Below, one piece after another: positions 1 to 64,000 of a stretch of 64,000 nucleotides of DNA. Both the position numbers and the translations under genes were made by a program. The DNA is from Nitrospirota bacterium (GTDB lineage: Bacteria; Nitrospirota; Nitrospiria; Nitrospirales; Nitrospiraceae). The notes below the pieces were generated by a model, which saw only the letters and a list, made by a program, of their open reading frames with translations, ran no database searches and was not told the origin of the DNA. Position 1 is the stretch's first letter; each line of letters starts with the position of its first letter. Location of the stretch: contig JAUXQT010000104.1 in the NCBI GenBank assembly GCA_030682135.1, positions 1 to 64,000 of the forward strand, in the 5' to 3' direction.

Positions 1-123
1 GAGATCGAACGACTGTTCCGTCGGCTTAAGGGATTTCGGCGCATCTTCTCGCGGTTTGAAAAACTCGATGTCATGTTCGTCGCGTTCATCAATTTCGCGT
101 TGATCGTTGAGGGCTTGCGTTAG
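1..123 (+). CDS. IS5-family transposase, C-terminal 40 codons (partial)
   Basis: The frame is open from base 1 to a TAG at 121-123. The peptide begins EIERLFRRLKGFRRI and ends IVEGLR. It contains the E-x6-K type region (ERLFRRLK) that carries the last acidic residue of the DDE triad in IS5-family transposases, followed by the usual RxEKLDxxFxAFIxxA tail. The gene is cut by the window edge, so whether it is intact cannot be judged. The short distance to the IS end is normal for this family. Confidence 0.75.
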   Translation, partial: EIERLFRRLKGFRRIFSRFEKLDVMFVAFINFALIVEGLR

Positions 124-136
124 TGTTAACAGGCCC
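1..136 (+). mobile_element. Right end of an IS5-family insertion sequence (truncated by window edge)
   Basis: The transposase tail is followed within 13 bp by a segment that reads, on the minus strand, GGGCCTGTTAACACTAACGC. This resembles the terminal inverted repeats I recall for IS5-family (IS427-like) elements. The sequence CTAG at 136-139 would fit the TA or CTAG-type target duplication of that group. The left end lies outside the window, so neither the inverted repeat nor the target duplication can be confirmed. The element ends about 20 bp beyond the glmS stop codon. Confidence 0.6.
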
Positions 137-154
137 TAGTCAGACGTTCCCTAT

Positions 155-1984
155 CTACTCGACTGTCACGCTCTTGGCTAGATTTCTCGGCTGATCCACA
201 TCAGCCCCGCGCAGCACGGCGATATGATACGCCAGGAGCTGCAGCGGGATCGTAAACAGAATCGGCGACAGCAAGGGATGCGTGTCGGGAATCGTGAATA
301 CGGCATCGGCAATCTTCCCCAACTCCCGCTCGCCTTCCGCGACCAACGCGATGACCGGCGCATGCCGGGCCTTCACTTCCATCAGATTACTCACGGTCTT
401 TTCGTACAGCCGGTCCTTCGGCGCCAACACGACGACCGGCATGTCCTTGTCGATGAGCGCAATCGGGCCATGCTTCATCTCACCCGCGGCATACCCTTCC
501 GCATGGATGTACGACACCTCTTTCAGCTTGAGCGCGCCTTCGAGAGCAATCGGAAAGTTAATACCGCGGCCGAGGAACAGAAAATTCCGCTTTTTGTAAT
601 ACCGTTTGGCAATCGCCACGATCTCCGCTTCGCGACCGAGCACCTGCTCGACCAGCACCGGAAGCGAGACAAGACGGTCGAGCCAGGCCTTGCCGTCCGC
701 AACCGATAGGGTTCCACGCACACGCCCCAAATGCAGCGCCAGCATATACAACGCCGTGAGCTGCGCGGTGAACGCTTTGGTCGAGGCCACGCCGATTTCA
801 GGTCCGCAATGGGTATAGAGCACGCCATCCGATTCGCGGGCCAGGGTACTGCCCACGACATTCACGATCGAGACGATACGCGCACCCTTGGCCTTCGCCT
901 CACGTGCGGCAGCCAACGTGTCGGCCGTCTCGCCGGACTGCGAGATCGTAATGAACAGATCGTCTTTCCCGACCAACGGATCGCGGTAGCGGAACTCACT
1001 GCCGATGTCGACTTGCACCGGCGTGCGGACCATCTCCTCCAGCAGATACTTCCCTACAAGACCCGAGTGCCACGACGTACCGCATGCGACAATCCAAATC
1101 CGTCCGACGGCGGAAAATTCTTTCGGCGTCAATCCGATATCCGGCAGGTCCGCCTCACCGGTTTCATAAGAATAGCGCCCGCGCATGGTATCGAGAATCG
1201 TCTGCGGCTGTTCGTGAATTTCCTTCAACATGAAATGCGGAAATCCGCTTTTTTCCGCCGCGGAGGCATCCCACGTAATCTTAGTCGCTTTCCGTTTAAC
1301 GGGACGGCCCTCGATATCGGTGAAATGAATCTCGCTCGCCGTCACGACCGCCATATCGCCTTCTTCGAGGTAGGTCACGTCACGCGTATGGGCGAGCATG
1401 GCCATGACATCGGATGCAACGAAGGAGGTTTTGGCGGTCTTGCCTACGACCAGCGGGCATCCGGAGCGCGCCGCAATCATGGTTCCCGGTTCCCGTTCCG
1501 AAATAACCGCGAGCGCATAGCTCCCTCGCACATCCTTGGTCGCCGCTCGCACCGCCTCGGCCAGCTTCAGACCCTGCTGGAGATACTTATCGATTAGATG
1601 CGCCACCACTTCCGTATCCGTTTCCGAATGGAACTTGTAGCCCTCTTTCTCCAACTGCTGTTTCAGAGGCTGATAGTTCTCGATGATGCCGTTGTGCACG
1701 AGCACGCAGCCCTTCGAGCGGTGCGGGTGGGCGTTTTGTTCCGAGGGCTTCCCGTGCGTCGCCCATCGCGTGTGGCCGATTCCCACTGTGCCCTTGAGGG
1801 CTTTTTCCTTGAGCGACTTCTGAAGATTAGCCAGTTTGCCGACCGCGCGCCTGACCTCAATCTTCTCGCCCTGCAGCACCGCAACGCCGGACGAGTCGTA
1901 GCCTCGATATTCCAGCTTGGCGAGGCCGCCGATGAGAATCGGGACCGCCTCTTGATCGCCCACGTATCCGACAATTCCACACAT
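155..1984 (-). CDS. glmS: Glutamine--fructose-6-phosphate aminotransferase (isomerizing)
   Basis: GlmS makes glucosamine-6-phosphate from fructose-6-phosphate and glutamine, the first step toward UDP-GlcNAc for peptidoglycan and LPS. The 609-residue protein matches the family length. It starts MCGIVGYVG, so Cys2 becomes the N-terminal nucleophile of the class II glutaminase domain (about residues 2-220). Two SIS sugar-isomerase domains follow (about 290-420 and 460-600). The C-terminus NLAKSVTVE is the strongly conserved tail that closes over the active site. The gene lies 9 bp downstream of glmU in the same direction, so the two steps that start and finish UDP-GlcNAc synthesis are probably co-transcribed. 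No glmS ribozyme-like leader fits in the 9 bp gap. Confidence 0.97.
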   Translation of the reverse strand: MCGIVGYVGDQEAVPILIGGLAKLEYRGYDSSGVAVLQGEKIEVRRAVGKLANLQKSLKEKALKGTVGIGHTRWATHGKPSEQNAHPHRSKGCVLVHNGIIENYQPLKQQLEKEGYKFHSETDTEVVAHLIDKYLQQGLKLAEAVRAATKDVRGSYALAVISEREPGTMIAARSGCPLVVGKTAKTSFVASDVMAMLAHTRDVTYLEEGDMAVVTASEIHFTDIEGRPVKRKATKITWDASAAEKSGFPHFMLKEIHEQPQTILDTMRGRYSYETGEADLPDIGLTPKEFSAVGRIWIVACGTSWHSGLVGKYLLEEMVRTPVQVDIGSEFRYRDPLVGKDDLFITISQSGETADTLAAAREAKAKGARIVSIVNVVGSTLARESDGVLYTHCGPEIGVASTKAFTAQLTALYMLALHLGRVRGTLSVADGKAWLDRLVSLPVLVEQVLGREAEIVAIAKRYYKKRNFLFLGRGINFPIALEGALKLKEVSYIHAEGYAAGEMKHGPIALIDKDMPVVVLAPKDRLYEKTVSNLMEVKARHAPVIALVAEGERELGKIADAVFTIPDTHPLLSPILFTIPLQLLAYHIAVLRGADVDQPRNLAKSVTVE

Positions 1985-1993
1985 AGGGGTGAT

Positions 1994-3562
1994 CTACCTC
2001 CGCTTCTTCGACTGGCTCTTCGGGAGACTCTTCGTCGGCGTTGACGACGATACGGAGCCAGCCTGAGCTTGCATCGCCAACACCCGCCGGCGTGCGGCCC
2101 ATCCTGCCCGGTTCACTTGAGGCACCCGCGCAATCACCAACGCATCCGCCGGCACATCCTGCGTCACCGTCGTCCCGGCTGCGATGATGGCTCCTGCCCC
2201 CACCGTCACCGGCGCAATCAACTGCGTATCGCTGCCGAGAAACACCCCATCTCCGATCACGGTCTGAAATTTATGCACACCGTCGTAATTACAGGTGATG
2301 GTGCCGGCGCCAATGTTGACCCCTTTCCCGATTTTTGCGTCGCCCAGGTAACTCAGATGGTTCGCCTTCGACCCTTCGCCCAGATCGGTTTTCTTCATCT
2401 CGACGAAGTTCCCGACCTTGGCCTTCTTCCGAACCACCACGCCAGGCCGCAGATGGACAAAGGGCCCCAGATGCGCGTCGTCCTCAATCTGAGAATCGGT
2501 AAACAAACAATGATCGAGAATCTCCACACGATGACCAACGGTGCAATTCGTCAGCCTGGTATAGGAGCGCAGGACAGAGTCTTCCCCGATGATCGTAGTG
2601 CCTTCGAGCGTGACGTTGGGATAAAGCACCGTGTCTTTCCCAATTGTGACCGCCGCGTCTATCCAGGTTGAAGCCGGATCGATCATCGTCACCCCGGCAT
2701 CAAGCCATCGTTCACGGATCTGCTGCCGCACCACCTGTTCAGCCGTCGCAAGCTGCCGACGCGTATTCACGCCCAGCCCCTCATCGGGATCGCCGAGCAC
2801 CACCGCGGCCACAGGCCGGCCCTGCTCAGTAGCGAGGCGGACAATGTCCGTCAAATAATATTCCCCTTGGGCATTACTGGGATCGAGCTTCTCCAACGCG
2901 CCGAAAAGAAACTCTCCGTCGACCACATAGGTCCCCACGTTGATTTCGCGAATTGCCCGCTCCCCGTCGTTGGCATCGCGATCCTCGACGATACGCGAAA
3001 CGCCCTGCCCGGCTGATTGTGCCCGCACGACCCGCCCATATCCGCTCGCGTCTTCGAGCACCGCCGTTAGAATGGTCACGGTCGCTCGTTCCGCCTGATG
3101 CACACGAAGAAGCTCGCGTACGGTCTTGTCCTGAAGCAGTGGCGTGTCGCCGTTCAGAATCAGATAATTCGATGGGGCGCCCCGTTTGCCCACAGCAAAC
3201 GCCGAACGGCTCTGCAAAACCGCATGTCCAGTACCCAATTGTTCTCGCTGCTCGACAATGGCCACGGAGAAACCTTGGCTCGCTCCTGATGTCGCACGGT
3301 CGATGACCTGGCGAACCTGATCGGCCTGATGTCCCACCACGACTGCCACGCGATCGCCGGCGACGCGCAATCCAAGTCCGACCGAATAGAGCACCATCGC
3401 CTGGCCGGCCACCGGATGCAGCACCTTCACCTGCTTTGACTGCATACGAGTCCCGCGCCCCGCTGCCATCACGATTACCGCAAGACCGGCAATCGTTTCC
3501 TGCTGGTCCACAGCGATCGGCTTTTTCTTCTTCGAGACTTCAGCGGTTCGTAAAGGGCTCAT
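1994..3562 (-). CDS. glmU: Bifunctional UDP-GlcNAc pyrophosphorylase / GlcN-1-P N-acetyltransferase
   Basis: GlmU acetylates glucosamine-1-phosphate and couples it to UTP, giving UDP-GlcNAc. The N-terminal nucleotidyltransferase domain carries MAAGRGTRM (about residues 32-40) and the C-terminal half is a left-handed beta-helix with hexapeptide repeats and the NYDG acetyl-CoA site motif. At 522 residues it is longer than the usual ~455. It has an extra Lys-rich N-terminal stretch of about 25 residues and a Ser/Lys/Arg-rich tail ending SKKRR. The ATG overlaps the stop of the DUF502 gene upstream (ATGA), which supports this start despite the long N-terminus. The product feeds both the cell wall and the UDP-sugar branches of the glycan island in this window. 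Confidence 0.95.
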   Translation of the reverse strand: MSPLRTAEVSKKKKPIAVDQQETIAGLAVIVMAAGRGTRMQSKQVKVLHPVAGQAMVLYSVGLGLRVAGDRVAVVVGHQADQVRQVIDRATSGASQGFSVAIVEQREQLGTGHAVLQSRSAFAVGKRGAPSNYLILNGDTPLLQDKTVRELLRVHQAERATVTILTAVLEDASGYGRVVRAQSAGQGVSRIVEDRDANDGERAIREINVGTYVVDGEFLFGALEKLDPSNAQGEYYLTDIVRLATEQGRPVAAVVLGDPDEGLGVNTRRQLATAEQVVRQQIRERWLDAGVTMIDPASTWIDAAVTIGKDTVLYPNVTLEGTTIIGEDSVLRSYTRLTNCTVGHRVEILDHCLFTDSQIEDDAHLGPFVHLRPGVVVRKKAKVGNFVEMKKTDLGEGSKANHLSYLGDAKIGKGVNIGAGTITCNYDGVHKFQTVIGDGVFLGSDTQLIAPVTVGAGAIIAAGTTVTQDVPADALVIARVPQVNRAGWAARRRVLAMQAQAGSVSSSTPTKSLPKSQSKKRR

Positions 3563-4227
3563 CCGATCGGCACCCCCATCTCAGGCTGTTTCACCGCCCC
3601 CTGCTTCGTCGCAGCCGTCACGGCCGATGCCATGGACGAGGAAGGAGAGCAGAGCCCGCCTGAAACGATCAGCTTCATCGCCTCTTCCACCGTCATATCG
3701 ACAGCGGTGACTTCATGTTCCGGCACCAAAAGGAAATACCCCGACGTCGGATTCGGGGACGTCGGCACATACACATGGATCAGCGGCTCCTGCGCAAGAT
3801 CCTGCATCTCACCTTTGGTCATCCCCGTCACAAAGGCAAAACAATAATGGCCATTCTTGGGAAACTGAATCAGGACGACGCGGTTATAGGAGGGCTGATC
3901 CGAAAACGAGACAATATCCATCATGGACTTTAACGTCGAGTAGATGCCCCGCACGAGTGGAACACGATTCAGGAACTCCTCCCACCACTTCACAATTTGC
4001 CGGCCCATAAAATTGGTGGCAAACAGCCCGGCCATAAAGACCAACAGGATCAATGCCAGAATCCCTAAGCCTGGCACATAATGACTCGGCACCAACCGGA
4101 CCAGAAGATCCCCCAGAATGCCATCGACGGCCACGAAGAGGGTCTTCAAAATGAGTACGGTTCCCCAGATGGGAATAATCACGAGCAGGCCCGTCAGAAA
4201 GTAGCGTTTTAGCGAGGTTTTCAGCAT
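3559..4227 (-). CDS. DUF502 family integral membrane protein
   Basis: The protein is about 222 residues and starts MLKTSLKRYFLTGLL. A first transmembrane segment lies at about residues 9-33 (LLVIIPIWGTVLILKTLF) and a second at about 55-75 (LGILALILLVFMAGLFA), followed by a soluble C-terminal half. This layout and the motif PLVRGIYSTLK are typical of the DUF502 family, whose biochemical role is unknown. An upstream in-frame ATG (4260) would add 11 residues; the chosen start puts the first hydrophobic segment near the N-terminus, as in the family. The gene overlaps glmU by 4 bp and faces tmk across a short divergent promoter region. Confidence 0.85.
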   Translation of the reverse strand: MLKTSLKRYFLTGLLVIIPIWGTVLILKTLFVAVDGILGDLLVRLVPSHYVPGLGILALILLVFMAGLFATNFMGRQIVKWWEEFLNRVPLVRGIYSTLKSMMDIVSFSDQPSYNRVVLIQFPKNGHYCFAFVTGMTKGEMQDLAQEPLIHVYVPTSPNPTSGYFLLVPEHEVTAVDMTVEEAMKLIVSGGLCSPSSSMASAVTAATKQGAVKQPEMGVPIG

Positions 4228-4293
4228 ACATGTGAGCCTATGAACGTAGGCGGTCATCATACAGAGATTTACGAGGGCCTCGCAAGCCTTTTC

Positions 4294-4322
4294 TTGCTAT
4301 TTTCAACAACTTGGAATACCAT
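4294..4322 (+). promoter_or_regulatory. Candidate sigma70-type promoter for tmk
   Basis: TTGCTA at 4294-4299 and TACCAT at 4317-4322 are separated by 17 bp and each match four of six consensus positions. They lie 38 bp before the tmk ATG, inside the divergent gap between the DUF502 gene and tmk. This is pattern matching only. Confidence 0.3.
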
Positions 4323-4359
4323 CCGGCCCGTTTTCTTCACTGGCGATGGGGCCGATACG

Positions 4360-5037
4360 ATGGGGACAAAGAGGCCGAAGACTCGCGGCCGTTTCATTAC
4401 CCTTGAGGGGGTCGAAGGCAGCGGGAAAAGCACCCAAATCCGTCACCTCGCGGACGTGCTGACTCAAGCAGGCTACCGGGTGCTCCAAACCAGAGAACCG
4501 GGTGGCACGGCAACCGCCGAAGCGATCCGCCAGATCCTCCTCACGGCCTCATCACAGGACCCCGTGACACCTCAGACCGAAGCCCTGCTGGTCCTCGCGG
4601 CAAGACATCAACATGTCACCCACCTCATCGAGCCGGCATTGAGACGCGGCACCGTGGTGCTCTGCGACCGATTCTCGGATTCCACGCTGGCCTACCAAGG
4701 TTATGCAAGAGGCCTCGATCTTCAGTGGCTGCGGGCAGCTAACGAAGTTGCAGCCAACGGACTCACGCCTGATCTCACGCTCGTCCTCGACCTCCCGATT
4801 TCCGTGGGCCTGGCCAGGCGGCGAGGCGATCGTGGAGAACAGAATCGGCTCGACCGTGAGACTGAACGTTTTCATCGAAAGGTGCGCCGGGGATTTTTGA
4901 CGCTCGCCGCCGAAGAACCTCGCCGCATGACCATCGTGAATGCCAATCGCCCCGCGCAAGATGTTCAGGACGAGCTCGCCAAAATCGTGCTAGGCTGGAT
5001 CACTCGACAACGTCGCCCGCCACGCCGCCGGAGCTAA
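4360..5037 (+). CDS. tmk: Thymidylate kinase
   Basis: This enzyme phosphorylates dTMP to dTDP for DNA synthesis. The 225-residue protein carries the P-loop EGVEGSGKST near the N-terminus, the TREPGGT motif and the DR(F/Y)SDSTLAYQGYARG substrate/lid region. The start is ATG 4360 (MGTKRPKTRG); an open frame continues upstream to 4240 but would add 40 residues not expected in the family and would overlap the promoter region of the divergent gene. The stop TAA is followed one base later by the holB ATG, so tmk and holB form an operon, a common bacterial arrangement. Confidence 0.95.
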   Translation: MGTKRPKTRGRFITLEGVEGSGKSTQIRHLADVLTQAGYRVLQTREPGGTATAEAIRQILLTASSQDPVTPQTEALLVLAARHQHVTHLIEPALRRGTVVLCDRFSDSTLAYQGYARGLDLQWLRAANEVAANGLTPDLTLVLDLPISVGLARRRGDRGEQNRLDRETERFHRKVRRGFLTLAAEEPRRMTIVNANRPAQDVQDELAKIVLGWITRQRRPPRRRS

Positions 5038-5038
5038 C

Positions 5039-6052
5039 ATGCCCTTTCGCGATTGTATCGGACATCAACAATCCATCGCACTGCTGCAGGCCGCCGTCAC
5101 CCATCAGCGATTGGCGCATGCCTATCTGTTCCACGGTGAGGAGGCGATCGGAAAACAACTGACGGCCATTCGTCTGGCGCAAGCGCTCAACTGCGAACAG
5201 CCTCCTATCTCGGCAGGGATCGACAGTTGCGGCACCTGCCGATCCTGCCAACAGATCGAAGCCCGCACGCACCCGGACTTTTTCGTCATCGAGCCGGACC
5301 CGGAACAGATCACCCGGCAAATTAAGATTGAGCAAGTCCGCGACATCGAACATCAGATCATGTACCGTCCGCTCATCGGCGAGCGGAAAATCTGCTTGAT
5401 CAATGACGCCGACCGCATGACCATCGGCGCGGCCAACGCGCTCCTCAAAACGCTGGAAGAGCCACCGGCCCACAGTCTCTTCCTTGTCATCTCGAGTCGC
5501 CCCGCCGCCCTCCCGGCGACCATCAGGTCGCGCTGTCAGGCCCTTCGCTTTACAACACCGGCTCGCACACAGGTGGAAGCCGCGCTCATCCTGACAGGCA
5601 GCATCCCTCCCGCGGATGCGCGATTCCTCGCCATCATCAGCGAAGGCCGCATCGGGGAAGCCCTGACCGCCGAGGTGAAAGACACGCGCGCGCGGCAACA
5701 GGAACTGGTGAACTTGGTCCGTCCCGACTCCTTGCAATCGATCGGGTCCATCCTGACCTCGGCGGAAGCGATTGCGAAGGCCGACCGCGCCCAAGACATA
5801 CTCGCCTGGCTGGCCCGCTGGATCCGCGACCTCGTCCTGATTCAAGTCGGAGGAGACCGCGACCAGTTGCTCTACCTTGACGACCTCGCGACACTCGAAG
5901 CCTACGCGCAACAGGCCAACACCGATTTGCTCTTGGACCTGCTCCGTGAGATCGAGCTGACCGAGCAACGAGCCACCAGGCATCTCAATCTCCACATGGC
6001 GCTGGAAATGATCTTGCTCCGCCTACGCGACGCGGTAGCTCTGCCTGCCTAG
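5039..6052 (+). CDS. holB: DNA polymerase III subunit delta'
   Basis: This is a clamp-loader AAA+ subunit that helps load the sliding clamp. The 337-residue protein opens with GHQQSIALLQ and HAYLFHGEEAIGKQ. The last is a degenerate P-loop, as expected for the non-ATP-binding delta' subunit. The zinc-binding cysteine cluster CGTCRSC is present around residues 60-67, followed by the AAA+ core with NALLKTLEEPP and a sensor-1-like SSRPAALPATIRSRCQ. The gene begins one base after tmk and precedes metG by 39 bp. The tmk-holB pairing supports the name. Confidence 0.93.
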   Translation: MPFRDCIGHQQSIALLQAAVTHQRLAHAYLFHGEEAIGKQLTAIRLAQALNCEQPPISAGIDSCGTCRSCQQIEARTHPDFFVIEPDPEQITRQIKIEQVRDIEHQIMYRPLIGERKICLINDADRMTIGAANALLKTLEEPPAHSLFLVISSRPAALPATIRSRCQALRFTTPARTQVEAALILTGSIPPADARFLAIISEGRIGEALTAEVKDTRARQQELVNLVRPDSLQSIGSILTSAEAIAKADRAQDILAWLARWIRDLVLIQVGGDRDQLLYLDDLATLEAYAQQANTDLLLDLLREIELTEQRATRHLNLHMALEMILLRLRDAVALPA

Positions 6053-6091
6053 CTTTCGCCGTTTATTACCTGATATCTTTTGTCACGCCCC

Positions 6092-8179
6092 ATGAGTACC
6101 CCCGATCACTTCTACATCACGACGCCAATCTATTACGTCAACGACGTACCGCATATCGGGCATGCCTATACCACTGTGGCGGCCGACGTCCTCGCTCGGT
6201 ACTGGCGGCTGCGAGGACGAGACGTCTTCTTTCTCACCGGGCTCGATGAGCATGGGCAAAAAGTTCAACAGGCCGCAGCCAAAGCCGGAATCGACCCTCA
6301 AGCTCATTGCGATAAGCTGGCACCCCAGTTTCAAGAGCTCTGGAAACGGCTGAATATCTCGAACGATGCCTTCATCCGAACGACCGATGCCCCACACAAG
6401 TCAGTCGTCCAACGATTCCTTCAAGACCTCTTCGATAAGCAACTGATTTATAAGGCTGACTATACAGGCTGGTACTGCACGTTTGACGAGCGGTTCTGGA
6501 CAGAAAAAGATGTCGAGAGCGGCCTCTGCCCTGACTGCAAACGAGCAGTCGAACGCATCAGCGAGCACAACTATTTCTTCAAGATGGGGCAATATCAGGA
6601 ACAACTAATCGAGCACATCAAGTCACATCCAGACTTCATCCGTCCTGAGTCCCGCCGCAACGAAGTCCTGGGATTTCTCACGACACAGAAGCTCGGCGAC
6701 CTCTCGATCTCACGACCTAAATCACGGCTCTCCTGGGGCATTGAATTGCCCTTCGACAAGGACTACGTCACCTATGTCTGGTTCGACGCCTTGGTCAACT
6801 ACATCTCAGGATTGGATTATCTCCCCCCGGCTCCGTCGCAAAGTCGATATTGGCCTGCCTCGATTCATCTCGTCGGAAAAGACATCCTCACCACCCACGC
6901 TGTCTATTGGTCCACGATGCTCATGGCGCTGAATCTCCCCCTACCGGAGACCATTTTTGCGCATGGCTGGTGGACCGTCGATGGTGAAAAGATGTCGAAG
7001 AGCCGGGGCAATGTCGTCGATCCCAACAAGATGGTCGATGAGTTCGGCGCCGACGCGTTCCGATACTTCTTATTTAAAGAAGTACCATTCGGACAGGATG
7101 GCGACTTTTCGCAATCGGCGATGGTGACTAATATCAACAGCGACCTGGCCAATGGAATCGGCAATCTGTTGAGCCGGACATTGACGATGATTGAACGGTT
7201 CGCCCATGGCACCATTCCCGCGGCAGGAACGCCGGCCATTCCAGAGCTTGAAGCCAGAATTGCTGCCACCGCGACAGGCCTCCCTGAACGAATCGATCAG
7301 GGCTATCGCACGCTCGCCTTTCGAGAAAATCTCCAGGCCATCTGGGAACTCATCGGCCTCTGCGACGAATACATCGACAAGGCTGCGCCCTGGAAACTCG
7401 CAAAGAATCCTGAAGACCAACCACGCATCAACACCGTGCTGAATACGGCATCGAAAGCGCTACGACTACTCTCTGTACTCATGTATCCCTACATGCCCCA
7501 CACGGCGGGACAACTTGCCCAACAACTCGGCCTTTCATTCGACTTCTCAAAACCAATACTGCACACGGCCTATCAATGGGAGACGCCGCTTGCTGAGGTC
7601 AACATCTGCAAAGGCCCGGGCCTCTTCCCCCGCATCGCAATCGCATCCGAGACCATATCTGTTGGCCTGAAAGAATCTGTTGCGGTAAAGAAGATAGATA
7701 AAGAGGACAAGCCTAAAAAACCACAAGGAGCCAAGATCGTGAGCGACGCAGCCACTCCCCAACAACCGACAGCAGCGGTCCCCACGCCAGCCACTGCTAT
7801 ACCGCCATCTCCGACGCCCATCGCCTCTAGCCCCGTACCACAGGCCCCCGCTCCGGTGCAGATCACCATCGACGACTTCATGAAGATTCAGCTCAAGACC
7901 GCGAAGGTCATCAGTGCAGAGCGCGTCCCGAAATCGGAAAAACTGCTAAAGCTGCAAGTGTCGGTCGGCAGTGAGCAGCGGCAGATCGTCGCTGGCATCG
8001 GCAAGAAGTACGAGCCCGAAGTCCTGATCGGGAAAATGATCATCATCGTCGCCAACCTCAAGCCGGCGAAGCTCATGGGCATCGAATCGCAAGGCATGGT
8101 TTTGGCCGCAGGAGACAGCGAAGTCCGTGGCTTGGCCACGATCCTTGAGGAAGTTGACCCCGGCACCAAGGTGAAATGA
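6092..8179 (+). CDS. metG: Methionine--tRNA ligase with C-terminal tRNA-binding domain
   Basis: This class I enzyme charges tRNA-Met. The start is ATG 6092 (MSTPDHFYITTPIYYVND); a TTG four codons earlier is possible but less likely. The HIGH signature is literal (HIGHAYTT, about residue 20) and KMSKS is literal (KMSKSRGN, about 300). The insertion that normally holds a zinc knuckle reads CTFD at about 128 and CPDC at about 147, so one usual Cys position is Asp. A Pro/Ala/Thr-rich linker (about 555-590) leads to an OB-fold tRNA-binding domain of the EMAPII/Arc1p type (about 595-695). The stop overlaps the next ATG (ATGA). Confidence 0.96.
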   Translation: MSTPDHFYITTPIYYVNDVPHIGHAYTTVAADVLARYWRLRGRDVFFLTGLDEHGQKVQQAAAKAGIDPQAHCDKLAPQFQELWKRLNISNDAFIRTTDAPHKSVVQRFLQDLFDKQLIYKADYTGWYCTFDERFWTEKDVESGLCPDCKRAVERISEHNYFFKMGQYQEQLIEHIKSHPDFIRPESRRNEVLGFLTTQKLGDLSISRPKSRLSWGIELPFDKDYVTYVWFDALVNYISGLDYLPPAPSQSRYWPASIHLVGKDILTTHAVYWSTMLMALNLPLPETIFAHGWWTVDGEKMSKSRGNVVDPNKMVDEFGADAFRYFLFKEVPFGQDGDFSQSAMVTNINSDLANGIGNLLSRTLTMIERFAHGTIPAAGTPAIPELEARIAATATGLPERIDQGYRTLAFRENLQAIWELIGLCDEYIDKAAPWKLAKNPEDQPRINTVLNTASKALRLLSVLMYPYMPHTAGQLAQQLGLSFDFSKPILHTAYQWETPLAEVNICKGPGLFPRIAIASETISVGLKESVAVKKIDKEDKPKKPQGAKIVSDAATPQQPTAAVPTPATAIPPSPTPIASSPVPQAPAPVQITIDDFMKIQLKTAKVISAERVPKSEKLLKLQVSVGSEQRQIVAGIGKKYEPEVLIGKMIIIVANLKPAKLMGIESQGMVLAAGDSEVRGLATILEEVDPGTKVK

Positions 8180-9042
8180 ACCTGGCAGTTGCCACAATCC
8201 GACTCCTGCTTCTCTGCAGTGCTGTGCTGATGCCCCTCCCCTGCCTGGCGATTCCAGCTAAAAGCGACCAGCCCCTCGACCTCCGTCTGAACGAGCCACA
8301 ATCGACGACGATCTTGGTTCGAGTCGTAAGCCATGGGTCGATGGTTCTCGGCCGCGAGGTCGGAAACGCCCGCGTCACGATCACCGATGTGGCCACTAAG
8401 CAGATCCTGGCCACCGGCATTCAGCAGGGCGATGCCGGCGACCAGAATCAAATCATGCGAACGCCTCGGCTCATGGAGGAGCCACACTATAGCTCCAGGC
8501 CAGCCGCAGCCTTCACCGCGACCTTCGACCTGCTCCGCCCCACGCTGGTTGAGGTGACCGCGGAAGGACCGCTCGCCTATCCCGCATCGTCCCAGCGCGC
8601 CTCGACGACGGTGTGGCTCGTACCAGGGCAAGACACGACCAACGATGGAATCGTCCTCCATCTCTATGGATATATCGTCCAGATCGAACATCCTCGCCCC
8701 GGTGAATCGCTGATCGCGAGAAACGATATGATCCTGCGCGCTTCAGTCCGAACCCTGTCCGGTGCGCTCGTTCGCCCGCACGGAGACTGGGACTCACGAA
8801 AAATCAATATCTACGGTGAGCTGATGATCGGTGAGCGGGTCCTCGAACGGCTCCAGCTGTTTTACAATAGCGATCGGGCTCGTTTCGAAGCACCCTTCTT
8901 CGTCCCCCTCCCGAACGATGCACCGGACGGCATCACCCTGCGCGTCGTAGCGGCTGATCCCGCGAACGGAAATTTCGGTATCGGCCAAGCAAAATTTCCC
9001 GTGCTCAGCGAACGCTTGCCATCAAGGAGCCGGCAACCATGA
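8176..9042 (+). CDS. Exported protein of unknown function
   Basis: I do not recognise this 288-residue protein. It starts with a clear signal peptide (hydrophobic LLLLCSAVLMPLPCLA, cleavage likely after CLA near residue 25). The rest is beta-strand-like, with alternating hydrophobic residues, no Cys and no catalytic motif that I can see. It may carry one or two Ig-like or carboxypeptidase-regulatory-like domains (GNARVTITDVATKQILATG). It overlaps metG at ATGA and overlaps the next gene at ATGA, so it is translationally coupled to a second exported protein. A periplasmic or surface location is inferred from the signal peptide. Confidence 0.75.
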   Translation: MNLAVATIRLLLLCSAVLMPLPCLAIPAKSDQPLDLRLNEPQSTTILVRVVSHGSMVLGREVGNARVTITDVATKQILATGIQQGDAGDQNQIMRTPRLMEEPHYSSRPAAAFTATFDLLRPTLVEVTAEGPLAYPASSQRASTTVWLVPGQDTTNDGIVLHLYGYIVQIEHPRPGESLIARNDMILRASVRTLSGALVRPHGDWDSRKINIYGELMIGERVLERLQLFYNSDRARFEAPFFVPLPNDAPDGITLRVVAADPANGNFGIGQAKFPVLSERLPSRSRQP

Positions 9043-9710
9043 ACAAGAACTTCATCCTCCTGATCGGCCTCTCCGTACTCCTTGCCGGGCCGGCGCTGGC
9101 CCAAGACCAGCACCGGCGCCCCGACAATATCAAACAGTACCTGGAGCACCTCGATAGTACCGAGCGCGATCGCGACCAAAAACCGTCCCAGGTGATCGAG
9201 GCGCTCAGGGTAAAACCAGGCATGGCGGTCGCCGATCTTGGCTCAGGATCAGGCTACTTCACACGCCGATTCGTCGAAGCGGTTACCGACACTGGAATGG
9301 TCTATGCCATCGATGTCGAGCCGGAGATGCTGGCCTATGCGAAGGACAGCATCGTGCATATGCATGTGCCCTATACAGCCGAGTTTATCCTGGCTCGACC
9401 GGACAGTCCTAAACTGCCGTTCGAATCCATCGATCTCCTCTTCGTCTGCAATACCATCCATCATCTTGAAGACCGTTCGAAATATTTTCGCGACCTCGCT
9501 TCGTCGCTCAAGCCGGGAGGCCGCATCACGATTATCGATTTCTACCCCGATGACCGATCAGGCGAGCTGGGATTCCCCAAACATCATCTCGTCTCCCGTG
9601 AGACCATCGTCAAAGAACTGACCGCTGCAGGATATCGGCTCGACCGGGAGCACAACTTCCTGCCACGCCAATACTTTCTGGAGTTCACCGCAGCTCAATC
9701 GGCAAGGTAG
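9039..9710 (+). CDS. Signal-peptide-bearing class I SAM-dependent methyltransferase-like protein
   Basis: Residues 1-22 (MNKNFILLIGLSVLLAGPALA) form a signal peptide, followed by a class I methyltransferase fold. Motif I is VADLGSGSGYFTRR at about residue 66, an acidic VYAIDVEP strand follows, and the CNTIHHLED and LKPGGRITIIDF segments match motifs IV-VI of small-molecule methyltransferases (Methyltransf_11-like). At 223 residues it is complete. SAM is not known to be plentiful in the periplasm, so either the protein acts on precursors or the N-terminus is a membrane anchor. The gene is coupled by ATGA overlap to the unknown exported protein upstream. The substrate is unknown. Confidence 0.8.
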   Translation: MNKNFILLIGLSVLLAGPALAQDQHRRPDNIKQYLEHLDSTERDRDQKPSQVIEALRVKPGMAVADLGSGSGYFTRRFVEAVTDTGMVYAIDVEPEMLAYAKDSIVHMHVPYTAEFILARPDSPKLPFESIDLLFVCNTIHHLEDRSKYFRDLASSLKPGGRITIIDFYPDDRSGELGFPKHHLVSRETIVKELTAAGYRLDREHNFLPRQYFLEFTAAQSAR

Positions 9711-9774
9711 GGCAACGCCATTTCCAACTCGCCAGGATGCTTGCCCTGTCTCATGGGCCATGCGACACTAGTCC

Positions 9775-10719
9775 ATGAGTTCTCTCGTCTCCTTCGAACA
9801 CTTGCGGTCGCGTCTCTATCTCGCGCTGGCGCTGAACGCCGTGATCATCACGGCAGAGTTCATCGGCGGCTGGCTGCTCAACAGCATCGGGCTCATGAGC
9901 GATGCGGGGCACAATTTCGTCGATCAAGGCTCGCTGTTTCTCGCCCTATACGCGCACATCATCACCAAGAGACCATCAAGCGAAACCAGGACGTTCGGTT
10001 ACCACCGCGCCGGTGTCATCGCCGCATTCCTCAACTCATTCATCCTGCTGCTGACCGCCCTCGGCATCACCCTCGTAGGACTCAAAAGGGTGCTGGAGCC
10101 GGTCCCGGTCGATGGCGGATGGATCATGGGTATTGCGGCGGTAAGTTTTATCGCCAACTTGAGTATCGCCTTGCTGTTGCAGCGCGGCGCGGAAGACGAC
10201 CTGAACATTCGCAGCGCCTTCTGGCACATGCTGGGAGATGCCTGGGTTTCGCTCGGGGTGATCCTCAGCGGCGGAGCAATTGTATTGACCGGCTGGACCG
10301 TACTCGATCCACTCATCAGCCTCCTCGTAGTCGGCGCCATTCTTCATGGAGCCTGGCCGCTGTTCAAGGAGTCCCTCGACGTATTATTGGAATCCACCCC
10401 GCCGACGATCAGCGCGTCCCACGTCGCAGCGGCGATCGAATCCCTCCCCGGGGTGAAGACCGTGCATGATCTCCATATCTGGGCCGTAGAGCCCCGCCTC
10501 ATCATGCTCACCTGTCACGTGCTGGCCGACGGCGACGATACGGCCCTGACGACGGCGCTGCTCCGCTCAATCCGTTCTCGCATCGCCTCGGATTTTGGCA
10601 TTCAGCATATGACGATCCAGATGGAAACCAGCTGCTGCCATCCCGATACCGTACATTGCGACCTGGGGAAACTAGCCGAACAACATGGCGAACTCGATCG
10701 CCTCGTCCATCATCACTGA
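9775..10719 (+). CDS. Cation diffusion facilitator (Zn2+-type efflux transporter)
   Basis: The 314-residue CDF protein has six predicted membrane segments and a cytoplasmic C-terminal ferredoxin-like domain (about 215-300). The metal site residues are visible: DAGHNFVD in TM2 and HMLGD in TM5, the HxxxD/HxxxD pattern associated with zinc (and sometimes cobalt or cadmium) transport. The C-terminus ends in a His-containing tail (LVHHH). It likely exports divalent metal from the cytoplasm by proton exchange. The gene lies 64 bp after the methyltransferase and 60 bp before a CobW-type metallochaperone GTPase, which suggests a shared role in metal balance. CzcD or ZitB are possible names, but the metal cannot be fixed from sequence. 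Confidence 0.9.
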   Translation: MSSLVSFEHLRSRLYLALALNAVIITAEFIGGWLLNSIGLMSDAGHNFVDQGSLFLALYAHIITKRPSSETRTFGYHRAGVIAAFLNSFILLLTALGITLVGLKRVLEPVPVDGGWIMGIAAVSFIANLSIALLLQRGAEDDLNIRSAFWHMLGDAWVSLGVILSGGAIVLTGWTVLDPLISLLVVGAILHGAWPLFKESLDVLLESTPPTISASHVAAAIESLPGVKTVHDLHIWAVEPRLIMLTCHVLADGDDTALTTALLRSIRSRIASDFGIQHMTIQMETSCCHPDTVHCDLGKLAEQHGELDRLVHHH

Positions 10720-10779
10720 ACGGTCTGCCTGCGGATGTAGGCGATAGTCACCACTACGGGCGAGACGGAGCGCCCTACG

Positions 10780-11727
10780 ATGTCCATCCCCTTCTATATC
10801 CTCTGCGGCTCTCTCGGCGCAGGAAAAACCACGCTCTTGATGCGGCTCCTTGAACATTGGAAGAGCCAAGGCAAGCGGGCAGGCGTCTTGATGAACGAAG
10901 CCGGCGAGGTGAGCATCGACGGCCCCCGCGCAGGCACCATCGCAGAACAGGTCATGAACCTCGCTGGCGGCTGTGTCTGCTGCGACACGAAGGAAGACTT
11001 GTCCTGGGGAATCGCCCAACTGGTGCGGGACTATGAGTCGGATGTGATCATCCTCGAATGCTCCGGCATGGCCGATCCAGCCGAAGTCATCGATGGTGTC
11101 ACCGACCTCTACACCGCGCGGCTCGCACATCTGGAAAAAGTCATCGCCCTCCTGCATCCCATCCCCACCGATCAGGAGAGTATGGGAGGCTTCGTGACCA
11201 CCCAGGCGATCCGCTGCGCAGACGAACTGATCCTCAACAAAAAAGATCTCTACGTCGCCGGCCATTGGGAGAATTTCAAGGCCGCAATCGTCAAGCAGAA
11301 TCCCTACGCGCGAGTCTGGGAAACCAGCCATGCCCGAGTCGACCCCTCAGCGCTGCTCGAACCGATCACACGTATCTCGCCGGTACCGACGCTAAATGTG
11401 GAATTCGGCGTACCGCGATCAGCCCAGAAGAACAAGCGTGCCTCGTATCATCCCATCGCCACGACGGTTCGACTGCCAGGCCCGTTGAATCTTGTAAGAT
11501 TCCTGAGCTGGATGAAGACGCTGCCCCCGGAGCTTGAACGGGCGAAAGGCTTCTTCCGCTTTGCCAAGGGACCGGAGCTGCAAGAATTTCAATATGCCCC
11601 GCCAGGCAACGCCACCATTGCGCCGATCACCCTCCTCGACGAACCGAACCACGCGATCGTGTTGATTGGACGAGGATATGACGTGGAACGTTGCCAGGCA
11701 GAGCTCTTACGCTGTTTGGAAGACTAG
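10780..11727 (+). CDS. CobW/YjiA-family G3E GTPase (metal chaperone type)
   Basis: The 315-residue protein has the P-loop GSLGAGKTT (about residues 10-18), the CxCC metal site in GGCVCCDTK (about 66-74), the Walker B/switch ECSGMADP and the guanine motif LNKKD. A CobW C-terminal domain follows. Members of this family hydrolyse GTP while delivering zinc, cobalt or other metals to client enzymes. The neighbouring CDF exporter points to metal handling rather than cobalamin synthesis. The TAG stop is followed by CAGGCTGAAGG, a short stretch similar to the ends of the repeats found nearby. Confidence 0.88.
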   Translation: MSIPFYILCGSLGAGKTTLLMRLLEHWKSQGKRAGVLMNEAGEVSIDGPRAGTIAEQVMNLAGGCVCCDTKEDLSWGIAQLVRDYESDVIILECSGMADPAEVIDGVTDLYTARLAHLEKVIALLHPIPTDQESMGGFVTTQAIRCADELILNKKDLYVAGHWENFKAAIVKQNPYARVWETSHARVDPSALLEPITRISPVPTLNVEFGVPRSAQKNKRASYHPIATTVRLPGPLNLVRFLSWMKTLPPELERAKGFFRFAKGPELQEFQYAPPGNATIAPITLLDEPNHAIVLIGRGYDVERCQAELLRCLED

Positions 11728-11767
11728 CAGGCTGAAGGAAGCCCCTTTAGCAAGTTAGAATTTCTTT

Positions 11768-11890
11768 AGGATGCTCAAAAAGGCCGTCCAGCAAGGCCGC
11801 AGGCGAGTCGAAACCGGAGGCGTACCCTCAGGGGTACGTTGAGGATTTCGATGAGCCGAGAACGAAGCTGGCGGACGTTTTCAGCATCCT
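11768..11890. repeat. Dispersed ~123 bp hairpin repeat, copy 1
   Basis: Ends AGGATGCT and AGCATCCT are perfect inverted repeats, and the element folds on itself around the core GTACCCTCAGGGGTAC. Several apparent mismatches in the arms would be G-U pairs in RNA. The sequence differs from copy 3 (17423-17547) at only about four positions. It fills the gap between cobW (plus) and the PAP2 gene (minus). Its right edge, read on the minus strand as TAGCAGGATGC, supplies the TAG stop codon of the PAP2 gene. Confidence 0.9.
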
Positions 11891-11891
11891 G

Positions 11892-12425
11892 CTAGAAACG
11901 GAAACGAGAGTAACGTAACAATGTCCAAGCCGCCCCGGCTCCGAGTAATCCACCGATCACCCAGCCTCCCACCACGTCCGTGACATAGTGAGCCCCGATA
12001 TAGACTCGCGAGAGACCGATCAGCCCGACCAACGGCCAACTCACCCAGCCTGAACGAGGATAGATCACGTGGAGAAATGCCGCCGCCGTCGCGGTATTGA
12101 TCGCATGGTTCGAGGGGAAGCTGAAGACTTTTCCGCATGCAGCTTCCACATGCTGAATATCCAACAGCGACATACAGGGACGAGGCCGCTCGACGAGACG
12201 CTTCAGGCTCGCGCCAAAAGCATCTGCAATTCCAATCGTCGCAGCCAGGACCGGCGCACCCCAAAGTACCTCTCGCCAGGACAGCCACAACCAATAACAG
12301 ACCAACAGGATGCAGGGAACCCACAAGAAACTTGAGTTGGAAAGAGAGAGTGCGAGTTGGTCGACCCAAGCCGACTGACCCGCGAGACCATTGATGGCGC
12401 GGAAGAAAGATTCGTCCCAGCTCAT
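11892..12425 (-). CDS. PAP2-superfamily membrane phosphatase
   Basis: The 177-residue protein has several hydrophobic segments and the three PAP2/acid-phosphatase signatures: KRLVERPRP (KX6RP, about residue 80), PSNHAI (variant of PSGH, about 111) and SRVYIGAHYVTD (SRX5HX3D, about 143). Such enzymes remove phosphate from lipid phosphates, for example undecaprenyl pyrophosphate or phosphatidate, on the outer side of the inner membrane. The start is ATG 12425 (MSWDESFFR). A longer frame to 12455 is possible but starts with Arg-rich sequence. The gene ends in a TAG that belongs to the adjoining repeat. Confidence 0.85.
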   Translation of the reverse strand: MSWDESFFRAINGLAGQSAWVDQLALSLSNSSFLWVPCILLVCYWLWLSWREVLWGAPVLAATIGIADAFGASLKRLVERPRPCMSLLDIQHVEAACGKVFSFPSNHAINTATAAAFLHVIYPRSGWVSWPLVGLIGLSRVYIGAHYVTDVVGGWVIGGLLGAGAAWTLLRYSRFRF

Positions 12426-12527
12426 AGGGTACCGGCGGCCAGCGGTACGAGGCAAGAGGCGAGAGGAATCGCCTGCTTCAGCTGCTTTTCTCTCGCCACA
12501 TGCCTCATGCCCCTAACCTTCCAGCAC

Positions 12528-12959
12528 TTATCTCGTTCGAAAATGAATACGGACAGTCAGCTCCCCGTCGATCGGCTCATCACCTTTCATCTGGGGATCG
12601 AAAGTCCACTTGTTCAGGGCAGCCATCCCGGCGATGGTCAGTTCCCGATGTTTGGCCGGCTCCAACACGACGACTGTCACCGTCGCATCTTTGGAAACCA
12701 ACATGCGGGCCTTCATCCAATCGTCGAGTTCTTTGCCGTCTAAAGCCGGCGGGATGACCGGCCAGGGGGTGGCTTTGGGAACCGGTCCAAGCTGTTGGTC
12801 CTTGTTGAGCGGCAGACCATGCACATGGACCTCGGGCAGCTCCAGCACATCTTCATGATGATCGTCCGCATGCGTCGCCTCGTCGCCGGCCACCGCAAAC
12901 GCAACAACCGGCGAGGCCAACATTGCCGCGAAGGATATCGCAAGAAATAATCTCATCAT
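12528..12959 (-). CDS. Secreted His-rich protein with a TonB C-terminal-like domain
   Basis: The 143-residue protein has a signal peptide (LFLAISFAAMLASPVVAFA) and a His/Asp-rich stretch (HADDHHEDVLELPEVHVHG). A C-terminal segment of about 75 residues follows, with the TonB_C pattern: a WMKARML helix region, a variable middle, then AALNKWTFDPQ and a final GELTVRIHF strand. It lacks the N-terminal anchor and Pro-rich spacer of a real TonB. ATG 12959 is chosen because TAGGAT lies 6 bp before it; a GTG two codons upstream is also in frame. It lies downstream of the TonB-dependent receptor in the same direction, which suggests a shared uptake function. Confidence 0.7.
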   Translation of the reverse strand: MMRLFLAISFAAMLASPVVAFAVAGDEATHADDHHEDVLELPEVHVHGLPLNKDQQLGPVPKATPWPVIPPALDGKELDDWMKARMLVSKDATVTVVVLEPAKHRELTIAGMAALNKWTFDPQMKGDEPIDGELTVRIHFRTR

Positions 12960-12984
12960 AGGCACATCCTACCCTATCACTGCC

Positions 12985-13018
12985 GGATGCTCAAACGGGC
13001 CAGGCAACAAGGCCGCAG
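12985..13018. repeat. Left-arm fragment of the dispersed hairpin repeat
   Basis: GGATGCTCAAACGGGCC followed by AACAAGGCCGCAG matches the left arm of copies 1 and 3, but no matching right arm is found before copy 2 begins at 13076. This looks like a truncated element, or a copy split by the later one. Confidence 0.6.
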
Positions 13019-13075
13019 ACGACGCATCCGTCAGCACGGCCACAGCCCCGCGCATAAGGTCCGGAAATTTCTCCG

Positions 13076-13200
13076 CCAGATGCCCAACAAGGTCATCCAG
13101 CAAGGCCACAGGGAGCCCGGCGACTGAGGCGTACCCTTGCGGTACGTCGCAGGGAGACGGGCGACTGAGAACGATGCTGGCGACCTTGTTCGGCATCTGG
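13076..13200. repeat. Dispersed hairpin repeat, copy 2 (diverged)
   Basis: The 9-bp ends CCAGATGCC and GGCATCTGG are perfect inverted repeats and continue inward as AACAAGGTC on both arms. The centre GTACCCTTGCGGTAC matches the core of the other copies, and CCAGC/GCTGG is at the same relative place. The arms differ in sequence from copies 1 and 3 but keep pairing, so structure rather than sequence is conserved. The right edge touches the stop codon (TAG) of the TonB-dependent receptor. Confidence 0.85.
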
Positions 13201-15621
13201 CTAAAAGAACCATTGGCCGCGGAAAAAGAACGACCGCGGCATCCCGGCATGGGACACACCCAAGCCGATGCTCCCCTCACCTTGATTGATGAAATACTTC
13301 TGATCCAACAGATTCACCACGTCGAATCCCACCAGGAACTTCTGTCCGTCCCAGGGAAGCGGAATCACATGCGTGAGCGACATATTATAGGTCGTGTACG
13401 AAGGGCTATGGGTGGAATTGGTCTTGCCTCCCTCTTCCGCCGTGCGCAATCCCGATGAAAACAACATCTGGCCTGTGAGAGTCGTCCGCTCCAAAAAGCG
13501 ATAGGCGACCACAGCCGAACTCGTCAGGGTCTGTTGGAGATCGCAATTCACCCCGCCTTTCGAGTTGATGTCGGTAATTTCGGCGGCTTCGAGCAGGAAG
13601 TGTCCTGATTGCAGTCCATACCCTTTACATTGCCCCCAGGCCACGTTCCCGCGTGCCGTCAGGTTGTCCATCAGTTGAAGCTTCAAGGCTCCATCGATGC
13701 CTCTGGTCCAGCCCCGTTCGAAGGCGAAGTAATTCAACAAAGGCGTGGTGCCGAACTGGCCCGCATCCGCCAGGAAATTGGCCAGCTTATAGTACCCCGT
13801 CAATTCCAACGTCGCCCAACGCGAGAGACCGTGGTAGCTCCCGACCTCGAAGTAATGGGCCCGCTCTGCTCGAACCGTATTGTTCCTCGTATCTTCCGGC
13901 GCCGCCTTGGTGCCGGCCGTGTTGAGCTTGGCAAAAGAAATAGCCTCGAGATTCGGCGGTGTAAACTGCCGTCCATAAAAGGCGTGAAATACATTGGACT
14001 GATTGGCTTTGTAGGTAACCCCGACCCGCGGGCTGATCTGCCCTTCATTTCGAAGATATTGGACGGCATCCCCTCGCAGGCCGAGGTTGAACGTCCATCG
14101 GTCGTTCGGGCTCCACTGATCTTGAATCCAGAACTCCTGACGCCAACCGATCAACCGGTTGTCCGCGTTCAGACTCAGCACATCTCCCGTCGGATTGCCC
14201 GCCCCGTCATCTGCAAAGGTGAACAGTCTCGTCTTATTCACCGCCTGTGTCCGATCGACCTGAAATCCGGCTTTGACCACGTGCTCTTTGCTCGGAATGT
14301 AGGTGTGATCGAAACGGACGCCGCTCGAATAGGCGCTCCGGTCCTGATTGGCAGCCGAAAACGGCTCAGCCGGATCAGCCGTGTAGGCGAGTAGATTAAA
14401 TGGATCCGTCCGAAAGGTGGCTCTGGTATGACGAACATAACCGGAGAGGCTGAAGAAGTTGCTGCTATTCACATCGTGCCGCCACACCATGTGGCCATAT
14501 TGATTATTTTCAGTCTGATTTTCATCGATGGCCTGAGATGCCACCGGTGTAAACCCCGGCCGATTTGCTTGGAGGAGCGGCACGATCGTCCCACTGGGAT
14601 CGAGCTCTCCGTTCGGGGACGTGGGAATTTGATACTTGGCCACCGAATTCAAAAATACCCAGGAGAAGTTATTCGAGTTATTGTGCTGATAATCGCCGCG
14701 AATGAACGTCTGATTCCGCTCGCTTTGTCCGTGAAAAATCGAATGGCCCAGCGTCGGCGGTTCGATCCCGCGATTCGTCGAGGTATAGCTATTCATCACA
14801 TAGAACCGGAACTTCTCCCCGATCGTACCCCCATATTCGAACGAGGGATTAACCGTGTTGTTCGACCCACCAAACATCTGAACAGACCCGAACCCTGGCT
14901 TGGTGCCGCTTTTGGTCGTGATATCCATTACCGCGGCGGTCCTGTTGCCATACTGCGCCTCCATGCCACCGAGAATGATATCCGCCCGTTCCCAAGCCCG
15001 CGGCGAAATCACATCGGAAAAGGTAGTGGACACGGTATCAGGAATCGGCACGCCGTCGATGCGAAGCTGCAAGTTCGCATGCTCCTGCCTGATATGCACC
15101 TGTTTGAGTGCGCCATAGGCGGCACTCGGGATCGTCGCCAGCACATCGTGCAACTCGACATTGTTGCCGCGCGGCAACTCCTCGATGTCTTTTCGGCTGA
15201 TCGAATAGGTCTCGCTCGACGCCTTATATTGAATCGGCGCCAGAGGCGACCGCACTTCAAGCGCGATTTCCCTCGTCTTGGAGAGGGTGAGGGTGATGGG
15301 GTTGGGGGCCTCGGTCCCGATCTTGAGCACGATATATTCGCTTCGGTAGGTATCTTGCACAGCGCTGAGCGAGTAGGTGCCATCGGCAGGAACGGGAATG
15401 CTGAACTCTCCTGCATCGTTTGAAACACCGGTCGTCACCAACGAACCTTCTTGATTCTTCACCTCGACAAGCACCTGCCCCACTCGCCGAAGATCCTGAT
15501 TCTGAACAGATCCGGTGATCACATTGGGCTCAGCTGCTGCGACACGCCCCTGATGAAACAGCGTGAGATAGGCACAGAAACAGACCGCACGAATAATGAA
15601 ATGCCAACCGATTGGTCGCAT
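13201..15621 (-). CDS. TonB-dependent outer-membrane receptor
   Basis: The 806-residue protein imports a scarce ligand (chelated metal, cofactor or similar) through the outer membrane using TonB energy. A signal peptide is followed by a carboxypeptidase-regulatory-like domain (about residues 35-115, GSVQNQDLRRVGQVLVEVKN). Next is a plug domain with the ELHDVLATIPS, RIDGVPIPD and AQYGNRTAAVMDI motifs (about 140-260), then a 22-strand-type barrel ending in the aromatic residue pattern FFRGQWFF. ATG 15621 is preceded by GGAGGA at good spacing, which decides it over the longer frame to 15636. It sits between a His-rich secreted protein and a TonB-C-like protein. The ligand cannot be told from sequence. 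Confidence 0.93.
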   Translation of the reverse strand: MRPIGWHFIIRAVCFCAYLTLFHQGRVAAAEPNVITGSVQNQDLRRVGQVLVEVKNQEGSLVTTGVSNDAGEFSIPVPADGTYSLSAVQDTYRSEYIVLKIGTEAPNPITLTLSKTREIALEVRSPLAPIQYKASSETYSISRKDIEELPRGNNVELHDVLATIPSAAYGALKQVHIRQEHANLQLRIDGVPIPDTVSTTFSDVISPRAWERADIILGGMEAQYGNRTAAVMDITTKSGTKPGFGSVQMFGGSNNTVNPSFEYGGTIGEKFRFYVMNSYTSTNRGIEPPTLGHSIFHGQSERNQTFIRGDYQHNNSNNFSWVFLNSVAKYQIPTSPNGELDPSGTIVPLLQANRPGFTPVASQAIDENQTENNQYGHMVWRHDVNSSNFFSLSGYVRHTRATFRTDPFNLLAYTADPAEPFSAANQDRSAYSSGVRFDHTYIPSKEHVVKAGFQVDRTQAVNKTRLFTFADDGAGNPTGDVLSLNADNRLIGWRQEFWIQDQWSPNDRWTFNLGLRGDAVQYLRNEGQISPRVGVTYKANQSNVFHAFYGRQFTPPNLEAISFAKLNTAGTKAAPEDTRNNTVRAERAHYFEVGSYHGLSRWATLELTGYYKLANFLADAGQFGTTPLLNYFAFERGWTRGIDGALKLQLMDNLTARGNVAWGQCKGYGLQSGHFLLEAAEITDINSKGGVNCDLQQTLTSSAVVAYRFLERTTLTGQMLFSSGLRTAEEGGKTNSTHSPSYTTYNMSLTHVIPLPWDGQKFLVGFDVVNLLDQKYFINQGEGSIGLGVSHAGMPRSFFFRGQWFF

Positions 15622-15719
15622 GAAGTCCTCCAGCAATCACATGAAATAAGACGCCCCATCCCCCGAACGGGCTGATCGACGACAGCCGTCGAAGGATGGT
15701 GCACAGTGAATCGTCGTGA

Positions 15720-16052
15720 TTAGCTGCAGGGAGGAGCGCGAGAAGGACCGGGAGTGGAGAGTTCGAAAGAAAGAAGTACTGAGTCAGCCGGAAACTCGAA
15801 TACATTAACGAGTTCACAGGCCGTGAGGAGCGGGGCGCCGACGTCGAGAGAGCCGGCGGTGTGATGCTGTACCCACTGACAGAGGTCGGTATCGGAATGC
15901 TCGTGCCCATCGTGATCGGCCGCCGCCAACTCGTGATGAACGTCCTGTGCCACAGCGAACGGAGCAATGGCCAGCAAGAGCAGGACAAGGCCGATCGCCA
16001 CAGTACCCCGTAGGATACCGGGCAAGCGTAGTATGGACGTAGGGAAAGCCAT
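15720..16052 (-). CDS. Small secreted His-rich protein, unknown function
   Basis: The 110-residue protein has a long signal segment (GLVLLLLAIAPFAVAQ). A mature part follows that is rich in His and Asp near its N-terminus (VHHELAAADHDGHEHSD), with Cys in LCQWVQHHTAG and a second Cys at TACELV. It resembles the DUF2946-like small proteins often found beside metal or TonB-dependent uptake genes; this is a resemblance, not a firm match. It lies 98 bp upstream of the receptor gene on the same strand and probably belongs to the same transcript. Metal binding is inferred from composition. Confidence 0.65.
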   Translation of the reverse strand: MAFPTSILRLPGILRGTVAIGLVLLLLAIAPFAVAQDVHHELAAADHDGHEHSDTDLCQWVQHHTAGSLDVGAPLLTACELVNVFEFPADSVLLSFELSTPGPSRAPPCS

Positions 16053-16146
16053 TGGGGCGAGCTAAGTACCATAGGCATTCGCGGCTTGTCAAACGGCCGA
16101 CGTCAGGCATTTTTCCAGGTTCGACCGCGTCAAATGCCTCATCCTG

Positions 16147-16175
16147 TGGATATTTCCCTGAATACTCGCTATATT
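16147..16175 (+). promoter_or_regulatory. Candidate promoter for the DAHP synthase gene
   Basis: TGGATA (16147-16152) and TATATT (16170-16175) are 17 bp apart in an AT-richer part of the divergent gap, about 80 bp before the DAHP synthase ATG. The -10 matches five of six consensus bases and the -35 four of six. No trp/tyr-type operator or leader peptide was recognised. Confidence 0.3.
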
Positions 16176-16254
16176 TAGCTCATTAAACTGCTCATATTGT
16201 CAGCCCTTGAACTCCGAGCCATAGAAGATGCCTCCCAGGTGAAAAGGCGGAACC

Positions 16255-17313
16255 ATGCAGAGACCTCTCGACAACCAACATATCATTGAAATCAAGCCGC
16301 TGCCTTCCCCTCGCGAGATCAAGGCGAAACTCCCGATCACCGATCAGGCCGCTGCCCTCGTAGTGGAGACCAGAAAGGCCATCAGGAATATCCTCCATGG
16401 GCAAGACCGCGAGCGTCTGCTGGTCATTGTCGGTCCCTGCTCGATCCATGACCCGGAAGCCGCCTACGAATATGCCGCCAAGCTCAAACCGGTTGCCGAT
16501 GCTCTGCGCGATCGACTCCTGATCGTGATGCGCACCTACTTCGAAAAACCTCGGACGACAGTCGGCTGGAAAGGCCTCATCAACGACCCTCACCTGGACG
16601 GCACCTGCGATATCGCAACCGGGATGGAGCTCGCCAGAACGATTTTACTGAAGATCAATCAATCAGGCATGCCCTGCGCGACCGAATTGCTCGACCCCAT
16701 CAGCCCCCAGTACGTCGCCGATCTGATCAGCTGGACCGCTATCGGAGCCCGCACCACAGAAAGCCAAACCCATCGGGAAATCGCCAGCGGTGTGTCGATG
16801 CCGGTCGGGTTTAAAAATGGAACCGAGGGCAGCTTGCAAGTCGCGGTGAACGCCATGACGTCGGCCCGTGCCCCGCACCACTTTCTCGGGATCAATGCCG
16901 AGGGACAAACGTCGATCATCAAGACGGCGGGCAACCCAGACCGGCACATCGTTCTCCGTGGCGGTGGCGGAAAGACCAACTACGACGCCGAACATGTGGC
17001 CAAAGCCGAAGCCGCCGTGGCGGGCGAAGGCATCGCCCGCCCCGTCATGATCGACTGCTCGCACGACAACTCCAGCAAAGACCATAAGCGCCAATCCCTG
17101 GTCGCCCGGGATGTAATCAAACAATTCCGTGAAGGCCGCCAATCCATCATGGGCTTGATGATCGAAAGCAATCTCAACCCAGGAAAACAGGCCTGGAAGC
17201 AGGGCGTGACGCTCGCGCACGGCGTCTCCATCACCGACGCCTGCCTCGGCTGGGACGAAACAGAGTCCCTGCTGAACGAACTAGCTGACATGATCGTGAC
17301 CAAATCCGCGTAA
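16255..17313 (+). CDS. 3-deoxy-7-phosphoheptulonate (DAHP) synthase, class I (AroF/G/H type)
   Basis: This enzyme joins phosphoenolpyruvate and erythrose-4-phosphate in the first step of the shikimate pathway. The 352-residue length and the motifs match the class I alpha family: GPCSIHD (about residue 60), RTYFEKPRTTVGWKG, GARTTESQTHRE, PVGFKNGT and MIDCSHDNSSKDH with the metal ligands Cys, His, Glu and Asp. The N-terminal ~45 residues contain the region that gives aromatic amino-acid feedback control in E. coli paralogues, so regulation by Phe, Tyr or Trp is likely, but which one cannot be told. The gene stands alone, with a hairpin repeat downstream. Confidence 0.95.
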   Translation: MQRPLDNQHIIEIKPLPSPREIKAKLPITDQAAALVVETRKAIRNILHGQDRERLLVIVGPCSIHDPEAAYEYAAKLKPVADALRDRLLIVMRTYFEKPRTTVGWKGLINDPHLDGTCDIATGMELARTILLKINQSGMPCATELLDPISPQYVADLISWTAIGARTTESQTHREIASGVSMPVGFKNGTEGSLQVAVNAMTSARAPHHFLGINAEGQTSIIKTAGNPDRHIVLRGGGGKTNYDAEHVAKAEAAVAGEGIARPVMIDCSHDNSSKDHKRQSLVARDVIKQFREGRQSIMGLMIESNLNPGKQAWKQGVTLAHGVSITDACLGWDETESLLNELADMIVTKSA

Positions 17314-17422
17314 CGCGACTTCAGACTTCAGCCTAATCCCCCACTAGCAAGTTGCGAACAAACTCGGTGCGCACGAAATATATGAGAGAATATTTCGTAC
17401 AGTATTGATGCCACAATAACCA

Positions 17423-17547
17423 CAGGATGCTCAAAAAGGCTGTCCAGCAAGGCCGGAGGCGAGTCGAAACCGGAGGCGTACCCTCAGGGGTACGTTGAGG
17501 ATTTCGATGAGCCGAGAACGAAGCTGGCGGCCTTTTTCAGCATCCTG
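17423..17547. repeat. Dispersed hairpin repeat, copy 3
   Basis: CAGGATGCT...AGCATCCTG with the core GTACCCTCAGGGGTAC, nearly identical to copy 1 in the same orientation. It lies between the DAHP synthase gene and tatD and ends 12 bp before the tatD ATG, so it forms most of the tatD leader. A run TTTTT near the right arm could help transcription stop before tatD. Confidence 0.92.
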
Positions 17548-17559
17548 ATAAAGACCCAC

Positions 17560-18339
17560 ATGCTCATCGACACCCACACACATCTCGATGATGCCCGCTA
17601 CAATGAGGATCGTGAGGCAATGATCGCCCGCGCCAGGGAGGCCGGTGTCGAGGCCTTCGTCACCATCGGCTGCGATCTGGCGACTAGCCAGGCGGCCGTG
17701 TCACTGGCCGAACAACAGCCTTCCGTCTATGCCTCCATCGGCGTCCATCCGCATGAGGTGAAGCATATTCTGGATGGTTGGTATGACGAGTTCCGCCGTC
17801 TTGCTCAGAGCCACAAAGTGGTTGCCTACGGCGAGATCGGCCTCGACTATCACTACAACCACTCATCGCCGGAAGAGCAGCGAACACGGTTCCGCGAACA
17901 GATCCAGCTCGCACGCGAGCTGAAACTCCCGGTGATCATTCACACCAGAGAGGCCCAGGACGATACGATTGCCATTTTGAAAGAAGAAAAAGCGTCGGAG
18001 GTCGGCGGGGTATTTCACTGCTTCTCAGGGGATGCCTGGCTGGCGAAGGATGCGCTGGATTTAGGATTCTACCTCTCGTTCTCCGGTATTCTCACATTTC
18101 AGAGTGCAACGATGCTCCGAGACATCGCGAAGACGGCCCCATTGGACCGGCTGCTCATCGAAACCGACTGCCCCTACCTGACGCCGATCCCGCACCGGGG
18201 AAAACGCAACGAACCGGCCTACGTGTCTTTCGTTGCGCACAAACTGGCGGAGCTGCATGCCGATGTACCGGGCATGTCGATTGAAACCATCGGGCGCATC
18301 ACGACCGACAACGCGAAACGCCTATTCAAAATCGCTTGA
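17560..18339 (+). CDS. tatD: TatD-family metal-dependent DNase
   Basis: The 259-residue TIM-barrel hydrolase matches the TatD/YcfH family length. Metal-binding motifs are visible: DTHTHLDD at the N-terminus, GEIGLDYH (about residue 90), IIHTREAQDD (about 127), FHCFSGD (about 150) and IETDCPYLTP (about 200). Proteins of this family are 3'-5' exonucleases or D-aminoacyl-tRNA deacylase-like; the exact subgroup (YcfH/TatD/YjjV) is not resolved. In many genomes metG and tatD are adjacent; here they are about 9 kb apart. The 3' end overlaps the convergent NYN-domain gene by 14 bp. No strong ribosome binding site is seen because the hairpin repeat abuts the start. Confidence 0.93.
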   Translation: MLIDTHTHLDDARYNEDREAMIARAREAGVEAFVTIGCDLATSQAAVSLAEQQPSVYASIGVHPHEVKHILDGWYDEFRRLAQSHKVVAYGEIGLDYHYNHSSPEEQRTRFREQIQLARELKLPVIIHTREAQDDTIAILKEEKASEVGGVFHCFSGDAWLAKDALDLGFYLSFSGILTFQSATMLRDIAKTAPLDRLLIETDCPYLTPIPHRGKRNEPAYVSFVAHKLAELHADVPGMSIETIGRITTDNAKRLFKIA

Positions 18340-18859
18340 GCTGCCGGCTGCGCTGCCGCTGGGCCTTGGGCAACTTCCGGGGATTCCCGCGCTTCTCCAG
18401 ACCTCGCTTCGGTCGCAAGTCTTCTCCTGTATCCAGCTCTTTATGCAGGGATGCGCCGGGTACGTTCGACATACCATGCAATTTCCCGATAAATTCCTGA
18501 GCCTTCATCACAAACGCGCCTTGCGCCCTCGCAAAGTCGACGATCTCACGATCGGAACTCACCACCGCGCAATCGGCCCCAAACTCAGCCGCAAGACGCT
18601 GGATCACCTGGTCAGCTTTCTCTCCGCGCCGAGAGAAAATCACTTCAAGGCCGAGCCGATGCTCACGCCGCTCCGTCCCCCAGCCCTGCTGCCAGCCGTC
18701 GAAGACCACGGTAATCGCATGGGTCTTCCGTTGGCGATAGGCCGCCAGGTCGCGCAAGAAGGCCTCACGTGCCATTTCAGAATGCAGACTTACGCCACCA
18801 CCGATCCGGCCAGTCTGAGCCAGCAGATTATAGCCATCTACGATCAAGTGAAGTGCCAT
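18326..18859 (-). CDS. YacP-like NYN domain protein (predicted RNase)
   Basis: The 177-residue protein starts MALHLIVDGYNLL. The conserved acidic residues of NYN/PIN-like nucleases are visible: IVDGYN (about residue 7), VVFDGW (about 53), EKADQVI (about 80) and VVSSDREIVDFA (about 98). The YacP (Rae1) family cleaves mRNA at the ribosome in Bacillus. The last ~55 residues are basic (RPKRGLEKRGNPRKLPK), consistent with RNA binding. The upstream frame to 18895 is rejected because the family starts at the hydrophobic strand LHLIVDGYN. The gene converges on tatD with a 14-bp tail overlap. Confidence 0.83.
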   Translation of the reverse strand: MALHLIVDGYNLLAQTGRIGGGVSLHSEMAREAFLRDLAAYRQRKTHAITVVFDGWQQGWGTERREHRLGLEVIFSRRGEKADQVIQRLAAEFGADCAVVSSDREIVDFARAQGAFVMKAQEFIGKLHGMSNVPGASLHKELDTGEDLRPKRGLEKRGNPRKLPKAQRQRSRQLKRF

Positions 18860-18990
18860 GTCAAAGACCCTACTGCTCGTACCGTCCGCTGTCAATCCGC
18901 GCGAATAGTTGTTGGTACGGGTAATCCCCTTGACAACGACTCACGCATCTGAGAAAAAACTCTATATCCCTTCACAGGCAGTGAACACCC

Positions 18991-20274
18991 ATGCGATCAG
19001 CCCCGTGGCGCATCCTCACCCTCATCGTTCTCGCCGGACTCTTCGTCCTCCCAAGTGTTGCCCTCACGCTGAGTCAGCCAGATCATGCCGTTGCGGCAAC
19101 GAGTGAGGCCCAGCATGAATCTCAGTCGAAGGCCAAACGGGCGCAGTCCTCTCAAATACGACTGGCGCCACGCCTCCCAAGCCTGACGACGATTCGCAAC
19201 CTCCGAACGGCCAGCTCACCGGGGTTGACCAGACTTGTCCTCGATCTCGACGCGAAAGCTCGTCCCAGCAAACATCCACTCCTCCAGGCAGAAGGCGTGA
19301 CCATCACGATTCCAAACACCACGTTGAGTCCTTCAGCGAAGACGAAGATTGCATCCGGCAGGCTTGCAAAGCCATTTATCATCACACAGGCATCTCAACG
19401 ATCGGTTGAAGTCTCTCTTCCGTCCGGCCTATTCCATAGCTATACCGTGACCACGCTCGCCAATCCTCCACGGCTGGTCATCGATGTGGTGCCGCCCAAG
19501 GAAGCCCTGCCGACTCAAGCAACCGAGCCGCCGATGGAGCAGGCCCCTCCGCTTCCCGCCCCCATTCAACCGGTTCAGCCACGAGCCAAGTCCTTCAAGA
19601 CCATCGTGATCGATCCCGGCCATGGGGGGAAAGATCCTGGCGCCCATGGGCAGCGCGGGACGGAAGAAAAAGACATTACGCTCAAAGTCGGGTTGAAACT
19701 GCGCGACCTCTTGAGCAAACATGCAGGAATCCGCGTGCTCATGACCCGTGACCGAGATCAATTCATTGAATTGGAAGACCGGGCTAAGTTTGCCAATGGG
19801 CAGGATGCCGATCTCTTCCTCTCGATACATGTCAATTCGCACCCCCAACGCTCCGTAAAGGGAATTGAGATCTACCACTTCGGGCAGGCCAAGGATCAAC
19901 GGGCGCTTGAAGTCGCGGCCCGCGAAAATGGCACCCCGCTAAACAGCACCGGCGTGGGATGGGAATATCTCGTGGCCGATCTCTTGACGGCAAAGAAGAT
20001 CGAAGAATCCCTCGAACTCGCCTGGACGGCCAAGGAAGCCATGGTGACGAACCTGAACGGCCACTATACCCTCGTCGACCACGGCGTGAAAACGGCGCCA
20101 TTCTACGTGCTCCGCTACACCAGCATGCCCAGCATCCTGGCTGAAATCGCCTTTATCTCGAATGCCTCTGAAGAGGAGCTGCTCCGAACCAGCCTCTTCA
20201 CCACACGCGTGGCTGAAGCGCTGGAAGAAGGTGTGAAATCGTTCCTCACTTCTGCAAAGCTGTCCGAACGATGA
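18991..20274 (+). CDS. N-acetylmuramoyl-L-alanine amidase with AMIN domain (AmiC-like)
   Basis: This periplasmic enzyme cuts the amide link between MurNAc and the stem peptide and is used in cell separation. The 427-residue protein has a signal peptide (ILTLIVLAGLFVLPSVAL) and a basic linker. An AMIN domain (about residues 70-160, TRLVLDLDAK and PPRLVIDVV) targets it to the septum or envelope. A Pro/Gln-rich linker leads to an Amidase_3 domain (about 200-420). The zinc site is visible: DPGHGGKDPG, EEKDITL, LSIHVNSHP and the catalytic-Glu region LAEIAFISN. It is followed 28 bp later by truA in the same direction. Confidence 0.93.
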   Translation: MRSAPWRILTLIVLAGLFVLPSVALTLSQPDHAVAATSEAQHESQSKAKRAQSSQIRLAPRLPSLTTIRNLRTASSPGLTRLVLDLDAKARPSKHPLLQAEGVTITIPNTTLSPSAKTKIASGRLAKPFIITQASQRSVEVSLPSGLFHSYTVTTLANPPRLVIDVVPPKEALPTQATEPPMEQAPPLPAPIQPVQPRAKSFKTIVIDPGHGGKDPGAHGQRGTEEKDITLKVGLKLRDLLSKHAGIRVLMTRDRDQFIELEDRAKFANGQDADLFLSIHVNSHPQRSVKGIEIYHFGQAKDQRALEVAARENGTPLNSTGVGWEYLVADLLTAKKIEESLELAWTAKEAMVTNLNGHYTLVDHGVKTAPFYVLRYTSMPSILAEIAFISNASEEELLRTSLFTTRVAEALEEGVKSFLTSAKLSER

Positions 20275-20302
20275 TCTCCGCGCCGCGTTCGCTGCGACCT
20301 CC

Positions 20303-21040
20303 ATGCCTACCGTAAAGTTAGTCCTTGAATACGATGGAACCGGCTACGCCGGTTGGCAGCGCCAGCCAGACCAACCCACGATCCAAGCGGCCATCGAACA
20401 GGCCATACAACAAGTGAGTCAAGCCACGGTCTCCGTCATCGGCGCAGGCCGCACCGACTCCGGCGTCCATGCGATTGGACAGGTCGCCAGTTTTCGCACG
20501 GGACTGGAATGGACGGCAACCAACTGGATGCGGGCGCTCAATGCCGTGTTGCCGAAAGACATTGCCGTTCGTGCCTCGGCCCTCATGGACGACCACTTTC
20601 ATGCGCAACATAGCGCGCGAGGCAAGCTTTACACCTATCGTATCCTCCACCGTTCAGCCAAACCCGCCATCGACCGTGCGTTCGTCTGGCATATCTACCG
20701 ACCGCTGGATGAGGATGCCATGCGACAGGCTGCCACCTCTCTGATCGGGACACAGGACTTTTCTTCCTTCGAAGGCAGCCTGACGGACAACACCAACCCC
20801 ATCTGTCATCTGCAACGACTCTCGGTCATTCGCCAAGGCGACCAGATTCTGATTGAAGCCTATGCCGACCGGTTTCTGAAGCACATGGTTCGCGCAATGG
20901 TTGGAACGGTCGTCGACGTGGGGCTGGGGAAACGGCCCCCTGGCAGTCTCCCGGAAGTCCTGAGGGCCAGAGACCGGTCTGCTGCAGGCAGAACTGCCCC
21001 GCCTCATGGTCTCTGTCTCATGCACGTCGATTACGAGTAG
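20303..21040 (+). CDS. truA: tRNA pseudouridine(38-40) synthase
   Basis: TruA converts U38-U40 in the anticodon stem of many tRNAs to pseudouridine. The 245-residue length is typical. The N-terminus KLVLEYDGTGYAGWQRQP is a family hallmark. The catalytic Asp is in GRTDSGVHA (about residue 52), and the second half carries the DFSSFEG and RFLKHMVRAMVGTVVDVG motifs. Its closest neighbour upstream is the amidase, probably in the same transcript. No irregularity was found. Confidence 0.96.
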   Translation: MPTVKLVLEYDGTGYAGWQRQPDQPTIQAAIEQAIQQVSQATVSVIGAGRTDSGVHAIGQVASFRTGLEWTATNWMRALNAVLPKDIAVRASALMDDHFHAQHSARGKLYTYRILHRSAKPAIDRAFVWHIYRPLDEDAMRQAATSLIGTQDFSSFEGSLTDNTNPICHLQRLSVIRQGDQILIEAYADRFLKHMVRAMVGTVVDVGLGKRPPGSLPEVLRARDRSAAGRTAPPHGLCLMHVDYE

Positions 21041-21160
21041 CCAGGACTCCTGGCAAGGGGCCAGAGGCACCAGGCGAGCATGAAGACATTCTGTCTGTCT
21101 TCTCCCCACCCTCCAGCCCACCCCTTTCGCCTAACCTAGGGAATATGCCTCATATTCACG

Positions 21161-21189
21161 AAGACAGACCTCTACAGATTTGCTATGAT
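21161..21189 (+). promoter_or_regulatory. Candidate extended -10 promoter for the PsiF-repeat gene
   Basis: TGCTATGAT at 21181-21189 is an extended -10 with five of six consensus bases. Seventeen bases upstream, AAGACA (21161-21166) keeps the last four consensus bases of -35. Transcription would start near 21196, about 34 bp before the ATG and its AAAGGAG ribosome binding site. Confidence 0.45.
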
Positions 21190-21229
21190 GCGGCCGTTTT
21201 CACCCCCACTTTCACCAAAGGAGATGCAT

Positions 21230-21550
21230 ATGACGAAGACAGCCAGCCTCGCGGTGGTATCCCTCTTTGTGTCCGGACTGTGCATCGCGCCGTTCGCTTT
21301 GGCGGCGCCAGCTCAGCAAAATAAAATGAAAACGTGCAATGCGGAAGCGACGGCGAAAGGGTTGGGAGAAGGAAAGGGCGACGAGCGAAAGGCGTTTATG
21401 AAAGAATGCCTCTCGGCAAAACCGGCGAAGGCGGAGAAGGCAGGCGGGACTCAGCAGAATAAGATGAAGACCTGCAACAAAGAAGCGGGCGAGCAGAACC
21501 TCAAGGGCGAAGAGCGAAAGAAATTCATGAGCACCTGTCTGTCGAACTAA
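21230..21550 (+). CDS. Small secreted protein with two PsiF repeats
   Basis: The 106-residue protein has a signal peptide (VVSLFVSGLCIAPFALAA) and two copies of the PsiF repeat, QQNKMKTCN...KGDERKAFMKECL and QQNKMKTCN...KGEERKKFMSTCL. They are separated by a Lys/Ala linker, and each has a pair of Cys that could form disulfides. PsiF proteins are phosphate-starvation-induced in E. coli but their function is unknown. ATG 21230 is decided by AAAGGAG six bases before it; two other ATG codons upstream lack this. It stands alone between a promoter-like sequence and a downstream hairpin. Confidence 0.88.
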   Translation: MTKTASLAVVSLFVSGLCIAPFALAAPAQQNKMKTCNAEATAKGLGEGKGDERKAFMKECLSAKPAKAEKAGGTQQNKMKTCNKEAGEQNLKGEERKKFMSTCLSN

Positions 21551-21568
21551 CTCGTCATCTCACTATCC

Positions 21569-21592
21569 GGCGCGGTCCATCTGGGCCGCGCC
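21569..21592 (+). terminator. GC-rich hairpin after the PsiF-repeat gene
   Basis: GGCGCGGTCC and GGGCCGCGCC form a 10-bp stem with a 4-base loop (ATCT) 18 bp after the stop. There is no clear T-run after it (ATCGTTCC), so it is a weak terminator or a hairpin that could serve the convergent cysE from the other side. Confidence 0.45.
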
Positions 21593-21686
21593 ATCGTTCC
21601 TCAGCGCACACCATCTCACATAGATAATCTCTCCCCTCTCAGAAACCTCAACACGCTTAGCTATGGTTCAGGGAGAGGACATCTGA

Positions 21687-22337
21687 CTAGAACAGGCGGG
21701 GGGATTCTTGATTCTCTAACTTCGTGCGAAGGTCGATCAGCTCTTGCTCCAGCGCTAAGAGGCGATCGCTGATGGGGTCTGGCAGGTTGATATGGTCCAT
21801 GGTGGCATCGGGTAGCCGCTCCCCTTGCGTTTTGATCACGCGGGCCGGCACCCCAATGACGGTGGAGTTGGGAGCGACATTTTTCAGCACAACCGAGTTG
21901 GCGCCGATCTTCACATTGTCGCCGATTGTAATTCCACCGAGAATCTTGGCCCCGGCCCCGACAACGACATGATTCCCCACCGTCGGATGTCGCTTCCCAC
22001 GCTCCTTGCCCGTTCCACCGAGCGTCACACCTTGAAACAGGGTCACGTAGTCTCCAACTTCCGCCGTCTCGCCGATGACGACACCCATCCCATGATCGAT
22101 GAAAAACCCCGTACCGATCTTGGCTGAGGGGTGAATTTCAATACCGGTGAACCAACGCGCCAACTGGGACAAGGCTCGTGGAACAAATGGCACGCCGTGA
22201 AGCTTCAACCAATGAGCGATGCGAAAGATGAGGAGGGCATGAAATCCTGCATAGGTAAAAATGACCTCAAGGCGGCTCGTAGCCGCAGGGTCTCGATCGA
22301 ATACGGCCTGAAGGTCCTGTTGAATGTCTTTCAGCAT
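21687..22337 (-). CDS. cysE: Serine O-acetyltransferase
   Basis: CysE acetylates L-serine with acetyl-CoA to give O-acetylserine, the acceptor for sulfide in cysteine synthesis. The 216-residue protein is the shorter bacterial form: a helical N-terminus followed by a left-handed beta-helix of hexapeptide repeats. The signature [17 protein letters not shown] contains the catalytic His and Asp, and the CoA-site segment [10 protein letters not shown] follows. The end is variable and lacks an obvious feedback-tail motif. It is followed downstream by the PsiF gene in convergent orientation and preceded 21 bp upstream by ispF. Confidence 0.95.
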
Positions 22338-22358
22338 GGTGCGTCTATTCTACGACGA

Positions 22359-22841
22359 TCACAAGGCCTCAATCAAACAGACCGCATGGGCCTGCATGCC
22401 CTCCTCGCGCCCCACGGCATCGAGCCCCTCGCCGCTCTTCACTTTGACGTTCACCAGATCGGGCTCAATCCCCATCACCTGCGCCATCTGCTGTTGCATG
22501 GCAGCCAGAAACGCGCTCAACCGGGGAGCCTGTGCCACAATGATCGTATCGACATTCACCACCCGGTACCCCTTCTTCGCCAGCTTCCCCATCACATCTT
22601 CAAGGAGCTTCAGGCTGGAGATCCCCTTGTACTTCTGATCGGAACTCGGGTAATGCCGGCCCAGATCGCCTTCTCCCATCGCGCCGAGCAGGGCATCGCA
22701 GACCGCATGCACGAGCACGTCGGAATCGGAATGTCCCAACAAACCTTTCGAATGTGGGACTTCGACCCCGCCCAAGATTAACTTTCGTCCTGCGCCAAGC
22801 GGGTGCACATCGTACCCGCACCCCACACGAATCTTCGTCAT
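22359..22841 (-). CDS. ispF: 2-C-methyl-D-erythritol 2,4-cyclodiphosphate synthase
   Basis: IspF makes the cyclic diphosphate intermediate of the non-mevalonate (MEP) isoprenoid pathway. The 160-residue length and motifs fit: RVGCGYDVHPL (metal ligands Asp and His), HSKGLLGHSDSDVLVHAVCDALLGA and the C-terminal VKVKSGEGLDAVGREEG. An upstream open frame to 22970 is rejected because the family starts at MTKIRVG (ATG 22841). That ATG overlaps the ispD stop (ATGA), so the two enzymes are translationally coupled though not fused. Confidence 0.96.
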   Translation of the reverse strand: MTKIRVGCGYDVHPLGAGRKLILGGVEVPHSKGLLGHSDSDVLVHAVCDALLGAMGEGDLGRHYPSSDQKYKGISSLKLLEDVMGKLAKKGYRVVNVDTIIVAQAPRLSAFLAAMQQQMAQVMGIEPDLVNVKVKSGEGLDAVGREEGMQAHAVCLIEAL

Positions 22842-23557
22842 GCCAGCCCTCCAGATCGCACGGCAGCTCGGGACGAGAGAATGGCTTCGCCAATCACCAT
22901 GTCTTCCGGCCGCGTCACTTTGATGTTTTCTCCACTTCCCTCGACGACCACCACCGGGTGGCCCATCCACTCGAACAGAAATGCGTCGTCGGTGGCGGGC
23001 ACCCCTTCCACCTTAGCCTTTCGGTGCGCCTCTCGCAGCCAATCCCTTCGGAAAGCCTGCGGCGTCTGAGCCAGCCAGAGGGGTTGCCGATCGATTGTCC
23101 GCTGGATGAGATGGCCGGGTCCGACCTGCTTGACCGTATCCCGCATGGGGAGTGCAATGATGGCCCCCCCATATTGGCGGGCTGCCGCCACGACGTCCTC
23201 GATCATTGCCACCGTGACAAACGGCCGAACCGCATCGTGCACGAGCACGATCTCCGTCTCCTCAGGCACCTGCTCCAACCCAAGCCGAACCGAGTCTTGT
23301 CGCTCCTGGCCACCCGGCACAACCTTGGTGACCTTTGAAAATCCGTACCGGACTACGAGATCGTTGAGGCAATAGTCGAGATCGGCTGACGGCACGGCGA
23401 GAATAATGTCGTGGATACAGGCAGCAGCTTGGAGCGCCCGAAGGGAATGCACCACGATGGGCTCACCGCCCAAGGAAAGAAACTGCTTGGGAATGGCGCC
23501 ACCCATCCGCAGCCCTTTGCCGGCTGCGGGAACGACCGCCACAACGCGTTTATCCAC
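22838..23557 (-). CDS. ispD: 2-C-methyl-D-erythritol 4-phosphate cytidylyltransferase
   Basis: IspD couples MEP to CTP, giving CDP-methylerythritol. The 239-residue protein has the nucleotide-binding motif VVPAAGKGLRMG at the N-terminus, IPKQFLSLGG, VHDAVRPFV (about residue 108) and the C-terminal GSGENIKVTRPEDM. Length is as expected. It overlaps ispF by 4 bp and the PIN-TRAM gene upstream by 8 bp, so the three form one operon. The YacL-ispD-ispF order is frequent in Gram-positive and some other bacteria. Confidence 0.96.
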   Translation of the reverse strand: MDKRVVAVVPAAGKGLRMGGAIPKQFLSLGGEPIVVHSLRALQAAACIHDIILAVPSADLDYCLNDLVVRYGFSKVTKVVPGGQERQDSVRLGLEQVPEETEIVLVHDAVRPFVTVAMIEDVVAAARQYGGAIIALPMRDTVKQVGPGHLIQRTIDRQPLWLAQTPQAFRRDWLREAHRKAKVEGVPATDDAFLFEWMGHPVVVVEGSGENIKVTRPEDMVIGEAILSSRAAVRSGGLA

Positions 23558-24575
23558 GAGCGACTTGTAACTCCTCTCGCTCGGTGTCTTCCTTCAAGCG
23601 GGTAAAGATCATGCGCCCTGCCGTGGTTTGCAGCACGCTGGTCACCACGACATCCACATTCCGTCCAATCGAACGCCGGGCATTATCGACGACGATCATC
23701 GTACCGTCGTCCAGATAGGCCACTCCCTGGCCGGCTTCCTTCCCTTCCTTCAACACAAACACCCGGATGGTCTCTCCGGGCAAGACGGCAGGGCGGAGTG
23801 CGTTGCAGAGTTCGTTGATGTTCAGAACGCGCACCCCTTGCAGCTCAGCCACTTTATTCAGGTTCAAATCATTGGTGATGATTTTCGCATTCATCTTTTT
23901 TGCCAGCACGACCAACTTGGCATCGACTTCTTTAATATGAGGAAAATCCTCGTCGATGATCCGGACATCCACGCCGACCATCTTTTGAATCTTGTTGAGG
24001 ATGTCGAGTCCGCGCCGGCCGCGAGCGCGCTTCAGCGAATCGGACGAGTCGGCAATGTGCTGGAGTTCGTCCAGGATGAAATGCGGCACGAGAAAGGTAC
24101 CTTCAAGAAATCCGGTTTCACAGAGGTCCGCCGCCCGCCCATCGATAATCACACTGGTATCCAGCACTTTGGGACAGACGGTCGAACCAGATAATTCGAA
24201 GAACTTCTGCTCTGAGCTGGGAAACTTTTCCTTCCCGAACCGCGCGCCGAGCACGAGACCTAAATAGGGCAGCCCGAGAAGAAAGACCAGCCCGCCGATA
24301 TGAAACAGGAAGGTTTGGACATCGAAGATCTCACCGCCAACCCATTCGACCAACCCGGTGAGCAACAGCCCGACGGCTAAGCCGCCTGTTCCTCCCACAA
24401 TAATGCCGAATGACAGGTTGCGTAACGCATACTCTCCGGCGACGATCAGCCCACCCGTGAGAACCCCGATGCCGACTCCATACAACCAATAGGACGCGTT
24501 GGCCGGTTCGGCTCTCAAGAACAGCACCATCCCGGCCAAGGCACTGAGAAGGACGAATATGGCTCGCGATACCAT
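23550..24575 (-). CDS. PIN-TRAM domain membrane protein (YacL-like)
   Basis: The 341-residue protein has about four N-terminal membrane segments (residues 5-125). A PIN nuclease domain follows (about 135-260), with acidic residues in VLDTSVIIDGR, LDELQHIADSSD and ITNDLNLNK. A C-terminal TRAM RNA-binding domain (about 275-335) begins near GETIRVFVLKEGKEAGQGVAYLDDGTM. The family is predicted to be a membrane-tethered RNase, but its targets are unknown. ATG 24575 is chosen because GGGAGGTGAAG stands just upstream; the frame extends six codons further. It is the first gene before ispD-ispF. Confidence 0.9.
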   Translation of the reverse strand: MVSRAIFVLLSALAGMVLFLRAEPANASYWLYGVGIGVLTGGLIVAGEYALRNLSFGIIVGGTGGLAVGLLLTGLVEWVGGEIFDVQTFLFHIGGLVFLLGLPYLGLVLGARFGKEKFPSSEQKFFELSGSTVCPKVLDTSVIIDGRAADLCETGFLEGTFLVPHFILDELQHIADSSDSLKRARGRRGLDILNKIQKMVGVDVRIIDEDFPHIKEVDAKLVVLAKKMNAKIITNDLNLNKVAELQGVRVLNINELCNALRPAVLPGETIRVFVLKEGKEAGQGVAYLDDGTMIVVDNARRSIGRNVDVVVTSVLQTTAGRMIFTRLKEDTEREELQVARG

Positions 24576-24629
24576 ACCTTCACCTCCCGGCACATGTCCT
24601 GCCTCTCACGAGGCAGTGTGGAACGGTCC

Positions 24630-26150
24630 TTACGGCCGAAGCGTGAGATAAAGGGATCGGCCCTGTCGCTTCACTAATAAGAGGACCGCTTGATCTTTGG
24701 AAAGCCCTGACATGACCCGCTCATACACCTTCACCGAGGTCACAGCCTTTCGATTCACCTCCAGAATCATGTCGCCTTCCCGCACGCCCATTTCTTCAGC
24801 CGTACTGCCGGGCTTCACGCGCGTCACCACGACGCCTCGTTCGGTCGACTTGATTCCATACCGACTAGTCAACTCCTCTGTCAGTTCATGCACCTCAAGA
24901 TCCGACAGCACCCCTGTCGGCGCAATCGACTCCGCATTCTCCTCTGCGCCGGCCTGTGACATCGACTTCGGTTGCTCGACGATAGTCACTTCGAGGACCT
25001 TGGACTTCTTATCTCGAATCAGCTTGATCGGCACCTTTTTCCCAAGAGGGGTTTGCGCCACGGCATTGCGCAAATGCGTGGGCGAATCCATCGGCTTCCC
25101 GTCAAACTCGACAATCACATCGGCCCGTTCAAATCCCGCCTTCTTGGCAGGACTGTCGTCCATCACATCGCTGACGAGCACACCCTTTGTTTCCGTGATG
25201 CCGAATTGTGCCGCCAACTCAGGCGACAGGTCTTGAATAGATACACCCAGCCAGCCGCGCACGACTTTTCCTGTCCCGACCAGTTGATCCATGATCGAAC
25301 GCGCCATGTTGCTGGGCACGGCAAACCCGATCCCCATATTCCCGCCGCTCTGGCTGAAGATGGCGGTGTTGATACCGACCAACTCGCCACGGATATTGAC
25401 CAACGCCCCGCCTGAATTGCCGGGATTGATCGCGGCATCGGTCTGGATGAAGTCTTCATATTCGGCGATCCCCATACTGGCTCGCCCAACCGCACTGACA
25501 ATGCCCATCGTCACCGTCTGCGTCAGGCCAAAGGGACTGCCCACCGCCAGCACAAACTCGCCGACTTCCAATTGATCGGAATCCGCCCAGGCGATCGGCG
25601 ACAGCCCTGTGGCCTCGATCTTGATCACCGCAATGTCCGTCTTGGAGTCCGTCCCGATTAACTTGGCTTTAAACTCGCGTTTATCGGACAGCACCACGCG
25701 AATATCGTCGGCCTTGTTCACCACATGGTTGTTGGTAATGATCACGCCGCTGGAATCCACAATGACCCCAGACCCCTGTCCCCGTTCCTTCCGTTCCTTC
25801 GGGATATCGCGTTTCAGTTCGTCGCCGAAGAACCGCCGGAAGAATGGATCGTCGAATGGCGAGGCTTGAGGGCTCTCTCCGGCTTTTCCCGTTCTCGTCG
25901 CCGCAATATTGACGACCGCAGGCTTGACCGATTTTGCGATCTCGACGAAGTTTTTGCCGCTCCCTCCGGCCAGCGGGAACTGTGGCGCCGTGGCCACCGG
26001 ACGAACGAGAGGGGCGGTAGTCTGGTCGGGCCCGGCGGTGCTGCTTGGAAGCCATCCCATATCGGACGCCACCACCACTCCAATGACAATCCCAACGGCA
26101 ATCAAGATGAACGGAACGAGCCAGGGCCGACGTGACTTCATAGGTACCAT
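24630..26150 (-). CDS. Do-family periplasmic serine protease (HtrA/DegP-like)
   Basis: The protein degrades or holds misfolded envelope proteins. It has an N-terminal membrane segment (WLVPFILIAVGIVIGVVVA) that may be a signal anchor or an uncleaved signal. A trypsin-like domain (about residues 85-285) has the triad His in NNHVV, Asp in KTDIAVIKI and Ser in GNSGGAL. Two PDZ domains follow (about 285-385 and 415-505). The start ATG 26150 has AAGGA closely upstream; ATG 26141, three codons later, is an alternative. The 506-residue length is typical of DegP/MucD proteins. It stands in a minus-strand row after fbaB with a 57-bp gap. Confidence 0.94.
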   Translation of the reverse strand: MVPMKSRRPWLVPFILIAVGIVIGVVVASDMGWLPSSTAGPDQTTAPLVRPVATAPQFPLAGGSGKNFVEIAKSVKPAVVNIAATRTGKAGESPQASPFDDPFFRRFFGDELKRDIPKERKERGQGSGVIVDSSGVIITNNHVVNKADDIRVVLSDKREFKAKLIGTDSKTDIAVIKIEATGLSPIAWADSDQLEVGEFVLAVGSPFGLTQTVTMGIVSAVGRASMGIAEYEDFIQTDAAINPGNSGGALVNIRGELVGINTAIFSQSGGNMGIGFAVPSNMARSIMDQLVGTGKVVRGWLGVSIQDLSPELAAQFGITETKGVLVSDVMDDSPAKKAGFERADVIVEFDGKPMDSPTHLRNAVAQTPLGKKVPIKLIRDKKSKVLEVTIVEQPKSMSQAGAEENAESIAPTGVLSDLEVHELTEELTSRYGIKSTERGVVVTRVKPGSTAEEMGVREGDMILEVNRKAVTSVKVYERVMSGLSKDQAVLLLVKRQGRSLYLTLRP

Positions 26151-26207
26151 GTATCCTTCATCCCTCAAGCGACAGACTGACGCGGCACGTGAAACCTAGC
26201 CGACTCT

Positions 26208-27131
26208 TCACTTCCCCTCGCCGGAATAAATCCCCATGATGGTATGAAGAAACGTGATCGCCTCCGGCTTGGGACGCTGAAACGAGTTCCGCCCGATAAT
26301 GGAACCGAACCCACCGCCATCGCGAATCGCGCGCGCTTCATCGAATACATTCTTGTCTTCGCTCTTGGCCCCTCCGGAGAAAATCACGATCCGGCGGCCA
26401 TCGAACGCACTCTGCACAACATGTTTCACTCGCTCAGCCAGCGTGGTGATCGGAATCTTCACCGACTCGTACACCTTCTTGGCCGCAGCCTGTTCAAGCT
26501 GCGCCGAGGGCAGTTTGACCTTAATGATATGGGCGCCGAGTTGAGCCGCAATCTGAGCCGCATAGGCCACCACATCGATGGCGGTCTCCCCGTCCTTGCT
26601 CAGTCCTGACCCACGGGGGTATGACCACACGACGACGGCTAACCCACAATCCTTGGCATCCGCGGCAATCTCTCGCAACTGTTCATACATGGCGTTGCAG
26701 TGCGAAGACCCTGGGTAGATCGTGAACCCCACCGCCACGCAACCTAGACGCAAGGCATCCGAAACACTTCCGGTGACTGACGGCATCGGATCCTTGTCGT
26801 CATGCAACGAATCGTGGCTATTGAGTTTGAGAATGAGCGGGATTTGCCCCGCGTACTGGCTCGCCCCGGCCTCGAGAAACCCCAACGGCGCAGCGTAGGC
26901 ATTACAGCCCGCATCGATCGCCAGCTGAAAGTGATAGAGGGGATTATACCCGCCTGGATTGACCGCGAAGCTCCGGGCCGGGCCATGCTCGAACCCTTGA
27001 TCCACGGGCAGAATGACCAGCTTGCCTGTCCCCGCCAATTTGCCATGACGCAGCAGGCGGGCGATATTGGTTTGTGTGCCCGCGTTGTCGCTGCTGTACC
27101 AGCTCAAAATCTCTTGTACGCGATCAGCCAT
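26208..27131 (-). CDS. fbaB: Class I fructose-bisphosphate aldolase (DhnA/FbaB type)
   Basis: The enzyme splits or forms fructose-1,6-bisphosphate by Schiff-base chemistry. The 307-residue protein belongs to the archaeal-type DhnA family: LVILPVDQGFEHGPARSF near the N-terminus, VVWSYPRGSGLSKDGE in the middle, the Schiff-base Lys in HIIKVKLPS and a phosphate-binding IFSGGAKSEDKNV. It lies directly downstream of fructose-1,6-bisphosphatase on the same strand, so the two together would work in gluconeogenesis and carbon storage, as expected in an autotroph. A paired inverted-repeat element separates them. Confidence 0.94.
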   Translation of the reverse strand: MADRVQEILSWYSSDNAGTQTNIARLLRHGKLAGTGKLVILPVDQGFEHGPARSFAVNPGGYNPLYHFQLAIDAGCNAYAAPLGFLEAGASQYAGQIPLILKLNSHDSLHDDKDPMPSVTGSVSDALRLGCVAVGFTIYPGSSHCNAMYEQLREIAADAKDCGLAVVVWSYPRGSGLSKDGETAIDVVAYAAQIAAQLGAHIIKVKLPSAQLEQAAAKKVYESVKIPITTLAERVKHVVQSAFDGRRIVIFSGGAKSEDKNVFDEARAIRDGGGFGSIIGRNSFQRPKPEAITFLHTIMGIYSGEGK

Positions 27132-27179
27132 GTCTGTCCTCCAGTGGATTCATGAAACGGTATCCGCTAATAGCTATTC

Positions 27180-27243
27180 AGGCTGAAGGCTTTTAGGCTG
27201 AAGGTCGGAGCTCCGAACACTTCAGCCTCAACACCTTCAGCCT
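27180..27243. repeat. Nested inverted repeat (AGGCTGAAGG / CCTTCAGCCT) between fbp and fbaB
   Basis: AGGCTGAAGG occurs at 27180-27189 and 27195-27204, and its complement CTTCAGCCT at 27220-27228 and CCTTCAGCCT at 27234-27243, with a small palindrome CGGAGCTCCG in the middle. The result is a two-arm, doubly paired hairpin. It lies between fbp and fbaB (both minus) and could attenuate or separate their expression. A related stretch, CAGGCTGAAGG, follows the cobW stop at 11728. Confidence 0.75.
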
Positions 27244-27262
27244 ATCTACTCTACCTGAGTCG

Positions 27263-28270
27263 TTACATTCGTCTGCCTTGGATGAATGCCTCGGCGTCCC
27301 CCACATCGCTCGGACTTCCGATGATCAATGGCACCCGCTGATGCAATTGCTTGGCCTCGACATCGAGGATACGCATGGTGCCGGTGCTGGCCTTCCCCCC
27401 TGCCTGTTCCACGATCCATGCCAACGGATTGGCTTCGTACAATAATCGGAGCTTCCCCTCCGGCTTGTCCAGCTCACCTGGGTAAAGATAGATGCCTCCC
27501 CCGAGGAGAATCCTGTGTACGTCGGCCACCAAACAGGCGGAATACCGCACGCTGTAGGGCCGCCCCGTGGCTTTATCCTGAACCTTCACATGGTCCAGAT
27601 ACTTCTTCGTCCCCGCCGTCCACTTATGATAATTGCCTTCGTTTGCGCCATAGACCTTGCCCCGGGCAGGGATACGGATCTGTTCGTGTGACAAGAGATA
27701 CTCGCCGATGCCGGGCTCCAATGTAAACCCGTGAACCCCTTGTCCAACCGTATAGACCAGCATGGTGCTTGAGCCGAACATGAGATAGCCGGCCGCCACC
27801 TGTTCCGTACCCTTGCGGACGAGGTCATCCTCCGTCGGCATCCGATCGTTGTCTGCACATTTCACGATGGAAAAAATCGCACCCATCGGCATATTGCAGT
27901 CTGTGTTGGATGAGCCATCGAGCGGATCGAATAGCACCATGTACTGGGCCTGTGGCCAATTCTCGGGGAGCAGGACTGGTTTTTCCATCTCCTCCGACGC
28001 CAACGCGCAGACAAGATCGCTCTGGCTCAAGGCCTGCAGAAATGTCTCGTTCGCAATTTCATCCAGTTTTTTGACCGTCTCCCCTTGCACATTCACTTCG
28101 CCGGTCGTTCCCAGGATATTGATCAGCCCTGCACGTCGAAGATCTCGGGCAATCAATTTTCCCACCAAGCCGATCTGGCCAAGGAGACAGGAGAAATCTC
28201 CGGTAGCCCCGGAAGGCTCAATCGGGTGCTGACTGATAAAGCTGCTTAAAGTAAGAGGAAACTGTCCCAT
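27263..28270 (-). CDS. fbp: Class I fructose-1,6-bisphosphatase
   Basis: Fbp removes the 1-phosphate of fructose-1,6-bisphosphate in gluconeogenesis. The 335-residue protein matches the class I family: LGTTGEVNVQGE for the AMP/metal region, ALASEEMEKP, FDPLDGSSNTDCNMPMGAIF with the metal-binding Asp residues, and the late GGIYLYPGE and LLYEANPLAWIVEQAGG. ATG 28270 (MGQFPLTLSS) is chosen; an upstream open frame adds 35 residues not found in the family and overlaps the next gene. A promoter was not recognised. Confidence 0.95.
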   Translation of the reverse strand: MGQFPLTLSSFISQHPIEPSGATGDFSCLLGQIGLVGKLIARDLRRAGLINILGTTGEVNVQGETVKKLDEIANETFLQALSQSDLVCALASEEMEKPVLLPENWPQAQYMVLFDPLDGSSNTDCNMPMGAIFSIVKCADNDRMPTEDDLVRKGTEQVAAGYLMFGSSTMLVYTVGQGVHGFTLEPGIGEYLLSHEQIRIPARGKVYGANEGNYHKWTAGTKKYLDHVKVQDKATGRPYSVRYSACLVADVHRILLGGGIYLYPGELDKPEGKLRLLYEANPLAWIVEQAGGKASTGTMRILDVEAKQLHQRVPLIIGSPSDVGDAEAFIQGRRM

Positions 28271-28325
28271 AGTAGAGGCGAGTATAACCGTTTTGAAGAG
28301 GGCGGGCAACGAAAGGCTGGTTCTC

Positions 28326-29165
28326 CTATGGGACTGCCGCCGAGGCCTGCCACCCACTGACGAGATCGGCCACAATCGACCCGATGACGACTTTAGCCTT
28401 CATTCGAACCGGAATGCGCCGTTCATCGTTGGTCAACCAGACCCGTATGTTGCCCTGGTTGAGAAAGAGGCCTTGGAACGGCATGACGACCAATAGACGA
28501 GCCGTTTCAACCGCACCCCAGGGTCCGCTGATTGTTTCGATCTCCTCGACCCGCACCTCCAACTTCCGGTTCTTCTTATCGTGATAGACGTTCATCGTCA
28601 GCGATGCACCGGGCTGGAGCGACAAGGCACTACGCGTATAATAAAGGCAGGAGATGACGTCTTGGGTGCCAGGGGGCAGGTCCAAGATTTCGGTCGTCCC
28701 CCCTTTGAGAACCGTCACCTTCCCCTCTTTCTGCTGAAAGGCATACTCGATGTCTTCCTTCTTTTTTCCTTCTCGTCGCTTAAACGTCAGATGCTCCGGT
28801 AGGAGCGTGGCGGGGTCCAGTAATGACTCCACCCGATTGTCCACCGGGAAGAACTTGGTGATCGCCGGCCTCGACTGTGCGGTGGTGACCAATTTTACCA
28901 GCGATGGATCCCCTTCCGTGCCGGCGCCACTGACTGCCATCACGGCTGTGCCGGCGGTGATATTCAGCCAAGAAATATCGAAGGTGAGCTGTTCTCCGAC
29001 TTGGAAGGGTCGTGCTGTAGTCAGATCGCCAGCCCCAGCCCAGGAGACTGAACTGCTCATGGCACCCAGGATCAGGCAGGCCAGGACAATCCAGACACGC
29101 AAGAAAGTCGCATGGAGCAGCAACTCACCCCGCTGATAAGCCCGTGAAGGTTGATACGAAGTCAT
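28326..29165 (-). CDS. DUF3108 family exported protein
   Basis: The 279-residue protein starts MTSYQPSRAYQ and has one hydrophobic segment (VWIVLACLILGAMSSSVSWA, about 22-42) that looks like a signal peptide. The rest fits DUF3108: FQVGEQLTFDISWLNITAGTA, a central FFPVDNRVESLLDP, and a C-terminal GNIRVWLTNDERRIPVRMKAKV segment. The family is beta-rich and periplasmic, with unknown function. The long upstream open frame (to 29354) runs through a hairpin repeat and is rejected. It lies downstream of the repeat and phosphomannomutase. Confidence 0.85.
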   Translation of the reverse strand: MTSYQPSRAYQRGELLLHATFLRVWIVLACLILGAMSSSVSWAGAGDLTTARPFQVGEQLTFDISWLNITAGTAVMAVSGAGTEGDPSLVKLVTTAQSRPAITKFFPVDNRVESLLDPATLLPEHLTFKRREGKKKEDIEYAFQQKEGKVTVLKGGTTEILDLPPGTQDVISCLYYTRSALSLQPGASLTMNVYHDKKNRKLEVRVEEIETISGPWGAVETARLLVVMPFQGLFLNQGNIRVWLTNDERRIPVRMKAKVVIGSIVADLVSGWQASAAVP

Positions 29166-29205
29166 TATGTCTCGAGGTAGATACGCTGCTGGAAGTACAC
29201 GCCCT

Positions 29206-29369
29206 GCAGGATGCTCAAAAATCCTGTCTGGCAAGGCCGCAGGCGAACTGCCGCTAAGGGGTGCCTGGGATGATCCCACCTGCGCGCGTCCAACGAGGGC
29301 CTTCTGAGGCCGCGCGTTGCGCGAGCACAAGGATTGTCCCGGCACCCCGCTCATTTTTCAGCATTCTGC
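29206..29369. repeat. Dispersed hairpin repeat, copy 4 (longer, rearranged centre)
   Basis: The ends GCAGGATGCT and AGCATTCTGC and the arm CTGGCAAGGCCGCAGGCG match the other copies, but the centre differs. It holds GGGGTGCC paired with GGCACCCC, an inner GGGATGATCCC palindrome and a GCGCGC-rich hairpin in place of the GTACC core. This gives 164 bp instead of ~124. The right edge again touches a stop codon: TAG of phosphomannomutase at 29369-29371 on the minus strand. Confidence 0.75.
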
Positions 29370-30769
29370 TAACAGCCAAGAGCTTGCTTGGCCGCCTTGA
29401 GTTCGCCTTCGATGACGGCGCGGATTTCGGCCAACCGCTCCGGCGAGGTGGCTTCGAAGCGTAATACGAGGGCCGGCTGGGTATTCGAAGCTCTGATCAG
29501 CCCCCATCCATCCTCGAATATGGCGCGAACCCCATCGATGGTCACCACATCGCGAATCACCAACTTGGCAGGTCCAAGTGACTCACGGCTCTTCATACAG
29601 GCTGCCAAGCGATCTTGCACATGTTTGACCAACTGGAACTTGATGGAATCGGACACGTCATCTCGAATCTCTGGCGTAACCGACGTCTTTGGAAGATCCG
29701 CGACCAAGGCAGAGAGTGACTGAGTCGTCTTGGCCAGAATCTCCACCAGCCGGCAGGAGGCGTAAATCGCGTCGTCATAGCCAAAATACCGATCGGCAAA
29801 AAACATGTGCCCGGACATTTCACCGGCCAACACCGCCTGTTCGGTTTTCATCTTCGCTTTGATCAGGGAATGACCAGTTTTCCACATGATCGGGCGTCCC
29901 CCTCGTTTTGCGATATCGTCATAGAGACTCTGCGACGATTTGACCTCGGAGATGATCGTACTCCCGGGCTTTTCAGCCAGAATATCGCGCGAGTAAACCA
30001 CCATCAGACGATCGCCCCATAACACGTTCCCCTGCTCATCGATGGTTCCGATTCGATCGGCATCTCCGTCATAGCCGATTCCGACATCGGCCTTGTGCTG
30101 TTTGACAGCCTGAATCAAATCGTCAAGATTCTCTAAGACTGTGGGATCGGGATGGTGATTCGGGAATCTCCCATCAAGATCGCAATAGAGCCCGGTGACG
30201 CGGCAGCCCAAGAGCTCCAACGCCTCCTTGGCCACCAACGCGGCGACACCGTTTCCGCAGTCGATGACGACATGCAGGCGCGTGGCGTTGACGTGCGCGA
30301 AACTCTTTTTGAGATAGGACAGATAGTCGGGAATGATGGCATGTTCTGACAGGGTCCCAGCGCCGGAGACAAACGCGCCGGCCTCCATCACTGCTCGCAG
30401 CGCCTGGATCTCCTCTCCGTGAATCGCTTCTTTTCCGACGCAGATCTTGAATCCGTTGTATTCAGCCGCGTTGTGGCTCCCGGTGATCATGATACCGCCG
30501 TCAACCGGCAGCTGAAACAGCGAGAAATACACCAGAGGCGAGGGGCAAATGCCAATATCGACGACGTTCAGGCCACCGGCGAGGAGCCCGCGCACAAGGG
30601 ACGCGAAGAGACCTGGCGAACTGAGTCGACCATCCCGCCCGACTGAAATCGTCTTGACCCCACGGTCTTTGACATAGGTGCAGTAGGCGCGCCCCACTTG
30701 CTCCGCAATCGAATCGGTGAGCTCCTGCCCCACGATGCCGCGCAAATCATATTCGCGAAAGAGTCCCAT
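29369..30769 (-). CDS. Phosphomannomutase / phosphoglucomutase
   Basis: The enzyme shifts phosphate between C6 and C1 of mannose or glucose, giving mannose-1-phosphate for the next gene, manC. The 466-residue alpha-D-phosphohexomutase has the metal-binding loop YDGDADRIG (about 235), a catalytic Ser in ITGSHNAAEYNG (about 95) and the phosphate-binding C-terminal domain with RASNTQPALVLRFEA. ITGSHNAAEYNGFK is the AlgC-like form. The gene lies 76 bp after manC on the same strand. Its last codons abut a repeat that gives the TAG stop. AlgC/ManB-type; the symbol is left open because the glucose/mannose preference is not visible. Confidence 0.94.
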   Translation of the reverse strand: MGLFREYDLRGIVGQELTDSIAEQVGRAYCTYVKDRGVKTISVGRDGRLSSPGLFASLVRGLLAGGLNVVDIGICPSPLVYFSLFQLPVDGGIMITGSHNAAEYNGFKICVGKEAIHGEEIQALRAVMEAGAFVSGAGTLSEHAIIPDYLSYLKKSFAHVNATRLHVVIDCGNGVAALVAKEALELLGCRVTGLYCDLDGRFPNHHPDPTVLENLDDLIQAVKQHKADVGIGYDGDADRIGTIDEQGNVLWGDRLMVVYSRDILAEKPGSTIISEVKSSQSLYDDIAKRGGRPIMWKTGHSLIKAKMKTEQAVLAGEMSGHMFFADRYFGYDDAIYASCRLVEILAKTTQSLSALVADLPKTSVTPEIRDDVSDSIKFQLVKHVQDRLAACMKSRESLGPAKLVIRDVVTIDGVRAIFEDGWGLIRASNTQPALVLRFEATSPERLAEIRAVIEGELKAAKQALGC

Positions 30770-30845
30770 AGATACCCCTGTGATGTGTGATCAGTGATGG
30801 GTGATGAGCATGAAGCAATACGCGACACTGGCTCTCCACGCATCA

Positions 30846-32324
30846 CTATTTTGGCGTCCGCCCATAATCGTCCTGAAACCGGACAATGTCGTCCTCTCCA
30901 AGGTAGGGTCCGTTCTGCACTTCAATGATATGCAGGGTCTCGTGACCGGGATTTTCCAAGCGATGACGGGTTTCGACAGGAATTTCCGTGCTATGTCCAA
31001 CTTTGAGATCGAAGACCTCCTCACCCCTCGTCACACGCGCCGTCCCCGTAATCACCACCCAATGTTCACTCCGTTGATGGTGCATCTGCAACGAGAGACG
31101 TCCTCCCGGCTTCACCGTCACCCGCTTCACCTTGTAACCCGGTCCCTCTTCCAGGATCGTATAAGACCCCCAAGGCCGCTGCACGGTGAGATGCTCCAGA
31201 TGTTCCGGCGCTTTCTGCTTCTTCAGAATCTCAACCAATTGCTTCACATCTTGCGCACGGGATTTTGGACAGACTAATGTGGCGTCCGGCGTATCCACCA
31301 CCACCATGTCGGTGAGCCCGATCGTTGCCACGAGACGGCGATCCCCGTACACAATCGATCGATGGCTATCGATATCGACGACACGACCGACCAGGACATT
31401 GCCGGCCTTATCCTTCGACGCGACTTCATCCAAACTTCCCCAACTCCCGACGTCGGACCATTGAAAGGATACTGGCACGATCGCCGCTTTCTTCGACTGC
31501 TCCATTACACCGGTATCGATCGAGACCGGCTTGAGTCCCCGGTAGGCATCGTCGATCGCCTGCCTCGATGCCCCGGCCTGGATCAATTGGCCGATCCGCT
31601 CGATCCCACGATAAAGGGCCGGTTGATGGCGCTTAATCTCGTCAAGAATCGCCGCAGCACGCCAAATGAACATGCCGCTGTTCCAATAATAGTCCCCCGC
31701 TTTGAGATATTGTGCCGCCTTGGGGGCATTGGGCTTCTCAACGAATCGGCTGACCGGGTGCCCCTTGAGCGTGCCCTGTTTTTCCAACGTGACCTTCCGG
31801 TTGGGCTTGATATAGCCGTACCCGGTCTCTGGACGAATCGGCTTGATGCCGAACGTCACCAGATAGTCCTGCTTTGCCAGCGTCGCCGCCAACGAGACCG
31901 CCGCATCGAATGCTCGCTGGCCCTTCACTATGTGATCGGCCGGAACGACTAACATAATCGCGTCAGGGTCCCGACGAACCAGTTCTAACGCAACCAATGC
32001 AATCGCCGGAGCGGTATTACGCCCTTCCGGCTCGAGGACGAAATTATCTGCGAGCGCATCTTTCCATTCACCCAACTGGCCGCGAATGGACTCTGCTTGA
32101 GCCGGATTCGTGGAGATCATCACCCGGCTCGGCGCCGACGCACAGACCACCCGGCGCATGGTCTGCTGAATCAGCGTTTCATCTCCCATAATTCGCAGCA
32201 ACTGTTTGGGAAATAATTGTCGGCTGAGCGGCCAAAACCTGGTGCCGCTTCCACCAGCCATGATCACGGGATAGAGATGGTTATCCTGTTGGAGGTTCGA
32301 TGTTCGCTGTTTACGAGAAGCCAT
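30846..32324 (-). CDS. manC: Mannose-1-phosphate guanylyltransferase / mannose-6-phosphate isomerase
   Basis: This bifunctional enzyme makes GDP-mannose. The 492-residue protein has the nucleotidyltransferase signature MAGGSGTRFWPLSR near the N-terminus with LFPKQLL, VEKPNAP and NSGMFIWRA. Its C-terminal ~115 residues form a cupin (type II PMI) with RPWGSYTILEEG, KPGGRLSLQMHHQRSEHW and GTARVTRGEE. Length is typical. Its product feeds the GDP-mannose 4,6-dehydratase at 42,842-43,807 and possibly mannosyltransferases of the island. It follows the KdsC-like gene by 17 bp. Confidence 0.96.
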   Translation of the reverse strand: MASRKQRTSNLQQDNHLYPVIMAGGSGTRFWPLSRQLFPKQLLRIMGDETLIQQTMRRVVCASAPSRVMISTNPAQAESIRGQLGEWKDALADNFVLEPEGRNTAPAIALVALELVRRDPDAIMLVVPADHIVKGQRAFDAAVSLAATLAKQDYLVTFGIKPIRPETGYGYIKPNRKVTLEKQGTLKGHPVSRFVEKPNAPKAAQYLKAGDYYWNSGMFIWRAAAILDEIKRHQPALYRGIERIGQLIQAGASRQAIDDAYRGLKPVSIDTGVMEQSKKAAIVPVSFQWSDVGSWGSLDEVASKDKAGNVLVGRVVDIDSHRSIVYGDRRLVATIGLTDMVVVDTPDATLVCPKSRAQDVKQLVEILKKQKAPEHLEHLTVQRPWGSYTILEEGPGYKVKRVTVKPGGRLSLQMHHQRSEHWVVITGTARVTRGEEVFDLKVGHSTEIPVETRHRLENPGHETLHIIEVQNGPYLGEDDIVRFQDDYGRTPK

Positions 32325-32341
32325 ACCCTGAGTCTCCTGCC

Positions 32342-32908
32342 CTATGTGCGCTTTCTGGATCCTGCAACCTTGAACGCTGAGCCTTGAGCTTCCAAAATCA
32401 TCTCAATCATTTCACGAACCGCCCCCTCCCCACCCTTCTTCTGACATATATAGTCGACCACTGCAGCAACCTGGGGCATTCCATCGGCCGGTGTGGCAGA
32501 AAATCCCACAGCCTTGAGCGTCTCAAGATCGTTAATATCGTCCCCGATGTAGGCAACCTGGCTGAGCGTGAGCCCATGGCGTGACGCCATCTCACGTACG
32601 AGCGACAACTTGTCCAGCACCCCTTGGTGCAGTTCAGGGATCGTGAGCTTCTCAGCACGCCGCGCCACCAACTTCGTCCGCTCCTGCGTGACAATAGCGG
32701 TGATGATCCCGGCCTTTTGCAACAGTTTAATCCCCATGCCGTCACGCGTATTGAACTTTTTCCACTCGTCGCCAGACTCAGCATAGTACATGCCTGCATC
32801 CGTCAAGACGCCATCGACATCGGTGGCAAAGAGACGGATCTGACTGAGCAACGTACGTGAGACCTTCCGAGACCGAGTTGTTTTTTTCGTTGATGTCCGT
32901 TTAGCCAT
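32342..32908 (-). CDS. KdsC-like HAD-family phosphatase (KDO-8-phosphate phosphatase type)
   Basis: The 188-residue protein belongs to the HAD phosphatases of the C0 (KdsC) group: FATDVDGVLTDAGMYY (nucleophile and acid/base Asp), FNTRDGMGIKLL, and a C-terminal YIGDDINDLETLKAVG with the metal Asp residues. A basic Lys/Arg/Thr-rich N-terminus precedes it. KdsC releases phosphate from KDO-8-phosphate for LPS core. In this position, heading the manC-manB row and close to CMP-sugar genes further upstream, a role on another sugar-acid phosphate is possible. The symbol is withheld for that reason. Confidence 0.85.
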   Translation of the reverse strand: MAKRTSTKKTTRSRKVSRTLLSQIRLFATDVDGVLTDAGMYYAESGDEWKKFNTRDGMGIKLLQKAGIITAIVTQERTKLVARRAEKLTIPELHQGVLDKLSLVREMASRHGLTLSQVAYIGDDINDLETLKAVGFSATPADGMPQVAAVVDYICQKKGGEGAVREMIEMILEAQGSAFKVAGSRKRT

Positions 32909-33103
32909 CGTATGAGTCCTATCTATTGGCCTGGGCCATCTTACTAACCTTGCTCAACGCTGCACACCAAAAACTGAGATGAGAAAAAACAAATGAGTCA
33001 GCGAATATGATCGCCGCCCTCATCCTGGAGCAGATGCAGGAGTGACCCGCACCTCATACATCTGCCCCCAACCGAAAGAACTCGAGAAACAGGGCAAAGC
33101 CGA

Positions 33104-35011
33104 TCAATGAATATGGACAGCGTTGCGAGCCGACATTGGCGTATAGGTTGGGACCGCCTCATTGAGTCGGCGGATCAATTCGTCATCATCGCCATGACTC
33201 AGGGCAGTCTCGAGATGAGCAATCGCTCGATCGAGACGATCAGATTGAATCACCGGAGGACTGATGGCGCGACGGATTTTTGCGTGCGCGGTGGGTTCGA
33301 CTTGTTCAGCTGCTTCAAAGAGTTCCTCGTACAATTTCTCGCCTGGACGCAAACCACTGTACACAATCTGAATATCCTGGTCAGGCACAAGACCGGACAA
33401 CACAATCATATTCCTGGCCAAATCGACCACTTTGACCTGCTCCCCCATATCCAACACAAACACTTCGCCGCCCCGCCCCAACAGGCTGGCCTGAAGCACC
33501 AGTTGCACCGCCTCAGGAATCGTCATGAAAAACCGTTTGATCTCAGGATGGGTCACCGTAACCGGCCCACCCCTTCGAATCTGATCCGTAAACAAGGGGA
33601 CGACACTGCCATTGCTGCCCAGCACATTCCCAAATCTGACCACCGTAAACTTTGTCTGTCCGCTATAACTCAGTCTCTGCAGCAGGTCTTCGGCTACCCG
33701 TTTTGTGGCGCCCATGACACTGGTCGGATTCACCGCCTTGTCGGTGGAAATCAGCACGAATCGATCCACGCCACAAGCCAACGCCGCCTCAGCCACGACT
33801 TTTGTTCCAAACACGTTATTGCGAACAGCCTCCTTCGGATTCAGCTCCATCAAGGGTACATGCTTGTGCGCAGCGGCATGAAAGACAAGCTCCGGGTCCG
33901 TCTGCCGCAACACCTCGATTACCCGGTCGTGTATGGTGACATCTCCCACCGCCGGAACGATCGCCACGTCAGGAAACTGCCTCCGCAACTCTAGATCCAA
34001 TGCATAGAGGCCATTCTCATAACGCTCGAAGAGGATCAATGTAGCTGGGCGATATCGTGCGATTTGCCGACACAGTTCAGACCCGATCGACCCCCCGGCG
34101 CCAGTGACAAGCACCCGCTTCCCTTCGAGTAAGGGATGCAACTCCTGCCGATCCATCTGAATGGGTTCACGTTGGAGAAGATCCTCCAAGCTCATCGGCC
34201 TGACTTGTCTCAGGGCCTCAGGGTTCGCCAGCAGTTGCTTTACGCTCGGCAAAATCTTGATGGGAATCTTACACCCCTCCGATGCAACAAGGATTCGCTG
34301 CTTCAGGGCTGTCGAAGCCGAGGGAATCGCTACAATGATCTCGTGCACGACAAGGCCTCTGGCCAAAGATGGAATATCCGCAATCCCTCCCACAACGGGA
34401 ACTCCATGGATTTTCATCTTCCGCTTCACTGGATCGTCATCCACAAACCCGACCGGCTTGTAGTTGTATCGCGCATCGCTATGCATATCTCGAGCCAGCT
34501 GCTCCCCGGCATTCCCCGCCCCAACGATCAGCACCCGTCGAGCACTCGGGCCAACGATCTGCAGCCATTCCCGGAAACATCGCACACCTAACCGAATTGC
34601 CGCCAAAGAACCAGCGACCAGTACTCCCGTGAGAATGATGACTGACCGTGGGTACGTCGCCCAGCCCATTCCAATATGCAGTAGGCCATACAGCACACTA
34701 GTGCCCATCAAGCAGGCCCAGATAATTCGCGTGAGATCATGAAGCCCAACGTAGCGCCAGAGGCCACTGTACAGGCCAAACATCCATAGCCCTGACACGT
34801 AGCTCAGCAACACAAGCGGGAAGGCACGAACGGCAAGGTCCCAATACCCCGGCGGGATGTCTCCATCAAACCGAAGAAGAAACGCCAGAAGGTTGGCCGC
34901 AATAATCAGCAAGAGCTGGACGCCAATCACAAGCAGCAAACGATGTCGGATCAGCCGATATCCAAATCGACTGGAGAGAAACCCGAATATTTCAAGGACA
35001 AATGATCTCAC
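33104..35011 (-). CDS. PglF/WbpM-like UDP-GlcNAc 4,6-dehydratase, membrane-bound
   Basis: The enzyme converts UDP-GlcNAc to the 4-keto-6-deoxy sugar. The 635-residue protein has four membrane segments (about residues 20-140), an N-terminal Rossmann-like domain with LIVGAGNAGEQLARD, and a C-terminal extended SDR domain. That domain has NAD motif VTGAGGSIGSE (about 300) and active-site ISTDKAVNPTSVMGATKR, where Met replaces the usual Tyr as in WbpM/PglF/FlaA1. The start is GTG 35011, overlapping the aminotransferase stop (GTGA). With the next three genes it forms a UDP-diNAcBac-type cassette. Confidence 0.93.
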   Translation of the reverse strand: MRSFVLEIFGFLSSRFGYRLIRHRLLLVIGVQLLLIIAANLLAFLLRFDGDIPPGYWDLAVRAFPLVLLSYVSGLWMFGLYSGLWRYVGLHDLTRIIWACLMGTSVLYGLLHIGMGWATYPRSVIILTGVLVAGSLAAIRLGVRCFREWLQIVGPSARRVLIVGAGNAGEQLARDMHSDARYNYKPVGFVDDDPVKRKMKIHGVPVVGGIADIPSLARGLVVHEIIVAIPSASTALKQRILVASEGCKIPIKILPSVKQLLANPEALRQVRPMSLEDLLQREPIQMDRQELHPLLEGKRVLVTGAGGSIGSELCRQIARYRPATLILFERYENGLYALDLELRRQFPDVAIVPAVGDVTIHDRVIEVLRQTDPELVFHAAAHKHVPLMELNPKEAVRNNVFGTKVVAEAALACGVDRFVLISTDKAVNPTSVMGATKRVAEDLLQRLSYSGQTKFTVVRFGNVLGSNGSVVPLFTDQIRRGGPVTVTHPEIKRFFMTIPEAVQLVLQASLLGRGGEVFVLDMGEQVKVVDLARNMIVLSGLVPDQDIQIVYSGLRPGEKLYEELFEAAEQVEPTAHAKIRRAISPPVIQSDRLDRAIAHLETALSHGDDDELIRRLNEAVPTYTPMSARNAVHIH

Positions 35012-36138
35012 CGGAAGGCCTCAGTGGTAGCCATCACTTCCGTGAGGCAAGCAGCAACTTGCGCGACCTGACCTGACGTCATCGTAGTAAAGAACGGGAG
35101 CGCAATTGTTCGATCACTGATGTGTTCGGTAACAGGGAAATCCCCTGTCTTAAAACCGAACTGCTCGACATAAAATGGCTGCAAATGAATGGGGGCGAAA
35201 TAGCTGTTACAGCCAATCCCGTTGTCTCGCAAAGCAAGAAGGATGCGATTCCGATCAGCGCGGGTAAAGCGATCCGCCAGCCGCACAACATAAACGAACC
35301 AGCTGAGGCGCCCTTGTCGCGGGCCCATAGGTAACAAGAGGTCAGCAAAATGGCCGAGTTGCTCACGGTACATATCGGCAACTGCGGCACGCTTTGCGAG
35401 GATCTCCTCGATCCTCGACAACTGAGCAAGCCCGAGGGCGCAGTGAATATCGCTCAGCCGATAATTGAACCCTAACCTCGCATGCTCCAGCCAGCCTTGA
35501 CCTTCGTCACGCCCCTGATTGCGCATGCTCCGGCAGAGAGCAGCCACATCGTCCCGATTGGTGAGGATCATTCCCCCCTCGCCCGTTGTCATTTGTTTAT
35601 TCGGATAAAAAGCCAGGCACCCTGCATCACCGAAAGATCCCGCCATCTTCCCAAAAGTCTCAGCACCGATGGCCTCGCATGAATCTTCGATCACGGCCAA
35701 CCCCCTGCGCTGGGCGATCTCACAGATACGATCCCACTCCGCACAACGGCCAAATACGTCCACGCCAAGAATCGCCTTTGTCCGTGGAGTAATGGCCGCT
35801 TCAACTTTATCAGGATCGATATTGTACGACTCAGGGTCGATATCGACGAACACCGGGCGCGCACTCTCCATCAACACACAGTTCGCCGAGGCAATGAAGC
35901 TGAATGGCGTAGTAATGACCTCGTCATTGCGCCCAATACCCAAGGCCCGCACGATAAGATGCAGCCCGCTGGTCCCACTATTTACCGCAATAGCATGCTT
36001 CACACCAATGTATTGTGCCATGGCCCGCTCGAACTCCGGCAGCTTTGGCCCCAGGCTGAGAAAATTCGATTCGAGCACATCCAGAACAGCCTTTCGCTCC
36101 AGCCAGGTCAAATCAGGCTGAGCTAGTGGTATTTTCAT
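35008..36138 (-). CDS. PglE-like DegT/DnrJ/EryC1 aminotransferase
   Basis: This PLP enzyme transfers an amino group to C4 of the UDP-4-keto-6-deoxy sugar. The 376-residue protein begins MKIPLAQPDLTW and contains AVNSGTSGLHL, IEDSCEAIGAET and the Schiff-base Lys in FYPNKQMTTGEGG (about residue 188). Length and motifs fit PglE/WbpE-type enzymes. The upstream open frame to 36195 would overlap the acetyltransferase gene and is rejected. It overlaps the dehydratase gene by 4 bp and is followed upstream by the acetyltransferase (4 bp gap). This fits a dehydrate-aminate-acetylate series. Confidence 0.92.
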   Translation of the reverse strand: MKIPLAQPDLTWLERKAVLDVLESNFLSLGPKLPEFERAMAQYIGVKHAIAVNSGTSGLHLIVRALGIGRNDEVITTPFSFIASANCVLMESARPVFVDIDPESYNIDPDKVEAAITPRTKAILGVDVFGRCAEWDRICEIAQRRGLAVIEDSCEAIGAETFGKMAGSFGDAGCLAFYPNKQMTTGEGGMILTNRDDVAALCRSMRNQGRDEGQGWLEHARLGFNYRLSDIHCALGLAQLSRIEEILAKRAAVADMYREQLGHFADLLLPMGPRQGRLSWFVYVVRLADRFTRADRNRILLALRDNGIGCNSYFAPIHLQPFYVEQFGFKTGDFPVTEHISDRTIALPFFTTMTSGQVAQVAACLTEVMATTEAFR

Positions 36139-36142
36139 TCCG

Positions 36143-36793
36143 TCAGAGCCCACGAGCCACCTCATTCGCTTTAATAATCCGAGCGGGATTCCCAACTACG
36201 ACCATCCCATCCGGCACATCTTCCCGCACGACTGAGCCCGCTCCAACAATACAGTGTTTCCCAATGGAGAGATTCGGCAGCACGACAGCGCCAATTCCAA
36301 TATGGGTGAACTCCCCCACCGTCACTCGGCCCGCTAGGCGTACTCCGGGTGAAAGGTGGACGTGCGCCCCTATCCGGCAATCGTGGTCCACCGACGCACT
36401 CGTATTCACAATGACATTATCACCGATCTCCGCATCGACGTTCACCACAACTCCTGCAACAAGCACGCAGCCAGCTCCGATTCTGACGCGACTACCCAGA
36501 AGCGAAGAAGGGTGAATGGCTGAAACCAATTCAAACCCCGCGGCACGAGCAGCATCAAATACCGCCCGACGGCGCAGGTTATCACCGAGGGCCACGAGCA
36601 TACCCTTCACACCCTCGTCGATCAGCCCTTGAAAAAGAGCACTTCCGCCCAATACCCGGTATCCCGATCGCACACCCCCCGCAAGCTCAGCACTATCATC
36701 CAAGAGACCGACAATGGTGTAGACTCCAGACTTTTCAATCACATCCAGCACAACTTTAGCGTGCCCGCCGGCACCGTATACGACAATCTTCAT
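36143..36793 (-). CDS. PglD-like sugar N-acetyltransferase (NeuD family)
   Basis: The 216-residue protein has an N-terminal Rossmann-like UDP-sugar domain (MKIVVYGAGGHAKVVLDV) and a left-handed beta-helix with hexapeptide repeats (ADIG-type) and the catalytic His in NTSASVDHDCRIG (about 135). PglD acetylates the 4-amino group to give UDP-2,4-diacetamido-2,4,6-trideoxyglucose. Sialic-acid O-acetyltransferase NeuD is related, but the neighbours favour the PglD role. It lies between pglC-like and pglE-like genes with gaps of 7 and 4 bp. ATG 36793 is used; the frame continues upstream into the pglC-like gene. Confidence 0.9.
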   Translation of the reverse strand: MKIVVYGAGGHAKVVLDVIEKSGVYTIVGLLDDSAELAGGVRSGYRVLGGSALFQGLIDEGVKGMLVALGDNLRRRAVFDAARAAGFELVSAIHPSSLLGSRVRIGAGCVLVAGVVVNVDAEIGDNVIVNTSASVDHDCRIGAHVHLSPGVRLAGRVTVGEFTHIGIGAVVLPNLSIGKHCIVGAGSVVREDVPDGMVVVGNPARIIKANEVARGL

Positions 36794-36800
36794 TGTAAGG

Positions 36801-37436
36801 TCAGACGTTTCTCTTGGTTCCAAAATCGTCATTCACCCCACCCTGACCGTACAGACCTTCGCGCCGTAAAAAAACCCCGATGGTACGAAACATGATCTTA
36901 GCATCAAGCCACAGAGTGAAATTATCCACGTACCAGATATCCAACTCAATTCGACGAGCCCAGGGCAACGCATTACGGCCATTAACCTGAGCCCATCCCG
37001 TGATACCAGGTTTTACTTCAAGCCGGCGACGCTGCAGGGAGGTATACTGACTCACTTGATACTCTAGCGTAGGGCGTGGGCCAACCAGGCTCATATCTCC
37101 CTTCAGCACGTTCACAAGTTGCGGAAGTTCATCCAGGCTCCATTTCCTGAGGAATTTACCGATTTGGGTGATTCGGTCATCATGTTCAGCGACCGTTGTC
37201 ATCAAACCCTTATCTGATGCACCCTGAACCATGGTCCGAAATTTATAAACGTTGAAAGCGCAACCCCCTCGCCCAACTCTCGGCTGAACAAATATCGCGG
37301 GCCATCCAGACTGGAATATCACTGCCAGTGTGATGCCGAGAAGCATTGGCGCGAGCAGACTCAACATAAGCGCAGATAACACACGATCACACACATTTTT
37401 AATAGCCAGCTGGAAGATTCCTCCCCTTACAGGCAT
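36801..37436 (-). CDS. PglC-like undecaprenyl-phosphate phosphosugar transferase
   Basis: The 211-residue monotopic enzyme moves a phosphosugar from UDP-sugar to undecaprenyl phosphate, the committed step of glycan assembly. One hydrophobic re-entrant helix ([22 protein letters not shown], about 19-41) is followed by the family motifs FNVYKFRTM, the catalytic Asp-Glu dyad in [20 protein letters not shown] and [23 protein letters not shown] completes the bacterial-sugar-transferase signature. The small size matches PglC, not the long WbaP/WcaJ forms. It overlaps the glycosyltransferase upstream by 10 bp. Confidence 0.92.
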
Positions 37437-38605
37437 ACATTCCCGGCTTCTAGTAAACGGCGGTAATGCCCCTCAATAGAAGCACACATGCGGGTTTCGT
37501 TAAAATACCGCTCGACACGCTGGCGGCCTGCGGTACCGAAGCGCCGTCTTTTATTCTCATCCGCGAGCAGACCTAGCACCCGCCCAGCAAAACTCTGCGC
37601 ATCATCAGGGGGGACTAGATAGCCCGTGACACCATCCTCTATGACCTCAGCTACCGGCCCGATGAAGCTGCCTACCGTCGGCTTTCCCATCGCCATGGCT
37701 TCCGCAAACACCACGCCAAAACCTTCCCGTTTCGTCGGCAGCACAAACACATCCATGGCTTCCATCAGATCTGGAATATCGTCCCGATGCCCAAGAAAAG
37801 AAATATGGGGCGCAACTCCAAGCTCATCAGCACGTTTCTCCAAGGCAGCTCGAATCGGCCCTTCACCTACAATAAGAAATTGCACGTCTTGTCGCTCAGC
37901 CAGAATGTGAGCCGCCATCTCAAGGAAGCAATCCATGCCTTTATCAGGAACCAGCCGAGCGACAGTCCCGACAACCCGGCTCAGCGGGCTTACACCCAAC
38001 GCCGCACGAAGAGTACCAGGTCCAGATTTCGAAGGCGAGAACTTCTGCAGGTCAAGGCCCATCGACACAGTGACAAGCTTTTCTGGAGTATTGACCACAT
38101 GTTCTCTCAATCCGTCAGCCCGTACACTCTCCGTATCTACAATAATCAGATCCGTGAGACGGGCCATCCATCGCTCAATCGCAACATAGCACCACCGTAT
38201 CGCTGGAGGGAGATGTGAGTGAAAAGGAAAAGCATGAGCCGTATGAATGACGATTGGCACTCCTGCGAGGCGGGCAGCAAGCCGTCCAACCACACCAGCC
38301 TTGGATGTCTGTGTATGAACAATGTGTGGCCGGAGCCGGCGAATCAGGCTCCATAACTTTAAGATAGCCACCACATCCTGGACGGGGCTTACGGTTCTTG
38401 CTATCGGAACATGGTATATACGCGTACCTGAGACTTCCTGGCAGGGAAGACCATCTGGAGCATCAGGCTGAGCTCCTGTTGAACAAGCGATCGCCACCTC
38501 ATATCCACGAAGACGCAAGTACTGCGCGAGCGGAGAGATAAACGCGTGGGCTGTCAGCGCGATCGTACAAACGTGCAGCACTCGGACATGACCTATCGGG
38601 ACCAT
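37427..38605 (-). CDS. GT4 glycosyltransferase (PglA-like position)
   Basis: The 392-residue GT-B protein has the N-terminal VRVLHVCTIALTAH, a nucleotide-binding region with VGTVARLVPDKG (about 212) and the EX7E donor-site motif in REGFGVVFAEAMAMGKP (about 295). In the Pgl pathway the analogous gene adds the second sugar to undecaprenyl-linked diNAcBac; this is inferred only from position next to the pglC-like gene. The donor is not known. It starts 142 bp after the next gene upstream, so it may open a transcript of its own, and the pgl-like genes follow it. Confidence 0.87.
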   Translation of the reverse strand: MVPIGHVRVLHVCTIALTAHAFISPLAQYLRLRGYEVAIACSTGAQPDAPDGLPCQEVSGTRIYHVPIARTVSPVQDVVAILKLWSLIRRLRPHIVHTQTSKAGVVGRLAARLAGVPIVIHTAHAFPFHSHLPPAIRWCYVAIERWMARLTDLIIVDTESVRADGLREHVVNTPEKLVTVSMGLDLQKFSPSKSGPGTLRAALGVSPLSRVVGTVARLVPDKGMDCFLEMAAHILAERQDVQFLIVGEGPIRAALEKRADELGVAPHISFLGHRDDIPDLMEAMDVFVLPTKREGFGVVFAEAMAMGKPTVGSFIGPVAEVIEDGVTGYLVPPDDAQSFAGRVLGLLADENKRRRFGTAGRQRVERYFNETRMCASIEGHYRRLLEAGNVCL

Positions 38606-38747
38606 TGATCGTACGTAAGCTCCGCTTTCATCCGGAACAGAAATAACGTCACAGTCTCAAAAGGTGCAAATTTCCCCAAATCTGAAACGGTCCAGGCAAC
38701 GAGCTCAATGAAGTCCTTCCCGCAACCAACGGGCTACCGCCCCCCTA

Positions 38748-39647
38748 CTATCTACCGGAAGTACCGATGAACTCATCGTGGCTCACTATTTGTAGTCGGG
38801 CCAAAACCTTCCCCCATTCAAAAATTTCCACTTCACCCACAGGGACGGCACGACGCTGAAGGACAAGTCGGCTCAGACCGGACACTGTGGCCAAGATATC
38901 AGCAAGCATCTTTCCTGCCTGTAGTAGCGGCCCGATAAAAACACACCAATAGTTCCCTCTCCTGATACTCTCGCGGATCAGTGACTTGGAAAGAGAAAAT
39001 CTGGCTGGTACCGTTTTCCATATCGAGAAGGCCCCCTCTCGATATCCCAAGAGGACCATCGGCAGGCAGGTAAACGTACTGCTATCGTACGTGCGCATGA
39101 GCAAGTCCTGATCCTCCGCCCTGAATACATCGACTCTATAACGATGCCTCCTGAACCATTCAAGCTTCCCCATCCAGGTCGGATGTGGCAAATAGAAGCC
39201 AACCCATGGTTGCTCGCATATATCGGCATGAGATTCCCTGAACGGTCGTACTCCTCGAACAGCCCCGTCACCGGTAAACACAATTGCACGAGTGCCTAGC
39301 AAGTCAACGCTGGGATTATCTTCGAGATAGTGGACCTGGCGCTCGAGTCGCTCAGGGAAACAGATATCATCGCCGTCCATTCTGGCGAGATATTTCCCCT
39401 TGCTCAAATCAATAGCTTGATTAAGTCTGGCTGCAAGCCCGGCGCGCCTTCCATCAGCGACAAGCCGAATTCTTGGGTCACAAAATTTCCGTGCAACAGA
39501 CAGAGTGGAATCGGTGGAGCCATCATCGATCAAGAGGAGTTCCCACTCGACATAAGACTGGAACAAGACCGAACGAACGGCAGAAGCCAAGGTCTTCTCA
39601 GTATTGAAAATCGGCATTGCAATGCTGATAAGAGGAGTTGCTGTCAT
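38748..39647 (-). CDS. GT2 family glycosyltransferase
   Basis: The 299-residue GT-A protein shows the family start TPLISIAMPIFNTEKTLASA, the DDGSTDST nucleotide-binding segment and the metal-binding ARMDGDDICFPERLERQ (about 90). The C-terminal ~60 residues contain a hydrophobic helix (WCVFIGPLLQAGKMLADI) that may contact the membrane. It transfers an unknown sugar with inversion. It lies 83 bp downstream of the GT11 gene in the same direction. GC use is close to its neighbours. Confidence 0.85.
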   Translation of the reverse strand: MTATPLISIAMPIFNTEKTLASAVRSVLFQSYVEWELLLIDDGSTDSTLSVARKFCDPRIRLVADGRRAGLAARLNQAIDLSKGKYLARMDGDDICFPERLERQVHYLEDNPSVDLLGTRAIVFTGDGAVRGVRPFRESHADICEQPWVGFYLPHPTWMGKLEWFRRHRYRVDVFRAEDQDLLMRTYDSSTFTCLPMVLLGYREGAFSIWKTVPARFSLSKSLIRESIRRGNYWCVFIGPLLQAGKMLADILATVSGLSRLVLQRRAVPVGEVEIFEWGKVLARLQIVSHDEFIGTSGR

Positions 39648-39730
39648 GATTATTCAATCACCTGACTAAAACCGAGACCTTCCATCCGGCCTGGCGGGTG
39701 AATCCGTTATGAGATCCCTAGACATGGCCT

Positions 39731-40597
39731 TTACAGCTTAATCCACCCATCGGGTAGGAGATCGCGAGCATCCAAGTCCCCACTGCTAAACCATCGTTGA
39801 GGGGCAATGACAATCTTGACTGGGCTTGGATTGAGCCATGCTGCCCACCAACTGAATGAGCTATTCGCGATAATATGATGCTGGCACAGGCCCATCATGC
39901 GCATGTCTTTGTACGAAGTAGCCCCTCGGTTGTGATCGACAAATGTAACCCGATCCGACAAACCAAGATTATTTTTTGCCCAGGCCAGATCGTCGGAGAA
40001 CACAAAGAACCAAGGAGCACTGACCTCGTTGAAGATCCGCCTCATCGCCAACTTGTAATATTCAAGACCGACAAACCCAAGCACTTTGCTTGTTGCCTGA
40101 CTTGCCACATAATCGCCTCGGCGGATGTGGATCGAAACTGAATTGACCTGACCAATCAGCCTCGCAAGCTCTAGATTCTTATCAAGGAGATCGCTCGAGA
40201 AAGTGAACTCCTCACGAATCTCGGCCGCGCAAGATTCAAAATACTTGCTCGACTGCCAATATCCGTCCAGATATAGAGGCGGAGTATTGCCGAAAAATCC
40301 GACGTCGAAACAAAAGTTGCGCTCCAGACAATATGATTTCTTGCCCAAACCGCACCTCTCTCGTACAAACTTTGCGATCCGAGGGCTGAGCCCAACCAAT
40401 TGCGACACCTCCGCGACGCTAGCTATCTCAGCCTTAATATCAAATAGCTCTAACTCATACCCATTATGGAGGCCATAATTATTGAAGCCTGAGATATCCA
40501 GCTTGAGCTGACAACCATTCGCGAGCGCCAGCGCTCTGCCTGCGGCATACTGAAACATCTGGTTTCCGAGCCCACCAATTACTCTTACAATGATCAC
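39731..40597 (-). CDS. Alpha-1,2-fucosyltransferase-like protein (GT11)
   Basis: The 288-residue protein starts with a GTG (MIIVRVIGGLGNQMFQYAAGR). It carries the GT11 motifs HIRRGDYV (HxRRxD, about residue 146) and SNSSFSWWAAWLN (about 240). GT11 enzymes usually transfer fucose from GDP-fucose with inversion in an alpha-1,2 link. A GDP-mannose 4,6-dehydratase gene lies at 42,842-43,807, but a GDP-fucose synthase (Fcl) is not seen, so the donor could also be another GDP-6-deoxyhexose. The AT content is a little higher than in the pgl-like block. Confidence 0.9.
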   Translation of the reverse strand: MIIVRVIGGLGNQMFQYAAGRALALANGCQLKLDISGFNNYGLHNGYELELFDIKAEIASVAEVSQLVGLSPRIAKFVRERCGLGKKSYCLERNFCFDVGFFGNTPPLYLDGYWQSSKYFESCAAEIREEFTFSSDLLDKNLELARLIGQVNSVSIHIRRGDYVASQATSKVLGFVGLEYYKLAMRRIFNEVSAPWFFVFSDDLAWAKNNLGLSDRVTFVDHNRGATSYKDMRMMGLCQHHIIANSSFSWWAAWLNPSPVKIVIAPQRWFSSGDLDARDLLPDGWIKL

Positions 40598-40625
40598 AGT
40601 CCGCTACCGACTAATTGCCCACACC

Positions 40626-41903
40626 TCACGCGGGACTCTTTTTCAGTAATTGCTGAAAAAGCTGCTCGTACTGAATCGCTATCGTTTTCCACGTGTAACC
40701 CTCAGACCAATTCTTTTTCCCCGCCGCTCCAAGTGTTGCCAGCCTGTCTTTCTGTTGCATGAGCTCGGCCATCGACTGGGCCAACACACCTTCATCAACT
40801 CTGGTATAGCCTCTTTCATCAACAGTGGACGGGCACATCACACCAGCCCCGGTCCAACGAGCAATCTCTTCAGCATTTCCCACTTTAACGGACAAAAACG
40901 GCGTGCCCGCCGCCGCAGACTCGTACAGAACCAATGGGGAATATTCAATATTCGATGCGAACACAAATAGATCTGCAGCCATAAATGCCTGCGTCAGCTC
41001 TGGCCTCGAAAAGTTCGTTATCAACACCTGTTTGTTTGCTTGTGACGCATTGATGCGACTTGCAATTTTCTTAGGGGTAGCACCCGTACCAAGAAACATC
41101 TTCCAGATACGCCCACATGAATACTGCATCCCATAAGTCCTTACCAGACCGATACACTTACTGACCAACCCGCTAAGGCTGAGATCCACCCCCTGAACAT
41201 CATTTCCATTGAGGATCAACGTGGCATGTTGCCCCTCACCCAAAGTTAACCTTGAAAAGGCATTCGCAAGCTCAAGATGCCCTTTTAGCCCGGTAAAGCT
41301 TCCCACCGTAAGGAACAGAAAAGATGTCTCCGGTATGCCATGTCGCACTCTAAATGAAGCATCCGAAGCAACATTGAAGACCTCTTCACTTGCGCCAACG
41401 GGAATGATGGAGAGATTCTCAATCCCATGCGCCCGCGCAAAGTCAATATCGCGATACTGTGTAGAATGAAACACGAGGTGGTTGATCTTCCGCAATACTC
41501 CGGGCAATTGCTGGAAGTATTTCGCATACGCTGGCACATAGAAATCTGAAAATCCACAAGGGACAAAAACCTTCTGGCATTTAATCCTATCCAGGACTGG
41601 CCACAACGCATCAAACGTCCACTGCTGTGCCGCCATGATCATGACGGCATCGAAATTACCCGCCACTGCATACTCCTGATACGCCTCAATCTCACCGGCC
41701 ATTCCGCTCACAAAATTCCCCGAAACATTAAACTCTTTGATCTCTACCCCGTGAAGCATGTCGAAGTCACGTGCAGGCAATTTAGTCGTTGCCACTATCA
41801 CCTGGTGGCCCCTGGCGACTAACCGTTCAGCGACCTGACGCATCACTTCCTGAACGCCACCCACACTCGGCGCATAAAATTGGCAAGCAAACAATATCCG
41901 CAC
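40626..41903 (-). CDS. GT4 family glycosyltransferase
   Basis: The 425-residue GT-B protein starts at GTG 41903 (MRILFACQFYAPSVGGVQEVM). It has a glycosyltransferase-4-like N-domain, LFLTVGSFTGLKGHLEL in the second domain and the EX7E motif in NIEYSPLVLYESAAAG (about 330). The C-terminal ~40 residues are charged. It lies 28 bp upstream of the GT11 gene and probably shares its transcript. The donor sugar is unknown. An insertion of about 30 residues (SLSGLVSKCIGLVRTYGM, about 235-265) is not usual in short GT4 proteins. Confidence 0.85.
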   Translation of the reverse strand: MRILFACQFYAPSVGGVQEVMRQVAERLVARGHQVIVATTKLPARDFDMLHGVEIKEFNVSGNFVSGMAGEIEAYQEYAVAGNFDAVMIMAAQQWTFDALWPVLDRIKCQKVFVPCGFSDFYVPAYAKYFQQLPGVLRKINHLVFHSTQYRDIDFARAHGIENLSIIPVGASEEVFNVASDASFRVRHGIPETSFLFLTVGSFTGLKGHLELANAFSRLTLGEGQHATLILNGNDVQGVDLSLSGLVSKCIGLVRTYGMQYSCGRIWKMFLGTGATPKKIASRINASQANKQVLITNFSRPELTQAFMAADLFVFASNIEYSPLVLYESAAAGTPFLSVKVGNAEEIARWTGAGVMCPSTVDERGYTRVDEGVLAQSMAELMQQKDRLATLGAAGKKNWSEGYTWKTIAIQYEQLFQQLLKKSPA

Positions 41904-42012
41904 TTGGGGGAGCCTCTAGCGATTTAGCTTGTCACAGGAAGAATGAGGAGACACAACAGAAAGAGCATGTGGCACCAACGCTTACACCTTCCACAACCGC
42001 ACCGGCCGCTAT

Positions 42013-42028
42013 GGGGACAGGAGTCCCC
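42013..42028 (-). terminator. Short hairpin downstream of a GT2 gene
   Basis: GGGGAC and GTCCCC flank a 4-base loop (AGGA), 44 bp after the GT2 stop codon on the minus strand. No T-run follows. It may be a weak terminator or mRNA end in the 168-bp gap between the two glycosyltransferase genes. Confidence 0.25.
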
Positions 42029-42071
42029 GGCTTTGACTTGCGATGTTCGAGCGATATGACGAACAAAATCA

Positions 42072-42827
42072 TTATGGGATTAATGACTTTTGTCGAAATC
42101 CCAACGCTTGAGCTAGTGTATTTATTATCTCATTTAGCAATTCCAGCATTCGGGAAATGCGATACAGGGGAACTCCAAGATTATCCTTCCTGATATCTCT
42201 CATTTCGGCAATCGCTCTGGCTTGATTACTTGAAAACCCGCCTCGATGGTGCGTGGCGATCACAAAATCCGTCACTCTAAAGCGATGCCCGTCAAGATAT
42301 AACCTCAAGAATAAATCATAGTCTGCCGCAATACGAAACTGCTCCCTGAATGCATACTTCTTTTGCAGCACAGTCGCGACGAACGTAGATAAATGAGGAA
42401 CCGTGTTGAAGAAATATAGTCGCCACAACGAAGGCCTTAGCTTATCGAGCCTGGCACCACTCTGCGAGAATACCTCACTCTGGCAACTCAAAATATCAGG
42501 ATTTTCTGTAGCAAGCAGTCGTTTGGCGTGGTTAAATCCATCGGCTAAGATGTAATCATCCCCGTTGAGGAACAACACATATTGACCATCGGCTAATTCC
42601 GCGCCCTTGTTCATGGCATTGTAGATTCCACCGTCCTTCTCAGAAACTAACACATCAACCACATGTCGGTAGCGTGCAATCACTGAGAGCGTCCCGTCGT
42701 TGGATTCTCCATCGATTATAATGTATTGCACATCAGGGGTTTTGATTGCCTCAATAGAATTAAGCGTACGCTCAATTGTGGAGGCACAGTTTCTGGTAAC
42801 AGTGATAATCGACAGGAGAGGCTGCAT
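42072..42827 (-). CDS. GT2 family glycosyltransferase (WcaE-like)
   Basis: The 251-residue GT-A protein begins MQPLLSIITVTRNCASTIE, followed by IIDGESNDGT (nucleotide site) and FLNGDDYI (metal DxD variant, about 95). It matches the short WcaE/PgaC-like group without membrane segments. ATG 42827 is used; the frame runs 30 codons further, into the dehydratase gene, and is rejected. The stop is followed by 168 bp without a gene, so this may end a transcript. The donor and acceptor are unknown. Confidence 0.85.
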   Translation of the reverse strand: MQPLLSIITVTRNCASTIERTLNSIEAIKTPDVQYIIIDGESNDGTLSVIARYRHVVDVLVSEKDGGIYNAMNKGAELADGQYVLFLNGDDYILADGFNHAKRLLATENPDILSCQSEVFSQSGARLDKLRPSLWRLYFFNTVPHLSTFVATVLQKKYAFREQFRIAADYDLFLRLYLDGHRFRVTDFVIATHHRGGFSSNQARAIAEMRDIRKDNLGVPLYRISRMLELLNEIINTLAQALGFRQKSLIP

Positions 42828-42841
42828 GGATCTTTGTTTCG

Positions 42842-43807
42842 CTAGGGTACTGCTTCCCCGTATTCCGCCGATACCAACCTGGGGATAAGTTCTGGTAGCA
42901 GCGTTGACGCACTCCACCCCAGTATCTTTTTGGCTTTACCTGGATCGCCTGCACTGTAGGTGATGTCCAGGGGACGGAAAAGGGCCGTATCGCTCTTAAC
43001 AAAATTCTGCCAGTCGAGCCCCAATGTTCCAAATGCGAGCGACACAAAGTCAGAAAGAGGAGCAGAGTGCCCTGTCGCAATGACAAAGTCATCAGGGGCC
43101 TCAGCCTGAAGCATGCGCCACATAGCCTCCACGTATTCAGGAGCCCAACCCCAATCACGGACGATATCGAGGCGCCCAAGGGTCAGTGTTTCCTTGGCCC
43201 CTTTGGAGATGCGACAGGCTGTTGCGACGATTTTCCTGGTAACGAACCGAGTTGGACGCAATGGGGATTCGTGATTGAAAAGTATCCCGTTACAGGCAAA
43301 CAAACCATAGGCTTCGCGATAGTTCGTAACTAACCAGTGTGCCGAGGCCTTGGCAACGCCATAAGGACTGCGCGGACGGAATGGTGTGCTCTCAGTCGCA
43401 CACTGCTGGCCAACATCCCCGAAACACTCGCTTGAACTGGCGTGATAGACCTTTATAGGTTTACCCACAAAGCGGACAGCCTCAAGCATGTTCAATGCGC
43501 CGAGCGATACGCTCTCCATTGTTTCTGCCGGCTGATCAAACGACAGCCCCACGGAACTCTGGCCAGACAAGAAATATACCTCGTCCGGGTCACTCCGGAT
43601 GAGACTGTTCAGCACACTCCTGAAGTCGGTCTGCGCCATCGATAGCGGCGTCACACGTCCCAATATGCCAAGCGCTTTCAGGTTGTCCAGGCCCGCGACC
43701 TGAACGTCACGCGAGGTACCCCACACCTGATACCCCTTGCCGAGAAGCAACCTGGCAAGATAGGCACCGTCCTGCCCCGACACACCACAGATTAGCGCTC
43801 TCTTCAC
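42842..43807 (-). CDS. gmd: GDP-mannose 4,6-dehydratase-like enzyme
   Basis: The 321-residue extended SDR enzyme has the NAD motif CGVSGQDGAYLA at the N-terminus, HASSSECFGDV (active-site Ser/Thr and Glu) and SPYGVAKASAHW with the YxxxK pair, plus the Gmd-type NHESPLRPTRFVTRKI substrate loop. The start is GTG 43807, which overlaps the upstream stop (GTGA); an earlier frame start at 43870 is rejected. The product GDP-4-keto-6-deoxymannose can lead to GDP-fucose, GDP-rhamnose or GDP-perosamine. None of the usual next enzymes (Fcl, Rmd, Per) is found next to it. GDP-mannose comes from manC. Confidence 0.87.
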   Translation of the reverse strand: MKRALICGVSGQDGAYLARLLLGKGYQVWGTSRDVQVAGLDNLKALGILGRVTPLSMAQTDFRSVLNSLIRSDPDEVYFLSGQSSVGLSFDQPAETMESVSLGALNMLEAVRFVGKPIKVYHASSSECFGDVGQQCATESTPFRPRSPYGVAKASAHWLVTNYREAYGLFACNGILFNHESPLRPTRFVTRKIVATACRISKGAKETLTLGRLDIVRDWGWAPEYVEAMWRMLQAEAPDDFVIATGHSAPLSDFVSLAFGTLGLDWQNFVKSDTALFRPLDITYSAGDPGKAKKILGWSASTLLPELIPRLVSAEYGEAVP

Positions 43808-44910
43808 ACCAGACTCCGATAGATAGTGTGGGTTTCCTCTGCGCAGCGGGTCCAACTGAACAAGGCACAACGCGCGTGCCCCTTCGTGACCAGTTCATCA
43901 CGCCTAGTTTTAGATTCCAGAACCGACTCGATTGCCTCACGCATGGACTCTAGATCACCAGGATCAAAGTATTCCCCGGCATCACCCACCACCTCTGGGA
44001 TCGAGCTTGTATCGCTACAAATGACCGGGCAACCCAGAGACATCGCTTCAAGCAAAGGAATACCAAACCCCTCATAGCGCGAAGGGCACACGAACGCAGC
44101 GGCCTGCTGATACAACCGAGCGAGGACATCATCCCCTCCAGCCAGGTGACGGACCTGAGTGTCAGCAAGGTTCAATTCTCGGATCAAGGATAACTCCTCA
44201 GTCACAAATTCTCCGCCACCGAAACACACGACGGTAAAATTGTTTCTCAAAAATGGCGAATTCGCAAACGCCCGCAACAAAGATCGGAAATTCTTATATC
44301 CACCGCGACTCCCGACATAAAGCAAGAATGGGCTCGTATCCCCATGTACTCGGAGTCCGCCGGAGGCTAAATTAGGAAATGGCAGTGTATCGTATCCGAG
44401 GTACACCACCGAGACTCGGTCGGCAGCAATTCCAAGTATGTCGATCAAATCCCGCCGAGTGTTTTCTGAGATACACACCACATGGTCGGCGCGAGAAACG
44501 GCAATCTTCTTGGCGTCAGTGAGCTGGCCACCAGAAAACTCAGATGGAAAACGCTCATAAATCATGTCGTACACAGTAATGACGCGACGTGCGCCTCTCG
44601 GCGCGAATGCATCAGCCGAGTAATATGTCTCATGAACGATATCTGGTCGAAACCGCATCATGGCTTGCCGCGCAAGCCATGCGCTCGCAGAGCAAACAAA
44701 TCGCGCGGTTCTGGGAAAGCGAGGGACTCGCCAACTCCAGGTTAAATCTCCGCGCAGAGCCTCTAGGTGACCGTTGTGGTGCAACGGGGCAAGGATACTG
44801 ACGTCGACATCAGGAATTTTGGCAAGCCCACTAGCCAAGCTGCAAACGTACCGCGAAATGCCGCCGTACTCCTGCAGAAGGAACACCTGCTGATCAAAAG
44901 CAACTCGCAT
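43804..44910 (-). CDS. GT4 family glycosyltransferase (mannosyltransferase-like)
   Basis: The 368-residue GT-B protein starts MRVAFDQQVFLLQEYGGISRY. It has a VITVYDMIYERFP segment typical of the WbaZ/MtfB-like mannosyltransferases, FLLYVGSRGGYKNF in the second domain and EGFGIPLLEAMSLGCPV with the EX7E motif (about 280). The likeness to mannosyltransferases fits the gmd/manC context but is not proof of the donor. ATG 44910 is used. It overlaps the dehydratase by 4 bp and follows the FkbM-like gene by 10 bp. Confidence 0.87.
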   Translation of the reverse strand: MRVAFDQQVFLLQEYGGISRYVCSLASGLAKIPDVDVSILAPLHHNGHLEALRGDLTWSWRVPRFPRTARFVCSASAWLARQAMMRFRPDIVHETYYSADAFAPRGARRVITVYDMIYERFPSEFSGGQLTDAKKIAVSRADHVVCISENTRRDLIDILGIAADRVSVVYLGYDTLPFPNLASGGLRVHGDTSPFLLYVGSRGGYKNFRSLLRAFANSPFLRNNFTVVCFGGGEFVTEELSLIRELNLADTQVRHLAGGDDVLARLYQQAAAFVCPSRYEGFGIPLLEAMSLGCPVICSDTSSIPEVVGDAGEYFDPGDLESMREAIESVLESKTRRDELVTKGHARCALFSWTRCAEETHTIYRSLV

Positions 44911-44920
44911 GAGCTCTGGT

Positions 44921-45883
44921 TTAGTACACCTGCCGCCATGTTTCCGAGTACAGCTCTCCGAAATCAGCAAGCGGTCTCGTGGCGTTCGCTTCAAAGTCGA
45001 AAACAGGCAGGTGCCGAATCACATCGACGCGGCTCTTCCCACGGGCAAACGTCAATTGGCCCAGCGCATCGCGAGACTCACGAATAACAGAAGGGAATGA
45101 CCGGACTTTCCCGATTGCCGTTAGCACATTGCCGGCATGATCATTCCGAACAAAGAATGCGTTACATCCATTGGAATTGGTGCCGACGAAGGTATAACCC
45201 TTCCGGCCTGCCAGATCGATCAAGGCCGCGAGCGACGCACCGAAGTAGAGGTTCGAGTGATGGGCTCGAGTGCGCTGGAAGTCTGCCTGATACGGCACAG
45301 TCAGCTGATAGCGGTCGCCGAATACGGCGTTATATTCACAGATGACAATAGCCGGGCTAACCACGTCAATGGCCTGCCACACCCAGTAATCGTTACCATC
45401 AATATCCACACTCAACAGGCCGATGCCACCATTGAAACCCGCATCGGCAATCAGGTGATTGATGCTATCGCGGTCGATGAAGGCGCATTTCGCGGTCAAA
45501 TCATGACGCCAGTAAATGTCCTGGCTTCTGATATCACTAATGTGGTCAGCCGAACCATCTATGACGAGGCCACGCCAGTTCCGTAAATGCAGCAGCAGAC
45601 GCGTGTTTGACTCCCTATAATCCCCGACGCCAAACTCTACAAATACCCGCGGTATTCCAGGCAATCTTTCGACCAGCCAGTCGATAATTCCATCTTCACC
45701 CCATTGCGAAAAGCCGCAAAACTCTGCTTCTGATAGGGTTCCCAGGTGAGCGAGCCCGCGGTTCAACTTTGCGATGAACAACGACTGAAGAATCAACTGT
45801 CTTTCGAGTTGTCGCCCTGACAGACTGGCGCTAGGACGCAATCGCCCGATGAGGCGCTTCTTCAATTCATTTATTACCGACAT
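44921..45883 (-). CDS. Rossmann-fold protein of FkbM-methyltransferase type, function unknown
   Basis: The 320-residue protein contains FSQWGEDGIIDWLVERL and FVEFGVGDYRESNTRLLL (about residues 72-105), which resembles the SAM site of class I methyltransferases. LLSVDIDGNDYWVWQAI (about 172) resembles the FkbM-type motif. The last ~100 residues include VGTNSNGCNAFFVRND, also found in FkbM-like proteins. The first ~65 residues are helical and basic. It might methylate a glycan or be a non-enzymatic relative. It is flanked by a GT2 gene (10-bp overlap) and a GT4 gene (10-bp gap). ATG 45883 is the likely start. Confidence 0.7.
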   Translation of the reverse strand: MSVINELKKRLIGRLRPSASLSGRQLERQLILQSLFIAKLNRGLAHLGTLSEAEFCGFSQWGEDGIIDWLVERLPGIPRVFVEFGVGDYRESNTRLLLHLRNWRGLVIDGSADHISDIRSQDIYWRHDLTAKCAFIDRDSINHLIADAGFNGGIGLLSVDIDGNDYWVWQAIDVVSPAIVICEYNAVFGDRYQLTVPYQADFQRTRAHHSNLYFGASLAALIDLAGRKGYTFVGTNSNGCNAFFVRNDHAGNVLTAIGKVRSFPSVIRESRDALGQLTFARGKSRVDVIRHLPVFDFEANATRPLADFGELYSETWRQVY

Positions 45884-46839
45884 GAAGACCCCTGGCTTTT
45901 CTCTTGCCCCACTCTTGATTTGAAAACGCCACAGTAAAAGGAATACAGAGCGGCACGGGATTGGTCGAAAGCGGCCCACAGATTCAACTTCGCCAGGGCG
46001 AGGAATACTTTCGCCCTTTGACGAAGCGAGAACCGCCTCGTCAGGCCCATCACGTACCGACTCAGCTGATAGAAGGGGAATGGCAACTCGATCAGGCTGT
46101 TTCGAAACGCCCTATATGCTCCTGCGCTGCTGCAGATACCGTTGAGACCGAAAAGCGTATATCCCTCTAACGTTCGATGAATTTTCCCATGGCTGGCAAG
46201 ATAAAGATCTATCGCCCAGTCGGATGCGATGAAAGACTGTCCAACGATTTCACAATTCCTCAATATTTGCGTGCGAACCAGTGAATAAATGATTCCGTGC
46301 GAAGCCCAGCAGTATTCAAAAAACTGATCAAATCTTGAGTACAGATCCCCATCCAAGGCGAACGATACAAGATTTCCCTTTTCCATACTCTGCCCCTCAA
46401 ACCCATTCGGCGACGTTGATGCCACATAGCCAGGATTTGCGGCAAGAAATGCAGCATTCACTTCTATGAAATCAGAAGATCGAATGTCATCGCAGGCTGC
46501 CCACATGAAGTATTCTCCCTGGGCTGCATCAAGCACAAACTTAAAATTTGCACCTACCCCCAAGTTAGTCGATTGCCGCACATACCTGATCCGGCTATCT
46601 CGCGCCGCATATTCACGGCAAATTGCCTCGGTGCCATCGGTTGATGCATTATCCGAGATAATCAATTCAAAGTGTGAAAAGGTCTGTGCCTGAAGCGAGT
46701 CCAATGCCAGACAAATCGACCGCTCCCCATTATAAACGGGCATCCCGATGCTTACCGCCGGCCTAGCATTCCGAGCGGCATGCTCTTCGCGCTCAATGAA
46801 AGCGCGGCCTTTATCAAAAGCCGTATTCCCCTCCAACAT
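45874..46839 (-). CDS. GT2 family glycosyltransferase
   Basis: The 321-residue GT-A protein has VSIGMPVYNGERSICLALDSL, IISDNASTDGTEAICREYA and WAACDDIRSSDFIE (metal DxD, about 107). The C-terminal ~90 residues are basic and aromatic-rich, possibly membrane-associated. ATG 46839 has AAAGGA five bases upstream, which makes it the start; an open frame of 15 codons upstream has no such site. It is the first gene after a 306-bp gap and so probably opens the transcript down to the GT2 gene at 42,072. Donor unknown. Confidence 0.86.
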   Translation of the reverse strand: MLEGNTAFDKGRAFIEREEHAARNARPAVSIGMPVYNGERSICLALDSLQAQTFSHFELIISDNASTDGTEAICREYAARDSRIRYVRQSTNLGVGANFKFVLDAAQGEYFMWAACDDIRSSDFIEVNAAFLAANPGYVASTSPNGFEGQSMEKGNLVSFALDGDLYSRFDQFFEYCWASHGIIYSLVRTQILRNCEIVGQSFIASDWAIDLYLASHGKIHRTLEGYTLFGLNGICSSAGAYRAFRNSLIELPFPFYQLSRYVMGLTRRFSLRQRAKVFLALAKLNLWAAFDQSRAALYSFYCGVFKSRVGQEKSQGSSCR

Positions 46840-47145
46840 ATTTTCCTTTGCAATGGCCCTACATCTACACCAGCAGCGGTCCACAAACGGTGCTGGCTGC
46901 TGCGCCTCAAACGGTCAACCGGCACCACGGAAGTACGAGCGACACGTTGAATGCCCTGCCCAAGGAAGAGCGTCCAATGGGAATTTGGTCACTGATAAAT
47001 ATAGCTTCAGGACTATGTTCCTACGAACTAACGGGCAAGCGGAGCATGCAGCGTCTTGCTTCACTATAGTTGCAACACCACGCGCGGTGCGAAGAGAGGT
47101 TGCGGGCAGAAACAGGCCAACACATCCCGTATGTTATGCAGTCAG
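46840..47145. other. Intergenic gap (306 bp), no gene recognised
   Basis: The gap separates the radical SAM gene from the next glycosyltransferase (both minus). A plus-strand open frame (46848-47069) has no ribosome binding site or likeness to a known protein. It contains a small inverted repeat (CAGCAGC with GGCTGCTG, about 46870-46910) and a short palindrome-like CACGCGCGGTG near 47080. It should hold a promoter for the GT2 gene, but no convincing -35/-10 pair was found. Confidence 0.5.
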
Positions 47146-49194
47146 TTATGCGGGTAACAGCTCTACCGCTGTCGAGGCGATAGTCTTCAGATTGTAGAAC
47201 AAATCCGACCTTGGGAAAATTGATTCAACCGCAACGAAATAGTACTCGTGATCTTCCAAATGAGCATTAGCCTTCGCGAATGAGGTCAACTTCTCTTCCT
47301 GCGATTTGCTCATCCCAAGCGCGACACTGCTATTCCTCGACACAAACTTATGAATTGGCTTGTGGAATTTGTCATCTCTCCAGGCCTTTAAATCAAAATT
47401 TGTCTTAAACGTCCCTCCAACAGGGCTGTTTTCTCGTAAATCTACGATCATCGCTTCTGAGATAGACAGGATCTCCGCAATCTCGGAATCGTTAATATCC
47501 TCCGGATGAGGAGCCATCGCAACAAGGATTCGAGTCAGGACATTGTTAACCCATCCACGCTCCGAGTACATCAGCCGGGAAAAATAGTATGGATTTAGCC
47601 GAACCGGCTCACCAACGTCGTTGTTGACTCTGTATATCCTCTCGACGTTTGCGCCGAGGGCACCCAAATCGTCATACAGCTCACTGATGCAGTTTTTCTT
47701 GAAGTCATTGACGAAGGCACGATATTCGTCAGGCCAGGCGACAGTGGGATCCGGGTTCATGAACGACTGAAAGAACGTGGCAAGAGGAATCCCCTTGCCC
47801 TTCACATACTGGAAGAAGAATTTATAGAACCCCCCCTGGAACACGGAAAAGAACATCAAATTCAGGCATCGTATTTTCACAAATTGTTCAAAGCTAAAGT
47901 ACCTATTTTCCGTGACAACTTTTTCGTACTCAAAAATAAGCTCGTTCCCGATCATCATGTAATTTGAACCGAGAAGCCTGAATTTGGACTTCATTCGATG
48001 AAGGATCCGCTCCATGTCCCTGTTCAACTCGACACCTTCCATCACGAATAGGTTGTGAAGCATGATCGAGTCGAAGCCCTGCTCAACACTCTTATTGAGC
48101 AAGTTAACCATCGAATCATAGGTCTCGTAAGGCAGTCCAAAGATGACTTCGGTGGTTACCGGAATCCGGTTCTGTTTTGCCCAGGCGATTCCTTCATTAA
48201 TATTGTCGTCAGAAAGATTTTTTCTCTTGATCGCCTTGAGTGTTTCCGGGTGATCAGACTGCAAACTGAATACCAACCCGTCTCTATTAATGTCGCCAAG
48301 CGCCTGAATGACTTTCTTTGAAGTTTCAGTAAACCGCTTATCGCTGTAAAAGTAGACGCTCTTTGGATAGCCGGTTTTCTCGGATACGGACTTTAAATAT
48401 GCTGCGAGCTCAGGGTCCTGCTCGTTGATGCCGAAATTAAGCTCCGCCAGATTTAACATGATATGCGGCCGGTCTTTGTTCCAGTGCGCGATGTAATCTA
48501 TTTCTTGTTTGACCTGATCCAACGGGAAAGCCCTCAGCTTGCTTCTGTCCTTCCCCGAAACACAGAACGTGCATTGATAGGGGCAGGTTCTGGTCGCCTG
48601 CAGTAATGGAAAGTACGACTGCTTAAGGAACTCGTCGAGATAACCCGTCAGGTAGGGAGACGGCACTTCGCTTAGATCCAGGTTTGTACTGGTATTAAAA
48701 CCTTTCACATATCCATCTGCTTTACTGAAGAACGAACAGTCTATTGGCGAATCGAAGATCGCTTGCCTTCCAGCCAGCGCTTTTCCCACCAAACTCGCGA
48801 AGCCCGCTTCACCCTCTCCTTCAACGAAGACATCTACTTCGGGAAACTTCTCGAGCAATTTCTGATGCTCTACTTCTATGCTGTCGACGGATGGGCCGCC
48901 AAATACCGTGACCACGTCATGCCCATACATCTGCCTCACTTTGTTCACGACATAGTAATTCAGGTTCTGATTCCAGTAATAGAACGAGAACCCGACGATG
49001 TCCGGTTTGTTATGCTCTAGATGTTCAAGCAATAACTCGACGTCTTTGAATATCGTAATATCCACTTCGCTGCCGAACAGCTTTTCAGTGTACGCGGCAA
49101 CATAGGCTACATTCAGTGGAACGCACAGCCTATTCTGGGTGAGCCTATTTACGTAGAACAAGTCCGCAAGGACAATTTTAAGTTTGGCGCTCAT
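47146..49194 (-). CDS. Radical SAM protein with B12-binding-type N-terminal domain
   Basis: The 682-residue protein has an N-terminal Rossmann-like domain of the cobalamin-binding type (NRLCVPLNVAYVAAYTEKLF, PDIVGFSFYYWN and TVFGGPSVD, about residues 20-110) but no DxHxxG cobalamin motif. The radical SAM core starts at TRTCPYQCTFCVSG (CxxxCxxC, about 204). A VFSLQSDHPETLKAI stretch and a long C-terminal part of ~330 residues with no domain I can name follow. Related proteins (HpnJ, BchE and peptide-modifying types) act as methylases, cyclases or sugar/peptide modifiers. A good ribosome site (AAGGAAAGGAA) precedes the ATG. It is more AT-rich than its neighbours, which suggests a different origin. 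Confidence 0.87.
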   Translation of the reverse strand: MSAKLKIVLADLFYVNRLTQNRLCVPLNVAYVAAYTEKLFGSEVDITIFKDVELLLEHLEHNKPDIVGFSFYYWNQNLNYYVVNKVRQMYGHDVVTVFGGPSVDSIEVEHQKLLEKFPEVDVFVEGEGEAGFASLVGKALAGRQAIFDSPIDCSFFSKADGYVKGFNTSTNLDLSEVPSPYLTGYLDEFLKQSYFPLLQATRTCPYQCTFCVSGKDRSKLRAFPLDQVKQEIDYIAHWNKDRPHIMLNLAELNFGINEQDPELAAYLKSVSEKTGYPKSVYFYSDKRFTETSKKVIQALGDINRDGLVFSLQSDHPETLKAIKRKNLSDDNINEGIAWAKQNRIPVTTEVIFGLPYETYDSMVNLLNKSVEQGFDSIMLHNLFVMEGVELNRDMERILHRMKSKFRLLGSNYMMIGNELIFEYEKVVTENRYFSFEQFVKIRCLNLMFFSVFQGGFYKFFFQYVKGKGIPLATFFQSFMNPDPTVAWPDEYRAFVNDFKKNCISELYDDLGALGANVERIYRVNNDVGEPVRLNPYYFSRLMYSERGWVNNVLTRILVAMAPHPEDINDSEIAEILSISEAMIVDLRENSPVGGTFKTNFDLKAWRDDKFHKPIHKFVSRNSSVALGMSKSQEEKLTSFAKANAHLEDHEYYFVAVESIFPRSDLFYNLKTIASTAVELLPA

Positions 49195-49628
49195 AGAAAT
49201 TCCTTTCCTTCAACACCGCGGTAACATTCGTTCCGAGGTTAACTTCGGTGCTTTCAGAAACTGCGAGCAACTTGCCCCTCAAGCTCGCGAGAACTTACTC
49301 TTCCAGGCCCAATCAATCTCGTGCGCCAACTGCTGCCCCCTAGCACATCAGCAGAGCACACAATCCAAGGCTTTCAGTATCTCCGGTTTGTCATGCTAAA
49401 TCAATGTATTTCAAGGCATATTGACGCAGACCAGGACCGAGCTAGACCTAATCATCACCGTGCCAACATGTTGCGCGAATAGCGGCAGATTGCGGCTATG
49501 CATCACGATGCTAACGCATCCGACACTTGCATGCTTCAATTTGTGAGGCAGAAACGGGGAAATCATGCAGTCATACGCCAACCTCCCTCACAATCATGGT
49601 CTCAGCTTAATGCCAGTCGGAGGAACGC
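49195..49628. other. Intergenic gap (434 bp), no gene recognised
   Basis: This is the longest gap in the window. It separates the end of the far-right operon (49,629) from the radical SAM gene. Short open frames on both strands have no good start signal or known motif. I saw no tRNA, repeat copy or clear terminator. It must hold the promoter of the radical SAM gene, and may hold a remnant of a lost gene. Confidence 0.5.
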
Positions 49629-50393
49629 TCAGAGGACACGGCGAAGATAACAGGAGGGCCAGTACGTCACTCGTTCGGTAATTGATCCCTCGTTGAACAG
49701 AAATTGAGGTTCCTCGACTACAAACTGTTCGGTTTCACGCAGGAACTCGGCCGCTGCCTCAGCTGGGTTGTTCCAATTCCAATCCGGCTGAGACCTAGGC
49801 GCATTAACCAAGTCGCGCATGATCCCGTCGGTTGCCACAATGTATGAGTTCTGAGTAACGAATCCGGAGTAGGCTCTGAGCTCGGAGAGAACATGAGCCT
49901 TGCTGTGATTGGAATCAAGGATAACTAGAACGGTTTCATCTGGGTGGATCTGTTCCTTGACACGTGCAACCGTATCGGACGCAACCGAGCTGCCTTCGAT
50001 CAGGGTCATGAAAGACGATAACTCATGTGATTCAATAGCTTTCCTGTTATGCGGCCGTATCTCTACATCAACTCCAACCACACGCCCTCTTCCCATAGAC
50101 TTGAACAGGGAGGCGTAAAACACAAGCGATCCCCCATGCGCAACCCCGGTCTCAATCAACACATCGGGCTTGACCGAATAAATGACCTCCTGAATCCGCA
50201 GCATGTCCTCCGGAAGCTGAATTATCGGACGGCCGAGCCAGGTAAAGCTGTAGACGTACTTGCTGTCCCACCCACTACGTAGCCATGCCTTGGAGATCAA
50301 TTGAAACGCTTCGGGACTGCCGATCGTAAGTCTGCGAGTACCGGTTGCCGTTTCTTCTTCAACGGTGCCCGCTTCGAGGTCGATTTTTATCAC
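49629..50393 (-). CDS. CmcI-family methyltransferase/hydroxylase-like protein
   Basis: The 254-residue protein belongs to the cephalosporin hydroxylase (CmcI)/rhamnosyl O-methyltransferase group: PDVLIETGVAHGGSLVFYASL (SAM site, about 80), VVGVDVEIRPHNR, VLVILDSNHSKAHVLSEL (metal-binding Asp and His, about 157) and YIVATDGIM. Members O-methylate sugars. It begins at GTG 50393, overlapping the epimerase stop (GTGA). It is the last gene of the right-hand operon. Acting on the CDP-derived deoxy sugar, or on the sugar after transfer, would fit the neighbours. Confidence 0.82.
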   Translation of the reverse strand: MIKIDLEAGTVEEETATGTRRLTIGSPEAFQLISKAWLRSGWDSKYVYSFTWLGRPIIQLPEDMLRIQEVIYSVKPDVLIETGVAHGGSLVFYASLFKSMGRGRVVGVDVEIRPHNRKAIESHELSSFMTLIEGSSVASDTVARVKEQIHPDETVLVILDSNHSKAHVLSELRAYSGFVTQNSYIVATDGIMRDLVNAPRSQPDWNWNNPAEAAAEFLRETEQFVVEEPQFLFNEGSITERVTYWPSCYLRRVL

Positions 50394-51202
50394 GGTATGA
50401 CAGCCTTTCGTTCTTGAATCATCCGAGGCAACTCAGCCAATACGTCCTGCGCAGGTGAAAAGAACTCCTCCTCGATCCGGGTTATAGAAATCGGTGGGAA
50501 TGCGACCATCGGCGCACCAGGAACAACGGTCACTGTACACCCCGTAAGCTCAGCGATGCGCTCGACCAAGGCACGGTTCGATACGTTCGTCCCCGACGCC
50601 ACGTTATACAGCTGCTGCTTGCCGGACAAAGCGATTCGCGTCAGCAGCTCAAGCAAGTCGGGGACGGGAATATAGTCCTTCGCGGAGTCGAGGGATGTTC
50701 GAAGGGTGAGACATTTCGTCGTCAGTGCATCGCGCATGATTTCGCTCAGAAAGTTTTCACTCTCAGGCTCCGTGCTAAACACGTTTGACAACCTCGCGAC
50801 ACGGACATTCTGACGTCCACTAGCAAAACACAAGGCCTCGCCGGTGAGCTTTGTGAGGTTATAAAAGTCATCTGGGAAATTGGCGTTAACTCGGCAATCT
50901 GCGGACTCCTCCGTGCTCTTCGCACCCAAATAAACCCGGGTCGAAGAAAGATAGAGGAACGAGCCGAACGACGCCCGGCTCAACAGATCGGCGAGAACGG
51001 TTACGTGCGCCGCAATGGTCTCGAAAGGCTTACGGCGGAAATCCGCCGTCACCCCGATGCAATAGATCACCTGTCCAAGGTCCTGGGTGTAGATCCTGAG
51101 GTCATTGCGCTGAGGCGCGAACACTTCATGTCCTTGTTGCTCGAGAAAGCTGCAAAGACGCGACCCTACAAGCCCTGATGCACCGAGGACGGTAAATTTC
51201 AT
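50390..51202 (-). CDS. NAD-dependent epimerase/dehydratase family protein (predicted 4-ketoreductase)
   Basis: The 270-residue short SDR protein has the cofactor loop VLGASGLVGSRL at the N-terminus, YLSSTRVYLG (active-site Ser) and FYNLTKLTGEAL (YxxxK, about 125). The sequence stops earlier than normal extended SDRs. As the last reductive enzyme in a rfbF-rfbG-epimerase-methyltransferase row, it probably reduces the 4-keto group of the CDP-6-deoxy-3-C-methyl sugar. It overlaps the small 58-codon gene upstream by 4 bp (ATGA) and CmcI-like by 4 bp. ATG 51202 is used. Confidence 0.83.
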   Translation of the reverse strand: MKFTVLGASGLVGSRLCSFLEQQGHEVFAPQRNDLRIYTQDLGQVIYCIGVTADFRRKPFETIAAHVTVLADLLSRASFGSFLYLSSTRVYLGAKSTEESADCRVNANFPDDFYNLTKLTGEALCFASGRQNVRVARLSNVFSTEPESENFLSEIMRDALTTKCLTLRTSLDSAKDYIPVPDLLELLTRIALSGKQQLYNVASGTNVSNRALVERIAELTGCTVTVVPGAPMVAFPPISITRIEEEFFSPAQDVLAELPRMIQERKAVIP

Positions 51203-51375
51203 ACTCGAATACCGTCGCGTCCGAGACATTGCATCAGTGGCATCCTACCCGTCTCTTCAATGCGACCTATCCACTCGAAACATTTCTCGCTCGAGCCAAT
51301 ATCGACAGCTGTCATCGCGCAGTAGATCTCCAGATCGGACATCCAATGCTTGGTGCGATGCGCACGCGGTTTCAT
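51199..51375 (-). CDS. Small 58-codon gene between C-methyltransferase and ketoreductase
   Basis: The frame runs from ATG 51375 to TGA 51199. Its ATG overlaps the methyltransferase stop (ATGA) and its TGA overlaps the ketoreductase ATG (ATGA), the same coupling used by the neighbouring genes. The peptide begins MKPRAHRTKHWMSDLEIY, has three Cys (YCAM, EKCFEW, MQCLG) and ends GRDGIRV. It is soluble, with no signal peptide or membrane segment. I do not recognise it. It may be a small accessory protein for the sugar enzymes or the remnant of a larger gene. The exact double overlap is the main support. Confidence 0.55.
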   Translation of the reverse strand: MKPRAHRTKHWMSDLEIYCAMTAVDIGSSEKCFEWIGRIEETGRMPLMQCLGRDGIRV

Positions 51376-52595
51376 GCGATCTCCAGCTTGGGCACTGCCG
51401 TAACAAACTTCGTTCCAAGCTCCGACAGCCGCGCATTCTGTTGCCTAACCTCAGCTGCAATATTCCAGGGCAGAATTATCAGATAATCAGGGCGCTGCTC
51501 GTCGAGGAACGCAGGAGGCAGGATGGGAATATGACTCCCTGGCATAAATTTTCCCTGCTTCGAGGAAGCCGCGTCACAAACGAATGGCAGCAGGTCTGGC
51601 TTCACACCGGCGTAATTAAGCAGCGTATTCCCCTTGGCTGCCGCGCCATAGGCCGCCACCTTCCTTCCTGCCCGCTTTGCTTCGATCAGGAAAGCCAAGA
51701 GATCGTCCTTAATTCGATTGGCCTGAACCTGGAAATTGCGATAGGTCGCCATGTCCTGCAAGCCACACCTCGCTTCTGCTCCTAGCAATACACTTACCGC
51801 TGATGAGGCAGTACGAATATCTTCCACATGACATCCGTAAATGCGTAAGCTGCCGCCATGGGTAGCTAGTTCTTCCACATCCCAGATTCGTAGGCCGGCT
51901 GCACCAAAGATATGCGTTACCGTGGATAGCGAGAGATAAGAAAAATGCTCGTGATATACCGTGTCGAACTGCGTGTACTCGATCAATCGCATCAGATGCG
52001 GGAATTCCAGGGTGATGGTGCCGCCAGGCTTGAGCGCAGCTTTGAGTCCCCTGGTAAAATCATTGATGTCGGGCACATGAGCATAGACGTTGTTGCCGGC
52101 AATCAGATTGGCTTGCCGACCCTGTGCGGCCAATTGTCTGCCAAAGTCTTCATCAAAGAACTTTCGGATGACAGGGATACCGAGTTTTTCAGCTGCAGCG
52201 GCAGTGCTAGCGGTCGGTTCGATACCGAGGCAAGGAATCCCGGCCGCCAGGAAATTCTTGAGCAGGTAACCGTCGTTGGCGGCGATTTCAATAACCAGGC
52301 TTTCGCGCGTGAGCTTTAGCCGGTCGGTGATTTCCTTCGCATAGTGCGCTGCATGAGCGAGCCAGCCAGTCGAGGTACTGGAGAAGTAGGCGTAATCGGA
52401 ACTGAACAGTTCGTCGGCCTGCGCGAAGTCCTCAGTCTGGACCAGCCAACACTTCTCGCAGATCCTAAGCCGCAGGGGATAGTATTTTTCCGGCTTGGCT
52501 AAATCATCTACCGTCAAATAGGCATTCGACGGCGGCGCAAAACCCAAATCAAGAAAACCCTGTCGGAGCGGAGTGTCGCAATGGCGACATTTCAT
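51372..52595 (-). CDS. NDP-hexose C-methyltransferase (TylC3/NovU-like)
   Basis: The 407-residue SAM enzyme adds a methyl to a sugar carbon. It has an N-terminal zinc domain with CRHCDTPL and CEKCWLVQ (about residues 3-52), a class I methyltransferase core with VIEIAANDGYLL (about 101) and NVYAHVPDINDF, and a C-terminal domain with AAYGAAAKGNTLLNY. That order is the Methyltransf_13 / 23 / 14 set of sugar 3-C-methyltransferases, and YHEHFSY carries the His-Glu-His catalytic residues. The context (CDP-4-keto-6-deoxyglucose made upstream) suggests C3 methylation. It is linked by 4-bp overlaps to its neighbours. Confidence 0.9.
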   Translation of the reverse strand: MKCRHCDTPLRQGFLDLGFAPPSNAYLTVDDLAKPEKYYPLRLRICEKCWLVQTEDFAQADELFSSDYAYFSSTSTGWLAHAAHYAKEITDRLKLTRESLVIEIAANDGYLLKNFLAAGIPCLGIEPTASTAAAAEKLGIPVIRKFFDEDFGRQLAAQGRQANLIAGNNVYAHVPDINDFTRGLKAALKPGGTITLEFPHLMRLIEYTQFDTVYHEHFSYLSLSTVTHIFGAAGLRIWDVEELATHGGSLRIYGCHVEDIRTASSAVSVLLGAEARCGLQDMATYRNFQVQANRIKDDLLAFLIEAKRAGRKVAAYGAAAKGNTLLNYAGVKPDLLPFVCDAASSKQGKFMPGSHIPILPPAFLDEQRPDYLIILPWNIAAEVRQQNARLSELGTKFVTAVPKLEIA

Positions 52596-53152
52596 AACTT
52601 TATTCCTGTAAACTCTTTCCTCAGCATCGGATGTCTTACGTCTCTCGGCGAAAGTTCCACAATCGCAAGTGGCCAGTTGATGGAAAGTGCGGGATCCCTC
52701 GGACTGAGGCCGCCCTCGGCGCCAGTCACGTAGGCAGCCGAGTGCAGGTACAGCAGCTCGCAGTCATTGGACAATGTCTGAAAGCCATGGGCAAATCCTT
52801 CCGGTATCAACAACGCGCGATGATTGGCTGCGGAGAGTTCTTCGGCATGCCACTGCAGAAATGTCGGCGAGCCGTCACGCAGATCTACAGCCACATCCCA
52901 GACTGCCCCGCGCAGGCAAGTTACCAGTTTCATTTCGGCATATGGCTGGGTCTGATAATGCATGCCGCGCACTGTTCCTTGCAATTGAGTGAGTGTGTGG
53001 TTGATCTGAACGATTGGCTTGAACCAACCGGCAGCCGCCAGTTCGTCACTGCAGAACAGGCGCGAGAGAAAGCCCCGCGAGTCGACCAGTTGCTGGCGCT
53101 CGATGAGCTTGAGCCCCTCAATGGGCATGTCCTTGATGGTGAAGCGCCCCAT
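52592..53152 (-). CDS. NDP-4-keto-6-deoxyhexose 3,5-epimerase (RfbC family)
   Basis: The 186-residue cupin-fold epimerase has the catalytic His in GTVRGMHYQ (about 67) and PEGFAHGFQTL (about 117), the RfbC signature. DSRGFLSRLFC is the usual N-terminal motif. The usual substrate is dTDP-linked, but here the neighbours make a CDP sugar, so it likely acts on CDP-4-keto-6-deoxyglucose. ATG 53152 is preceded by AGGAAG; a TTG at 53161 overlapping the upstream stop is a possible start. The stop overlaps the methyltransferase ATG (ATGA). Confidence 0.9.
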   Translation of the reverse strand: MGRFTIKDMPIEGLKLIERQQLVDSRGFLSRLFCSDELAAAGWFKPIVQINHTLTQLQGTVRGMHYQTQPYAEMKLVTCLRGAVWDVAVDLRDGSPTFLQWHAEELSAANHRALLIPEGFAHGFQTLSNDCELLYLHSAAYVTGAEGGLSPRDPALSINWPLAIVELSPRDVRHPMLRKEFTGIKL

Positions 53153-53157
53153 GCTGT

Positions 53158-54234
53158 TCAACTTCCTGATGCCCCTTCGTAGGCTACGATGTCTGCCTCG
53201 CAGGCTGCACTCGCATCAACGCCATCGAGTTGCTGACGGTACCAATGCATCGTGCGCTGAATAGACCCATGCAATGCCCAGCGCGGTATGACGCCAAGTT
53301 TCGCGCGAGCTTTCGAAACCTCGAGGGCCAGCCAGCTGGCCTCGTGCGGGCCTTCGCTGCCGTTACCCCAGATGACATCACCCTTACCGTAGAAAGCCTG
53401 TGCAAGTTGCACCACCTCACGGACGGTTGCAGCATGGTGAGTTTCCGGCCCGAAGTTATAGGCACCCGCTAATGCCGGTTGTCGCCACAGCGTTTCAGCA
53501 AGCTGGATATACGCGGCAAGTGGCTCCAGGACGTGCTGCCAGGGGCGGATTGCCTCCGGACGGCGAACGACCAGCGGCTGAGCGACGCTCCAGGCACGAA
53601 CAGCGTCGGGAATAAGGCGGTCTTCAGACCAATCACCGCCACCTATGACATTGCCTGCACGCGCGGAGGCGAGGGCGACGCCCCTCCCGGCAAAGTAGGC
53701 ATCCCGGTAACTGGCGATGACGATTTCCGCCGCAGCCTTGCTGGCGCTGTACGGGTCATGCCCGCCCAACGCATCGGATTCGCGATAGGGAGAGGGCTGT
53801 TCAAGGTTCTTGTAGACCTTGTCGCTGGTAACAGCGACGACGGCCCTGACCGAATCGAGAGAGCGCAGCGCATCGAGTACATTAGCCGTGCCTTGGATGT
53901 TGGTGGCAAAGGTCGCAAGCGGCTCACGATAGCTAGCCCGAACCAGTGGCTGAGCTGCCAGGTGAAAAACGATTTCCGGCTGGCAAAGACTTATCAACGC
54001 AGCAACCTTGGCCGCATCGCGAATGTCGCAGAAATTACTTTGGCCAAGAGTCTCGATCTTTGCGAGCGTGAAGAGGTTCGGCCTCGTGACAGGCGGCAGG
54101 CTGACACCTGTCACCTCGGCTCCAAGCCGGTGCAACCAGAAGGCCAGCCAGGCACCTTTAAATCCCGTATGGCCGGTCAGCAGTACGCGTTTACCTCTCC
54201 AGAAACCAGCGCTGGGATTGAGGAATGTACTCAT
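53158..54234 (-). CDS. rfbG: CDP-glucose 4,6-dehydratase
   Basis: The enzyme makes CDP-4-keto-6-deoxyglucose. The 358-residue SDR protein has [19 protein letters not shown] (RfbG/AscB-type cofactor loop), the TDKxY-type VTSDKVYKN (active-site Thr/Ser) and [11 protein letters not shown] with YxxxK (about 157). [17 protein letters not shown] is diagnostic for this family. ATG 54234 overlaps the rfbF stop (ATGA), so the two steps are coupled. It is followed by a 3,5-epimerase and a C-methyltransferase rather than the rfbH dehydratase of the usual dideoxy-sugar pathway. Confidence 0.94.
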
Positions 54235-55004
54235 TCCCAGATCTTCCATGGCGCCCTGCCGGAGGCCCACAAGTCTTCCAGCAGGTTTTTTTCACGCAAC
54301 GTGTCCATCGGCTGCCAAAAACCCTTGTGCTCAAGAGCCATCAACTGTCCCCTCGATGCAAGCTGGCTCATGGGCACGCCTTCCCAGGCACTGTGGTCCC
54401 CTTCAATGAGCTCGATGCATTTCGGTGAAAGGACAAAAAAACCACCGTTGATAAGTCCACCGTCGCCACGCGGTTTTTCGGTGAATCCCATCACTTGATC
54501 ACCGGACCGCTCCAGCGCACCGTAACGCCCGGGAGGCTGAACTGCGGTGACCGTGGCAAGCTTTCCATGACGGCGATGAAATTCAATGGAAGATCCAATA
54601 TCGACGTCGCTGAGCCCATCCCCATAGGTGAAACAAAAACAGTCCTCGTCCTTTATATGGTCCACAACGCGCCTGAGTCTTCCGCCGGTTAACGTGTCAT
54701 CCCCGGTATCGACGAGGGTCACCCTCCAGGGTTCGGCTTTGCGCTGATGGACTTTCATCTCATTGTTCACCATGTCGAAGGTCACATCCGACATGTGCAG
54801 GAAATAGTTGGCAAAGTATTCCTTGATGATGTAGCCCTTATACCCACAGCAGATGACAAAGTCGTGAATACCGTGAGCCGAGTACATTTTCATGATGTGC
54901 CAGAGGATCGGTTTCCCCCCGATCTCGACCATAGGTTTGGGCTTGAGGTGTGTCTCCTCAGCGATGCGGGTACCAAGTCCACCGGCAAGAATGACGGCCT
55001 TCAT
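54231..55004 (-). CDS. rfbF: Glucose-1-phosphate cytidylyltransferase
   Basis: The enzyme joins glucose-1-phosphate and CTP to give CDP-glucose. The 257-residue length is that of Salmonella RfbF. Motifs: [43 protein letters not shown] (metal) and [10 protein letters not shown]. The start is ATG 55004; GTG 55010 two codons earlier is possible. It opens the CDP-sugar branch inside a larger operon, 39 bp after the preceding gene. A C-terminal [19 protein letters not shown] is well conserved in this family. Confidence 0.95.
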
Positions 55005-55043
55005 TTTCACGCGCCACCACCCATCTGCCCATTGGGCTGATCG

Positions 55044-56681
55044 TCACTTGTGAGATTCATATAGAAACAGCTCGCCAACGGAAAATCTCTCGGAGCCAAT
55101 GAACGAATAAATAATCGATCTCGCCTGATCATGCAAACCTCGTCCCCCAGCAACCACTTTATCGAGAATCAAAGTCGAATGAACATCCTGCGCGACATAA
55201 GTCTGCATATCGCTGAAGCTGTCAAACAGGAATCCACCTCCTTTTGCCAACCTATAGTGCACAAAGTAGAACTCATACACCTTTTCCGGTTCGCGGACCG
55301 CACCAAGAGTTGGCAACCCCATCAAGAGATCGCGATATTCTTCTATCGTTTGCGGGTGCCAATTGAAGGCGTACGCAATATGAGGGTTATAGCCGGCATT
55401 GATAACCTTGAGGCCCAGCAATGGTAGTTCGTGGCCTATGGAACCATAGGAAGTGAGAGCCACGGAAACCCCTTCCTCCTGCAGTTGGTGCCAGGACGTA
55501 TTGGAATCGATCAGCTGGAGCTTTGGATGTTCTTTGATGATCTCCCTGATCGTCTCCAGCGTTCCCGGCAAGTAGTCCCTATGCGTCTTGATATACCACT
55601 CGTAATCAGTCACTTCAGATATCTGGCCCAGAAACGACAGCCACTCACGGTAATCGATGAAGAGCGACCCGCCATAGGCACGCGGGTTGTCGAAGAAGCA
55701 ATGTGTCGCGATGACGACCTTCGTCTTACCAGATAACGAAGTTTGCCTTGCGAGTCTTTCCCCAACAAAGGCACTCTTGGTCGAGTATCCCATGTCCACG
55801 CCGACCTGGCCTCCCAGCCTCTTGCCCAGTTGCCCTCGAGCCCAGTCGAGGCCAATACCCTGATCCTCTTTGCTCAATAGCCCGAAGTATTCCGAATAGC
55901 GCCGGAACTCCTGATTCTTGTCGTTGGGGTTCAATGTCCGCTTCATCTCGTGGCCATTCGCCAGGAAAACCGGCACCCGATTTTTCCAGGCGATCTTCGC
56001 AGGGATTCCCATGGGCGTGTAAATATCATGGGACAGGACGGCCGCTACAACCCTATTCCTCTTGAAGAAAGACTCAAAATAAATAAAGTAGGTAAGGCCG
56101 ACAAAAATGGAATACTTGCACCTCAAGGTGCTGACATCGACGGTCGGCTTATTGAATTGCCCAAGGTACGTTTCGTATATCTCGTCACCAATCTGCACAC
56201 CGTCGATTTCAAGGTTGAACAGATCATGGTTCGTCTTCAGCCGACCGACCACACTGCAAAAGAGCGCCCGTCTCCGTTTTCGCTCCTCGCGTGACAATGC
56301 CACGACAAAATGATCCCTGCAGTTAAATGAGTTATACAGCGCGTCTGCATAAGGATCACGTTCCGTATTACCATAGCTGCAAATCGTAGCCTGATGTCGC
56401 TCTGCCAGACAATGCGCCAAAACGCTGTTAGCGGCGACCCAGATGGGGATCGGAAAGCAGTCCATGAGGACAACGGCGCGCCGATCCCCAACCGGCTTCC
56501 CGTATATCTCCTGGTTGTAGTTGCAATACCGAATGACGGACGGGGTTTTCGCGCGCGCAAGGAGCTCGGGACGCATTTTCCGTCGGTGCCGTTTCTGTTT
56601 GATCCGGATAATCGCGTCGGCCATGACCACGACGGCGTAGGTCATCAACAGCCACAGTTTACTCGCGCTTGGTATTACCAT
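55044..56681 (-). CDS. Unknown 545-residue protein, possible GT-B-type glycosyltransferase
   Basis: I do not recognise this protein. It begins with a hydrophobic helix (ASKLWLLMTYAVVVMADAII) and a basic segment. The body has alternating alpha/beta character with VVLMDCFPIPIW, AAVLSHDIYTPMG and TKVVIATHCFFDNPRAYGG. The C-terminal part contains YEWYIKTHRDY and VALTSYGSIGHELPLLGLKVIN. That arrangement (HP/HRD then a SYGSxxxE motif before a small-residue turn) is typical of GT-B capsule-type enzymes such as KpsC/KpsS or polyglycerol transferase-like proteins. It overlaps the upstream gene by 7 bp. A role in assembling the glycan is inferred. Confidence 0.6.
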   Translation of the reverse strand: MVIPSASKLWLLMTYAVVVMADAIIRIKQKRHRRKMRPELLARAKTPSVIRYCNYNQEIYGKPVGDRRAVVLMDCFPIPIWVAANSVLAHCLAERHQATICSYGNTERDPYADALYNSFNCRDHFVVALSREERKRRRALFCSVVGRLKTNHDLFNLEIDGVQIGDEIYETYLGQFNKPTVDVSTLRCKYSIFVGLTYFIYFESFFKRNRVVAAVLSHDIYTPMGIPAKIAWKNRVPVFLANGHEMKRTLNPNDKNQEFRRYSEYFGLLSKEDQGIGLDWARGQLGKRLGGQVGVDMGYSTKSAFVGERLARQTSLSGKTKVVIATHCFFDNPRAYGGSLFIDYREWLSFLGQISEVTDYEWYIKTHRDYLPGTLETIREIIKEHPKLQLIDSNTSWHQLQEEGVSVALTSYGSIGHELPLLGLKVINAGYNPHIAYAFNWHPQTIEEYRDLLMGLPTLGAVREPEKVYEFYFVHYRLAKGGGFLFDSFSDMQTYVAQDVHSTLILDKVVAGGRGLHDQARSIIYSFIGSERFSVGELFLYESHK

Positions 56682-57571
56682 GGCTTCACTCCGGCAAGAA
56701 GATCCTGCAGGTTCTCGATTTCAGCATGCGGCAACGGGTCAGCCTTGCCACCGGGTGGAATGCAACTGATAACCCGCTTGCCGGCAAGAAGCCCAACCAC
56801 CATCGCCATCGTGGCGCACCCAACGACGACATCACATGCGGCTATCTGTTCGAGAAGAGTCTTGTTCAGGCCGGACACGATAGGCAAATCGAATTCGCTG
56901 ACAGCCCAACGGTATTTGTCTCTTTCCTCCTGGGGATGCGGACGGATCACGATCTGCTCGATCTGCGGCCCCAGCACATGAACGGTCGACAGAAAATAAC
57001 GCAACGCATCCTCTTCCGTGTACCCCCAATACCTTTCGTCGCCATAAAGAGCCAACCCGTCCTCTCGCAATGGTTCGCTAACGTAGAGGATGCGCAGGCC
57101 CTTGCCGGTCTCCTTAAACGTTGGAATCGCCGAAAGTTCCAGCTTGATGTCGAGAAAATAGGGGTTGGGAACCAACGTGACTTTGATGCCTGGACATTCC
57201 TTAAGGGCTAGGCGTTCGCCGATCTCATCACCGACCCAGATTTCATCCGGATAATGCCAATCGCCGTGGCGCAAAAACCGCTGACGATAATTCACCCAAT
57301 GGTCGAGCACGGAGACAGAGCGCTTGCCTGCGGCTCTGGCTAAACCTAATGCACGCCATTCCAGGTCGGACAAAAAACTGGTCCCGCACAACACTGTGTC
57401 GCTCCCCGCGACAAGATCATCCAGAGACAACGACTCGACAAGTCCCAACTTTCTGGAGAAAACGCCACGGGCAGCCCCTTCAAGGCAATAGTTGCAATCC
57501 AATCCCTGCTGCCGAATATAACTTGAAAGAATTTCGGCCCCGCCGGCATCATGCGCAACCACACCGATCAT
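56675..57571 (-). CDS. Unknown 298-residue protein with GT-B-like features
   Basis: The protein starts MIGVVAHDAGGAEILSSYIRQQG and has WVGDEIGERLAL, IVIRPHPQEERDKY and VVVGCATMAMVVGLLAGK (about 240). The RPHP plus GCxTMAxxxxLLAGK pattern is like the donor side of GT-B enzymes (compare PseG, NeuC, CDP-glycerol transferases), but it lacks a complete signature of any of them. No membrane segment or signal was found. It overlaps both neighbours (ATGA with the GNAT gene; 7 bp with the 545-residue gene). It may act on the acetylated amino-sugar made by the aminotransferase/acetyltransferase pair just upstream. Confidence 0.55.
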   Translation of the reverse strand: MIGVVAHDAGGAEILSSYIRQQGLDCNYCLEGAARGVFSRKLGLVESLSLDDLVAGSDTVLCGTSFLSDLEWRALGLARAAGKRSVSVLDHWVNYRQRFLRHGDWHYPDEIWVGDEIGERLALKECPGIKVTLVPNPYFLDIKLELSAIPTFKETGKGLRILYVSEPLREDGLALYGDERYWGYTEEDALRYFLSTVHVLGPQIEQIVIRPHPQEERDKYRWAVSEFDLPIVSGLNKTLLEQIAACDVVVGCATMAMVVGLLAGKRVISCIPPGGKADPLPHAEIENLQDLLAGVKPW

Positions 57572-58116
57572 CTGGCCTCAGGCGTCCCGATCTGAAATTC
57601 ACTTTTGAGCAACCCGAATTCCAACATATCAACCCACTTTCCTTCGAGATACAGATGGTTTCTTCGGCAGCCTTCATGAGCCATGCCCAGCCGTTCGGCG
57701 AGTTTCCGCATGCCAATGTTGGGCGCAGCCATGCCGCAGTAGATACGCTCAAGGTTCAGTTTGAAGAAGCCATGTTCCAGCAACTTCCTCCCTGCCTCAA
57801 ACGCAACGCCTTTGCGCCAATGCTTCCGGTGGCCCATGAGCACGGCAAACTCGGCGTTGCGATTGATAAAGGACAATCCCTGCAGGCTGATACATCCGAT
57901 GTGGCCATCAATGGAATGACATATTGCCCAGACAACCTGGTCTTCGCCACTGAGCGAATCGAAGAAGGACCGGAAATAATTTGCACTTCTTGCGTATTTT
58001 CCGTGCGAGTTGTATTTGCAGACTTCCTGGTCTTCGAACCACGAGGGATATGGCCCGGCGAGATCGCTCTCTTGCATGGGCCTCACATAATATTCATTGT
58101 TAAGCGCATAGATCAT
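57568..58116 (-). CDS. GNAT-family N-acetyltransferase
   Basis: The 182-residue protein has the GNAT fold in the RimJ/RimL style: YYVRPMQESDLAGPYPSWF, a central ICHSIDGHIGCISLQGL strand pair and the acetyl-CoA site HRKHWRKGVAFEAGRKLLEHGF (RxxGxA variant, about 117-138), then GMRKLAERLGMAHEG. In the glycan operon it likely N-acetylates the amino sugar produced by the DegT aminotransferase upstream, similar in role to PseH. It overlaps both neighbours by 4 bp. Acyl groups other than acetyl cannot be excluded. Confidence 0.85.
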   Translation of the reverse strand: MIYALNNEYYVRPMQESDLAGPYPSWFEDQEVCKYNSHGKYARSANYFRSFFDSLSGEDQVVWAICHSIDGHIGCISLQGLSFINRNAEFAVLMGHRKHWRKGVAFEAGRKLLEHGFFKLNLERIYCGMAAPNIGMRKLAERLGMAHEGCRRNHLYLEGKWVDMLEFGLLKSEFQIGTPEAR

Positions 58117-59405
58117 CGCAGAGCCTCCAAGCTATTCCACACCTTGCGAAACGCCTCGACAATCAGGTCGACATCCTCGTCGGCGAATTCATGCATGCAT
58201 ATTCCCAGGGCAAGATAGCTGGAATCATGTAGTCCCTCTGCGACCGGACATATCCCCTTGCGGTAATTTACCTCTCGGTGGCAGATATCTGAGGTCCAGG
58301 GGAACCCCGAGGAACCATACGCTATTTTCTTCTGGTACATCGGCAAAAGATGAATATTCTGATAACAGGCCCCGAGACCCAGTATCCCTTCGGCAACGAG
58401 CGCCTGGTGGATTCTGACCCGACTGATGCCCGTCTGTTCGGGATCGTAAACCATGGGGTACACATAATAGGCATGCGAGCAGTCAGGTTTAACGACAGGA
58501 GTACGTAACCCCTTCAAACCATTTAGGCCACAACTCAGCCGCTCTGCCGCCCGCTGCCTGGTAGCCACCAGGCCCTTGAGTTTCTTCAGTTGCTCGATTC
58601 CAATTGCGCTTTCAATTTCACCGAGACGAAAATTATAGCCCACCATATTGCTCAGGTCGGTAACACCCTTGTCGCCGACAACCGCCTCAGCATGATTACG
58701 AATTAGTCTCATCCTCTCAGCGAGCACATCATCATCGGTCACCATGATGCCACCCTCGCCGGTGTGGATGTGCTTGTGGTAATTGAGGCTGTACCCGCCG
58801 ATATCCGCGAGTGTTCCGGCAAATTTGCCTTTGTACATGGCACCCGGAGATTGGGCAGTATCGGAAATAAGCTTAAGTCCGTGCTTCCGTGCAATCACCT
58901 TTAAGGCATCGATATCGGCGGAATGACCGCAAATGTCGACCGCCATGATCGCTTTGGTATATGGCGTAACGTTGGCCTCGACCGACTTCGGATCAAGGCA
59001 AAACGTTTCTGGTTCGATGTCGGCAAATACAGGAATAGCGTTCCAGTGGAGAATGGCCGTCGCGCTGGCGGACATCGTCCAGGGACTGACGATGACCTCG
59101 TCGCCGGGTTCGATGCCGATGGCGCCCACCGCGGCAATCAGGCCGGAGGTCAAGGAGTTCACGGTCACAGCATGTTTGACGCCAAAATAGGCTTCGCAGT
59201 TCCGTTCGAATTCCTGGACTTTGGGGCCGCCATAGAAGTCAGGATCCCAGCAGCCGAGAAATTGCGACAACAGGCCGCCTTCGACGACTTTCCTGGCAGC
59301 CTCAACCTCTTCCGCGCCGATCGGGTTGTAGCGCGTGAACTGTTTTTGGATTGTTTTCGGCCCGCCCAAGAGAGCGAGAGGCTCTGTCGACGTGTTCTTG
59401 CTCAT
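58113..59405 (-). CDS. DegT/DnrJ/EryC1-family aminotransferase
   Basis: The 430-residue PLP enzyme is longer than PglE-like enzymes. Motifs: TVNSLTSGLIAAVGA, VSPWTMSASATAI, ISDTAQSPGAMYKG and the Schiff-base Lys in LNYHKHIHTGEGG (about 210). It probably transfers an amino group to a keto sugar produced by the Gfo/Idh-type oxidoreductase encoded upstream. The next gene (GNAT) would then acetylate the amine. The likely substrate is a nucleotide- or free sugar in the acidic-sugar branch. Overlaps on both sides are 4 bp. Confidence 0.88.
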   Translation of the reverse strand: MSKNTSTEPLALLGGPKTIQKQFTRYNPIGAEEVEAARKVVEGGLLSQFLGCWDPDFYGGPKVQEFERNCEAYFGVKHAVTVNSLTSGLIAAVGAIGIEPGDEVIVSPWTMSASATAILHWNAIPVFADIEPETFCLDPKSVEANVTPYTKAIMAVDICGHSADIDALKVIARKHGLKLISDTAQSPGAMYKGKFAGTLADIGGYSLNYHKHIHTGEGGIMVTDDDVLAERMRLIRNHAEAVVGDKGVTDLSNMVGYNFRLGEIESAIGIEQLKKLKGLVATRQRAAERLSCGLNGLKGLRTPVVKPDCSHAYYVYPMVYDPEQTGISRVRIHQALVAEGILGLGACYQNIHLLPMYQKKIAYGSSGFPWTSDICHREVNYRKGICPVAEGLHDSSYLALGICMHEFADEDVDLIVEAFRKVWNSLEALR

Positions 59406-60364
59406 AATTTATCTCTGATGGCTACAAGTGACTCCAGCGTCTGGAGGGCTGCGGCCCCGCTACAAACATCTGCATGCTGCCCCTCTAGGCAGGCTGCCAA
59501 TTGATTCGTGACATGCCACTGGGAGCGGAAGCCTTCCGATTGTATTGTTTCGCCGGCGGATGAAAGCACGGTATACCCGTCAACGGTCGGATCGGCCACA
59601 GCCGCCTGCCATACGATTTTCCCACCGCCTTGCTCGTATCGCAAACGGCCGTTCTGCGCGACCAGCTCGATTTCGTGATGCGAAAAGCACTCCTCGCGGG
59701 CGGCCAGGAAATTCACCGTGCCCCGTTCGAAAATTACCTGTACATCTGGCTCTGGATCGAGACCGTCCCACATCCGGCCCGACTCGATAATTTTGAATTC
59801 CTTCATGCTGCCAAGCCAGAGCTCGAGTAGATTGAAAAAATGGGAGCCATTGTTGAACAACCCCTTTGAATACCATGCCACGCCTTTGATGGGGGTTGCG
59901 ATTAGGCCCTTCAGCAACCGGCGTTTCACCTCAAGGGCCCCCGGCTCCGAGCGCCGCATATAGTTCACAAACAAGAGGCAGTCATGCGCCTTGCAGGCCG
60001 CCACCATCGACTGAGCCTCTTCGATCTCGAACGAGAGCGGCTTTTCGCAGAGGATAAGCCTCGGCTTTGACTGTTCGAGAACGGCACGAAGCACTGCGCC
60101 ATGCTGCCGAGTAGGTGACGCGATAACTACGATGTCCGGCGCAGTCTGCCGTAGTGCCGCCACTAGGTCGGTGCTTGAATAACAGTCATAGTGTTTTCCG
60201 AACAGTTCGCACCGCTGCTGCAGGAGGTCCACGCCCCCCACGAGCTGGAAGCTGGAATGCGTTCCAAACGCACGGGCATGGGTCAGCACGAAGGCCTCGG
60301 AATCGAGCTCAAGGTCATAGCCCATCCCGATTTGCCCCAAACCGATAATCAGTACGTTATGCAT
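59402..60364 (-). CDS. Gfo/Idh/MocA-family NAD(P)-dependent oxidoreductase
   Basis: The 320-residue protein has the Rossmann start VLIIGLGQIGMGYD, the EKP motif in LILCEKPLSFE (about 112) and a C-terminal alpha/beta domain including KGVAWYSKGLFNNGSHFFN (a His in the place of the catalytic His). Such enzymes oxidise a hydroxyl to a keto group in sugar biosynthesis. Gfo/Idh followed by DegT is a known pair for making amino sugars. It overlaps the aminotransferase by 4 bp and the SpsF-like gene by one base. Confidence 0.88.
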   Translation of the reverse strand: MHNVLIIGLGQIGMGYDLELDSEAFVLTHARAFGTHSSFQLVGGVDLLQQRCELFGKHYDCYSSTDLVAALRQTAPDIVVIASPTRQHGAVLRAVLEQSKPRLILCEKPLSFEIEEAQSMVAACKAHDCLLFVNYMRRSEPGALEVKRRLLKGLIATPIKGVAWYSKGLFNNGSHFFNLLELWLGSMKEFKIIESGRMWDGLDPEPDVQVIFERGTVNFLAAREECFSHHEIELVAQNGRLRYEQGGGKIVWQAAVADPTVDGYTVLSSAGETIQSEGFRSQWHVTNQLAACLEGQHADVCSGAAALQTLESLVAIRDKL

Positions 60365-61104
60365 CAGGTGGGTCGCGAGTCCTTGCGCTGTACCATGCTG
60401 TTAATATCGAGCCAGTCAGGATGTGCGCGCAGCAGCCGAATGACGTCAAGACAACTGAAGAGCGGATTCGTTTCCCCGAAATGCTCGATGATCTTCTTCA
60501 GAAGCTCGTAATCCGCTGGTTCGTCCAGCGTCAGACCCAAGCCGGGCCAATGAAGGGACGGCGGTGCGATCAGATACAGGTGGGGAAACAACTCCGGATG
60601 GTTCACGATATGCCGGGACACATGCTCCCTGTCGAGCGGATCCTGTGTCATCGCAGCGGACTGCTTCAGCGTTTCAAGGCTAAAGACCTGGGTATCCATC
60701 CCGTCCGGATAACTGCTGATGCACGAATTGGCTACATACGCGACCTTGTGCCGCTTAAACATACGAATCGTCTGTTCAACGAGGTCAGGATCGATAATGG
60801 GACAATCCCCGGTAATTTCGACGACCACGGCCGCGCTCGCCGACTCGGCGGCGCCTACGACACGCCCCATCACATCGTCCTCACTGCCGCGAAAGACCCG
60901 CACGCCCTCTGCTTTGGCAAACTGCACTAACGGCTCGTCGGCGGTATTGGTTGTCGTAGCCAGCACGATCTCATCGATCGACGGTGCAGCCCGCAGCCGC
61001 CTCACTAGATGATGAAGCATCGGACGTCCATTCGCCGGGAGCAAGACCTTTCCAGGAAGCCGGGACGACGTCATCCGTGCCTCGATCGTCGCTACAAATT
61101 TCAT
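60364..61104 (-). CDS. SpsF/CMP-KDO-synthetase-like nucleotidyltransferase
   Basis: The 246-residue protein has the family start VATIEARMTSSRLPGKVL, ATTTNTADEPLVQFA and EITGDCPIIDPDLVEQ (metal Asp, about 97). SpsF proteins occur in spore-coat and nonulosonate loci and are thought to activate a sugar with CTP, but the exact reaction is unsettled. Here it lies between a second cytidylyltransferase (PseF/NeuA-like) and the Gfo/Idh gene. Two cytidylyltransferases in tandem suggest two activated sugars or a two-step use. The gap to the upstream gene is 45 bp. Confidence 0.85.
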   Translation of the reverse strand: MKFVATIEARMTSSRLPGKVLLPANGRPMLHHLVRRLRAAPSIDEIVLATTTNTADEPLVQFAKAEGVRVFRGSEDDVMGRVVGAAESASAAVVVEITGDCPIIDPDLVEQTIRMFKRHKVAYVANSCISSYPDGMDTQVFSLETLKQSAAMTQDPLDREHVSRHIVNHPELFPHLYLIAPPSLHWPGLGLTLDEPADYELLKKIIEHFGETNPLFSCLDVIRLLRAHPDWLDINSMVQRKDSRPT

Positions 61105-61149
61105 ATGTCTATTTCTCTCATCTGTAACCCAACATTGACGATTCCACGG

Positions 61150-61848
61150 CTAAATGGCCCTCACCCGATACATCGCCTCCGCCAAGACCCAGTCTGCTTC
61201 ATCGTCGATATCGATGGCTCTCCCTTTCGACAACACATAGCCGATGAATCCTGCATCGGAGCCAGGCCCCTGGGAAGCACGCACGGTCGCAGCCGGAAAG
61301 GCGGCGAAAGAGCCGGCATCGAAATACTTTTTCTCCAGATCCTGAGAGCGGACGGCAAACATCCCCGTTTGCACCGGCGTCAATTTCCCATTTTCCGAAC
61401 GGCAGAAGGCCCATTCAACGGGTGCAGGGTATTCTGAAACGGCCAGCAGAGGATCATGTCCACCAGCGCGCTCGAACAGTGCCGCCGCCTGCTGCAAATC
61501 ACTGGCATCGATAAGGGGGGCGCAGGCCATGAGCATCCACACCTGGCCGAACACCCGACCTTTCGCAGCATAGGTATCGGCGACGTACTTCAGCACCGGC
61601 ATGATCGGGGTATGGTCATCTGCAAGTTCGTCGGGACGCATGAAATCAACATGAAACCCGAGCTTCTCGACCGTCTCGCGTATATCTCCACTTTCCGTCG
61701 AGACATGGATCACGTCGAACAGGTCGCTCGCCTGCGCCGCTTGCAGGACATGAGCGATCATCGGTTTGCCACAGAAATCCCGGACATTCTTGTTCCGAAT
61801 CCTCTTCGAGCCCCCACGTGCGGGGATAATGGCAATTCTGCCGGTCAT
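61150..61848 (-). CDS. CMP-nonulosonate (acylneuraminate) cytidylyltransferase, PseF/NeuA-like
   Basis: The 232-residue protein activates an acidic C9 sugar with CTP. It starts MTGRIAIIPARGGSKRIRNKN, and shows VHVSTESGDIRETVEKLG-type and MLMACAPLIDASDLQQ segments and a late GRAIDIDDEADW that binds metal. The absence of a NeuB-like synthase in the window means the sugar acid (pseudaminate, legionaminate or other) cannot be named. ATG 61848 overlaps the WbqC-like stop by 4 bp. PseF is the closest by length and motif, but the symbol is withheld. Confidence 0.87.
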   Translation of the reverse strand: MTGRIAIIPARGGSKRIRNKNVRDFCGKPMIAHVLQAAQASDLFDVIHVSTESGDIRETVEKLGFHVDFMRPDELADDHTPIMPVLKYVADTYAAKGRVFGQVWMLMACAPLIDASDLQQAAALFERAGGHDPLLAVSEYPAPVEWAFCRSENGKLTPVQTGMFAVRSQDLEKKYFDAGSFAAFPAATVRASQGPGSDAGFIGYVLSKGRAIDIDDEADWVLAEAMYRVRAI

Positions 61849-62549
61849 GGCGATACCTCGCACCCCTTCTCAATCAGCGAGAGGCTCTCCGGTCCGCAGT
61901 TGAAGAGCAAATCGATAACCGACATGTGGGGCAGAAAATCGCCGAACCGTTGCGAATACTCCGGGTGCGTGAAGTTGAAATAGTGCAACGGCATGCCCCG
62001 CCTGGCAAAGGCATCGGACTCGTCAAGATAGTCCTTCGAGCCAGGCGGAGAAATATATTCGGTCGCGCCAACCCGGTCACACAACGAAGCCAATAGTTCT
62101 GCTTTAGCTCCGACACCCTCAAACTCACTCGACCGGCGGATTGGTGTTGTGATCCCCAATGCATCCCTGAGCCACACGATTACACCTATGGTCAAATCGG
62201 CCAGGTGGCGGTTGTCGGCGCCGAGCAAGGACAGCAGTTGCGGCGCATGGGCGTCGAAATAGGGTGCTTTCTTATAGTTCACTTCCAATGCCGTTTGATG
62301 GCTTTGAGGAAAATCCCGGCTGCGGTCGATCTCAACTTCAGAAATCAACTGGTCCCGCTTCCCTTTTGAAAGCACCGGCACGGTCAGCCAGATTGGCCCG
62401 TTCGCTGTCTTGATCTGGTTTCTCTGCTGCCAGGATCGCCTGGCGAATTGCACCGAGTCGAGCAAAATAAAGAGGTCGACGGATTTCATCAGACCGAAAT
62501 ATCCAAGCCACGGCAAATATGTGGGTTGCATGATGGCAACCCGCGTCAT
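61845..62549 (-). CDS. WbqC-family protein
   Basis: The 234-residue protein starts MTRVAIMQPTYLPWLGYFGL. It holds the family motifs DLFILLDSVQFARRSWQQRN, WLTVPV and ISPPGSKDYLDE. WbqC-like proteins are common in O-antigen and glycosylation islands; their activity is not known for certain, although a role in sugar modification is assumed. Overlaps are 4 bp with both neighbours. No membrane segment or signal is seen. Confidence 0.88.
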   Translation of the reverse strand: MTRVAIMQPTYLPWLGYFGLMKSVDLFILLDSVQFARRSWQQRNQIKTANGPIWLTVPVLSKGKRDQLISEVEIDRSRDFPQSHQTALEVNYKKAPYFDAHAPQLLSLLGADNRHLADLTIGVIVWLRDALGITTPIRRSSEFEGVGAKAELLASLCDRVGATEYISPPGSKDYLDESDAFARRGMPLHYFNFTHPEYSQRFGDFLPHMSVIDLLFNCGPESLSLIEKGCEVSP

Positions 62550-63460
62550 TCTTCTACCGCCAAGCCAATACCATCAATGCCGTAATTGTTTCCGTTGTAA
62601 AACATAAAGTGTCGCCCGCCATACTTAACGACCGCAGCATATTCGATCATCTCGCTGTCGAAACCGGAAGGACTGACGTCGATCCCGGCTAGATCGTCCC
62701 GGCGCTGCCAGACAATGCCATCGGCAGATTCCGCATAACCCAACCTGTAGGCTTCCCCTTTGTGCCCAAACCACATCTTCCAGACGCCACCTTCGAAGAT
62801 CACATAAGGCCTCGCCAGGGCATTCTCCGAGCCATCCTTGAAGTCGATGCAAACATGCCCATCGCGCTGCCAGATTTTCGCATCCCTGGAGCGTGCGAGC
62901 TTGATATTGTAGCGCGGTAAATCTTTATGCTGCCAGCCGCAGCCCGAAACGTAATACATTCGAAACCCCTCATCCGCTTCCACAACCCAAGGAGCGGTGT
63001 TGAGAAAGGGGTCTATTGGACAACGTTCGATGATGGGCGCGCGCGACCAGCGCTGAAAGGTCTTGCCCTCATCCTCGCTAATGGCCAACCCGCCGAATAG
63101 ATGCACACGGACGGTCGATCCAGGATTCCAGCCGATGTAATAAAGATGCAGCCGTCCGTCGACCTGCTTCACGCAGGATGGGGTCACCCCGCTATCGTCG
63201 AAGCACCCCATTTCACCAGGAGTGAGAACTGGATCTACCGAGTAGTCGACAAGCCTGCCATCCTTGTTGAGGTCAAGAACGGCAAATCCGATGTTCGAAC
63301 GGTTTGATGCATCACGTCCTGAAAAGAAAACGCGGACTAGTCCACCAGCCAGCATCTGCGGGGTAGGGACCATGCAATGAGTTCTCGCCCACGGTAAACG
63401 TGGATCGGGCCGAATAACCAGTCCTCGCTTGCTCCAGCGTATGTTGGCCGTCTCAAACAT
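62546..63460 (-). CDS. Five-bladed beta-propeller glycosidase-like protein
   Basis: The 304-residue protein has repeated strand-turn patterns of a beta-propeller: RVFFSGRDASNRSNIGFAVLD, GRLHLYYIGWNPG, LAISEDEGKTFQRW, FRMYYVSGCGW, WKMWFGHKGEAYRLGYAES and HFMFYNGNNYGIDGIGLA. This is like GH43/GH130-type proteins often found in polysaccharide clusters. No signal peptide is seen, so it is probably cytoplasmic. It could be an inactive binder or a hydrolase/phosphorylase of a glycan precursor. ATG 63460 is used; a TTG at 63472 overlapping the upstream stop is possible. It overlaps the WbqC gene by 4 bp. Confidence 0.78.
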   Translation of the reverse strand: MFETANIRWSKRGLVIRPDPRLPWARTHCMVPTPQMLAGGLVRVFFSGRDASNRSNIGFAVLDLNKDGRLVDYSVDPVLTPGEMGCFDDSGVTPSCVKQVDGRLHLYYIGWNPGSTVRVHLFGGLAISEDEGKTFQRWSRAPIIERCPIDPFLNTAPWVVEADEGFRMYYVSGCGWQHKDLPRYNIKLARSRDAKIWQRDGHVCIDFKDGSENALARPYVIFEGGVWKMWFGHKGEAYRLGYAESADGIVWQRRDDLAGIDVSPSGFDSEMIEYAAVVKYGGRHFMFYNGNNYGIDGIGLAVEE

Positions 63461-63468
63461 TCTGATGG

Positions 63469-64000
63469 TCAATCGACAATGATGAACGTGCGGTCGGTCA
63501 TAAAACGGGACTTCTTGACCCGATAGGAAACGCCCTTGAACGTTTCCTTGAAGGCACGGGTTTCGCCGGGGTAGTCACGATTATTAAACTCGTCAAGCAT
63601 GAGGACACTGCCCGGAACGAGGTGAGGCTTGATCGCCTCAAGCGCAGCCTTCGAAGGCTCGTAAAGGGCCATGTCAAAATAGGCCAACGCAATCACGACA
63701 TCCTCGTTCTTGGAAAAGTAGGCTGGGGCAGTCTTTGTTACGTCGCCTTGAACCACTTCGTGCTTCTTAATTGCGGCAAGGACGTTGTTCTTTTCGTGGT
63801 AATCGATGAGCGATTCGAGATATTCACGATAATTCGCTGCAACCTTGTAGCCGCCGATTTTGATGGTGTCGCTTGGACGGTCTTTCTCCGAAATGGCTGG
63901 GTAACCTTCGAATGTATCGAACCCCACCACTCTGCGGCTTTGGTTGAAAGGCTCATAAATAGCGCGCAAATTCTCGAACAGCACCAGGTTCTGCCCCCAC
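63469..64000 (-). CDS. TylF-like O-methyltransferase (partial, runs off the right edge)
   Basis: The frame is open from the window edge (WGQNLVLFENLRAIYEP at the start of the visible part) to TGA 63469. It shows VVGFDTFEGYPA (about residue 22 of the visible part), VIALAYFDMALYEPSKAAL and GSVLMLDEFNNRDYPGETRAF with the metal-binding Asp/Asn. These fit the TylF/macrocin O-methyltransferase family, which methylates sugar hydroxyls. At least 70 N-terminal residues should lie outside the window. It overlaps or abuts the propeller gene. Confidence 0.85.
   Translation of the reverse strand, partial: WGQNLVLFENLRAIYEPFNQSRRVVGFDTFEGYPAISEKDRPSDTIKIGGYKVAANYREYLESLIDYHEKNNVLAAIKKHEVVQGDVTKTAPAYFSKNEDVVIALAYFDMALYEPSKAALEAIKPHLVPGSVLMLDEFNNRDYPGETRAFKETFKGVSYRVKKSRFMTDRTFIIVD

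Follow-up and report, generated by a model that had tools for sequence, protein, structure and literature searches.

In the O-antigen clusters of Salmonella and Yersinia, abe and prt-tyv stand as alternative final-step genes after ddhDABC, and for Salmonella both the exchange of this final step behind a shared CDP-sugar core and the accompanying gene remnants have been described (PMC3715488). For CDP-3-C-methyl sugar pathways, our literature search gave nothing directly useful. With regard to how neighboring genes are translated, experiments on other gene pairs have revealed that overlapping genes are strictly coupled (PMC6728339). Gaps of ~20 nt nearly abolish such coupling in E. coli and Haloferax, and 15 nt of the upstream gene are enough for it (PMC10666635). 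We consider here a CDP-sugar operon from a Nitrospirota bacterium, in a 64,000-nt stretch of contig JAUXQT010000104.1 (the window). Between two of its sugar genes lies a 58-codon open frame that is very probably the remnant of an aminotransferase gene, and it most likely marks the place at which two operon lineages were joined.

All of the genes concerned lie on the minus strand. Read in that direction, they are a glucose-1-phosphate cytidylyltransferase-like gene (rfbF, 54231..55010), a CDP-glucose 4,6-dehydratase-like gene (rfbG, 53158..54234, its likely start being the ATG at 54234, in an ATGA overlap with the rfbF stop), a dTDP-4-dehydrorhamnose 3,5-epimerase-like gene (EPI, 52592..53161), a TylC3-like sugar C-methyltransferase (CMT, 51372..52595, assigned by Methyltransf_13/_14 and the CMT tree), the 58-codon frame (51199..51375), an NAD-dependent epimerase/dehydratase-family ketoreductase (SDR, 50390..51202, assigned by Pfam Epimerase and alignment), and a CmcI/rhamnosyl O-methyltransferase-like gene (CmcI, 49629..50393, RMNT_CmcI), which the CmcI tree places in a lineage other than that of the CMT. 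Beside the operon, at 47146-49194, there is a B12-binding radical SAM gene, possibly for a further sugar or lipid modification step.

The frame runs from an ATG at 51375 to a TGA at 51199 and encodes 58 residues, MKPRAHRTKHWMSDLEIYCAMTAVDIGSSEKCFEWIGRIEETGRMPLMQCLGRDGIRV. Just as the initial annotation had it, the peptide contains three Cys and no known motif, scans against Pfam, NCBIfam, and PHROGs giving nothing useful. Its ATG shares an ATGA with the CMT stop (GCATGA), its TGA shares another with the SDR start (GTATGA), and without it a strict gap of 169 nt would separate the two neighbors. The same kind of junction does recur through the operon, as had been claimed for most of its genes, with -4 overlaps at rfbF/rfbG, EPI/CMT, and SDR/CmcI (GTGA), and a TTGA at rfbG/EPI. 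It had also been argued that a chance frame would hardly be expected to meet both neighbors exactly. The overlaps themselves are as described, but chance alone is not so very small: in simulated random spacers of similar composition, with ATGA fixed at both ends, the right register is open in ~2-4%, and so the double overlap taken alone is a hint, modest evidence and no proof.

The identity of the frame emerges from codons 1-43 (51247..51375, minus strand; the homology may reach codon 47), which match the N-terminus of aminotransferases (ATs) of the DegT/DnrJ/EryC1 type. Against a profile built from seven AT N-termini, the window sequence being left out, the frame scores 21.6 bits, higher than any other of the 1,729 six-frame segments in the window; the runner-up, at 10.6 bits, lies inside another DegT gene of the window, and the top score among 2,000 shuffles of the peptide is 6.8 bits. 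The match is colinear from the start codon, with 33-36% identity to intact ATs and no indels across the 43 codons, and the weak tblastn matches to residues 1-44 are the starts of ATs directly behind a CMT. The rest of the gene, about 325 codons, or ~88%, is missing, including the PLP lysine region. A full-length AT is a PLP enzyme of ~370 residues, with a conserved lysine motif region (SFHGTKTLTTGEGG in relatives); the frame is left with 43-47 AT-like codons, in which most of the invariant AT positions are altered. Because the nearest solved relatives of the AT are perosamine synthetases (PDB 3bn1, 3dr4, 3dr7), the ancestor was likely, by family, a 4-aminotransferase of a nucleotide 4-keto sugar. 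The window's genome gave no second AT from this subfamily. Two further DegT-type aminotransferases of other subfamilies lie in the window at 35032-36036 and 58323-59219, and thus other amino sugars are probably made nearby.

The position of the frame is that of an AT in related operons. A profile search of genome contigs, using an SDR alignment, yielded 80 relatives' loci, where the single SDR as query had found no relative. By tblastn, ATs behind a CMT were found in G048, a genome from the same order, and in Peteryoungia, on a plasmid. The Peteryoungia genes run rfbF-rfbG-EPI-CMT-AT-acetyltransferase-CmcI, with -4 overlaps from rfbF through the AT, and the AT opens with the ATGA that the window's frame uses. 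Among the loci, the ATGA CMT/AT junction is seen in L010 and, as a remnant, in L094, and the AT adjoins the CMT in L116. In G435 and G497, the two genes form, in place of the ATGA overlap seen elsewhere, a single 782-codon frame (L154:5902-8250, L155:1584-3932), a fusion that underlines their close association. No close relative was found that retains an AT between the counterparts of precisely this CMT and this SDR. Other arrangements were met among these loci. In three from the window genome's family (L117, L118, and L119, from G168, G184, and G115), rfbF is followed by an AT with an N-terminal extension of ~60 codons whose own first residues repeat the AT start motif (MTARVRYLKPS...), resembling an internal duplication. 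On pSymB of S. meliloti AK57 (L011:5437-6840 and L011:7985-9212), acyltransferase and SDR are one 467-codon frame, and the CMT looks frameshifted.

There are two cases here in which the AT has apparently been lost and a 5' piece of it stays after the CMT: the window and L094, an uncultured Burkholderiales (CAIWAO010000164.1), the one locus of the 80 with such a remnant. Here, too, an SDR module follows, in the order acyltransferase-SDR-CmcI, but the end points differ: the L094 remnant is longer, an 83-codon AT 5' piece ending in TAG; it is followed by a second short AT start (MPKLIDCTKPLITELEV...) with only ~18 AT-like codons (the two together at L094:5047-5450), directly before the start of an acyltransferase that is still intact ahead of the SDR. 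When samples of the order (231 genomes) and of the phylum (395 genomes) were searched for truncated AT N-termini, the matches listed all belonged to long frames (at least 331 aa), which makes a conserved stand-alone gene unlikely and suggests that such remnants are rare; this search misses remnants as decayed as the window's, whose own genome gave no match.

The genes on either side of the frame have different affinities. In the CMT tree, the window's gene belongs to a 14-member clade (support 100/99), which also contains 3 of the 4 rows of AT or AT-remnant type, together with acyltransferase/SDR types. Eleven loci have a CMT at least 60% identical to the window's, and in these the CmcI is only 35-40% identical; conversely, at the 18 loci where the CmcI is at least 55% identical, the CMT is 39-54% identical. 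A 100/100 branch of the CmcI tree parts the window's CmcI from that of every locus in the former group, with 0 of the 11 on the window's side. Given these conflicting clades, the operon is a mosaic that joins the core of one lineage to the tail of another. The two nearest rows to the window's SDR in the SDR tree have a CmcI of the window's type, but that tree does not resolve the origin of the SDR, so that phylogeny locates the join no more closely than somewhere from CMT to CmcI. Since the frame begins as an AT, it is where the join would naturally fall, and it most likely marks it.

A possible source can be named for the last 11 codons of the frame and its stop (MQCLGRDGIRV; 51199..51234, minus strand). 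In most relatives, the SDR is preceded by a hexapeptide acyltransferase with the C-terminal motif GNPLRxxGxRx, whose stop often overlaps the SDR start; the window's frame ends in QCLGRDGIRV at the same stop/start overlap. In an anchored profile test, 44 of 1,994 segments, and 335 of 20,000 shuffles, scored at least as high as these 10 residues against the acyltransferase C-terminus (p ~0.02), which is suggestive of an acyltransferase 3' end. The C-terminus of the AT itself was considered as a source as well, and by eye, unscored, it bears no convincing likeness.

From homology, position, mosaicism, and relaxed constraint (below), we infer the following order of events. The ancestral operon would have read rfbF-rfbG-EPI-CMT-AT, with AT start and CMT stop sharing an ATGA, as they do in Peteryoungia and L094. 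Its distal amino-sugar genes would then have been replaced by a ketoreductase(-CmcI) module, the AT being cut after ~43-47 codons and its stump fused to what lay immediately before the ketoreductase, possibly the final codons of an acyltransferase. Of the two overlaps, the one at the start would thereby come from the AT and the one at the stop from the sequence that formerly lay ahead of the ketoreductase, and the peptide would have drifted since the join. The frame may have been kept open because ribosomes that terminate in it reinitiate on the ketoreductase, whose own Shine-Dalgarno sequence is not a strong one. What speaks against a remnant is the AT identity of only 33-36%, over 43 codons; what speaks for it is an N-terminal homology that runs colinearly from the first codon, an operon position shared with ATs, and relaxed constraint.

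This last property bears directly on the idea that the frame is a real small-protein gene, conserved for a peptide that acts together with the CDP-sugar enzymes or regulates them. The frame is open, coupled at both ends, furnished with a good ribosome site (-6.4), and free of indels relative to the ATs over 43 codons, all of which a true gene would explain. The initial annotation, which had offered such a small partner as one reading, had proposed looking in related genomes for the same small frame between CMT and SDR and comparing synonymous with non-synonymous change; the search of relatives and a comparison with ATs speak against it. No stand-alone homologue of the 58-residue protein was found in plasmids, phages, viral contigs, or 60 relatives, a partial sampling of genomes; the viral contigs gave no match and the phages one chance hit, and the AT N-termini listed from the order and phylum belong, as noted, to long frames. 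Between the frame and ATs, pN is 0.39-0.46 and pN/pS 0.49-0.62, a rough measure since synonymous sites are saturated, as against mostly 0.1-0.35 among the ATs themselves (0.45 for one pair involving the L094 remnant). With Peteryoungia and G048 as references, and under the same saturation, the window branch shows roughly 3.6 times (3-4 times) the non-synonymous change of intact ATs, and most of the positions invariant in ATs are among those changed. The constraint on the frame thus appears relaxed relative to that on ATs, and aminotransferase function is gone. A single-sequence AlphaFold2 model, with two helices and a mean pLDDT of 56.5, says little and is weak evidence in the same direction. 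A gene kept for its peptide is accordingly very improbable: the feature is real, the claim of a previously unlisted new gene is wrong, and the remnant also considered in the initial annotation is right. There are two further rival explanations. A chance open frame in the 169-nt spacer would need no more than the ~2-4% of random spacers given above, but it would leave unexplained a specific, colinear match to the very gene expected at that position, and we regard it as highly improbable. An assembly mis-join that skips a real aminotransferase gene might be thought of in a genome of 113 contigs; it would hardly yield a piece 33-36% identical to ATs, with most of their invariant residues lost, next to a CMT that is 61-74% identical to those of relatives, and its probability is close to negligible. 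That the remnant is far more diverged than the flanking CMT and has lost invariant residues indicates, rather, that the truncation is old.

A different question, which refines the remnant explanation and does not compete with it, is whether the open frame, as opposed to its sequence, has been maintained by selection as a translational bridge. The frame's ATG lies within the CMT stop and has a GGAG site with a Shine-Dalgarno energy of -6.4, which makes translation into the frame likely; it is probably translated, with the peptide as a by-product. At the SDR start, the energy is only -3.6 against a background median of -2.7. A further in-frame ATG at 51229, at -5.5, could also start the SDR, but its homologues begin at the equivalent of 51202 (MKFTV...), which is therefore the likely start. 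In view of the results with overlaps, ~20-nt gaps, and 15 nt of upstream gene in other pairs, a frame that bridges the 169 nt, with overlapping stop and start at both ends as is found here, could serve translation of the SDR, and a bridge role toward the ketoreductase is plausible. In favor of active upkeep one may cite the -4 overlaps used by the genes of this stretch, the near-background site of the SDR, the break in coupling that 169 nt would otherwise cause (PMC6728339, PMC10666635), and a frame still open and indel-free after many substitutions. How telling this last point is hinges on the indel rate put into the simulation. With 5% of events as indels, 1-10% of neutral frames remain open at 30-60 substitutions; without indels 27-41% do, so that open neutral frames are then not rare and upkeep stays a hypothesis. 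Moreover, the frame is known from one genome only, and the remnant in L094 is interrupted by TAG. Selective maintenance is thus a reading we entertain, while thinking it somewhat improbable, and of the earlier suggestion of a remnant kept to carry translation across, the remnant stands on its AT homology and the keeping is possible only. More tentative still, and on the doubtful side, is the general form of this idea, in which the start of a dead gene persists as a pure translational relay, the frame and both ATGA overlaps being selected and the peptide left free to drift, such that the swapped-in module does not lose its coupling to the original core of the operon. Were this true, the window would present a clear case of a gene remnant retained for translation alone, and the CMT/AT boundary would be a recurrent point of exchange, between amino and hydroxy sugars, that leaves such relays behind.

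On the remnant explanation, what looked like a new small gene becomes a scar that records a change in the final step of a CDP-sugar operon, probably from aminotransferase to ketoreductase, with the overlaps retained. It also carries a caution: ATGA overlaps at both ends say little in favor of a functional small protein, because an inherited start and an inherited stop can together produce them. Set beside the DegT/DnrJ/EryC1/StrS aminotransferases (PF01041), the frame is homologous over codons 1-43/47 and occupies the same slot after a TylC3-like CMT, which it likewise overlaps by ATGA, but it is without ~88% of the gene and most of the invariant residues. With the systems in which termination-reinitiation at ATGA overlaps has been studied (PMC6728339, PMC10666635), it shares -4 overlaps at both of its ends and through the operon; it differs in that the upstream frame is a gene remnant and the coupling putative. 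Finally, with the Salmonella and Yersinia O-antigen clusters the window has in common a conserved nucleotide-sugar core, an exchangeable final-step module, and gene remnants. Judged by its gene content, it is a case of the same kind as the final-step exchange of Salmonella, between other enzyme types: in another bacterial group, a 4-aminotransferase-like module would have been exchanged for a ketoreductase module after a C-methyltransferase.
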